A DNA stretch of 34,077 nucleotides, from assembly GCA_944325585.1 (NCBI GenBank), contig CALVAS010000013.1, positions 1 through 34,077 on the forward strand, read 5' to 3'. The position numbers were made by a program, and so were the translations under genes. The stretch is from Candidatus Gastranaerophilales bacterium. GTDB taxonomy: Bacteria > Cyanobacteriota > Vampirovibrionia > Gastranaerophilales > Gastranaerophilaceae. The notes beneath the pieces were generated by a model. The model was not told where the DNA came from. It ran no database searches and saw only the letters and a list, made by a program, of their open reading frames with translations. Shown here piece by piece: positions 1-34,077 of this stretch (positions within the stretch are counted from its first letter, which is position 1; the number at the start of each line of letters is the position of its first letter).

Positions 1-2
1 AA

Positions 3-476
3 GCACCTATGTCACAGGCTGATAAAGAGGCAAATGCCGTTAAACTGCTTAAAAAATTGCAGCCGGATGACCTTGTAAAATTCGGTTTGATACCTGAATT
101 TATCGGTCGTGTTCCGATTTATGCAGTTCTTGATCAGTTGAATGAAAAGGCTTTGAAAAATATTTTGACAGAGCCTAAGAATGCTGTCCTTAAACAATAC
201 AAATGTCTTATGGAAATGGACGGTGTTGATTTGGAATTTGAACCTGAAGCCGTTGATTTAATTGCTCAGGAAGCATTAAAACGTAATACCGGAGCCAGAG
301 CGTTACGCTCAATTGTTGAGGAGATAATGCTTGACGTTATGTATGATGTTCCGACAAAAGGCAATATAGACAAGTTTGTCATTACGGCGGATATGGTTAA
401 AAATCGAAATAAAGCAGAGTTAATCAAACTGCCGACCAAAAACGGTGATGACGACGATGTTGAAATAAGCGCATAG
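3..476 (+). CDS. clpX: ATP-dependent Clp protease ATP-binding subunit ClpX, 3' part
   Basis: This is the C-terminal part of ClpX, the AAA+ unfoldase that recognises substrates and feeds them to the ClpP peptidase. The frame is open to the left edge, so the zinc-binding domain, Walker A and Walker B lie outside the window. Visible ClpX hallmarks are the arginine-box stretch FGLIPEFIGRVP, the small-domain run LTEPKNAVLKQYKCLMEMDG, and the sensor-2 motif TGARALRSIVEEIMLDVMYD. The protein ends in an acidic tail (DDDDVEISA), as ClpX proteins often do. The first ATG in the window (position 9) is an internal methionine. A terminator follows immediately, so this is the last gene of its transcript. 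The identification is secure; only the 5' extent is unknown. Confidence 0.96.
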   Translation, partial: APMSQADKEANAVKLLKKLQPDDLVKFGLIPEFIGRVPIYAVLDQLNEKALKNILTEPKNAVLKQYKCLMEMDGVDLEFEPEAVDLIAQEALKRNTGARALRSIVEEIMLDVMYDVPTKGNIDKFVITADMVKNRNKAELIKLPTKNGDDDDVEISA

Positions 477-505
477 AAAGAGGCATTAATTGCCTCTTTT
501 TTATT
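477..505 (+). terminator. Rho-independent terminator of clpX
   Basis: A 9-bp perfect stem (AAAGAGGCA at 477-485 with TGCCTCTTT at 491-499) encloses a 5-base loop and runs into a T tract. It starts directly after the clpX stop codon. Confidence 0.9.
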
Positions 506-534
506 ATTCTAAATATTCCAAATGCTTAACATAT

Positions 535-563
535 TTGTCAAATGAATATATTTATGAAAAAAT
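535..563 (+). promoter_or_regulatory. Possible polA promoter, close to the start codon
   Basis: TTGTCA (535-540) is followed after 17 bases by AAAAAT (558-563), which is 6 bases from the polA ATG. No Shine-Dalgarno is visible, so the message would be leaderless or nearly so. The -10 match is poor, and TATATT further upstream is an alternative. Confidence 0.35.
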
Positions 564-569
564 ATTTGT

Positions 570-3422
570 ATGGGAAATCAGAAAACGTTAATTTTGATAG
601 ATGGTCATGCTCTTGCTTTTAGACAATATTATGCGCTTGAGCGCACCAATATGAAAACAACTGACGGGATTCCGAGCTGGGCTGTTTATGGATTTTTTAA
701 ATCAATTTTTGATATGTTGAAAAATAAAAATCTTAACCCTGATGCTATTGCCGTTGCGTTTGACGTAAGCCATCATACTTTCCGTGTTGAAAAGTATCCC
801 GAATATAAGTCAAACCGTTCAGCTATGCCTGATCCTATGAAAATTCAAATGGAATTAATATATGAGGGATTAAAAGCGTTTAACATTCCGATTTATACAA
901 AAGAAGGTTTTGAAGCGGATGACGTAATCGGAACGATTTCCAAAAAGGCTTGTGAACTCGGTCATAAAGTCCTTATTTTGACAGGTGATCAAGATGCTTT
1001 TCAGCTTGTTGATAAAAACGGCTGTGTAAAGGTAATTTTGCCATATAAAGGTGAACTTGTCGAGTATGATTGGGATAAAATTTATGAAAAATGGGGAGTT
1101 TATCCTGATCAGGTTGTTGATTATAAAGCTCTGCGCGGAGATACGTCTGACTGTATTCCGGGGATTAAAGGTATCGGTGAAAAGACTGCGCAGAAACTTC
1201 TCGGAAAATACAAAAATCTTGAAAATATTCTTGCGGATTGTGAAAATATTCCTGAAAATACTGTTCGTTACAAGATATGCAACGGTGTTGACATTGCCAA
1301 ATTGAGCAAATATCTTGCAACAATTGTTTGTGATGTCGATATTGATTTTGATTTTTCGCTTGCAAATATTGAACTTCCTGATGTAAAAGCTGTTACTGAA
1401 TTTTTGACTAAAATGCAGTTTTACAGCTTTTTGAGGAATATAAACGGAATTTTACTCTCATTTGATAAGTCCGTAAAAGAGGTTCAGCCTCAGCCTTATC
1501 AAATAGTTCAGTCAGGCGGCGGACAGCAGCAACTTGCACTTTTTAGCGAGGCTGTAAAGTCTGAAATAGATAAATTTGAACTGAAATATGATAAACAAGA
1601 GATAACAGAGTTGGATGCCTTATCTGATATGGTAAATGAGCTTTGCAAAAGTAAAATTTTTGCAATTAAAGCCATAGGTGAGGCTAAAAGTCCGGTTAAT
1701 GTAAAACTGCGCGGTCTTGCGTTTGCAATTAATGACACTCTCAAATTCGATAAAAACTTTAAGGTTGACACGGAAATAGAAGGAAAAACAAAAACTTTTT
1801 ATGTTCCTTTCGGACATGAAGGACATCTGGATTTTGAAAAGGTGTTAGAAGTTTTAAAGCCGATTATTGAAGACGAAGACCTAAAAAAGATTACATATGA
1901 TGCAAAAAATGAATATAATATGTTCAGAGCGCTCGGAATAAAATTGGGCGGACTTGTATTTGATGTAATGCTTGCAAGTTATGTTAATGAGCCTGCACGA
2001 AATCATGCGCTTGATGTTCAGGCAATAGAGCGGATTAATCATATAATGTGTGATTTCAGCCCTTTTGAAGCAAGCAGAAAGAAAAAAATAGGTATTCTTG
2101 ATGCAACTTGCGAAGGTGTATCAGCTTACGCAGTTGATGTTGTTGCGACTATAATTGATTTAACGGCATTCTGGTGTAAAAAACTTGATAAAAAAGAGCA
2201 GGAATTGCTCTCCACAATTGAACTTCCCTTGTCACTTGTTCTTGCGGATATGGAGTTTACCGGCGTTTCAATTGATGTAAAATATTTAAACCAGCTGTCT
2301 GAAACAATGGAAGCCTCTGTAAAGCGTTTGGAAAGAAGAATTTTTCTTCTTGCGGGCGAAGGTTTCAATCTGAATTCACCGCGTCAGGTCGGCGAAATTC
2401 TTTTTGACAAATTGAAAATTGAATCTAAAAAGAAAAGAAAAAGTAAAAAATACTCAACAAGCGCTGAAATTCTTGAAGAACTCGCGCCTGAGTATAAAAT
2501 TGCGGATTTAATTCTTCAGTACCGCAAATTTACAAAGCTCCGTTCAACTTATACGGAAGCATTGCCTGAATTGATTAATCCTGTTGATAACCGCATTCAT
2601 ACAACATTTAATCAGACAATCACAGCAACCGGCAGATTATCCTCTTCCAATCCGAACTTGCAGAATATTCCGATAAGGACTGAGGAAGGCAACAAGATTC
2701 GTAATGCTTTTGTACCGAAAGACAGAGAAAATTATTTAATGCTTTCAGCAGACTATTCTCAGATTGAATTGAGGCTTTTGGCGCATATCTCAAAAGATAA
2801 GCACTTAATTGAGGCCTTCAAGTCAGGTGTGGATGTTCACACTCTTACGGCTTCCAAGGTCTTTGACGTGCCGATTGATGAAGTTACAAAAGAAATGCGT
2901 TATAAATCAAAAGCCGTCAATTTCGGTATAATTTACGGACAAAGTAAATACGGACTGGGCAAAGCTCTCGGTATAACCTGGGAAGAAGCGGAAGATTTTA
3001 TCAATAAATATTTTAAAACCTATCCAGGTGTAAAAAAATACATGACAAACATTGTAAAATCTGCAGAGAAGAAGGGTTATGTCGAATCAATTTACGGCCG
3101 CAAGCGTCATCTGGAAGATGAGTTGAACAGTTCAAACACGCAGATAAGAGATTTTGCCAAACGTGCGGCAATCAATCATCCTATGCAGGGAACGGCCGCT
3201 GATTTAATTAAGATTGCAATGATTGACTTAAATAAAAAATTGAAAGAAAATAATCTTGAATCCAAAATGATTTTGCAAGTGCATGACGAACTTGTTCTGG
3301 AAGTTAAAAAGTCTGAACTGGAAGTCGTTAAACAGCTTGTTTTGGATGCAATGGGGCTCGGCCAGCCTTTTGAAGTTCCGCTGGTAATTGACATAAGTGC
3401 AGGTGCATCATGGAAAGAATAA
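570..3422 (+). CDS. polA: DNA polymerase I
   Basis: This is family A DNA polymerase, used for gap filling, Okazaki-fragment processing and repair. The N-terminal third is the 5'-3' nuclease (ADDVIGTISKKA, GDTSDCIPGIKGIGEKTAQKLL with its helix-hairpin-helix). The C-terminal half has all polymerase motifs: motif A DYSQIELRLLAHIS (about residue 727), the O-helix KAVNFGIIYGQSKYGLG, and motif C LQVHDELVLEV (about residue 903). The middle 3'-5' exonuclease domain is present in outline but its metal ligands are gone. FAIKAIGEA stands where E. coli has FAFDTETDS, and the later aspartates are also replaced, so proofreading is predicted to be absent, as in Taq and Bst polymerases. The 950-residue length is normal. 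The start lacks a Shine-Dalgarno. The next gene overlaps its 3' end by 13 bases. Confidence 0.97.
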   Translation: MGNQKTLILIDGHALAFRQYYALERTNMKTTDGIPSWAVYGFFKSIFDMLKNKNLNPDAIAVAFDVSHHTFRVEKYPEYKSNRSAMPDPMKIQMELIYEGLKAFNIPIYTKEGFEADDVIGTISKKACELGHKVLILTGDQDAFQLVDKNGCVKVILPYKGELVEYDWDKIYEKWGVYPDQVVDYKALRGDTSDCIPGIKGIGEKTAQKLLGKYKNLENILADCENIPENTVRYKICNGVDIAKLSKYLATIVCDVDIDFDFSLANIELPDVKAVTEFLTKMQFYSFLRNINGILLSFDKSVKEVQPQPYQIVQSGGGQQQLALFSEAVKSEIDKFELKYDKQEITELDALSDMVNELCKSKIFAIKAIGEAKSPVNVKLRGLAFAINDTLKFDKNFKVDTEIEGKTKTFYVPFGHEGHLDFEKVLEVLKPIIEDEDLKKITYDAKNEYNMFRALGIKLGGLVFDVMLASYVNEPARNHALDVQAIERINHIMCDFSPFEASRKKKIGILDATCEGVSAYAVDVVATIIDLTAFWCKKLDKKEQELLSTIELPLSLVLADMEFTGVSIDVKYLNQLSETMEASVKRLERRIFLLAGEGFNLNSPRQVGEILFDKLKIESKKKRKSKKYSTSAEILEELAPEYKIADLILQYRKFTKLRSTYTEALPELINPVDNRIHTTFNQTITATGRLSSSNPNLQNIPIRTEEGNKIRNAFVPKDRENYLMLSADYSQIELRLLAHISKDKHLIEAFKSGVDVHTLTASKVFDVPIDEVTKEMRYKSKAVNFGIIYGQSKYGLGKALGITWEEAEDFINKYFKTYPGVKKYMTNIVKSAEKKGYVESIYGRKRHLEDELNSSNTQIRDFAKRAAINHPMQGTAADLIKIAMIDLNKKLKENNLESKMILQVHDELVLEVKKSELEVVKQLVLDAMGLGQPFEVPLVIDISAGASWKE

Positions 3423-3835
3423 AGTTTAAAATATTTATATTATGTTCGGCATTTTTATTTGCGCTGCCTGCTTTTGCGGACGAAAGTGCTGTTAGTTTAA
3501 GCACGCTTGTGACCCCGCAAAATGTTTCATTTGAAACGTGTACGAAAACTTTTCCGATGAACAGTGAAAGACTGTTTTATCTGACGCTTGCGGCTGTCAA
3601 TGCAAACAGATTTGAGATAAAAGAAGTTCAATCCAAAACGGGCTATATATTGTTTTCAGCTGTTGAAAAAGAATTTCTGGCAAGTGTTGTTTCTATTGAC
3701 AAATATCGTTCTATGCTAAAGATAACGCCTGCAAATAACAATTATTATTTTGCGCCTGGAATTGTTTTAAATATGTACAAATATATTGATATTAATGCAA
3801 ACGAGCATCTTCAAAATATTCCAAAAGGCGGTTAA
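3410..3835 (+). CDS. Small exported protein of unknown function, overlapping polA
   Basis: This is a 141-residue protein with a clear Sec signal peptide: basic start MERIKFK, hydrophobic core IFILCSAFLFALP, and a likely cleavage after AFA in LPAFADES. The mature part is short and soluble-looking, with a run resembling periplasmic lipoprotein-like domains (RFEIKEVQSKTGYILFSAV). No catalytic motif is recognised. Its ATG lies inside the last codons of polA, so the two are probably translationally coupled. At its 3' end the stop codon shares the palindrome TTAA with the stop of the convergent tlyA. The coding call is well supported by the signal peptide and context; the function is unknown. Confidence 0.75.
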   Translation: MERIKFKIFILCSAFLFALPAFADESAVSLSTLVTPQNVSFETCTKTFPMNSERLFYLTLAAVNANRFEIKEVQSKTGYILFSAVEKEFLASVVSIDKYRSMLKITPANNNYYFAPGIVLNMYKYIDINANEHLQNIPKGG

Positions 3836-4650
3836 TTAAGATTATCAAACGCGTCGGATACGATTTGACGGATTTGGTTCATGTCAAATTCATCGGAAGT
3901 TTTGTCAGTAGTAATCCATAACAGATATTCAATATTTCCGGAAGGCCCCTTGATTGAGGAATATGTCAGATTTTTTATGCAGTAATCAAGTGATTGCGCA
4001 TAATTTATAACATTTTCAATAACATCTTGGTGCACTTTTTTGTCTTTTACAACCCCGCCTTTTTCAACGTTTTCTTTGCCGGCTTCAAATTGCGGTTTGA
4101 TAAGCAAAATCATTTCATGAAATTGCGGGTTTAAAAGCGTTTTAAGGTTGTTAAGGACTTTTGTAAGCGAAATAAAGGACAAATCACTTACGAGTAAATC
4201 CGCAACGGACTCTGCTTGTGTATAAATATCATCAAACTTGCAAATCTTAAGATTTGTCCGCTCAATAACTTTAACGCGTTTGTCCGAGCGGATTTTCCAG
4301 TCAATTTGTCCGTAGCCTACATCAACGGCATAGACGAATTTGGCGCCGTTCTGGAGCAGACAGTCCGTAAATCCGCCGGTGGAAGCCCCTGCATCAAAGC
4401 AGATTCTATCCTCAACACTGACATCAAATGTATCAAGAGCCTTTTTGAGTTTGAAACCGCCGCGTGAAACATAGGGCATTGATTTTACAACAATGTCATA
4501 TTCTTTTGAGGGATTTATTTGAAAACCGGCTTTTGTAATGTATTCATCATTAATCTTGACGTGTCCTGCAAGAATCGCCGCCGCAGCTTTACTTTTGGTT
4601 TCAAAATATCCTAAATCCGTTAAATATTTGTCCAAACGTTCCTTATTCAT
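3832..4650 (-). CDS. tlyA: TlyA family rRNA 2'-O-methyltransferase / hemolysin A homologue
   Basis: This is a 272-residue protein with an N-terminal S4 RNA-binding domain (residues 1-60, RLDKYLTDLGYFETKSKAAA) followed by an FtsJ-type SAM-dependent methyltransferase. The SAM-binding loop is FDAGASTGGFTDCLL (about residues 85-99). The catalytic K-D-K-E set appears as the lysine of RGGFKLKKAL, the aspartate of LLVSDLSFISL, the lysine of LLIKPQFEAG and a downstream acidic residue. In actinobacteria the family methylates 16S and 23S rRNA cytidines, which affects capreomycin sensitivity; the hemolysin name is historical. It lies 42 bases downstream of tatD on the same strand and is probably cotranscribed with it. 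There is no clear Shine-Dalgarno. Confidence 0.93.
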   Translation of the reverse strand: MNKERLDKYLTDLGYFETKSKAAAAILAGHVKINDEYITKAGFQINPSKEYDIVVKSMPYVSRGGFKLKKALDTFDVSVEDRICFDAGASTGGFTDCLLQNGAKFVYAVDVGYGQIDWKIRSDKRVKVIERTNLKICKFDDIYTQAESVADLLVSDLSFISLTKVLNNLKTLLNPQFHEMILLIKPQFEAGKENVEKGGVVKDKKVHQDVIENVINYAQSLDYCIKNLTYSSIKGPSGNIEYLLWITTDKTSDEFDMNQIRQIVSDAFDNLN

Positions 4651-4692
4651 AAAAATAAAATATCACGGGCAATAAATTTTTACCAGTATTCT

Positions 4693-5463
4693 TCAGATAG
4701 ATAAAATTTTCTCTGCATTTTGAGTTGTAATTTGCGCAACCTCTTCAAATGTGATTCCGCGAAGTCCTGCAATTTCTTCCGCAACAAATTTTATATATGC
4801 AGGCTGGTTTTCTTCTCCTCTGTGCGGTACAGGTGTCAGATACGGTGCGTCGGTTTCAAGAAGAAGTTTTTCAAGCGGAATTATGGAGGCCACTTCCTTC
4901 ATCTTTTTTGCATTTTTAAAAGTTACAACGCCGCCAAGGGCAATATACCAGCCTTCTTTGATACATTCATTTGCAAATTCAGGGCTTCCCGAAAAGCAGT
5001 GCATGATAACCTTAGAATTTTTGTTATGTTCCTTTAAAATATCAAAAGTGTCTCTATGCGCATCTCTGTCATGGACGTTAACCGGCAGATTCAGCTCATT
5101 TGCAATTTCTATTTGTTTTATAAAAACTTCTTTTTGCAAATCGATAAAACTTTTATCCCAGTAATAATCAAGTCCGATTTCTCCAATTCCGACAACTTTT
5201 TGTGATTTTGCAAGTGATCTTATTTTTTCTTCAATCTTATCATTCCAATCTTTAGCTTCTGAAGGGTGAATGCCAAGATAACAGTAAACATTCTCGTATT
5301 TTTGCGAAAGTTCAAAAACAACCTCAATATCATTTGCTTCTGCCGCAGGAACGATAATTTTTTTTACGTTATTTTCTGCGGCATTTTTTAAAATCTCCTC
5401 AATTGAAAGATTTTCAATCATGTTTATGTGAGAATGCGTATCAATCAGATAATTTTTATTCAT
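4693..5463 (-). CDS. tatD: TatD family metal-dependent deoxyribonuclease
   Basis: This is a 256-residue amidohydrolase-fold TIM-barrel nuclease. All metal-binding motifs are visible in order: IDTHSHIN near the N-terminus, GEIGLDYYW, NVHDRDAH, IMHCFSGS and LLETDAPYLTP. These proteins act as 3'-5' exonucleases and deoxyribonucleases, with roles proposed in DNA repair and RNA quality control. Length is typical. It is divergent from gatD with only 44 bases between the start codons and is followed by tlyA. A TATAAT box sits 6 bases before the ATG and no Shine-Dalgarno is present, so the transcript may be leaderless. Assignment to TatD versus the close paralogue YcfH cannot be made from sequence alone. 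Confidence 0.94.
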   Translation of the reverse strand: MNKNYLIDTHSHINMIENLSIEEILKNAAENNVKKIIVPAAEANDIEVVFELSQKYENVYCYLGIHPSEAKDWNDKIEEKIRSLAKSQKVVGIGEIGLDYYWDKSFIDLQKEVFIKQIEIANELNLPVNVHDRDAHRDTFDILKEHNKNSKVIMHCFSGSPEFANECIKEGWYIALGGVVTFKNAKKMKEVASIIPLEKLLLETDAPYLTPVPHRGEENQPAYIKFVAEEIAGLRGITFEEVAQITTQNAEKILSI

Positions 5464-5469
5464 ATCCGA

Positions 5470-5500
5470 ATTATAACATGAATGAACTTTATGATATAAT
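5470..5500. promoter_or_regulatory. Divergent -10 boxes for tatD and gatD, both adjacent to start codons
   Basis: On the minus strand TATAAT (5470-5475) stands 6 bases before the tatD ATG. On the plus strand TATAAT (5495-5500) stands 7 bases before the gatD ATG at 5508. Neither has a convincing -35 or leaves room for a Shine-Dalgarno. This arrangement predicts two divergent leaderless messages. Confidence 0.5.
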
Positions 5501-5507
5501 CATAGCC

Positions 5508-6242
5508 ATGGAAACATCAGGTTTAAAAATTTCAGCAGGGCATCTTTACCCCAAACAATTAAATCTTTACGGTGATATGGGGAATATAATCACTCTTAAG
5601 CGCCGTTGCGAATGGCGCGGAATAGAGTTTGAATACAATGAAATTAATATGAATGATAAAATTCCTGTTTGTGATTTGTACTTTATCGGCGGCGGTCAGG
5701 ATAAAGAGCAGATTGATGTTTCAAAGTCCATGTATCTGCAAAAAGATTTTTTGATTGAGCAGCGTGATAACGATGCGGTATTTCTCGGAATCTGCGGCGG
5801 GTATCAGCTTTTCGGACATTATTATCAGCCATTTGACGGCGAAAAACTTTTAGGGGTAAGTCTTTTGGATGCCTATACGGTTGCGGGTAAAAAAAGATTT
5901 ATCGGAAATGTTACTGCTCACACTGATTTTTTAACTCCCGAAACCCTTGTGGGGTTTGAAAATCATTCGGGGCTTACGTATCTTCAGAATGATACAAAGC
6001 CGCTTGCTGTCGTGTCAACAGGTAACGGAAATAACGGAAAAGACAAAACGGAAGGAGCACGTTACAAAAATGTTTTTGGAACATATCTTCACGGTTCTTT
6101 ATTGCCTAAAAATCCTCATTTAGCGGATTATTTAATTTCTCTTGCGCTTGAAAAACGATACGGAGAGAAAATTCAACTTGCAAAACTTAATGACGAAATC
6201 GAATACAATGCTCACAATTCGGTTCTGGACAAGGCTTACTGA
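5508..6242 (+). CDS. gatD: GatD-like glutamine amidotransferase (lipid II isoglutaminyl synthase glutaminase subunit)
   Basis: This is a 244-residue class I (CobB/CobQ-type) glutamine amidotransferase. With MurT, GatD amidates the D-glutamate of the lipid II stem peptide. The family N-terminus HLYPKQLNLYGDMGNIITLKRR matches GatD closely. The nucleophile elbow GICGGYQLFG places the catalytic cysteine at about residue 96, and GTYLHGSLLPKNP gives the catalytic histidine at about 195. The start at 5508 was chosen because an ideal -10 box lies 7 bases upstream and the family alignment begins just after it. An in-frame ATG at 5478 would add 10 residues, and the frame stays open further into tatD. 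MurT, usually the immediate neighbour, is not in this window. The next gene starts 2 bases downstream. Confidence 0.85.
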   Translation: METSGLKISAGHLYPKQLNLYGDMGNIITLKRRCEWRGIEFEYNEINMNDKIPVCDLYFIGGGQDKEQIDVSKSMYLQKDFLIEQRDNDAVFLGICGGYQLFGHYYQPFDGEKLLGVSLLDAYTVAGKKRFIGNVTAHTDFLTPETLVGFENHSGLTYLQNDTKPLAVVSTGNGNNGKDKTEGARYKNVFGTYLHGSLLPKNPHLADYLISLALEKRYGEKIQLAKLNDEIEYNAHNSVLDKAY

Positions 6243-6244
6243 TT

Positions 6245-6667
6245 ATGGATAAAATCTTGCTTTTATATAAAAACTGGTGCAAAATTCCCGATAAAATCAG
6301 ATTTTTGATTATCGGCGCAATAAACGCTGCGATTTCATATGTTATTTTTGCAATTGCAGTGTTTTTGATAGGCGACAAATATTATCAGATTTGCGCGGCG
6401 CTGCAGTGGGTGATTTCATCATTTTTTTCTTTTACAAACCAGAAACTTTTTGTATTCTGCACTAAAGGAAACTGGATAAAGGAATATTTAAAATGCTGTA
6501 CAACATGGCTTGTCAGTTATTTGTTGAACGTTTTGATTCTGGAAGTTTTTGTACAATATTTGCATTTGAATGTTTATATCGCACAATTTTTGTCGATATT
6601 TACTGTTTCAGTCGTAACGTATGTGATGTTTAAATATTTTGCCTTTAAGGCGCATAAGGCTGCATAA
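6245..6667 (+). CDS. GtrA family membrane protein
   Basis: This is a 140-residue integral membrane protein with four hydrophobic segments, roughly IRFLIIGAINAAISYVIFAI, YYQICAALQWVISSFFSF, WLVSYLLNVLILEVF and IAQFLSIFTVSVVTYVMF. The pattern (RFLIIGAINAAISY near the start, FTNQKLFVF in the second loop, a basic C-terminal end after FKYFAFK) is that of the GtrA family. Those proteins are thought to flip or assist polyprenyl-linked sugars in cell-surface polysaccharide or teichoic-acid glycosylation. It is almost contiguous with gatD, consistent with a cell-envelope operon. Its stop codon merges with a terminator shared with proS. Confidence 0.88.
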   Translation: MDKILLLYKNWCKIPDKIRFLIIGAINAAISYVIFAIAVFLIGDKYYQICAALQWVISSFFSFTNQKLFVFCTKGNWIKEYLKCCTTWLVSYLLNVLILEVFVQYLHLNVYIAQFLSIFTVSVVTYVMFKYFAFKAHKAA

Positions 6668-6707
6668 AAAAATACTTAACCCATTTAAAAAGGATTAAGT
6701 ATTTTTT
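6667..6707. terminator. Bidirectional terminator between gtrA-like gene and proS
   Basis: A 13-bp stem (AAAAAATACTTAA at 6667-6679 with TTAAGTATTTTTT at 6695-6707) has A and T tracts on both flanks, so it can terminate transcription from either side. Confidence 0.85.
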
Positions 6708-6722
6708 ATAAACATTTTTTAA

Positions 6723-8459
6723 TTATTTTAGATTTTCGACAGCGTTTGTAATCTTTTTAACCGCTTCTTCCGGTGTTAATTTTATCATCTCGTCTGTTTC
6801 GCGGATTTTGCATTCAACAAGTCCTTCGCTGACTGTTTTTCCGATAGTGATTCTGTATGGAAATCCTATTAAATCCGCATCTTTAAATTTAACGCCGGCG
6901 CGTTCGTCACGGTCATCAAGAACTGCTTCAACGCCTGAAGATTGCAATTGTGCATAAATTTCAGATGCAATTTTCATCTGTGTTTCATCCTGAATATTGA
7001 CAGGAACAATCACTGCATGATACGGAGCAATTGCTAAAGGCCATTTGATTCCGTGTTCATCATGATGCGCTTCAACAGCTGCTGCCGCTGTTCTTGAAAT
7101 TCCGATTCCGTAGCAGCCCATTACATAAGGATGAGTTTTTCCGTTAACATCTGTGTAAACTGCATTCATAGGTTTGGAATATTTGGTGCCGAGTTTAAAG
7201 ATATTGCCGACTTCAATTCCCTTTGTTACAAAAAGCGGTTTTCCGCATTCCGGACAAAGTTCTCCGCGTTCAACAAGACGGATATCGGCTTTAATTACGT
7301 TTTCAGGTAAAACATCCTCAAGATTTGCGCCGACAAGGTGTTTGTCAGTTTGATTAATACCGACAACAAAGTTTTTCATATGGAAAACTGTTTCGTCCGC
7401 AATAATTTTTATTCCGTTCATTCCGTTCGGGCCGATGAATCCGGGTTCAGCGTTGAATCCTTTTTCATTCATCAATTCTTCGATTTCGCCGGCTGTTGCA
7501 ATTCTGATTTCAATTCCGCCTGCAGCATTCATCAATTTGGTTTCCTCAACTGCTTTGTCTGCTCTGATAAGTGCAATTACAGGCTTTTTATCAACAATAT
7601 ACACAAGAGATTTAAGAATCAATGTTGACGGAATTTTTAAAAATTCGCTCAATTCGTCAATTGAATGAGTGTTTGGCGTATCAAGAATTTTCTTTTCTTT
7701 AAAATATTCTTTGCCGTCAACAACAGCAGGCGGCAATTTTGAAACCGCGTGGTTTGAATTTGCGCTGTAATCGCATTCATTACAGTAAAATACGTCATTT
7801 TCGCCCGCGTCAGTGTCTGTTATTACCATGAATTCGTGTGAAACGCTTCCGCCAATGGCGCCTGAGTCTGATTGAACCATTTTAGTTTCAAGTCCGCAGC
7901 GTTCAAAGATTTTTTTGTAAGCCTGAGCCATATTTTCATATTCTTTGTCCAGTCCGGCTTCATCAACATCAAAACTGTAAGCGTCTTTCATGATAAATTC
8001 GCGTCCTCTTAAAAGACCGTATCTCGGTCTTATTTCATCACGGAATTTTGATTGAATTTGATAAAGATTTACAGGAAGCTGTTTGTATGATTTTAATGCG
8101 TCGCGTGCAACTGATGTAATAATTTCTTCATGTGTCGGTCCGAGGCACATATCGCGATCGTGGCGGTCTTTAAGACGCATAAGTTCTTTTCCGTAAACTT
8201 CCCAGCGTCCGGATTCTTCCCAGAGTTCTTTGGGCTGTACAAAGGGCATCAAAAGCTCTTGGGCACCAGCTCTATCCATTTCTTCGCGGACGATTTTTTC
8301 AACTTTTTTCAAAACCCGCCACATCAAAGGCATATATGTATAAACCCCGGGGGCAAGTTTTTTTATATATCCTGCGCGGCCGAGCATTTTATGAGAAACA
8401 ACTTCCGCATCTGAAGGAAATTCTCTTAATGTTTGTACAAACAATTTTGACATTTTCAT
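6723..8459 (-). CDS. proS: Prolyl-tRNA synthetase
   Basis: This class II aminoacyl-tRNA synthetase of 578 residues charges tRNA-Pro. It is the bacterial type. The N-terminal catalytic half includes the GLLRGREFIMKDAYSFD run and the motif 2 area CLGPTHEEIIT. A YbaK-like editing insertion domain (about residues 225-410) follows. Motif 3 is GCYGIGISRTAAAAVE, and the C-terminal anticodon-binding domain contains VEAVLDDRDERAGVKFKDADLIGFP. The first ATG was chosen because AGAGGA lies 10 bases upstream; a second ATG two codons later is possible. That Shine-Dalgarno sits in the 3' arm of a possible hairpin that begins at the stop codon of the upstream TPR gene. The 3' end is closed by the shared terminator. 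Confidence 0.97.
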   Translation of the reverse strand: MKMSKLFVQTLREFPSDAEVVSHKMLGRAGYIKKLAPGVYTYMPLMWRVLKKVEKIVREEMDRAGAQELLMPFVQPKELWEESGRWEVYGKELMRLKDRHDRDMCLGPTHEEIITSVARDALKSYKQLPVNLYQIQSKFRDEIRPRYGLLRGREFIMKDAYSFDVDEAGLDKEYENMAQAYKKIFERCGLETKMVQSDSGAIGGSVSHEFMVITDTDAGENDVFYCNECDYSANSNHAVSKLPPAVVDGKEYFKEKKILDTPNTHSIDELSEFLKIPSTLILKSLVYIVDKKPVIALIRADKAVEETKLMNAAGGIEIRIATAGEIEELMNEKGFNAEPGFIGPNGMNGIKIIADETVFHMKNFVVGINQTDKHLVGANLEDVLPENVIKADIRLVERGELCPECGKPLFVTKGIEVGNIFKLGTKYSKPMNAVYTDVNGKTHPYVMGCYGIGISRTAAAAVEAHHDEHGIKWPLAIAPYHAVIVPVNIQDETQMKIASEIYAQLQSSGVEAVLDDRDERAGVKFKDADLIGFPYRITIGKTVSEGLVECKIRETDEMIKLTPEEAVKKITNAVENLK

Positions 8460-8467
8460 AATATATA

Positions 8468-8520
8468 AATCCTCTTTTCATTTTCCAATAAATCTATTTT
8501 AGCATGAAAAAATAAGGATT
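8468..8520 (-). promoter_or_regulatory. Hairpin covering the proS ribosome-binding site
   Basis: Read on the minus strand, AATCCT plus TTTTCAT (within 8504-8520, overlapping the TPR gene stop) can pair with ATGAAAA plus AGGATT (8468-8481). The 3' arm includes the proS Shine-Dalgarno AGAGGA. It may be a weak terminator, a translational control element, or chance in A/T-rich DNA. Confidence 0.35.
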
Positions 8521-9442
8521 AACCGAGTGATTTAATTTCTTTATTTACAAATTTTATGTTTGTGTTGAGAGTGGCACTGTTTTCAAGGGCAAGATTAAAG
8601 TATTTGAGGCTTTCATCTTTGTTTTTAAGCTGTTTTTGGATTTGCGCCATAATATAGAAAAGGTTTCCGCTTTTGCCGCATTTATCTATTGCTTCGGAAA
8701 TTTTTGCCTCTGCTTTTTCGTATTCATGTTCTGAGGCGAGAATTTTTGCATAAACAATGTATGCGTCAGCGTCTTTTGGATTGAGTTCAAGAGTTTTGTC
8801 CAGTTTTGCGAGTGCTTCCTCTGTTTTTCCGCATTCCCAGTCGATTACCGCAAGATTGTAGTATGCCCAGCTGTATGCCGGTGAAAGTTCAAGCACTTTG
8901 TTGAATTTTTCGTAAGCGGTTTGTATATCACCCATTTCTTTAAAAATATTCCCGATGTAAAAGTGGGCATAAATGTCTTGATCATTTAAATCAATTGTGT
9001 TTTGAAAATTCGTGACGGCTTCAACCAGATCACCTTTTTTAAGATAGCAAATGCCAAGGTTGAAGTAAGAATTTGAATCATCTTTATCTGTTTCAACAAC
9101 TTTATTAAAACAGGAAATTGCATTGTCGTATTCTTTTAATTCTGTTAAAACAAGTCCCAGATTGTAGGTTGCATCAATTTCCGCAGGTGAAATTTCAATT
9201 GATTTTAAGTATGCCTCTTTTGCTTCGTTGAATTTTTTTAGTTTTTCGTAGGCAATTCCTAAATTGTAAAATATTTCGCTGTCATCAGGAAAAGATTTTG
9301 CAAGGTACAAAAGATGTCCCAGAGCTTCTTCCGTGTAGCCCGTATCAAGCAGCAAAACCGCTAATTGGCGTCTTGCCTGATAGTTGTTGCGGTCATTTTG
9401 TAAAATTCCCTGTAGTTCTTCAATTTTTTCAGCTTTAGACAT
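8519..9442 (-). CDS. Tetratricopeptide repeat protein (307 aa)
   Basis: The protein is built almost entirely of tandem TPR units of about 34 residues. Signatures recur through the length, such as IFYNLGIAYEKLKKFNEAKEAY, ATYNLGLVLTELKEYDNAIS, SYFNLGICYLKKGDLVEAV and WAYYNLAVIDWECGKTEEA. There is no signal peptide or membrane segment, so it should be a cytoplasmic protein-protein interaction scaffold; the partner is unknown. It lies upstream of proS on the same strand. Transcription probably starts at the ATG itself: TTGATA, 17 bases, TATTAT, then 6 bases to the start codon, with no Shine-Dalgarno. Confidence 0.9.
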   Translation of the reverse strand: MSKAEKIEELQGILQNDRNNYQARRQLAVLLLDTGYTEEALGHLLYLAKSFPDDSEIFYNLGIAYEKLKKFNEAKEAYLKSIEISPAEIDATYNLGLVLTELKEYDNAISCFNKVVETDKDDSNSYFNLGICYLKKGDLVEAVTNFQNTIDLNDQDIYAHFYIGNIFKEMGDIQTAYEKFNKVLELSPAYSWAYYNLAVIDWECGKTEEALAKLDKTLELNPKDADAYIVYAKILASEHEYEKAEAKISEAIDKCGKSGNLFYIMAQIQKQLKNKDESLKYFNLALENSATLNTNIKFVNKEIKSLG

Positions 9443-9448
9443 AATTTG

Positions 9449-9477
9449 ATAATAACAATTTTTGCTGCTTGTATCAA
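9449..9477 (-). promoter_or_regulatory. Leaderless-type promoter of the TPR gene
   Basis: On the minus strand TTGATA (9472-9477), a 17-base spacer and TATTAT (9449-9454) form a good sigma-70 promoter. Only 6 bases separate the -10 from the ATG at 9442, so transcription should begin at or next to the start codon. Confidence 0.6.
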
Positions 9478-9508
9478 CTTTTTTACATTAATTCAACAGG
9501 CTTTACTA

Positions 9509-9537
9509 TTGCTTTTTTTTGATAAAAAGTTTAAAAT
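9509..9537 (+). promoter_or_regulatory. Promoter of the 9562 exported protein
   Basis: TTGCTT (9509-9514), a 17-base spacer and TAAAAT (9532-9537) are followed by a short leader with AAGGAG (9548-9553), 8 bases before the ATG. Unlike its divergent neighbour this gene has an ordinary leader. Confidence 0.6.
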
Positions 9538-9561
9538 AAATTTGAATAAGGAGAGGTTTTT

Positions 9562-10248
9562 ATGAAACTTAAGTTTTTATCTTTGATATTATCATTATGT
9601 TTGTTTGCATCAGCTGCTTTTGCAGGGCCTTTTAACGCAAACGCAAAAACAAAAAGGATTCCGGCGGGAACAAAATTTTCACTGGAACTTTTAGGGCCTG
9701 TAACTTCTGTTTCCGGACGTGCGGGCGGACAATTCTCGGCAATTCTTGTTAACGATCAGGCGGTTGGGGATGATGTAATTCTTCCTTCAGGTTCGCTTGT
9801 AAGAGGAACTGTAAGTAAGATTATCGAACCTAAAAGAATGTCAAAGGGCGCAATTTTATATCTTGATTTTGACCATGTTGTGACTCCTAACGGCAGACAG
9901 CTGCCTTTAACATTGTCTTTGACCGGTCGTGAGGATTTGACGGTTGACGGCGGTATCGTAAACGGACGCGGCTATGGTGAAGCATTCAGAAAAACAATGC
10001 GAAAAAGCGGAAATATTACTAAATCTGCAGTAAATTGGGGCAATGAAACCTTTGAAGATACAGCAGGAGGGTATTTAAGAATAATTACCGTTCCTGTATG
10101 TGCTATAGGCGGTGCAATAGGCAGTACAGGATATTTTGTTTATGATGCAATTGCAGATATGATTAGAAAAGGCGAACATGTGGATTTGAATACAGGCGAA
10201 GTTTTGAACGTAATTCTTGTAGAACCTGTTGATGTTCCGGTAATTTAA
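9562..10248 (+). CDS. Exported protein of unknown function, possible TrbI/VirB10-like barrel
   Basis: This is a 228-residue protein with a classic signal peptide (KLKFLSLILSLCLFASAAFAGP, cleavage predicted after AFA). The mature part reads IPAGTKFSLELLGPVTSV, then DDVILPSGSLVRGTVSKI and LDFDHVVTPNGRQLPL. The alternation of an IPAGT strand, an LPSGS/RGTV strand and a hydrophobic PNGRQ strand is reminiscent of the C-terminal beta-barrel of VirB10/TrbI proteins, but no secretion system is nearby and the resemblance is only by eye. A glycine-rich segment (VCAIGGAIGSTGYFVYDAI, about residue 180) could associate with a membrane. The gene has its own promoter, an AAGGAG Shine-Dalgarno and its own terminator, so it is probably monocistronic. 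Confidence 0.8.
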   Translation: MKLKFLSLILSLCLFASAAFAGPFNANAKTKRIPAGTKFSLELLGPVTSVSGRAGGQFSAILVNDQAVGDDVILPSGSLVRGTVSKIIEPKRMSKGAILYLDFDHVVTPNGRQLPLTLSLTGREDLTVDGGIVNGRGYGEAFRKTMRKSGNITKSAVNWGNETFEDTAGGYLRIITVPVCAIGGAIGSTGYFVYDAIADMIRKGEHVDLNTGEVLNVILVEPVDVPVI

Positions 10249-10273
10249 AAATGTTTTTATAACTTGTGTTTAA

Positions 10274-10302
10274 AAAAGAGACTCATTTTGTGAGTCTCTT
10301 TT
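10274..10302. terminator. Terminator between convergent genes
   Basis: A 12-bp perfect stem (AAAAGAGACTCA at 10274-10285 with TGAGTCTCTTTT at 10291-10302) has a 5-base loop and A/T tracts on both sides. It lies between the 9562 gene and the convergent CHASE2-GGDEF gene. Confidence 0.9.
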
Positions 10303-10355
10303 GGTCTCTATATAATTTCAATTTTGTCGGCAGACGCCGAATCTTATTCCTGAAT

Positions 10356-12149
10356 TTATTCTATTTTTCCGACCTGATTGCGTCCGTTGTTCTTTGCGTT
10401 ATAAAGCCGTTTGTCCGCGCAGTCAATAATATCTGATGCATTATCGCCGTCATAAGGATAAGTCGAAACCCCCAAACTTATTGTTACATGACTTTCTTTG
10501 TCATTGTTAAGTCGTATTTTGTTGTTTGCCACCCTCTCACATATTTTTTGCGCTGTTGTATAGGCTTCGGCTTTTCCTGTGTTAGGAAGAATTATACTCA
10601 TTTCTTCTCCGCCGTATCTGCAAACAATATCAGTTGCGCGGACATTTTTCTTTAATGTATGTGCAACCTGTCTTAAAACAGCGTCTCCTGCCTGATGTCC
10701 GAATGTATCATTAAATTTTTTGAAGAAATCAATATCCAAAATTATAAGCGAAAATTCTCTTTCGTAGCGTTTGCAATTTTCAACGGCCATTTTCATCTGT
10801 TCCTGAAAATATCTGTGGTTATACAAATCCGTAAGTCCGTCAGTTGTTGCAAGAATATACTGCTGTTCAAAATCGCGGGATTTAATAATGTATTTAACTA
10901 TAAATGCCGAAATAAAAGCAAGAAGTGACAAAATGAGCGGATAAATAACTTCTATCCATATGTTAAAATACTTCATCAAATAATAAGATGCGATAATATA
11001 AACAAAATAGATTGAAACAGAGGCAAATGATGCCGTAAATGCCGAACCTATGCGCATAACGCAAAAACCAATCAAAAGCGCCAGAATGATTCCGGAAAAT
11101 ATTGTAATTGCTTTGTCCGCTTTAACAATAAAGTTGTTGTCAAGAATATTGTTTACAAAATTTGCCTGAACTTCAACCCCCGGAACTGTTCTGCCCGTCG
11201 GAGTGGTTTTAATGTCAAAAAGTGCCGAAGCAGTTGTTCCGAAGTATATAATTTTATTTTTAAAGTCATAACCACTGTCTTTTGCCTCGCCGTTAATAAC
11301 TTTGATAAGTTTATACATCGGAATATGCTCATATGCCGTGTTGCTGCCGTACCAGTTTAAAATTGCGCTTCCGTCTTTATCAAGGTATATTTTTCTGTCT
11401 CCCAAAAGCAGATTTGCATTTTCGTCAATGATAAAATTATGTTTATCAATTTTATTTTTTTCAGTGGAGTTTATGGCATCAATTGCAACTTTTAACCCTA
11501 ATTGTGAATAGTATTTGTCCTGATATTTTACAAAGAGGGGCATCTTTCTTAAAATTCCGTCATCAGCGCGGGAAACGTTTATCATTCCGATGTTTTCGGT
11601 AGAATTTAAAATTCCCTCCAAAATTGCGCGGCAATTAGTAAATGTCAAATCTTCAAAACTTACATCAGAAAAGTTTTTAACATTTACTGAAAGGCTCTCA
11701 GGAAGTTTAGGCGGTTTGCGCAAATCCTCCGGCTGATTATCAAGATTCATTGCAGTATAAACATTTTTATATGTCTTCATTGCGTTCACAAGCGCTGCGT
11801 CCGCATTGTTTGAACTTTTCAGCGATTTTACAAACATAAGGTCAAATGCAATAATTTTCGGATCCTGACCTTCAAGATATTCAATAAGTTTTACATAAAC
11901 ATCCCGCGGCAGAGGCCATTCGCCGTAATGATCCAGAATATATTCATATGTTGCCTCATCAATTGCAACAATTACTATATCTTTATCCGCAGTTTTTGTT
12001 TGCGCATTAATCATTATATTCTGGCGCAAATCAAACGTACGGTTCTCAATCATGTCGATAAATGCATTAAAATTCGTGCTTTTTAAACTGAAAAATACGG
12101 CAATTACAAAAAGCACAAACCATATCGAGTATAATATTTTTTTTAACAT
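10356..12149 (-). CDS. CHASE2-GGDEF membrane diguanylate cyclase
   Basis: This 597-residue membrane receptor is predicted to make cyclic di-GMP. An N-terminal transmembrane helix (YSIWFVLFVIAVFF) leads to an extracytoplasmic CHASE2 sensor domain (about 30-330, with DIVIVAIDEATYEYI and KIIAFDLMFVKS). Three closely spaced membrane helices (about 345-420) follow, and then a GGDEF domain to the C-terminus (TDGLTDLYNHRYF, LDIDFFKKFNDTFGHQAGD). The signature is GGEEM rather than GG(D/E)EF; the last position is less critical than the first four. The RATD set upstream of it is a product-inhibition I-site (RxxD). The signal sensed is unknown. A 55-codon ORF ends 32 bases upstream on the same strand and may be its partner. 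Confidence 0.93.
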   Translation of the reverse strand: MLKKILYSIWFVLFVIAVFFSLKSTNFNAFIDMIENRTFDLRQNIMINAQTKTADKDIVIVAIDEATYEYILDHYGEWPLPRDVYVKLIEYLEGQDPKIIAFDLMFVKSLKSSNNADAALVNAMKTYKNVYTAMNLDNQPEDLRKPPKLPESLSVNVKNFSDVSFEDLTFTNCRAILEGILNSTENIGMINVSRADDGILRKMPLFVKYQDKYYSQLGLKVAIDAINSTEKNKIDKHNFIIDENANLLLGDRKIYLDKDGSAILNWYGSNTAYEHIPMYKLIKVINGEAKDSGYDFKNKIIYFGTTASALFDIKTTPTGRTVPGVEVQANFVNNILDNNFIVKADKAITIFSGIILALLIGFCVMRIGSAFTASFASVSIYFVYIIASYYLMKYFNIWIEVIYPLILSLLAFISAFIVKYIIKSRDFEQQYILATTDGLTDLYNHRYFQEQMKMAVENCKRYEREFSLIILDIDFFKKFNDTFGHQAGDAVLRQVAHTLKKNVRATDIVCRYGGEEMSIILPNTGKAEAYTTAQKICERVANNKIRLNNDKESHVTISLGVSTYPYDGDNASDIIDCADKRLYNAKNNGRNQVGKIE

Positions 12150-12181
12150 GCTCTACATCCCTGATTAAACTGAAATTAATA

Positions 12182-12349
12182 TTATTTCACCTTTTCAGTA
12201 TAATTGATGTTTGCGGTTTTGGCAACAAAATTTTTTACAATAAATTGTTTCTCAAGAATAAAATTATTTAACTTTAATATTTCGGTAGAATAAGCCAATT
12301 CGTCAGGGTTTTGTAAATATCTCAACAAACATTGTTCATGCAGATTCAT
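12182..12349 (-). CDS. Small hypothetical ORF (55 aa) upstream of the CHASE2-GGDEF gene
   Basis: An ATG-initiated 55-codon frame begins MNLHEQCLLRYLQNPDELAY and ends in KTANINYTEKVK. Composition is protein-like (balanced charge, amphipathic helices predicted) and the frame fills most of an otherwise empty 456-base gap. The ribosome-binding site is weak (AGG about 12 bases upstream). It is followed after 32 bases by the diguanylate cyclase in the same direction. A promoter-like TTGCCA-N17-TATACT (12197-12225, minus strand) lies inside it and could drive the cyclase separately. No family is recognised. It could be a chance frame, since A/T-rich DNA of this length often has one. Confidence 0.45.
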   Translation of the reverse strand: MNLHEQCLLRYLQNPDELAYSTEILKLNNFILEKQFIVKNFVAKTANINYTEKVK

Positions 12350-12515
12350 AAATTCGATTTACCTATAAAATGTGTACCAACCGTGTGTATTTTCATTATT
12401 TCAAATATTTATGAAAATAACATCAACCTTTTATATAATAGTTCTGATTTTTTCTCATATGTTTGCATGAATTTACACAGGAAGGGCTTTTGGGTAAATA
12501 AATATTAAAAAGGGC

Positions 12516-12542
12516 TTGCTTATTTTTATTTTGCATTATAAT
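12516..12542 (+). promoter_or_regulatory. Probable rpmE promoter; remainder of the 12350-12605 gap
   Basis: TTGCTT (12516-12521) and TATAAT (12537-12542) are separated by 15 bases, shorter than the usual 17, giving a leader of about 57 bases with AGAGG before the rpmE ATG. The rest of 12350-12605 is A/T-rich and shows no further gene or strong hairpin; I found no L31- or zinc-regulatory site that I could defend. Confidence 0.5.
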
Positions 12543-12605
12543 ATTGTAGTAGTCGAAATTAAATTATCAAGTTTGGAATCTTGAAAAACAGAAAGAGGTT
12601 AAAAA

Positions 12606-12809
12606 ATGAAACAAGGTATTCATCCGGATTATAAAAAAACAACAATCAAATGTGTTTGCGGTAACGAAATTGAAACGGGTTCTGTTGTAGACAACATCAC
12701 AGTTGAAATTTGCAACCACTGCCACCCGTTCTACACAGGACAACAAAAAATTCTTGACTCAGAAGGTCGTGTTGAAAGATTCAACAAACGTTACGGAAAA
12801 AAAGCATAA
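12606..12809 (+). CDS. rpmE: 50S ribosomal protein bL31, zinc-binding type
   Basis: This 67-residue ribosomal protein L31 is a large-subunit protein that bridges to the small-subunit head. It begins MKQGIHPDY as the family does. It carries the four-cysteine zinc set: CVC at residues 16-18, then CNHC at 36-39 in [15 protein letters not shown]. It is therefore the zinc-containing (C+) form rather than the zinc-independent paralogue. It has its own promoter, an AAGAGG ribosome-binding site and a strong terminator, so it is transcribed alone. Confidence 0.97.
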
Positions 12810-12837
12810 GATTGTGTTTGTAACAAAAATTTTAAAT

Positions 12838-12873
12838 AATACCGCACCTTCAATCGGGTGTGGTATTATTTTG
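12838..12873 (+). terminator. rpmE terminator
   Basis: The stem AATACCGCACC (12838-12848) pairs with GGTGTGGTATT (12857-12867, one G-U pair) across an 8-base loop and is followed by ATTTTG. It ends 26 bases before the thyX start. Confidence 0.85.
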
Positions 12874-12898
12874 TAAAGATACAGGGGAGGATGATTTT

Positions 12899-13606
12899 AT
12901 GCAAGAGACGAACGAACCGGTTGTAAATTTAATTTCAAAGCCGGACAATATGTTAAAAACTGTTTATACGGCCTGTAGAACCTGTTACAGTGCCGATTAT
13001 CCGATAAATATTTATAATTCGACGGATGATAAAGAAAAAATGCTTAAACTTATTGAGCGTGTTATTTCATCCGGACATTATTCAACGATTGAGCATATTC
13101 AGGTAAGTTTTGCAATATCAAATGTTTCAAGGGCTTGCACCCACCAGCTTGTACGGCATCGCCACATGTCTTTTTCGCAAAAATCACAGAGATATGTAAA
13201 AGAAAAAGGCCAGTTTGATTATATAATTCCGCCGACTATTGAAAAGAATCCTGAATTAAAAGAAAAATTCGTGTCTTTTATGGGAAAAATTTCAGAGCAG
13301 TATCAGGAATTTGTGGACGCTGGTATTCCTGCGGAAGATGCAAGATTTGTTCTGCCGAATGCTGCGGCAAGCTCTCTTGTTGCAAGTTTAAATCTGCGCG
13401 AAATGATTCATCTGGCAAATTTACGTCTTTGTACTCGTGCGCAGTACGAAATCCGTACGCTGGTTAAAAAAATGTGTGAAGAACTTGTAAAAGAAGAACC
13501 ATGGCTTAAGCCTTATTTGGTGCCCAAATGCGAACGTTTGGGATTCTGTGATGAGGATAAATCCTGCGGACGAAAACCTACCAGAGAAGTTTTGTGCCTG
13601 AAATAA
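12899..13606 (+). CDS. thyX: Flavin-dependent thymidylate synthase ThyX
   Basis: This FAD-dependent enzyme converts dUMP to dTMP with methylenetetrahydrofolate and NADPH, producing tetrahydrofolate rather than dihydrofolate. The diagnostic ThyX motif RHRHMSFSQKSQRY (the RHR-x7-S signature) is present, preceded by HYSTIEHIQVSF and followed by the substrate-binding segment LNLREMIHLANLRLCTRAQYEIR. Length is 235 residues with the ATG at 12899, which has a strong GGGGAGG 7-8 bases upstream. An in-frame start at 12860 would lie inside the rpmE terminator and is rejected. The C-terminal CxxxxxCG segment is typical of many ThyX proteins. Confidence 0.96.
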   Translation: MQETNEPVVNLISKPDNMLKTVYTACRTCYSADYPINIYNSTDDKEKMLKLIERVISSGHYSTIEHIQVSFAISNVSRACTHQLVRHRHMSFSQKSQRYVKEKGQFDYIIPPTIEKNPELKEKFVSFMGKISEQYQEFVDAGIPAEDARFVLPNAAASSLVASLNLREMIHLANLRLCTRAQYEIRTLVKKMCEELVKEEPWLKPYLVPKCERLGFCDEDKSCGRKPTREVLCLK

Positions 13607-13626
13607 CTTATTAAAGAAAGTTGTTT

Positions 13627-14928
13627 ATGCCATTATTACTTAATCCGATAATTATAGCTGTTGTTTTGCTTTGCGTTTTATGTTTAAAGCGTGTGAATGT
13701 GCTTCTTGCGCTGCTGGTATCTGCGCTTGTTGCCGGTAAAGTGGCCGGTATGCACGCAGAGCAGATTATGAATGTTTTTATTCATGGAATGGGACAAAAC
13801 AGTGAAACGGCTTTGAGTTATATTTTGCTGGGCACTTTTGCGGCTGCAATGGCTCACACGGGGCTTGCGGATGTTCTTGCAAAAAGAATTTCGTTATTAA
13901 TCAAAAATAACAAATTCATGTTGCTTTTGATTTTGACTCTTTTAGCATGTGCATCTCAAAATTTAATACCTGTTCACATTGCCTTTATTCCTGTAATTAT
14001 TCCGCCGTTAATCGGATTAATGAATAAGTTGAAAATTGACAGACGTGCGGTTGCATGTTCTCTTGCCTTCGGGCTTGTAACTCCGTATATTGTGTTTCCT
14101 GCCGGATTCGGACTGATTTTTCAGCGGCTTTTAGCTGATAACATGACTTCAAACGGGTTAAAGGTTTCTGTGCCTGATGTGTGGCATTCAGTTTGGATTC
14201 TCGGGGTTGGATTGCTGTGCGGGCTTCTGTTTGCTGTTTTTGTATCCTACAGGAGGCCGCGGGAATATGAAAATATTCCTTTTCGCGAAGAAAGAAGGCG
14301 TTCTTTAAGATTTACCGGAAGCCATTATATAACCTTATTGGCTGCTTTTGCTACTCTGGCTGTTCAATTGTGGACAAAATCTCTGCCCCTTGGTGCGTTA
14401 ATCGGATTGACAGTAATTTTCGGCGCTAAAGCTATTAATCCTGAAAAGATGGATGGTTTAATAAATGAAGGCATTGGACTTATGGGCTATGTTGCCTTTG
14501 TAATGCTTGTTGCCGCAGGTTTTGCAGCCGTATTGAATTCGACAGGCGGAATTGATAATCTGGTAAATGCGCTTATTCCTTTTATGATGGGCTCAAAACT
14601 TTTAGCTTCTTTTTTAATGCTTCTTGTCGGATTATTCATAACTATCGGCATCGGAACTTCTTTTGGAACTATTCCGATTTTAGCGGTTTTGTTCGTTCCT
14701 GTGTTTATAAAACTCGGATTCAATCCTGCTGAGGCTATAGTTGTATTTGCAGCTTCTGCCGCATTGGGGGACGCAGGCTCACCTGCTTCAAGCACAACAC
14801 TCGGGCCGACAGCCGGATTAAACGTTGACGGTCAGCAAAATCACATTAAAGATACCTGCATACCGACTTTTTTGCATTATAACATTCCGCTTGTTATTTT
14901 TGCTCTGTTAGCGGTTATATTATTTTAA
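13627..14928 (+). CDS. Na+/H+ antiporter family (NhaC/YuiF-like) transporter
   Basis: This is a 433-residue, very hydrophobic protein with about eleven predicted membrane segments. It belongs to the ion-transporter superfamily proteins annotated as Na+/H+ antiporter family or putative amino-acid (histidine) transporters such as Bacillus YuiF. Recognisable parts are the N-terminal NPIIIAVVLLCVLCL, then LTLLACASQNLIPVHIAFIPVI, the unwound helix region IGIGTSFGTIPILAVLFVPV and ALGDAGSPASSTTLGPT. The ATG at 13627 is chosen over a TTG two codons upstream. It follows thyX by 20 bases and may be cotranscribed. Substrate cannot be told from sequence. Its stop is 7 bases from the stop of a small convergent ORF. 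Confidence 0.88.
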   Translation: MPLLLNPIIIAVVLLCVLCLKRVNVLLALLVSALVAGKVAGMHAEQIMNVFIHGMGQNSETALSYILLGTFAAAMAHTGLADVLAKRISLLIKNNKFMLLLILTLLACASQNLIPVHIAFIPVIIPPLIGLMNKLKIDRRAVACSLAFGLVTPYIVFPAGFGLIFQRLLADNMTSNGLKVSVPDVWHSVWILGVGLLCGLLFAVFVSYRRPREYENIPFREERRRSLRFTGSHYITLLAAFATLAVQLWTKSLPLGALIGLTVIFGAKAINPEKMDGLINEGIGLMGYVAFVMLVAAGFAAVLNSTGGIDNLVNALIPFMMGSKLLASFLMLLVGLFITIGIGTSFGTIPILAVLFVPVFIKLGFNPAEAIVVFAASAALGDAGSPASSTTLGPTAGLNVDGQQNHIKDTCIPTFLHYNIPLVIFALLAVILF

Positions 14929-14935
14929 GTCGATA

Positions 14936-15082
14936 TTATACTTTAGCGTGTTTGCGGGATTTTCGTAAGGTAGAATCTGTTTTTACAATGTTTACGAATG
15001 ATTTATTAAGTTCAGAACCCAGTTTTAATTCTTTGCGTATTGAGTTAATTCTTGTGCTATATTGTATTTTTGACATACTCAT
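14936..15082 (-). CDS. Small basic hypothetical ORF (48 aa) downstream of tRNA-Arg
   Basis: The frame reads MSMSKIQYSTRINSIRKELK and ends TLRKSRKHAKV, a basic, probably helical peptide. AAGAG lies a few bases before the ATG at 15082, and a second ATG at 15076 would give 46 residues. It lies downstream of the tRNA-Arg(CCU) gene on the same strand and fills the space up to the convergent antiporter gene. No homology is recognised. The composition (K/R-rich, no rare-codon oddity) favours a real small protein, but the evidence is modest. Confidence 0.45.
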   Translation of the reverse strand: MSMSKIQYSTRINSIRKELKLGSELNKSFVNIVKTDSTLRKSRKHAKV

Positions 15083-15110
15083 CTCTTTTTCATAAAGGGG
15101 TGGGGATAAT

Positions 15111-15184
15111 CGGCCCCGGCGCGATTCGAACGCGCGATCTTCGGTTTAGGAAACCGCTGCTCTATCCTGCTGAGCTACGAGGCC
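15111..15184 (-). tRNA. tRNA-Arg (CCU anticodon)
   Basis: A full cloverleaf can be drawn on the minus strand. The acceptor stem is GGCCTCG with CGGGGCC, the D-arm contains GCTCAGCAGGATAGAGC, and the anticodon loop TTCCTAA places CCU at 34-36. The T-arm is CGCGCGTTCGAATCGCGCC-like and the discriminator is G. CCA is not encoded. It reads AGG codons. Confidence 0.96.
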
Positions 15185-15253
15185 ATTAAGTCAGGAATTT
15201 CCTGACTCTGGTTTTTCAACCGGCTGTCAACCGATTTAATTTTAACATAAAAA

Positions 15254-15327
15254 TGTGCTTGACGGGAGTCGAACCCACGACCTTTTCCTTCGGAGGGAAA
15301 CGCTCTATCCAACTGAGCTACAAGCAC
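15254..15327 (-). tRNA. tRNA-Arg (CCG anticodon)
   Basis: Minus-strand cloverleaf with acceptor stem GTGCTTG/CAAGCAC, D-arm GCTCAGTTGGATAGAGC, anticodon stem TTTCC/GGAAA and loop CTCCGAA (anticodon CCG, reading CGG). The T-loop is GTTCGACTC and the discriminator A. It lies 69 bases upstream of the tRNA-Arg(CCU) gene, so the two are probably one transcript. No strong promoter of its own is seen. Confidence 0.96.
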
Positions 15328-15358
15328 ATATTTTGTGATATGTCTATTTTATCATAAT

Positions 15359-15391
15359 AAAAGAGCGGCTTAGAATCAAGTCCGCTCTTTT
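15359..15391 (-). terminator. lemA terminator
   Basis: The 10-bp stem AAAAGAGCGG (15359-15368) / CCGCTCTTTT (15382-15391) has a 13-base loop. In the minus direction it ends in CTCTTTTATTATG, just past the lemA stop and before the tRNA-Arg pair. Confidence 0.8.
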
Positions 15392-15414
15392 GGTCTATTG
15401 AATATGTTTGTTGC

Positions 15415-16050
15415 TTATTTGAAAAAATCCTGTGCATTAACTGCCTGACGTTCTTTTTCGTCTTCAACTTTAAAGAAAGGCATTTGTTTGAAGTTGAAGA
15501 TTGTTGCAATTATTGAGCTCGGGAAAAGTTCTGTTGCATTATTTAAGTCAAGAACCGCTGCGTTGTAAAATCTTCTTGCTGCAGCAATATGTTCTTCAAC
15601 TTCATTGTATGTCTGCATTGATTGTATCATTGTCTGGTCTGCTTTGATTTGAGGATAATTTTCCATGTTTACCATCAATTGACCCATTTGACGCTGAATT
15701 TCTCCGTCTAACTTTAATTTGCCTTCAATACTTCCGAGACTTGAATCAAGTTTCAGAGCTTGTGCACGTAATGCTGTAATATTTTCAAGCAAGCCTCTTT
15801 CGTGTTCCATAAATTTGTTTGCAATTGTCAAAATGTTCGGTATTAAATCGTAACGTTTTTTCAATTGCACATCAATACTTGCAAACGCTTCTTTAACCTT
15901 ATTTCGTTTTGAAACAAGCGAGTTGTACATCAAAATTATGATGAGCAAAATTACGCCTATTACGATAAGGCTGATTGTTCCTGTTGACATTGTCATTCCT
16001 GTTCCTCCTAATGTGTCGGCAAATTGTTTGCCGCTTACAACGTTATTCAT
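15415..16050 (-). CDS. lemA: LemA family protein
   Basis: A membrane-anchored LemA-family protein whose function is unknown. A single N-terminal transmembrane helix (ISLIVIGVILLIIILMYNSLV) is followed by the typical cytosolic or periplasmic helical bundle: KRNKVKEAFASIDVQLKKRYDLIPNI, then ENYPQIKADQTM and RRFYNAAVLDLNNATELFPSS. Two starts are possible. The one given has GAGAGGG 6 bases upstream and yields 211 residues. An internal ATG at 15996 has a stronger AGGAGG at good spacing and gives 193 residues, closer to the usual LemA length. It is 63 bases downstream of the LCP gene on the same strand and ends in a clear terminator. The TPM-domain partner often found beside lemA is absent. Confidence 0.93.
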   Translation of the reverse strand: MNNVVSGKQFADTLGGTGMTMSTGTISLIVIGVILLIIILMYNSLVSKRNKVKEAFASIDVQLKKRYDLIPNILTIANKFMEHERGLLENITALRAQALKLDSSLGSIEGKLKLDGEIQRQMGQLMVNMENYPQIKADQTMIQSMQTYNEVEEHIAAARRFYNAAVLDLNNATELFPSSIIATIFNFKQMPFFKVEDEKERQAVNAQDFFK

Positions 16051-16113
16051 CTTTAACCCTCTCTTATTTGTAATTGTGTTATATCATATCATATTTTTTA
16101 TTTGTTGTCTATA

Positions 16114-17463
16114 TTATTTACCTGCTATCACAACTGTAAAATCTGCACCGTTGCAGTAGTTGTTGACGGGTTCATAAACAAATTGATAACCTATTATTGA
16201 GGGGGTTTTCTTTTTTAACCAGTTAAAGTAATCATTTGTAACCTGTTTTGAATGAGCAACAAATTGCGTATGGGTTTTGTTAACATGCCCCGTGCAGATT
16301 ACATTAATTCCGAGGTTTGTTAATTGTTCTTTTACAAGAGCAGCTTCTTCGGAATTTCCTTCCGAAAACATAATTCCTGCTTTCATTTGCGGGCCCATGT
16401 CAGCCATGTTTACTTTTTCTCTGTAAATAAGACGGTTAACAACTTCCTGTGTTTTTTCAGGATCCAGAATCCAGTAGCTGATATAACCTTTTTTATTAGG
16501 CGCACCCGGAAGCATTGCTATCTCAATTTTGTCCATATCTAAATGTTTGGCAAGGCTTGCATATTGTGAAAGCTCATAAAAAGACATGTTTGTTTTGATA
16601 TATTTGTTTGCAACGTTGATAATTTCCGGAAGTTTGGTAATCGTTTCGGGCTTTTTAAGAGCTTCCATCATGCCTCTTAAAAACCATTGCTGACGCTGGG
16701 TTCTTCCGATATCTCCCATTGCATCATGTCTGAATCTTAAGTATCCGACGACCTGTTTACCGTTTAAGTGGTTAGGGCCTTTTGTAAGATTAATAAACAA
16801 TTTGCCGGAATAATCATTATAGTGCATGTTTTTTTCGACATAAATATCAACACCGCCGATTGCATCAACTATTTCCTCAACAGCCTGATCATGAACCATT
16901 ATGTAACGGTCGATTTTTACGCCAAGAGTGTCTTCAATTGTTTTTATTGTCATGCCGATTCCGCCGATAGCATGAGCCGCATTAATTTTTTGGATGCCGT
17001 GTTCATCCGGCAGATAAACTTTGCTGTCTCGCGGAATTGAAATTGCATTAAGTGATTTTGATCTGGGGTCAATATTCATTAAAATAATTGTGTCTGTTCT
17101 TGTGCCTTCCCACGGATCAGTGCCTTCACCGTTTGAATCAACACCTAAGAGAAGAATATTTCGTCTTTTGGCTCCAAAAGGAAATGAAAAATCGGCTTTA
17201 TGTTTTGTGTCGTTGTCTTTTGATAGTTTTACAAACAACTGCGTGATAAAATTATCTTTGCCGAGTTTTTCTTCCAGAAATTCTTGATTGTCTGCAAGAA
17301 TAAAGAAACTTAACGCTCCGCCGATAATTAATATTGTCAAAATCATGACTGTCCGCAAAAATTTTGAACTCTCTCTTTTTCTCAATTTTGCCTGACGTAT
17401 ATAATTTTCATCCTGATTTTGCTGCTGGCTTCTTCTTGGTCCTTTTGGTGTATCTGTTTTCAT
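16114..17463 (-). CDS. LytR-CpsA-Psr (LCP) family protein with LytR_C domain
   Basis: This is a 449-residue envelope protein. A basic cytoplasmic N-terminus (residues 1-35) precedes one membrane helix (TVMILTILIIGGALSFFILA). The LCP domain begins at RRNILLLGVDSNGEGTDPWEGTRTDTIILMN (about 105) with the conserved arginines and aspartates that bind pyrophosphoryl-polyprenyl lipid (SIPRDSKVYLP, LRFRHDAMGDIGRTQRQQ). A C-terminal LytR_C-type domain (AGIMFSEGNSEEAALVKEQL onward) follows. LCP proteins transfer undecaprenyl-linked glycopolymers to peptidoglycan or to other envelope acceptors. The start has AAGGAT 7 bases upstream. It is upstream of lemA on the same strand, which suggests a cell-envelope transcription unit. 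Confidence 0.93.
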   Translation of the reverse strand: MKTDTPKGPRRSQQQNQDENYIRQAKLRKRESSKFLRTVMILTILIIGGALSFFILADNQEFLEEKLGKDNFITQLFVKLSKDNDTKHKADFSFPFGAKRRNILLLGVDSNGEGTDPWEGTRTDTIILMNIDPRSKSLNAISIPRDSKVYLPDEHGIQKINAAHAIGGIGMTIKTIEDTLGVKIDRYIMVHDQAVEEIVDAIGGVDIYVEKNMHYNDYSGKLFINLTKGPNHLNGKQVVGYLRFRHDAMGDIGRTQRQQWFLRGMMEALKKPETITKLPEIINVANKYIKTNMSFYELSQYASLAKHLDMDKIEIAMLPGAPNKKGYISYWILDPEKTQEVVNRLIYREKVNMADMGPQMKAGIMFSEGNSEEAALVKEQLTNLGINVICTGHVNKTHTQFVAHSKQVTNDYFNWLKKKTPSIIGYQFVYEPVNNYCNGADFTVVIAGK

Positions 17464-17544
17464 AATATATCCTTGTGTTTCACGTTATATTTAATATCAT
17501 ATAATATATTTATCATTTGCATATACAATAATGTAATGATTTTA

Positions 17545-18912
17545 TTAAAGAACTTTTAGCAAAAATACCGAAACCAGCGTAAAATAAACAACAAGTCCTA
17601 CAACATCAATTGTTGTTGCGATAACAGGACCTGAAGCAACTGCCGGATCGACATTTATAGATTTTAGCGCAAACGGAGTAAACGTTCCGATAATGGTTGC
17701 CATCGTCATATTAATCGTCATTGCAATTCCCACGACGATTCCCAGTTCAATATTGTGCTGCCAGCCCCAGGTTACCATTGTTACAAGCATTCCGAAAATA
17801 CTTCCTATCACAAGACCTATTAACATTTCTCTTAATATATGGTGGAATGCTGAACTTAAAGTTACCTGTCCGGTTGAAAGCCCGCGAACCATAAGCGTGA
17901 TACTTTGTGTTCCGATGTTTCCACCCAGTCCTGCAAGTAGCGGCATAAATATCGCAACAATCGGGAGCGCTGCAATTGTGTGATCAAAATGATGAGCAAC
18001 ATTTACTGCAATGAATTCACCGAGAAGCGTGATAAAAAGCCATGGTGTGCGAGCTCTGATTGCGTTTAAAATGTTGCCTGTTAAAATTTCGTCTTCATCA
18101 ACAACTTCGGTTGAAATACCTGAAGACTGGTAAATTTCTTCCGTGGTTTCTTCTTCAAACAAGTCATGAACGTCATCCCAGGTTATCATTCCTTTCAGTC
18201 TGTTATAAAGGTCAACAACCGGAAGTGCGTTATACTGGTATTTCATAAATTCATCGGTAATATAATCGCTGTAATCATCAACATGAAGTTTTACGATATC
18301 CGAAATCATTATGTCTTCGACTTTTTTATTAACAGGGGATGTCAAAAGTTTTCTGAGAGAAACAACGCCTAAAAGGTGATTTTGCTTATCCACAACATAG
18401 ATATAATAAAGTTCCAAATTGTCGCGTTCTGCTTTAATTCTTATATAATTCAAAACATCCTGAACGCTCATATCAGAATTAACGGTCAGTACAACAGGGT
18501 TCATGATACCGCCTGCGGTATCTTCATTATATGTCAACAGTTCTCGGACTTCTTCAGAAAATTTGTGAGGAAGTTTGTCAAGATATGTTTCGGTTTCATC
18601 CTCTTCCATATCGCCGAGAACGTCTGCTGCCGCGTCATGCGGTAATCTGGTCAAAATTTTAGATGCGATTTCCTGATCAATGTCTCCCAGAAGTTCAACC
18701 TGCATTTGCGGAGAAATATATTCCATAAGTTCTGCCGCTTTTTCAATATCAAGAAGTTTGAAGCAGGTAAGTCTTTCTTCCGGTTTCAATTCCTGAAAAA
18801 TATCCGCCAGATCAGCGCTGTGAAAACCTGCCAGTTCTTCTTTTAACTGATCTGTGGTTTCATCTTCCATGATTTCTCTTAATCTTTCGATTACGTTTGA
18901 AACATTCATCAT
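17545..18912 (-). CDS. mgtE: Magnesium transporter MgtE
   Basis: A 455-residue MgtE-type Mg2+ channel/transporter with domains in canonical order. The N-terminal superhelical domain (about 20-130, FHSADLADIFQELKPEERL) is followed by a pair of CBS domains (about 135-260, MNPVVLTVNSDMSVQDVLNYI and ALPVVDLYNRLKGMITWDD). The five-helix membrane domain has PLLAGLGGNIGTQS and the pore segment VASGPVIATTIDVVGLVVYF, whose aspartate corresponds to the Mg2+-binding residue. No Mg2+ riboswitch is visible upstream. Instead TATAAT lies 6 bases before the first ATG and there is no Shine-Dalgarno. The second codon is also ATG and could be the start. It is divergent from argS. Confidence 0.95.
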   Translation of the reverse strand: MMNVSNVIERLREIMEDETTDQLKEELAGFHSADLADIFQELKPEERLTCFKLLDIEKAAELMEYISPQMQVELLGDIDQEIASKILTRLPHDAAADVLGDMEEDETETYLDKLPHKFSEEVRELLTYNEDTAGGIMNPVVLTVNSDMSVQDVLNYIRIKAERDNLELYYIYVVDKQNHLLGVVSLRKLLTSPVNKKVEDIMISDIVKLHVDDYSDYITDEFMKYQYNALPVVDLYNRLKGMITWDDVHDLFEEETTEEIYQSSGISTEVVDEDEILTGNILNAIRARTPWLFITLLGEFIAVNVAHHFDHTIAALPIVAIFMPLLAGLGGNIGTQSITLMVRGLSTGQVTLSSAFHHILREMLIGLVIGSIFGMLVTMVTWGWQHNIELGIVVGIAMTINMTMATIIGTFTPFALKSINVDPAVASGPVIATTIDVVGLVVYFTLVSVFLLKVL

Positions 18913-18918
18913 AACATT

Positions 18919-18924
18919 ATTATA
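18919..18924 (-). promoter_or_regulatory. mgtE -10 box directly before the start codon
   Basis: TATAAT on the minus strand is 6 bases from the mgtE ATG at 18912, leaving no space for a leader. The -35 region is poor. Confidence 0.45.
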
Positions 18925-18951
18925 GTACGAATATAAATTTTGTTGAGTAAA

Positions 18952-18981
18952 TTGTCGGGTAAAATTTTTTTATTGTATAAT
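18952..18981 (+). promoter_or_regulatory. argS promoter
   Basis: TTGTCG (18952-18957), an 18-base spacer and TATAAT (18976-18981) are followed by an ordinary leader with AGGAG before the ATG at 19015. Confidence 0.6.
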
Positions 18982-19014
18982 TTTTCCATAGGATATTTTT
19001 TACAGGAGAAAAAG

Positions 19015-20727
19015 ATGATAAAAGATTATTTTCTGGATAATATAGAGAATGCTGTTTTGCGAGCCGTTGAAGCCGGTAAACTCGGGCAAATGAGTGAATA
19101 CCAAAAAGGTACGCTGATTGTTGAGAAACCTAAAAATCCCGACTTCGGCGATTTTGCGGTTAATGTTTCCTCTCTTGCGCGTTCGGCTAAAATTGCTCCT
19201 CCCATGATTGCAAACGCAATTGTTGAAGAAATCGACAAAGATGATAACGAATATTCGGTAATCGGCGGATTTATAAATTTTAAAGCCGGAAAAAATCTTT
19301 TAACCGATTCAATTGATGAAATCTTCAAAAAACGTGAAAGTTTCGGCCGTCCTGAAAATAATAATAAAGAAAAAATTATTCTTGAATATGTTTCCGCAAA
19401 TCCGACAGGGCCGTTCCATATCGGACACGGAAGATGGGCTGCAATGGGTTCGGTTCTTGCAAATCTTTTGAAATTTTACGGACATGATGTTTATCAGGAA
19501 TTTTACATAAATGATGCAGGAAGCCAGATTCAAAAACTCGGCAACTCACTTGCTATAAGAATCAGACAGCAGCTTGGCGAAGATATTGATTTCCCGTCTG
19601 ACGAAATTGAGCGGAAAAATTATTATCCGGGCGATTATCTGATTCCTGTTGCTGAAAAATATCTGAAAACCCACTCAGGACTTCCCGGGGATGTTAAAGA
19701 ATTGAGTGATTTTGCAAAAAATGAGATGGAAAATCTTCAAAAAGAACTTTTGAAACATTTCCGTGTTTATTTTGACAATTTTTACTCAGAATTGACTCTC
19801 CATCAGTCAGGAAAAGTTGATGAGTGCGTAAATAAATTAAAGAAAAGCGGAAAAATTTACACTAAAGACGGCGCTGATTGGTTCCGTTCTTCAGATTACG
19901 GAGATGATCAGGACAGAGTTATTAAAAAAGCTGACGGGTCAAATACGTATCTGACAGCGGATATTGCGTATCATATTGACAAACTTGAGCGCGGATTTGA
20001 CAGAATGATTAATATCTGGGGGGCAGACCACCACGGATATGTTGCGCGTGTAAAGGCTTCAATTGAGGCTTTAGGATATAATCCGGACAAACTCGAAATC
20101 CTTCTGGGACAGCTTGTTAATCTTGTTATTAACGGAAATGAAGTTCGTATGGGCAAACGTAAAAATATGGTTACGCTTGACGATTTGATTGAGGAAGTCG
20201 GCGTTGATGCAACACGTTTCTGGATGTCAATGAGAAATATTGATACAACACTTGATTTTGATATTGAACTTGCAAAAACTAACAGTGATGAAAACCCTGT
20301 ATTTTATGTTCAATATGCACATGCAAGAGCTTGTTCAATTTTGCGTAACGCTGTTGAGGAAAAATTTGACACACAAACAGGAAAAACACTTCCTGCACCA
20401 TTGACGGCGGTAGAGTTTGAAGAATTGAAAAATAATTATAAAAAAGAAGATTTATTGCCGACAATTGATACGGCACGCAAACTTATTCTGAAACTTGAGG
20501 AATTTAAGTCTATGATTAAGATGTCTGCCGAAACCCGTCAGGTTTACACGATTTGCAGGTATGTACAAGAATTGGCATCGGAATTTCATTCATTCTACAA
20601 TGCCAATCGTGTAATTTCGGAGGATAAAGCGCTTATGAAGTCTCGTCTGGCGCTTGTTCTTTCAGTTAAGCAAGTTTTAAAGAATGCTCTTGATATTCTT
20701 GCGGTTACAGCGCCTGAAAGAATGTAG
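19015..20727 (+). CDS. argS: Arginyl-tRNA synthetase
   Basis: A 570-residue class I aminoacyl-tRNA synthetase that charges tRNA-Arg. The N-terminal add-1 domain (NPDFGDFAVNVSSLARSAKI) is followed by the HIGH-type signature in SANPTGPFHIGHGRWAAMGS, ADIAYHIDKLERGFDRMINIWGADHHGY, and the KMSK-equivalent VRMGKRKNMVTL. The C-terminal DALR anticodon-binding domain (YAHARACSILRN to AVTAPERM) ends with the typical R-M. The HIGHGRWA form is common in Cyanobacteria-related ArgS. The start at 19015 has AGGAG 7-8 bases upstream. An in-frame TTG at 18940 would lie upstream of the promoter and is rejected. Its stop is one base from that of the convergent 20729 gene. Two tRNA-Arg genes lie 4 kb upstream. 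Confidence 0.97.
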   Translation: MIKDYFLDNIENAVLRAVEAGKLGQMSEYQKGTLIVEKPKNPDFGDFAVNVSSLARSAKIAPPMIANAIVEEIDKDDNEYSVIGGFINFKAGKNLLTDSIDEIFKKRESFGRPENNNKEKIILEYVSANPTGPFHIGHGRWAAMGSVLANLLKFYGHDVYQEFYINDAGSQIQKLGNSLAIRIRQQLGEDIDFPSDEIERKNYYPGDYLIPVAEKYLKTHSGLPGDVKELSDFAKNEMENLQKELLKHFRVYFDNFYSELTLHQSGKVDECVNKLKKSGKIYTKDGADWFRSSDYGDDQDRVIKKADGSNTYLTADIAYHIDKLERGFDRMINIWGADHHGYVARVKASIEALGYNPDKLEILLGQLVNLVINGNEVRMGKRKNMVTLDDLIEEVGVDATRFWMSMRNIDTTLDFDIELAKTNSDENPVFYVQYAHARACSILRNAVEEKFDTQTGKTLPAPLTAVEFEELKNNYKKEDLLPTIDTARKLILKLEEFKSMIKMSAETRQVYTICRYVQELASEFHSFYNANRVISEDKALMKSRLALVLSVKQVLKNALDILAVTAPERM

Positions 20728-20728
20728 A

Positions 20729-21085
20729 CTAACCTAAAAAGTTGCGCGTTTGAGAAGCTATTATGCTTTTTGCATTTTCGGAAGTTTTCATAGGATTTTC
20801 GTTGTGCTGTGAAATTGAGCTTTTGAATGCTTTGATTTCGCCGAATTTGTTTTTCACAATTTTAATCACTTCATCCGGAAGTTTGTAAAGTTCAAATTTG
20901 TCGCCGTTGTCGAATTTTTTGCTTGAAAATTCAATCTTGTTTGAATTTTTATTCAGAATCAAGTGAGTTTCGATTCTCGGGTTAAGTAGACTGTTTGTAT
21001 AATATTTGGTATTTATCATTCGAGAGCCGGTATTTCTCGGTGAGTTGAACGTAACAGATTTTGAAATAAGTTTTTCAATTCCCAT
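20729..21085 (-). CDS. Hypothetical protein (118 aa)
   Basis: This is a basic, soluble-looking 118-residue protein without signal peptide or membrane segment. An N-terminal part (MGIEKLISKSVTFNSPRN) precedes a beta-rich stretch (RIETHLILNKNSNKIEFSSK) and a probable helix (LPDEVIKIVKNKFGEIKAF). The ATG has a strong AAGGAG 8 bases upstream, which supports real translation. It is convergent with argS and sits just downstream of dus on the same strand, so it may be the last gene of the TPR-dus transcript. I do not recognise the family. Confidence 0.65.
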   Translation of the reverse strand: MGIEKLISKSVTFNSPRNTGSRMINTKYYTNSLLNPRIETHLILNKNSNKIEFSSKKFDNGDKFELYKLPDEVIKIVKNKFGEIKAFKSSISQHNENPMKTSENAKSIIASQTRNFLG

Positions 21086-21144
21086 AGTAATTTCTCCTTT
21101 GCTATTCTCAATAATGCGGGTAAACTTTTTAATTTGCCAAAAAA

Positions 21145-22122
21145 TTATTTGACGTTTACAAATCTTAATTCATCAAGGTATTTTATAATTTTATTGTAAT
21201 CTTCTTCTAAAACGAGTTTTGAGCGGAGAACTTTTGCATTTTTAAAGCCGGCAAAATAATAAGGGTAAAATTTCCGCATAAATTTGATTCCGACATTTTC
21301 GCCTCTTAGATTTATTTCATCATCAAGATGTCTTTTGAGCATCTGCGCACGCTCTTCAATATCCGGCGGAGCAAGTCTTTCTCCGGTTTTAATAAAGTGT
21401 GAAACTCTGCCCGTAAGTGTGGGATCTCCAAGTGTTCCGCGTCCTATTGCAATACCGTCGGCTTTGGATTGTTCCAAACATTTTTCGGCATCTTCAATAC
21501 TTGTTACGTCCCCGTTTGCAAAAACAGGAATATCTACAGCACTTTTAAGTTCACTTATTTTTGTCCAGTCGGCACTGCCAGAATACAATTGAGAGCGGGT
21601 TCTGGCATGGATTGTTATAAAATCCGCTCCTGCTTCTTGCATTTTTATACCGAATTCAACAAAATTCATCTCATCAAAAGTGTAGCCGAGTCTGAATTTT
21701 ACACTGACAGGTTTATTTGTTCCCGATTTTACGGCCTTGACAAGTTCTGCGGCAAGCTCAGGGTTCCGCATCAATGCGCATCCGTCCTGACCTTTTACTA
21801 CTTTGTTGACAGGGCATCCCATATTTATGTCAATCATATCTGCGTAATTTGTTAAAAATTCAGCAGCTTTTTCCATCATTTCAGGTTTGTGACCGCTTAT
21901 TTGGTACGAAATCGGGCTGTGGTTTTCGTCACGTTTAAAAATTTCCGTACCGGAACGGCCGTTTAAAGTTTGAGCAAGATATTCCGAACTTATCATTTCT
22001 GTTGTTAAAAGTACATCAGGTGAATATCTTCTAACCAGACTTCTTAAGACATAATCTGTGATACCTGCCATCGGGGCAAGTGAAACACGGCTTTTTATTA
22101 AGTTGTTTACACTATTGTGCAT
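21145..22122 (-). CDS. dus: tRNA-dihydrouridine synthase (DusB-like)
   Basis: This FMN-dependent TIM-barrel enzyme reduces uridine to dihydrouridine in tRNA D-loops. Family motifs are in order: VSLAPMAGITDYVLRSLVRRY, TEMISSEYL, DINMGCPVNKVVKGQDGCALM with the catalytic cysteine, KPVSVKFRLGY, ADFITIHARTRSQLYSG, VFANGDVTSIEDA and ADGIAIGRGTLGDP. The 325-residue length and motif pattern fit the DusB/Dus1-type group. Its start overlaps the 3' end of the upstream TPR gene by 11 bases, indicating translational coupling. The assignment to a precise Dus subgroup is not possible by eye. Confidence 0.94.
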   Translation of the reverse strand: MHNSVNNLIKSRVSLAPMAGITDYVLRSLVRRYSPDVLLTTEMISSEYLAQTLNGRSGTEIFKRDENHSPISYQISGHKPEMMEKAAEFLTNYADMIDINMGCPVNKVVKGQDGCALMRNPELAAELVKAVKSGTNKPVSVKFRLGYTFDEMNFVEFGIKMQEAGADFITIHARTRSQLYSGSADWTKISELKSAVDIPVFANGDVTSIEDAEKCLEQSKADGIAIGRGTLGDPTLTGRVSHFIKTGERLAPPDIEERAQMLKRHLDDEINLRGENVGIKFMRKFYPYYFAGFKNAKVLRSKLVLEEDYNKIIKYLDELRFVNVK

Positions 22123-24226
22123 ATTGTTTCAATTCTTCCAGACGTGCTGCCGCATATTTTTTGTATTCATCATCAGGGGCGTTTGATTCTGCGTATTTTT
22201 TGTAATAAGGATAGGCTTCTTTATACTTCTCCATTGTGTCTAAATCCGCGGCAATAAGGTAATTTACTATATTTAATTCGTCACTGTTATTGTATTTAAG
22301 TACATTTTTGTAGTTGTTGACGGCTTCGGCCTGATTGTTTTTTGCATCATAAATCATGCCTCTATAGTAGTAGGCATAGGCATTTTGGGTATCAGCTGCA
22401 AGAAGTTTATTTAACAGTGCAAGACTTTCGTCATATTTTTCGCTTTCGTAAAGTGAAATTGCCAGATTAAGACTGTCCGAGTTCTGTTGTTGAACGATTG
22501 AACTCAAATAATCCGCAGCTTTCTGGTTGTTTTTATTTAATGCAACCGATTTTTTTAAAAATTCCTCTGCAGCACCGTAGTTTTCTTCTTCAGCGTATAA
22601 AACACCTATATAATAGGCAATATCAGAGTCGTTTGGCTTAAGCTGAAAAGCCTTTTGATAGTATTCAATTGCTTTTCCGGTATCTCCAAGGTTCTGGTAT
22701 GCTGATGCAACCCCGAGCATTGAATCTGATGTCGGAGGCTGTACTTTTAAATATTCATTAATTGCATTCTGATAGTCTTTGTTGTTGAAATATTCTGCAG
22801 CTTTATCAAATGTCAGCGCGATAGTTTCGTTTTTAATATTTTTTATAGCATCATCTACCTGTGCATTGTTCGGGAATTTTGTTTTTGCAAGGTTAAGAGT
22901 ATTTAAGGCATCATCATAATTTTTCATCTGCCCCTGCGCTATTGCAAGGTTTACAAATATTTCAGGGTTGTTTGAATTCTTTGTTATTTCAGAATAAACA
23001 GAAATAGCATCTTCAAGTTTATTTTGTTTGTGAAGATCAAGTGCGTAATTGTAAAGCATATCGCTTACATCCGTGCCGTTTGCGTTCTTTTTAACATAAT
23101 CCACAAACTGTTTTGTTGTCATTGTTTTGCGCGCAGCATCAAAAAGTTCGTTTTGCGCTATTTCGTTGTCCGGTTCAATACTCAAAACTTTTTTAAAGAA
23201 TGTTTGTGCGGCCTTTGTATCTCCGAGTGCAGCAAGTGACTGGGCTTTGTATAAGTTTGCCTGAACATTGTCCGGATAAAGTATTAATATGCTGTCATAA
23301 GCTACAATTGCTGTTTTATAGTCGCCCTTTTGCTGATAAAGAGTTCCGACATTAAGGCGGGTATTTACGTTTGAAGGATCAATTGATTCGGCTTTCTGAT
23401 AATAGGAAAGCGCATCTTCAAACTTGCCCTGTTTTTGTAAAATTGCGCCGAGATTTGCAATTGTATCGGCATCATTCGGATTTGCGTCCAGTTTTTTCTT
23501 GTAAATTCTTTCCAGGGCATACAGCACTTCTTTGTTATCAGTGCTCTTGGTTAAAATATAGTTGTACTCTTCAACCGCGAGATTTTCGCTGCCAAGATTG
23601 TCAAGAACCTTGGCGTATGACAATCGAAGAGAAATGTCATCAGGTGCAACTGCAACGGCTTTTCTGTAATATTCAGCACTTTTGGGATCATTTCCAAAAA
23701 GTTTCATAATGTCGCCGATTTGTTTGAAACTTTCTTTTATATATGATTTATCGGCAAGTGATTGGCTGAATTCGTATGCAGCGGCTGCAAATTCACCGCC
23801 TGCTCTTAATTGTTTTGCTTTTTCAAATCTGGATTTCGGTGAGGTGTCAAATTTTGTTAATTCAATACATTTGTCAAGGTTGCTGTTTACCTGTGTAATT
23901 GCGTGTGATGAATTCTTTACGCTGTCCGCATTCGGGTACATTGCAAGATAAAATAATGCGCTTCTATAGTCATCTGCGGCTTTATCATAATCTTTTTCCG
24001 TGTTTGCATGATATGTGCCTCTGGCAAGATAGGAGTTTACAAGACCTATTCTTGCAGAGTTGTCAAGATAATTTATTTTTAAAGCATTTTTAAATTCCGT
24101 AATTGCACTCGAATATTGATAATTTGATAAATATTGCTGTGCAAGATCGTAGTGCTCCTTAAAACCGGCATAAACAGGAAGGTTAATTGCTAAAATACTC
24201 AAAAATAAAATTGCAGTTTTTTTCAT
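22112..24226 (-). CDS. Large exported TPR protein (704 aa)
   Basis: A signal peptide (KKTAILFLSILAINLPVYAGF, cleavage after VYA) is followed by about 17-18 TPR units running to the C-terminus, for example ANLGAILQKQGKFEDALSYY, TRLNVGTLYQQKGDYKTAIV, GVASAYQNLGDTGKAIEYY and AYYYRGMIYDAKNNQAEAV. There is no transmembrane anchor after the signal, so the product should be periplasmic or cell-surface, probably a scaffold for envelope complexes. The ATG at 24226 is preferred because GAGGG lies 6 bases upstream; a GTG one codon earlier is possible. The dus gene overlaps the 3' end. No enzymatic domain is visible. Confidence 0.92.
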   Translation of the reverse strand: MKKTAILFLSILAINLPVYAGFKEHYDLAQQYLSNYQYSSAITEFKNALKINYLDNSARIGLVNSYLARGTYHANTEKDYDKAADDYRSALFYLAMYPNADSVKNSSHAITQVNSNLDKCIELTKFDTSPKSRFEKAKQLRAGGEFAAAAYEFSQSLADKSYIKESFKQIGDIMKLFGNDPKSAEYYRKAVAVAPDDISLRLSYAKVLDNLGSENLAVEEYNYILTKSTDNKEVLYALERIYKKKLDANPNDADTIANLGAILQKQGKFEDALSYYQKAESIDPSNVNTRLNVGTLYQQKGDYKTAIVAYDSILILYPDNVQANLYKAQSLAALGDTKAAQTFFKKVLSIEPDNEIAQNELFDAARKTMTTKQFVDYVKKNANGTDVSDMLYNYALDLHKQNKLEDAISVYSEITKNSNNPEIFVNLAIAQGQMKNYDDALNTLNLAKTKFPNNAQVDDAIKNIKNETIALTFDKAAEYFNNKDYQNAINEYLKVQPPTSDSMLGVASAYQNLGDTGKAIEYYQKAFQLKPNDSDIAYYIGVLYAEEENYGAAEEFLKKSVALNKNNQKAADYLSSIVQQQNSDSLNLAISLYESEKYDESLALLNKLLAADTQNAYAYYYRGMIYDAKNNQAEAVNNYKNVLKYNNSDELNIVNYLIAADLDTMEKYKEAYPYYKKYAESNAPDDEYKKYAAARLEELKQYAQ

Positions 24227-24330
24227 CACATACCCTCATCTTATGTCAAAATTTTAATACAAGAATAAAGATATGTACACCTGCTTGTATCTATCCGGCA
24301 ATACAATTTAATATTTTGTAACTTTCAATA

Positions 24331-24357
24331 AAAAAGCCTCTTTAAAAGAGGCTTTTT
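24331..24357 (-). terminator. Terminator downstream of the 58-residue ORF
   Basis: A 12-bp stem (AAAAAGCCTCTT at 24331-24342 with AAGAGGCTTTTT at 24346-24357) flanked by A and T tracts lies 4 bases after the stop of the small minus-strand gene. Confidence 0.9.
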
Positions 24358-24361
24358 TATA

Positions 24362-24538
24362 TCATGCAATGTCTTTAAAATCTGTTTTGGAAATAAATGT
24401 AGTAAACTGATCAAATAAAATCTGTAACGGTATTTCCATTGAAAAAGTTAAGGATTCATCAATTTTTACCCCCTCAACCGGTGCAAGTGTCATGTTTTCT
24501 TTTAGTTCCATCATGCTTGCTTTTGACTTTCTTCTCAT
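24362..24538 (-). CDS. Small hypothetical protein (58 aa)
   Basis: The product begins MRRKSKASMMELKENMTLAP and contains two probable strands or helices (VDESLTFSMEIPLQILFDQF-like). The start at 24538 is chosen because AGGAG stands 8 bases upstream and because a good promoter (TTTACA-N17-TATATT, 24573-24601) would start transcription near 24566, downstream of the longer in-frame alternative at 24589. A strong terminator closes the gene. Promoter, ribosome-binding site and terminator together make a convincing single-gene unit, although the family is not recognised. Confidence 0.7.
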   Translation of the reverse strand: MRRKSKASMMELKENMTLAPVEGVKIDESLTFSMEIPLQILFDQFTTFISKTDFKDIA

Positions 24539-24572
24539 AATCAATACTCCTATAATTGCTAGAAATCTTAAC

Positions 24573-24601
24573 AATATATCTATCGGCATATCCTTTGTAA
24601 A
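24573..24601 (-). promoter_or_regulatory. Promoter of the 58-residue ORF
   Basis: On the minus strand TTTACA (24596-24601), a 17-base spacer and TATATT (24573-24578). It decides the start codon of the downstream gene. Confidence 0.5.
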
Positions 24602-24742
24602 CCTTTAACGATTTGTTCCTTAGTTTTAAGAAATATTATGCCTGAAATACAGTTATAACAATAAATTTCAAAGTTTCAAATTATTTTTACAATTCGTAAT
24701 ATATTTTTTTTAGCGTTCAAACGTGCAAAAAATCCATAATTG

Positions 24743-24751
24743 TGCTATTAT
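24743..24751 (+). promoter_or_regulatory. Extended -10 promoter of infC
   Basis: TGCTATTAT is an extended -10 element with a weak -35 (GTGCAA at 24723). Transcription would begin near 24758, giving a leader of about 33 bases with AAGGAG at 24777-24782. Confidence 0.45.
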
Positions 24752-24790
24752 TAGCTTGTAGATACAGTAAAAATATAAGGAGACACAACA

Positions 24791-25327
24791 ATAGCTAACG
24801 ACAGCAGAAACAGGGACAAAGATCAAACAATTATGAACGAGAGAATAAGAGCTCGCGAAGTAAGATTAATAGATGAAAGCGGAGTAAATCACGGAGTAGT
24901 TGAAACATCTAAAGCGTTAAAGATGGCTTATGATGCGGATTTAGATTTAGTGCTTATCAGCCCCAATCAGGTTCCTCCGGTTGCAAAAATTTTAAATTAC
25001 GGAAAATATAAATACGAACAGGAAAAAAAGGCTAAAGAAGCTAAGAAAAAACAGCATACCGTTGAAATTAAAGAAGTTAAAATAAGATATAAAATTGACA
25101 CTCACGATTATCAGGTGAGAATAAAGAGTATCCAAAAATTTATTGCACAGGGCAACAAGGTTAAAGTTGTGATTATGATGCGCGGGCGCGAAATGCAGCA
25201 TTCAAATCTGGCATTCGATCTCGCAAACAGATTCATTGAGGATTTGAAAGAAGAGCCGCTTGTTGTTGAAAAGAAGCCGATGCTGGAAGGGCGTAACGTT
25301 ACGTTATATTTTGCGCCTCAAAATTAA
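24791..25327 (+). CDS. infC: Translation initiation factor IF-3, AUA start codon
   Basis: IF-3 binds the 30S subunit and checks start codons and the initiator tRNA. The two-domain layout is clear: an N-terminal domain (NERIRAREVRLIDESGVNHGVV, VLISPNQVPPVAKILNYGKY), a lysine-rich linker, and a C-terminal domain (VKEVKIRYKIDTHDYQVRIK-like, VKVVIMMRGREMQHSNLA). The chosen start is ATA at 24791. AAGGAG lies 8 bases upstream, the frame is open only back to a stop at 24776, and the 14 extra residues are a typical disordered IF-3 N-terminus. The first in-frame ATG (24833) has no ribosome-binding site. infC genes often start with rare codons, which IF-3 itself discriminates against, giving autoregulation. 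The usual downstream rpmI and rplT are absent here. Confidence 0.93.
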   Translation: MANDSRNRDKDQTIMNERIRAREVRLIDESGVNHGVVETSKALKMAYDADLDLVLISPNQVPPVAKILNYGKYKYEQEKKAKEAKKKQHTVEIKEVKIRYKIDTHDYQVRIKSIQKFIAQGNKVKVVIMMRGREMQHSNLAFDLANRFIEDLKEEPLVVEKKPMLEGRNVTLYFAPQN

Positions 25328-25372
25328 AAAGGGCGCTCTTCAAGTCCTTAAAGATGCAGAAGAACTTTTTCA

Positions 25373-25567
25373 TCAGCATAAATTTGCAGCATCTCTTTTT
25401 TGTTTCCTGACGGGAATGAAAAAGAGATTTTTGCGTTTGTTAAAAAATTCCTTATAGGCATTGTTTCTAATTTCGCGAAGTTCAGGCTTTCTTTCCATAG
25501 CGCGCTTTGCTGTTACTCTGTTGAAATCTTTGCCAAGTGCGGCTCTTTTTTCAAGGTGAATATTCAA
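25373..25567 (-). CDS. Possible small ORF or gene remnant between infC and tRNA-Phe
   Basis: A minus-strand frame from a TTG reads MNIHLEKRAALGKDFNRVTA and continues with AMERKPELREIRNNAYKEF, a basic helical sequence with normal codon choice. The frame is open upstream to a TAG at 25598-25600 without any ATG or GTG; AAGGA at about 25601-25607 would suit an ATT start at 25591. It could be a real small protein with a rare start codon, or the 3' remnant of a lost gene at the edge of the accessory region. The family is not recognised. The rest of 25328-25737 holds the tRNA-Phe promoter and nothing else I can defend. Confidence 0.35.
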   Translation of the reverse strand: MNIHLEKRAALGKDFNRVTAKRAMERKPELREIRNNAYKEFFNKRKNLFFIPVRKQKRDAANLC

Positions 25568-25639
25568 AGTTAATAAGTAGTCTTGATGAATACGCTTCTA
25601 ATCCTTATTATTTTTTAGTTGATTTGTAAGAAAAAGTTC

Positions 25640-25667
25640 TTGACTTATACTTTTCAGCGGGTAGAAT
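25640..25667 (+). promoter_or_regulatory. Promoter of tRNA-Phe
   Basis: TTGACT (25640-25645), a 16-base spacer and TAGAAT (25662-25667). A leader of about 60 bases follows, including a small GCGG-AAATA-CCGC hairpin before the tRNA. Confidence 0.55.
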
Positions 25668-25737
25668 AGAATATGTGGCGGAAATACCGCAATAAATTCC
25701 TCAAAGTATAGAAGGTAGTGAAAATTTAATAAAATAT

Positions 25738-25810
25738 GCCGCAATAGCTCAGTTGGTAGAGCAAGGGACTGAAAATCCCTGTGTCCTTGGTTCAATTCCG
25801 AGTTGCGGCA
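25738..25810 (+). tRNA. tRNA-Phe (GAA anticodon)
   Basis: The cloverleaf is complete: acceptor GCCGCAA/TTGCGGC, D-arm GCTCAGTTGGTAGAGC, anticodon stem AGGGA/TCCCT with loop CTGAAAA (GAA anticodon), T-arm CCTTGGTTCAATTCCGAG and discriminator A. CCA is not encoded. The accessory segment with the Mu-like end begins about 180 bases downstream. Confidence 0.97.
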
Positions 25811-25940
25811 TATTTTTTGATTATAATTCGGCGGTAATTCATGCAACGTTTAACACCTTATTCCCCACAGTCAGTCTTCGTGAGCAATCTTATTTCGCCA
25901 GTGTATTTTTATGTCCAGTTTGTTTTCCCAATAATAAACT

Positions 25941-25967
25941 GTTGCTTGGGCATACTTGCCCAACAAC
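25941..25967. repeat. Strong hairpin in the tRNA-Phe/Mu-end spacer
   Basis: GTTG-C-TTGGGCA (25941-25952) pairs with TGCCCAACAAC (25957-25967) across a short loop, 11 pairs with one bulged C. No T tract follows, so it is not a normal terminator. The TTGCCCAA core equals the inverted inner part of the 21-bp repeats to the right. The rest of 25811-25994 shows no gene I can support. Confidence 0.5.
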
Positions 25968-25994
25968 ACTAAATTACATGTATTTATTTGAGTA

Positions 25995-26013
25995 GCGTGA
26001 GTAGCTCAACTGG
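25995..26013 (+). pseudogene. 5' fragment of a tRNA gene, cut at the mobile-element end
   Basis: GCGTGAGTAGCTCAACTGG reads as the 7-base acceptor strand, bases 8-9 and the first D-stem strand plus D-loop of a tRNA (compare GTAGCTCAGTTGGATAGAGC in the intact tRNAs here). Instead of continuing with TAGAGC it passes straight into the first 21-bp repeat. It is too short to name the amino acid. Confidence 0.5.
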
Positions 26014-26031
26014 TGTGATTATTTTGGGCAA
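26011..26031 (+). repeat. 21-bp transposon-end repeat, copy 1 (outer)
   Basis: TGG followed by TGTGATTATTTTGGGCAA. It adjoins the tRNA fragment, so the real element terminus is either the TG at 26011 or the TG at 26014. Confidence 0.8.
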
Positions 26032-26074
26032 TCGGCATTTGACGTGGGTTTGAGGGGTAGGAAGCAAGCAGACC

Positions 26075-26112
26075 ATTTGACCCAGCAACCGGTCAAATTA
26101 CTCTTTTGCTGG
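26075..26112. repeat. Overlapping inverted repeats between copies 1 and 2
   Basis: ATTTGACC (26075-26082) pairs with GGTCAAAT (26091-26098), and CCAGCAA (26082-26088) pairs with TTGCTGG (26106-26112). The two stems exclude each other. The block is richer in G+C than its surroundings and may be a protein-binding or spacer structure of the transposon end. Confidence 0.5.
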
Positions 26113-26122
26113 TCAGGGCAGA

Positions 26123-26143
26123 TGGTGTGATTATTTTGGGCAA
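26123..26143 (+). repeat. 21-bp transposon-end repeat, copy 2
   Basis: Identical to copy 1 over all 21 bases, starting 112 bases further in and in the same orientation. Confidence 0.85.
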
Positions 26144-26189
26144 ATAATTTCAAGACAAGACTTTTAACCTATTTTTGTACTAGTTCAAA

Positions 26190-26210
26190 TGGTATGATTA
26201 TTTCGGGCAA
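26190..26210 (+). repeat. 21-bp transposon-end repeat, copy 3
   Basis: Same orientation, 67 bases after copy 2, with two substitutions (TATGATTATTTCGGGCAA in the core). Confidence 0.85.
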
Positions 26211-26316
26211 AACAAAATATAAAATTAAACATATAAAAAAATATTGATACGAAAAAGACACAATGGTCGGAAGTGGTGTTCTAATTTTTTGCAATTAGAG
26301 TTAATGTGTTTCTGAC

Positions 26317-26580
26317 ATGGAAGATAGATATATTAATATAAAAGAAATAGCAAAGGTAAAAGGTTTAAGCAGCACACGCTCACTTCGTTTGGAAATAAAC
26401 AAAACGGAAAGTAAATATATTGCAAAAGAAGTTAAAGTCAATGGTGGCACATCATATGAAATTTTATTCTCAAGCCTTGAACCTGAAATTCAGCAAAAAC
26501 TTAGAAATGCCGAGAATAAAACAACAGCATTAGTCCCTTTAAATAATAACAAAGAATCAATTGAAGTATCGAGAACCTGA
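26317..26580 (+). pseudogene. Mu-type transposase, N-terminal DNA-binding domain only
   Basis: The 87-residue frame begins MEDRYINIKEIAKVKGLSST, then has KYIAKEVKVNGGTSYEILFS and LEPEIQQKLRNAE. This matches the layout of MuA-like N-terminal winged-helix domains: a helix-turn-helix beginning with an xxIxEIAxxxGLS pattern, a GG-x-YEI strand, then SLxxEIQxKL. A complete MuA-type transposase has about 650 residues with a DDE catalytic core; none of that follows. The frame runs into the pseF fragment and stops at 26578. It starts about 100 bases inside the third repeat, as expected if the repeats are its binding sites. The family assignment is by pattern and context, not by search. Confidence 0.55.
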
Positions 26581-26776
26581 ACATGCAACAACTCGTTCTC
26601 AAGATTTAGAGCCAATGTATCATGATGTTGGAATGTTTTATTTTTACAAAAATAATAAAATAAATTCAAATAATATTGCATATTTTGAAATGGATGAAAA
26701 AGAATGTCAGGATATTGATACTCTTGAAGATTGGAAAATGGCTGAATTAAAATATAAGGTAAAATATGGTATATAA
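26561..26776 (+). pseudogene. pseF: pseF, 3' fragment (pseudaminic acid cytidylyltransferase)
   Basis: The last 70 or so codons of a CMP-nonulosonate synthetase remain. TRSQDLEPMYHDVGMFYFY and the C-terminal ECQDIDTLEDWKMAELKYK are hallmarks of PseF/NeuA-type enzymes, which activate pseudaminic or related acids with CTP. The complete protein is about 230 residues. The N-terminal nucleotide-binding part is missing and the sequence begins at the junction with the transposase remnant. The frame has only a TTG at its left end. Its stop overlaps the start of the next gene by 11 bases, an intact operon-type junction surviving from the original cluster. Confidence 0.75.
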
Positions 26777-27530
26777 ATTAGGTTTGAAACTTTGGTCAAT
26801 AAATACAGATTGTTATTATGAAGAAGCAAAAAGGCTTTATAATGAGGGCTGGTTTGATTATATTGAATTGTATGTTGTGCCAAATAGTTTAGATAAAATA
26901 GAGAAATGGAAGAAAATTGAAATTCCTTTTATTATTCATTGTCCTCATTTTGCGCATGGTTTTAATTTGGCTAAAAAAGAAAAAAAGGGTAGCAACAGAA
27001 AAATTTTTGATGAAGTTCAAAAATATGCAGATATCTTGAATGCAAAATATATAGTTATCCATGGTGGAATTGACGGTAATGTTGAAGAAACTGCAACTCA
27101 ACTTGCTTCTTTTTGCGAACCAAGTGCCTTAATTGAAAATAAACCTATGATTGCACTACCTAATAAAATGGGTGGAAAATTTTGTAGAGGATACAATATA
27201 GAAGAAATCAAGTATATTAAAACAATTGCAAATTGCGGATTTTGTTTGGATTTTGGACATGCAATATGTTCAGCTAATTCTCAAGGCAAGGAAATTTATT
27301 CTTATTGTAAAGAATTTTTATCCTTAAATCCTCAAATGTTTCATTTGACTGATAATATGGATATAACTTCGCCTTATGATTCGCATTTGCATTTGGGCGA
27401 AGGTGAACTGGATTTAGAAAAAATCAAAAAAATCTTACCGCAAAACGCAATAATTACATTGGAAACAGTAAAAAATTCAAAAGAAAACTTAGATGATTTT
27501 ATAAAGGATTCAAAATGCATGAAGATATAA
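26766..27530 (+). CDS. Sugar phosphate isomerase/epimerase-like TIM-barrel protein
   Basis: This is a 254-residue protein of the xylose-isomerase-like/AP endonuclease 2 superfamily. Metal-site-like segments are visible in order: YIELYVVP, IIHCPHFAHGFNL, KYIVIHGGIDG, GFCLDFGHA, MFHLTDN and a C-terminal IITLETVKN glutamate. Proteins of this type occur inside nonulosonate and other surface-sugar clusters, where they are presumed to act on a sugar intermediate. The exact reaction here is not known. The gene is intact, overlaps the pseF fragment by 11 bases and the GNAT gene by 16 bases, and is more A/T-rich than the chromosome upstream. With pseF truncated it has probably lost its original promoter. 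Confidence 0.75.
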   Translation: MVYKLGLKLWSINTDCYYEEAKRLYNEGWFDYIELYVVPNSLDKIEKWKKIEIPFIIHCPHFAHGFNLAKKEKKGSNRKIFDEVQKYADILNAKYIVIHGGIDGNVEETATQLASFCEPSALIENKPMIALPNKMGGKFCRGYNIEEIKYIKTIANCGFCLDFGHAICSANSQGKEIYSYCKEFLSLNPQMFHLTDNMDITSPYDSHLHLGEGELDLEKIKKILPQNAIITLETVKNSKENLDDFIKDSKCMKI

Positions 27531-27967
27531 TATTAACTAATATTGACGATATGAAAAATGTCTTCGATTTATCCAATGATTCTTGTGTTCGTATAAATTC
27601 GATTAATAAAGAACCAATTTTGTGGGAAAATCATAAAGCATGGTTTTGTGAAAGAATTAATAGCAGCAATCCTTTTTATATTGTTGAAAATAAAAATAAA
27701 GAATTTATAGCACAAGTTCGTTTTGATTTAAAAGAACAATGGGAAATTTCAATTAGCATTATCAAGAACTACAGAAATAAGGGTTTGGCTAGTAGAATAA
27801 TAAAAGAAGCTTCTAAAAAAACAAACATTAAAGAAATTGTTGCAATAATTCAAGAAGATAATATTGCTTCAATTAAAGCCTTTATTAAGGCGGGATACAA
27901 AGAGTGTTCGTCTGTAATAACTAAAAATACAAAATACAAAAAAATGGTTTTTTACAATAAGGATTAA
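27515..27967 (+). CDS. GNAT acetyltransferase, PseH-like
   Basis: This is a 150-residue GNAT N-acetyltransferase. The acetyl-CoA-binding loop is YRNKGLASRIIKEAS (the R/Q-x-x-G-x-G/A type), preceded by WEISISIIK and followed by IVAIIQEDNIASIKAFIKAGY. The N-terminal VRINSINKEPILWENHKAWF pattern is that of acetyltransferase domains from pseudaminic-acid and legionaminic-acid clusters (PseH, or the C-terminal half of fused PseG/SpsG proteins), which N-acetylate a UDP-4-amino sugar. It lies between the isomerase-like gene and pseI with tight overlaps, so it belongs to the same former operon. The reading frame is intact but the pathway around it is broken. Confidence 0.75.
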   Translation: MHEDIILTNIDDMKNVFDLSNDSCVRINSINKEPILWENHKAWFCERINSSNPFYIVENKNKEFIAQVRFDLKEQWEISISIIKNYRNKGLASRIIKEASKKTNIKEIVAIIQEDNIASIKAFIKAGYKECSSVITKNTKYKKMVFYNKD

Positions 27968-27969
27968 AT

Positions 27970-28453
27970 ATGTCTAATACTTATATTATAGCTGAAATGT
28001 CTGCAAATCATTGTGGTGATATCGAATTAGCAAAAAAAAATAATAAAATCTGCAAAAGAAATAGGCGCGGATGCGGTTAAAGTCCAAACATACACTGCTG
28101 ATACCATTACAATAGATTGTAATAATGAAGAATTTCAAGTAAAAGATAAAGATAGTTTATGGAATGGGGAAAATTTATACAGTCTTTATCAAAAAGCCTA
28201 TACCCCTTGGCAATGGCAGGCTGAATTAAAAAAATATGCTGATGATATTGACATTGATTTCTTTTCAACTCCATTTGATTACACTGCAGTTGATTTTCTA
28301 GAAAGCATCAATGTTCCAATGTATAAAATCGCAAGTTTTGAAGCAATTGACTATCCTTTAATTAAATATACGGCATCAAAAATGAAGCCTATGATATACT
28401 GGCATTTTTTGTACAGTTTTTATACTGCTAATTGTATATATTTGTATAAATAA
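27970..28453 (+). pseudogene. pseI: pseI (pseudaminic acid synthase), frameshifted and truncated
   Basis: The start reads TYIIAEMSANHCGDIELAKK, the standard N-terminus of NeuB/PseI enzymes that condense a hexose derivative with phosphoenolpyruvate. At 28032-28040 a run of nine A residues contains one base too many, so the frame closes within 50 bases. Reading on in the next frame restores a perfect family sequence (AKEIGADAVKVQTYTADTIT, then KAYTPWQWQAELKKYADDI, FFSTPFDYTAVDFLES and KIASFEAIDYPLIKYTASK). After KMKPMI, where the family has STGMA, the sequence changes to unrelated DNA and ends at 28453. About 160 of about 345 residues remain. The SAF domain is lost. Confidence 0.85.
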
Positions 28454-28505
28454 TATTTAGAGTTCGCAGAAAACTGTTTTTTATAACATATCAAAAAAAT
28501 TAAAT

Positions 28506-31250
28506 CTACCCCCAGCGGGAGATTTTTTTTGAAGACTCCCTTTTAGATGCAGAAAAAGCTATTTTACGGGCTTTTAAGAGTAATTTACGTCCTTCAATAT
28601 TTCGGGTGTAAACGATTTTGCATGGGCCTATGTATTTATTCCAGAACTGTTTAAAGAGTTCGACATTGTCTTTATGGGATGAGATTATTGATGGAATTGC
28701 AAAATAGTCTGTCTGTGTTATAAAATTGGCAATTTTGTTTTGCCGTACCAAAATATAACGAGGATTTTCTATAGGATCTAAAAATTCCTTCATGGCACTT
28801 ATTAGAAGATTATTTTCATCTGCCGGAAGATTTTTACAGCTTACAAAGATACTGTCGATTGCTTTGTTGGTGGTAATTCCTGCATTTTTAGCGGAGGTTT
28901 TAATACAATCAAGGCAGCTAAGCGTTTCAAGGTGAACTATCGCAATTTGTTTCATTACTTGCTCAATCGTTCCTGTTCGAAGATATTTTATTAAAAGATA
29001 CAAAAAACTTATAACAAATGCGATAAGCCAAAGGTCAAATACTGTTTTTAAAGGGCATTCATTGAGTATTGTAAACAGTATCAACACAAATTGGAATATA
29101 ATGCTGTAGAATATTTGTTCGTAACCTTTAAAACAGAGAGTTTTTGCGGTAAGTTTAGGAGCGTCAATACCTGTTTGCATACGCATCTCGCCTTTGTTGT
29201 ACCCTAAACTCAGCCCATTTTGCCACCAACTTTTTGTTTGCTGGCGGTTTTTAGCAAGCGCCATTGTGTTCTTGTTTAAATCAATAAAAAGTTGCTCTCC
29301 GTATAAATTCATCAGCATATAGTTGTTATTTGCAAATACTCTTGACAGTCCGTTTACTATTTCGTGATTACCAAAGTACGAGGGGGCTTCAAAACCTTCA
29401 AATCGTCTCTGAAGTTGTTGTATGTCGTAAAGTCCTGAGTTTAGTTCGTCAAAGATATTGGAATCCGTGCAGCTTTGGAATATCTTATTATTTATAAAAT
29501 CTTCTTTTTGTGGAAGTTTGACTGAAGCTAAATGCCATATATTTGAAATTTTGTCAGGATTATTTTTATCAATTCTAATAGCTCTGCCGCGCATTTGATT
29601 TGAGAGCATATATGAACTTACCGTACTTGAAAGGATTAATGAATTTATACACGGCGCGTCCCACCCTTCGCCTAACAATGCTTGTGTGCCTGTAAGTATG
29701 TTTATTGCTCCTCGGTTAAACAGTTCCGTAATAATAGATACAATGCAGTGTTTTACGGATTCTTTCGGAATAATTTTTATAAAATTATTATCTTCGTTAT
29801 GCGGGGTTATAGAAACACAATCAGGGGCAATATTATTTTCTTCAAGTAATTTGTAAAAAGATTCTTTAGCTGATATTGGCAGGATAATAAGTGAGCCGCA
29901 AAGGACACCGATTTTGAGTGTATTAAATTTATTTTTAACTGTGCGCCAGATAGGGACAACTCCAAGATTCAGATTGTCTGTGTCATTTGCTTTTATGTAA
30001 TCAGCTAAAATAACCATACGCAAAGAATTTCCAAGACTGTTTTTCTCTAATTCCACAATTTGAATGATAGAATCGAGTTTCCCGAGAGAACCTGAAATTT
30101 GCTTTTGTATTTTTCTGCTGTCCGCAAGAACAATACGTTTGTTTTGAATAAGCCCTAATCGTTTAGCTGTATTTGTGTATTTGATAATTTTTTCTTCTAA
30201 CCCTTTAAAATCCTCGGTATTTTGGTATAGAAAGCCGTTAAGAAAAATTTTTGCGTATTTATAATTAAACTTCGGAAGTTCAAATTCTTTAGCGTCAAAC
30301 AGTTTTAAAAATTCTTTTGAAATTTTTCTTCCTGTGGCATGCAAAAATGAAACGATAGAAATATAGAAATCGGGGTTATCAAAGATTTTTTCAATATCCT
30401 TATCTGTGGGGTTTAAAAAAGGCATGTTATGTAAGTAGTTTAAAAGCTCGTTGTCTTCAAACATCATTTCAATAAATGTTTCGACATTAGAGTCATATTT
30501 TTTGACAAATTCTTTTTCGTTTTTTCGCAGAAGTGAAAAATGAATAAAATCCTGATGCGGGCAAAGATCGCCGTTTTTTACCAATTCCGGAATAGATATA
30601 ACTTCGTCAATTTCTCCGCAAAGTTCTTCATAACGCTGCCATTCTCCGTAATTTACATCATAAGGAGGGGTTGCCGTCAAAGCTATTGTCTGTTTTGGGT
30701 TGAGGTTCTCAACAAGGTAGGTTAATGCCTTCCACCATTCTTTTCGCAAGTGGTGTGCTTCATCAAAGCAAAGCAATGAAATTTTTGTGTTGTTTAAAAT
30801 TTTTATAATATCGTCCGCTTTTTCCGGCTTAAATCTTTTGGAGGTTATAATAGAATTACTTTCAGTATCTTCCTCATCTTCCTCCTTAATATCGTCATTT
30901 CCCTGAGAATCTTCCTCATCCTCCGGGGTACCGCAAAATGCTGCAAGAAGTGCCTGATAAGTCGTAATTGTTATAAATTTCGGCTCATTGATGCGGGTTG
31001 AGACAATACTGTATTCTTCAGGTTCTAAAAATGAGTCGCAAATCCTATCATACCACTGGTTTTTAATAGTGTTTGTCGGGCATAATATAAGTGTTGGTTT
31101 GTTTATGCGCGAAATTACTTCAATTCCGAGCGTTGTCTTTCCTGCTCCGGGAGCTGCTATAACGTGAAGCTTTTTGTCTGCCAGATGAAAATTCAAAGCA
31201 TCTAATATTCTTTTTTGATAGTTTCTCCAGCTTCCCTTAAACTTTAACAT
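28506..31250 (-). CDS. Superfamily 2 helicase with two membrane segments (914 aa)
   Basis: A DEAD/DEAH-type SF2 ATPase. The helicase core has a Q-like N-terminus (RNYQKRIL), Walker A APGAGKTT (33-40), DEAH (163-166), TATPP (192-196), motif V GTQALLGEGWDAP (521-533) and motif VI QMRGRAIR (552-559). It resembles restriction-type (ResIII-like) translocases. An acidic insert (about 109-131) follows motif Ib, and a long insert separates the two RecA lobes. Beyond the core, two hydrophobic helices (about 713-729 IFYSIIFQFVLILFTIL and 738-757) look like a membrane hairpin, followed by about 150 soluble residues ending in SKRESSKKISRWG. I do not recognise this architecture as a named system. It has no methylase or nuclease partner nearby. 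A TGCTATTAT extended -10 lies upstream. Confidence 0.85.
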   Translation of the reverse strand: MLKFKGSWRNYQKRILDALNFHLADKKLHVIAAPGAGKTTLGIEVISRINKPTLILCPTNTIKNQWYDRICDSFLEPEEYSIVSTRINEPKFITITTYQALLAAFCGTPEDEEDSQGNDDIKEEDEEDTESNSIITSKRFKPEKADDIIKILNNTKISLLCFDEAHHLRKEWWKALTYLVENLNPKQTIALTATPPYDVNYGEWQRYEELCGEIDEVISIPELVKNGDLCPHQDFIHFSLLRKNEKEFVKKYDSNVETFIEMMFEDNELLNYLHNMPFLNPTDKDIEKIFDNPDFYISIVSFLHATGRKISKEFLKLFDAKEFELPKFNYKYAKIFLNGFLYQNTEDFKGLEEKIIKYTNTAKRLGLIQNKRIVLADSRKIQKQISGSLGKLDSIIQIVELEKNSLGNSLRMVILADYIKANDTDNLNLGVVPIWRTVKNKFNTLKIGVLCGSLIILPISAKESFYKLLEENNIAPDCVSITPHNEDNNFIKIIPKESVKHCIVSIITELFNRGAINILTGTQALLGEGWDAPCINSLILSSTVSSYMLSNQMRGRAIRIDKNNPDKISNIWHLASVKLPQKEDFINNKIFQSCTDSNIFDELNSGLYDIQQLQRRFEGFEAPSYFGNHEIVNGLSRVFANNNYMLMNLYGEQLFIDLNKNTMALAKNRQQTKSWWQNGLSLGYNKGEMRMQTGIDAPKLTAKTLCFKGYEQIFYSIIFQFVLILFTILNECPLKTVFDLWLIAFVISFLYLLIKYLRTGTIEQVMKQIAIVHLETLSCLDCIKTSAKNAGITTNKAIDSIFVSCKNLPADENNLLISAMKEFLDPIENPRYILVRQNKIANFITQTDYFAIPSIISSHKDNVELFKQFWNKYIGPCKIVYTRNIEGRKLLLKARKIAFSASKRESSKKISRWG

Positions 31251-31285
31251 ATAACATAAATTCTTCTATTGCTCATTGCATTTTA

Positions 31286-31294
31286 ATAATAGCA
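31286..31294 (-). promoter_or_regulatory. Extended -10 element upstream of the helicase
   Basis: On the minus strand TGCTATTAT, the same element as before infC, about 36 bases upstream of the helicase ATG. The -35 is weak. Confidence 0.4.
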
Positions 31295-31337
31295 TAAATA
31301 AAATAACTTTTATTTATTTTTATTGTTAGTCATTTTT

Positions 31338-32108
31338 TTAGAAAGAATCTCTTTTTATTATTTTTTTCAGATTTCCGTTTTGGTCGTAATAAAATTTTTC
31401 TGAGGTTTCTATAACATTTTCTTCCCTAGAATCGGTTTTATAAGTTATAATTTCATGGAATTTGTTGTTTTTATATCTGTATTCTTTATTATCGACAATT
31501 TCTATGTCTATTTTGTTTGGCTTATTTCTGATAAAACCTTCTTTAATATTAAAATTATCGTCAATTAAAGAAATAAAAGTTTTATCAGCATCAAGACGTC
31601 TTATTTGGGCAGGAAACGCTAATTTACCAAGTCCGCTTATTTTTTTATATAGAGAGTTTGCTTTTTTTATGGTTAAATTGTACCACTCCAGAAAACTGTC
31701 AGGATTCCCGTTTTGCAAGGCTGTTTCACCGGGAGCGGTTATGTTTTTGTCGTTTTCACCAGCCAAGGCTATAGCTTTTTGCAGATTAGATGACCATTTT
31801 TTTTGTTTTTCAATATCCCAGCTGTAAAAGTCTGTTACAAACTTTTTGATTTTTTTCTCCTGCTGTTTTGTTTGCTTTAACAGATAAGTTCTAAGATTAT
31901 CCGCATGGCTTGCTGTGCATACTAAAATTTCCATATAAGGCTGATTTTCATGGTAATAATCAGTTAAAGGCATTGTTGAAACGTCAGAATTCTTTTTTCT
32001 TGACGTTATTCTGTTTAATTCGTTTTCAAATCGGCTTACCGATTTTGCTGAACCCTTAATTATATAGGCTCCGTTAAAATTGACTTTGTTATTATGAGCT
32101 ATTTTCAT
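31338..32108 (-). CDS. Hypothetical protein (256 aa) with N-terminal NFNGAY motif
   Basis: This is a soluble, lysine-rich 256-residue protein with no signal peptide. The start MKIAHNNKVNFNGAYIIKGS (a short peptide with NFxG) resembles a lead-in I associate with many uncharacterised proteins of this bacterial group. A middle helical part (KQQEKKIKKFVTDFYSWDIEK) is followed by a C-terminal beta-rich stretch ending FYYDQNGNLKKIIKRD, similar to the last strand of YD- or MORN-like repeats. It is the gene upstream of the helicase on the same strand, 87 bases away, and could be part of the same transcript. Function is unknown. Confidence 0.7.
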   Translation of the reverse strand: MKIAHNNKVNFNGAYIIKGSAKSVSRFENELNRITSRKKNSDVSTMPLTDYYHENQPYMEILVCTASHADNLRTYLLKQTKQQEKKIKKFVTDFYSWDIEKQKKWSSNLQKAIALAGENDKNITAPGETALQNGNPDSFLEWYNLTIKKANSLYKKISGLGKLAFPAQIRRLDADKTFISLIDDNFNIKEGFIRNKPNKIDIEIVDNKEYRYKNNKFHEIITYKTDSREENVIETSEKFYYDQNGNLKKIIKRDSF

Positions 32109-32292
32109 ATTAATTATTGATATTTGCTAAATACACATTCTTAACAACACTATTATAATATTACTGAATATAAATGTTTGTATTATAAAGTTTTAGTTTT
32201 AACATATTGTAACAGGAATTATAATTGTAACTTAAATAATTTTAAACTGTTTTTTGTATATTTACACAAGCGATTTTTGTTGTATGCTTTAT

Positions 32293-32321
32293 TTGATTGT
32301 GGCTTAATAAAGTTGTAAAAC
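32293..32321 (+). promoter_or_regulatory. Possible promoter for the small membrane protein genes
   Basis: TTGATT (32293-32298), a 17-base spacer and TAAAAC (32316-32321), followed by GAGGTG just before the ATG at 32357. The -10 is weak. Confidence 0.35.
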
Positions 32322-32356
32322 AAAAGTATTGGAATTAAATGTTTTTGAGGTGATTT

Positions 32357-32818
32357 ATGAAAGAATATAAAGGAAAAATTACAACGAAACTATTTTGGAC
32401 TGTTTGTGGTGTATGTGCAGGAGTTTTTTTGTATAATCTTTTGGGAAGATTTACGCATAGTGTTTTAATATCTATAGTTGCAGCTTTTGCTGCTATTGCT
32501 TGGATGCTTTATAAAATATATTATACTGATAATATTTCTATTGTTTTTACAGATGATAATCAATTGCTTATTAAAAGGTTTGGTAAAAAGGTTAAAGAAT
32601 TTCCTGTAGATCAATATTATTGGTCAGAATATTCAAAAAATACAAATACCAAAAATGCGGATGATCAGGATATTTATTATGTAAGTAAGGAAACAGGAAA
32701 AGAAGATTATATAGATGCAACTAACTTTAGCGGTGAAGATTATGAGGAAATGCTTAATAAGTTAGGTGCTAAAAATACAAATGAACCACCAATAAAAGTA
32801 GTAACGGTTAAAAAGTAA
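32357..32818 (+). CDS. Small membrane protein with cytosolic PH-like tail, unknown function
   Basis: This is a 153-residue protein. Two adjacent membrane helices (LFWTVCGVCAGVFLYNLL and VLISIVAAFAAIAWMLYKIYY) are followed by a soluble domain of alternating strands (ISIVFTDDNQLLIKRFGKK, VKEFPVDQYYWSEYSK, DIYYVSKETGKEDYI) and a short C-terminal helix. This shape is like bacterial PH-domain membrane proteins, but the family is not certain. The gene has a GAGGTG ribosome-binding site and is followed after 11 bases by another membrane-anchored protein, so the two are an operon and may form one complex. Confidence 0.75.
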   Translation: MKEYKGKITTKLFWTVCGVCAGVFLYNLLGRFTHSVLISIVAAFAAIAWMLYKIYYTDNISIVFTDDNQLLIKRFGKKVKEFPVDQYYWSEYSKNTNTKNADDQDIYYVSKETGKEDYIDATNFSGEDYEEMLNKLGAKNTNEPPIKVVTVKK

Positions 32819-32829
32819 GGAGGAAATAA

Positions 32830-33273
32830 ATGTCACAGTATATTTTAATTGTTGGCGGAATTATTATTTTAAGTTTAATCTATCAAGGTGTTGGGGTTTA
32901 TATTCATTCAATGTCAAAGAAAAAGTTTGAAAGTGAAAATCCGGATGCTTCAATAGTGGTAATCAAAGATCGTCCTTGGCATCCTTTAGGTTTTATAAAC
33001 ACATTGACTTGTTTATCAATTAACGGAGAGGCAAAAGAACAAATAATGACCGGTTTTGGTCAAAGAGGTCATTACTTAATGCCGGGTACAAATGTGTTGG
33101 AATTGCAATATGAAACCCAAAGACCGGGAATACTACATAAATGGGTTAGGACGACTTATGATCCTCAAAAAATTGAAGTAAATGTTGAAGCAAAGAAAAA
33201 ATACGCTATTTCTTATGATAAAAAACAGGAAAAATTTGTTTTTGAAGAAATTGCAGAAAAAGTTAGTGCTTAA
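32830..33273 (+). CDS. Membrane-anchored small protein with beta-sandwich-like domain
   Basis: A single N-terminal membrane helix (YILIVGGIIILSLIYQGVGVYI) is followed by about 120 extracytoplasmic or cytoplasmic residues with strand-rich sequence: DASIVVIKDRPWHPLGFINT, then LMPGTNVLELQYETQRPG and KIEVNVEAKKKYAISYDK. The PGTNVLELQYE...YAISYDK arrangement resembles small carrier-like beta domains found in uncharacterised lipoproteins. There is a strong AAGGAGG before the start. It lies between a two-helix membrane protein and the marR gene. Function is unknown. Confidence 0.75.
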   Translation: MSQYILIVGGIIILSLIYQGVGVYIHSMSKKKFESENPDASIVVIKDRPWHPLGFINTLTCLSINGEAKEQIMTGFGQRGHYLMPGTNVLELQYETQRPGILHKWVRTTYDPQKIEVNVEAKKKYAISYDKKQEKFVFEEIAEKVSA

Positions 33274-33311
33274 TTTACTTTACATTATCAAATTTATTGA
33301 AAGGGAAAATT

Positions 33312-33761
33312 GTGAATTATACAAAAACATTGCCTTATGAATTAGATTTGACCTCCAGAGTATTGCATGAGGTAATGGTTTCATTTTTCAAAAAAAATAA
33401 TTTCCCTATTACACTAGAAGAATTTATTATATTGGATTGTCTTTCAATAAATCCTGAAATAATTCAAATGCAATTAGCAAAAATAACTTTAAAAGGGAGA
33501 GGTCATACCGGAAAATTTTTGAAATCTTTAGAAGATAAAAATTTAATTTCAAGACTGCCTGTAAAAAAAGGTTCAAAAGTCGTTGTAAAAATAGAAATAA
33601 CCTCAAAAGGAAAAGCTTTGTATGAAGAAATGAGTTCTATTATTCAACAATTTGTCGATTCTATAAACCCTGAAATAGAGGCGAAAATTAATGCAATAAT
33701 AAAAGAACTCAGGTTTATTCGTGAAGATGCCATAAAAAAATTTAATATCAGGTTTGAATAA
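33312..33761 (+). CDS. MarR family transcriptional regulator
   Basis: A 149-residue winged-helix regulator of the MarR type. A helical dimerisation start (YELDLTSRVLHEVMVSFF) is followed by the DNA-binding part LTLEEFIILDCLSINP-like, MQLAKITLKGRGHTGKFLKSLEDKNLISRLP and the wing KKGSKVVVKIEITSKGKALYEEM. A long C-terminal helix follows. The GTG at 33312 is chosen because AAAGGG lies just upstream; a TTG at 33297 would put five more residues before it. The large palindrome 30 bases downstream, across the promoter of the EmrB-like gene, is its likely operator. Confidence 0.88.
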   Translation: MNYTKTLPYELDLTSRVLHEVMVSFFKKNNFPITLEEFIILDCLSINPEIIQMQLAKITLKGRGHTGKFLKSLEDKNLISRLPVKKGSKVVVKIEITSKGKALYEEMSSIIQQFVDSINPEIEAKINAIIKELRFIREDAIKKFNIRFE

Positions 33762-33765
33762 AATG

Positions 33766-33794
33766 TTGCAATTTTAAAAACCTTGTGATTAAAT
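33766..33794 (+). promoter_or_regulatory. Promoter of the EmrB-like gene
   Basis: TTGCAA (33766-33771), a 17-base spacer and TTAAAT (33789-33794). The predicted start site (about 33801) falls inside the palindrome. Confidence 0.55.
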
Positions 33795-33824
33795 CTACAT
33801 GTAGAAATTTCTACATGTAGATTT
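33791..33824 (+). promoter_or_regulatory. MarR-type operator, 34-bp perfect palindrome
   Basis: A perfect inverted repeat of 34 bases centred at 33807/33808. Each arm is itself the 10-bp palindrome CTACATGTAG (33795-33804 and 33811-33820), so two dimer sites lie 16 bp apart. It overlaps the -10 and the start site and ends 2 bases before GGAGG, so a bound repressor would block transcription. Binding by the adjacent MarR protein is inferred. Confidence 0.8.
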
Positions 33825-33834
33825 TGGAGGTATT

Positions 33835-33975
33835 ATGGCAACAAATATGACTGCGGCAAATTGGAAATTTAAGGTAAATCCCTGGATTACGATGATTCCG
33901 ATTATGTTGGTTATTGTCATGTTTGCATTGGATGAATGTAGTTTTTTGTCCAGGTTGATTTGTACGGCTAGATAG
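33835..33975 (+). pseudogene. EmrB-like DHA2 family efflux transporter, truncated after 34 codons
   Basis: With GGAGG upstream, the frame starts MATNMTAANWKFKVNPWITM and continues into the first membrane helix IPIMLVIVMFALDE. This is the N-terminus of DHA2-family (EmrB-type, 14-helix) drug exporters, which continue with TxANVALP. Instead the sequence changes after GATGAA (33931-33936), runs through unrelated codons and stops at 33975. A full-length protein has about 500 residues. The break coincides with a TG-starting sequence, so insertion of a mobile element is the likely cause. Its regulator and operator are intact. Confidence 0.7.
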
Positions 33976-34077
33976 ATTATTTTGGTAAAGCAGGCTTTGT
34001 GTGGGCGTTTTCGGGTCGGAAAAATTAAGTGTTCCCAAAAAATCAAACTGGAAAACTGGACTTTTTCTGGACTGTAC
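33937..34077. mobile_element. Probable end of a mobile element, running off the window
   Basis: From TGTAG at 33937 the DNA no longer matches the transporter. GTCCAG (33948-33953) and its inverse CTGGAC (34056-34061 and 34067-34072), with a third CTGGA at 34048, recur within 125 bases, as do transposase-binding sites in insertion-sequence ends. No transposase is visible because the window ends at 34077. A family cannot be named. Confidence 0.4.

Follow-up and report, generated by a model that had tools for sequence, protein, structure and literature searches.

What left three copies of a repeat in one orientation, together with a reading frame of only 87 codons, behind the tRNA-Phe gene of a Candidatus Gastranaerophilales genome? 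The preliminary description of this DNA had proposed the left end of a small, non-phage Mu-type transposon. Our answer, to which we assign a probability of about 0.75, is that the feature is the relic of an element lying downstream of tRNA-Phe, and that its family homes to tRNA genes by means of a MuA-like transposase (A1) and a MuB/TniB-like ATPase (B1), with the product of a third gene (C) as the target selector.

Borders and content of the left-end feature

The window, that is the whole stretch of 34,077 nucleotides that was analysed, is an entire contig (C13) of a 1.76 Mb genome in 105 contigs. The following features, all on the forward strand, are referred to below.

25737 to 25811, forward strand: tRNA-Phe(GAA), the target gene (ARAGORN)
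25902 to 25922, forward strand: TGTATTTTTATGTCCAGTTTG, a probable left-end stub of an older element (the same stub lies behind the tRNA-Met of locus L192)
25974 to 25978, forward strand: TTACA, the five bases outside the terminus, presumably the left copy of a 5-bp target duplication
25979 to 26552, forward strand: left-end relic of a Mu-type element, 574 bp (DNA comparison with intact elements)
26014 to 26031, forward strand: core of transposase-type site L1 (repeat search)
26126 to 26143, forward strand: core of transposase-type site L2 (repeat search)
26193 to 26210, forward strand: core of transposase-type site L3, with two changes (repeat search)
26242 to 26316, forward strand: leader before A1 with a GGAA-N6-TTCC inverted repeat, operator-like (conserved in 12 element families)
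26317 to 26577, forward strand: truncated A1 (MuA-like) gene, 79 native codons and then 8 foreign ones

The repeat TGTGATTATTTTGGGCAA was found exactly at 26014 and 26126 and with two changes at 26193, in each case on the forward strand, with the start-to-start spacings of 112 and 67 that had been described. Three matches are above the shuffle expectation (mean 0.15), and none of 100 shuffles reached three. The first 79 codons of the frame are the N-terminus of a MuA-like transposase of ~665 residues, and over 81 residues the frame is 96–98% identical with its two best full-length relatives. The domain search proposed for the frame on its own gave a divided result, with no match in Pfam but a match to the phrog_310 transposase (E 5.7e-7). 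The shortness of the frame and its lack of a Pfam match would suit a reading of the repeats as regulatory sites with no connection to a transposon and of the frame as an ordinary regulator. This reading, which we consider scarcely credible, is refuted by the identity to full-length transposases and by the 574 bp of common DNA starting at a transposon terminus. Repeat matches were also obtained at pilin-gene leaders on two other contigs of the same genome (C2 and C8; L005 and L006) and were rejected as chance matches with no transposase.

DNA comparison set the borders of the feature at 25979 and 26552, in place of the 26011–26580 given originally. The left terminus, TGTATTTATTTGAG, is at 25979, and homology starts exactly there in three independent elements; identity is 98.4% across the 574 bp with one of them (L261, genome G012) and ~95%, in two blocks, with another from Ca. 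Adamsella avium (L203). The homology breaks sharply at 26552, where the transposase gene has reached codon 79, and is followed by an unrelated truncated frame that had no Pfam match, then by a TIM-barrel gene and a GNAT gene. The window holds no right end of the element, and its copy is, as judged from sequence comparison, a relic, the left end of a Mu-type element that has been broken. The presumed right copy of TTACA has been lost; sister elements have 5-bp duplications.

Neither the relic state nor the proximity of a target tRNA had been part of the preliminary description. The terminus lies 167 bp past the 3′ end of tRNA-Phe, and the probable older stub begins 90 bp behind the same gene; in L192 this stub directly follows tRNA-Met and a full left end comes next. 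The order infC–tRNA-Phe is kept across the genus, and the DNA behind tRNA-Phe differs from species to species.

The leader before A1 has been kept across element families that otherwise share little. Its GGAA-N6-TTCC repeat is probably an operator, and analysis of the 12 element families gave no covariation in support of an RNA structure.

Intact relatives and their ends

Searching related genomes, as had been suggested, matched the frame to transposase genes in 47 of the 99 relatives searched, many of them full-length (~665 residues), and a scan of genome contigs with the family alignment gave 80 loci or more, of which nearly all lie in assemblies of Gastranaerophilales/Melainabacteria or in gut bacteria without a name. 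The operon order is A1, B1 and C (~225 residues). A1 contains Mu-transpos_C (E 1.8e-13) and rve domains, matches the phrog_310 transposase (E 4.6e-104) and is a DDE transposase with D270, D337 and E382 present. B1, an AAA protein, matches the phrog_296 DNA transposition protein (E 1.8e-47) and TniB (E 6.1e-10). A1-B1-C often precedes A2 (DDE_2 and HTH_Tnp_Mu_2), B2 (phrog_296) and GemA, which constitute the canonical early region of Mu-like phages.

The claim of a small, non-phage transposon is unsupported, because the nearest intact relatives are ~52–53 kb long and the one in genome G011 is a Mu-like prophage, which further encodes terminase, portal, sheath, tape measure, tail fibre and endolysin. 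Other members of the family carry defence cargo (type II restriction-modification and Vsr), and L241 is a member that is not a phage.

The predictions made about the ends fared better. The intact relatives end in TG...CA, carry three repeats on the left and two, inverted, on the right, and have a 5-bp target duplication. The reading of the feature as the left end of a Mu-type element, with three transposase-type sites and a MuA N-terminal domain, was right. The left terminus follows T-G-T-A-n-T, with G at position 2 in 28 of 33 termini. In the window's subfamily the left sites L1-L2-L3 are spaced 111–112 and 67–77; the spacing 112/67 is peculiar to this subfamily, and its sisters have 111/76–77. 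The right end consists of two adjacent inverted sites finishing ...CAAACCATGTGnnnnnTTTACA. The G011 element (contig C6, ~52.3 kb) has AAAAT on either side, and the Ca. Adamsella avium element (~53 kb), behind tRNA-Phe, has a TTGAG duplication. In the window's own genome, a left end behind tRNA-Arg (C64:28–45, L013) and a right end (C21:21–38, L012), both at contig ends with the interior unassembled, have the 5-bp flank ATATC in common and thus probably belong to one complete element. A search of relatives for the corresponding empty site returned one distant orthologue of the flanking gene, with no tRNA beside it. Elsewhere in the same genome, at C1:16244 (L011:7210–7306), a solo left end with L1 only lies 49 bp behind tRNA-Ser(TGA) and is another relic.

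Every defining feature of the Mu type that was tested is present in the family, which is Mu-type by membership; it lacks only the low insertion specificity that is typical of phage Mu without being strictly defining. With phage Mu and Mu-like phages (BalMu-1 and the D3112/B3 group) it shares the MuA-type DDE transposase, the MuB-type ATPase, GemA, the several left-end transposase sites, the TG...CA ends and the 5-bp duplication. It differs in having the extra A1-B1-C before the canonical A2-B2-GemA, and in its linkage, with fixed orientation, to tRNA genes. Transposases of deposited phages reach an identity of at most about 33% with A1, no C was found in 50,697 phage records, and single-protein patterns of C in IMG/VR yielded nothing confirmed. 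A literature search covering papers outside subscription found no report of tRNA-homing Mu-like elements or of Mu-like elements in Melainabacteria.

Position and orientation relative to tRNA genes

Phage Mu is the textbook case of near-random insertion with low site specificity, and because it inserts almost anywhere, the oriented tRNA homing of the present family is surprising. A same-strand tRNA or tmRNA gene ended within 1.2 kb of A1 in 46 of the 67 loci with at least 1.2 kb of upstream sequence, and an opposite-strand one in none. Random positions in the same loci gave 0.84%, and the binomial P of 4e-79, calculated under independence, overstates the contrast because the loci share ancestry and are not 67 independent events. 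Within 10 kb, a same-strand tRNA was present upstream in 52 of the 57 loci having at least 5 kb of upstream sequence, the longer gaps being cargo or stacked elements; five of the 57 had no full upstream tRNA, and three of these are unexplained. An Rfam scan of loci lacking an upstream tRNA revealed one tmRNA adjoining an element and no other consistent RNA.

The elements lie downstream of the tRNA, left end first and on the same strand. For 33 hand-checked termini the gap between tRNA end and left terminus was 41–259 bp (median 78, interquartile range 53–99), with the left end often just past the tRNA terminator hairpin. Nine kinds of target occurred at these termini (Ser, Met, Phe, Asn, Arg, Gly, Asp, His and tmRNA), and Gln, Tyr, Ala, Val and Leu were found at further loci. 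Oriented tRNA homing of the family is thus established statistically from these positions.

As a control set we used those Mu-like phages in the same hosts in which A2-B2 is present and A1-B1-C is not. Their left ends differ from A1-type ends, and a tRNA was found at one of the seven that were located. L268 lies behind tRNA-Met, and the left ends of L292, L294, L295, L297, L298 and L299 are in genes or ordinary DNA. L269 and L270, which represent one orthologous site, have a tRNA-Met at 1.6–2.0 kb upstream, and their left end was not located. L293 and L306 were rejected as tRNA-linked control phages, as both have A1-type ends.

The same sites have been hit repeatedly. At eight loci (L212, L215, L229, L232, L254, L261, L192 and L235) left-end stubs of older elements, 12–58 bp long, stand between the tRNA and the present element, indicating that newcomers insert into the left end of the resident at its outer edge, at a similar distance from the tRNA. 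Partial tRNA genes are also used, with 48 nt of tRNA-Phe located 91 bp before the terminus at L166, 42 nt of tRNA-Asn at L266, and pieces of tRNA-Gln and tRNA-Ser of 21–24 nt located 76 and 71 bp before the terminus at L195 and L235. Insertion behind such pieces suggests that, as DNA, the T-arm/acceptor half is sufficient for targeting. At L195 (9490–9565) and L235 (9560–9627) the tRNA 3′ pieces are fused to the inner edge of the right-end sites of an upstream element, and L197 possibly has a similar fragment. Such fragments may act on later insertions as a decoy or a landing pad. L239, ~80–110 bp behind tRNA-Met, lies inside the apparent 5′ half of the following tRNA-Ser gene, so that the target seems to be counted from the upstream tRNA-Met, even at the cost of the next tRNA.

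These observations bear on whether the elements are targeted at all. Random insertion with survival only in harmless sites could be imagined, as positions behind tRNA genes have often been called safe harbours (PMC8649781) and the DNA behind tRNA-Phe is variable genus-wide. However, survival alone would leave unexplained the 46:0 bias towards the same strand, the repeated insertion 12–58 bp inside older left ends and the insertion behind half tRNAs that have no function. Nor would it account for the scarcity of other intergenic sites, and in the same hosts most Mu-like phages whose ends are of another kind lack the tRNA pattern. We therefore consider survival without targeting improbable.

The third gene as a candidate target selector

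The third gene opens with the same winged helix of ~60 residues in every A1-B1 operon that could be read, and what comes after it varies. In the tRNA clade (WC type) a 160-residue domain follows; a tyrosine-recombinase domain follows in elements behind tRNA-Leu, Ala and Val (W-I type), and a MuA-like stretch plus recombinase in a type for which no tRNA was seen (W-IM type). The remaining variants have short tails (the tmRNA and tRNA-Ile/Leu clade). The L107–L113 protein (~550 residues) combines the winged helix with a MuA-like DNA-binding stretch and a degraded tyrosine-recombinase domain. Reading the alignment of the recombinase domains by eye showed such degradation generally, with the first Arg replaced and HxxR broken in most. 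The WC-type protein had no family match in Pfam, and with PDB sequence and Foldseek searches included the winged helix alone was recognisable. Its AlphaFold model is confident (pLDDT 88.9) and shows the winged helix and an alpha/beta domain with no clear relatives, the C-terminal domain giving no recognisable fold match. A BFVD match to Siphoviridae sp. ctwQT14 is a homologue with no assigned function.

The presence of recombinase domains raises the question of whether a tyrosine integrase, rather than the DDE transposase, places the element. The 3′ ends of tRNA genes are classical attB sites, the third gene of sister clades has such a domain, and a recombinase reading frame adjoins the module in L073–L076. 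In integrase-type tRNA islands the 3′ end of the tRNA is itself the border, whereas here the terminus is located 41–259 bp past the tRNA, with TG...CA ends and 5-bp duplications; WC-type third genes have no recombinase domain, and those of the sister clades have lost conserved catalytic positions. Placement by an integrase is largely refuted by the termini and duplications, and we regard it as very improbable.

Tn7-like elements and CASTs I-B2 and I-D home downstream of tRNA genes through TnsD, at ~30–33 nt in the case of CAST I-D, and TniQ/TnsD of Tn7 have a constant part beside the ATPase and an exchangeable remainder (PMC10293859). The third gene product has the same build, and we took it for this reason as a modular target selector, built like TniQ/TnsD but unrelated to them. 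A search for TniQ (PF06527) was negative in all 99 genomes, although its control genomes were also negative. The family and Tn7-like elements share a transposase, an AAA ATPase, a modular selector (here a proposed one) and insertion just downstream of tRNA genes, and differ in that the present transposase is MuA-type and not TnsA/TnsB, the spacing is looser and many kinds of tRNA and tmRNA are used. Among the reading frames inspected, none was noticed as a TnsA. The family works like a Tn7-type homing transposon, though it is Mu-type by membership.

In the explanation that we favour, a Mu-type element inserted downstream of tRNA-Phe and later lost everything from codon 80 of the transposase through the right end. 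As to mechanism, C would work with B1 through the constant winged helix, and its variable part would recognise the 3′ half (T arm/acceptor) of the tRNA or tmRNA gene as DNA. B1 would place the A1 transpososome beyond the recognised half, usually past the tRNA terminator, with the left end facing the tRNA, and a 5-bp target duplication would form. The action through B1 and the T-arm half as the recognised part are, like the selector role itself, what we infer from the modular build and the partial targets.

Several observations do not fit this reading well. The gap to the tRNA is variable, unlike the fixed offset of TnsD; the control phages at L268 and L269/L270 have an upstream tRNA-Met and no A1-B1-C; and WC-type C also occurs in the L073–L076 clade, which has no upstream tRNA. 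Targeting could be real but come from A1, B1 or a host factor such as terminator structure, RNA polymerase or AT-rich DNA. The left end often falls just beyond the tRNA terminator, and MuB prefers AT-rich DNA. In E. coli, Mu enters pre-tRNA leader and trailer DNA and avoids mature tRNA (PMC7350765). On the other hand, terminators of other genes are not used, the pattern persists behind the 21–24-nt tRNA pieces of L195 and L235, and a selector is the better match for the modular build of the third gene. We hold targeting by A1, B1 or a host factor to be rather unlikely, although it deserves serious consideration.

A more general proposal, for which we consider the balance to be even, is that a Mu-type modular selector arose independently of TniQ/TnsD. 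Its constant winged helix would couple to a MuB-like ATPase, and the exchangeable recognition part would be a new 160-residue domain, a dead tyrosine recombinase or a MuA-like DNA-binding domain. The version represented in the window would direct homing to the 3′ half of a tRNA or tmRNA gene, and would serve Mu-like phages as a site-specific integration module beside the canonical Mu replication module.

Looser parallels exist. The yeast Ty1 and Ty3 and the Dictyostelium TRE retrotransposons home to tRNA genes via RNA polymerase III factors; the loose distance and repeated stacking are alike, whereas these are retroelements, depend on those factors and have no relation to the present family. 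CasMu-I and CasMu-V combine a Mu transposase, MuB and an extra adaptor in CRISPR-guided targeting, CasMu-I including an HTH protein together with a MuA paralogue that is inactive (PMC10910872); they demonstrate that guided targeting can be acquired by Mu elements. In the present family, a MuA-like stretch of DNA-binding type is found in some third genes. CasMu is guided by CRISPR, whereas the family elements examined show no Cas component, no Cas match being found among the few cargo proteins scanned.

If a Mu-type family does combine oriented tRNA homing with a third gene built like an exchangeable head for targeting, programmable choice of target would have arisen outside Tn7, and the ordered set of natural domain swaps could be used to ask how a MuB-type ATPase takes instructions. 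The family would provide systems for protein-guided integration that are compact and cover many tRNA sites, and would explain the tRNA-linked defence islands of gut Melainabacteria.

In L073–L076 the sister A1-B1-C module is part of a unit of ~6 kb that starts with the tyrosine-recombinase reading frame, and in L074 and L075 a tRNA faces the other end of that unit.
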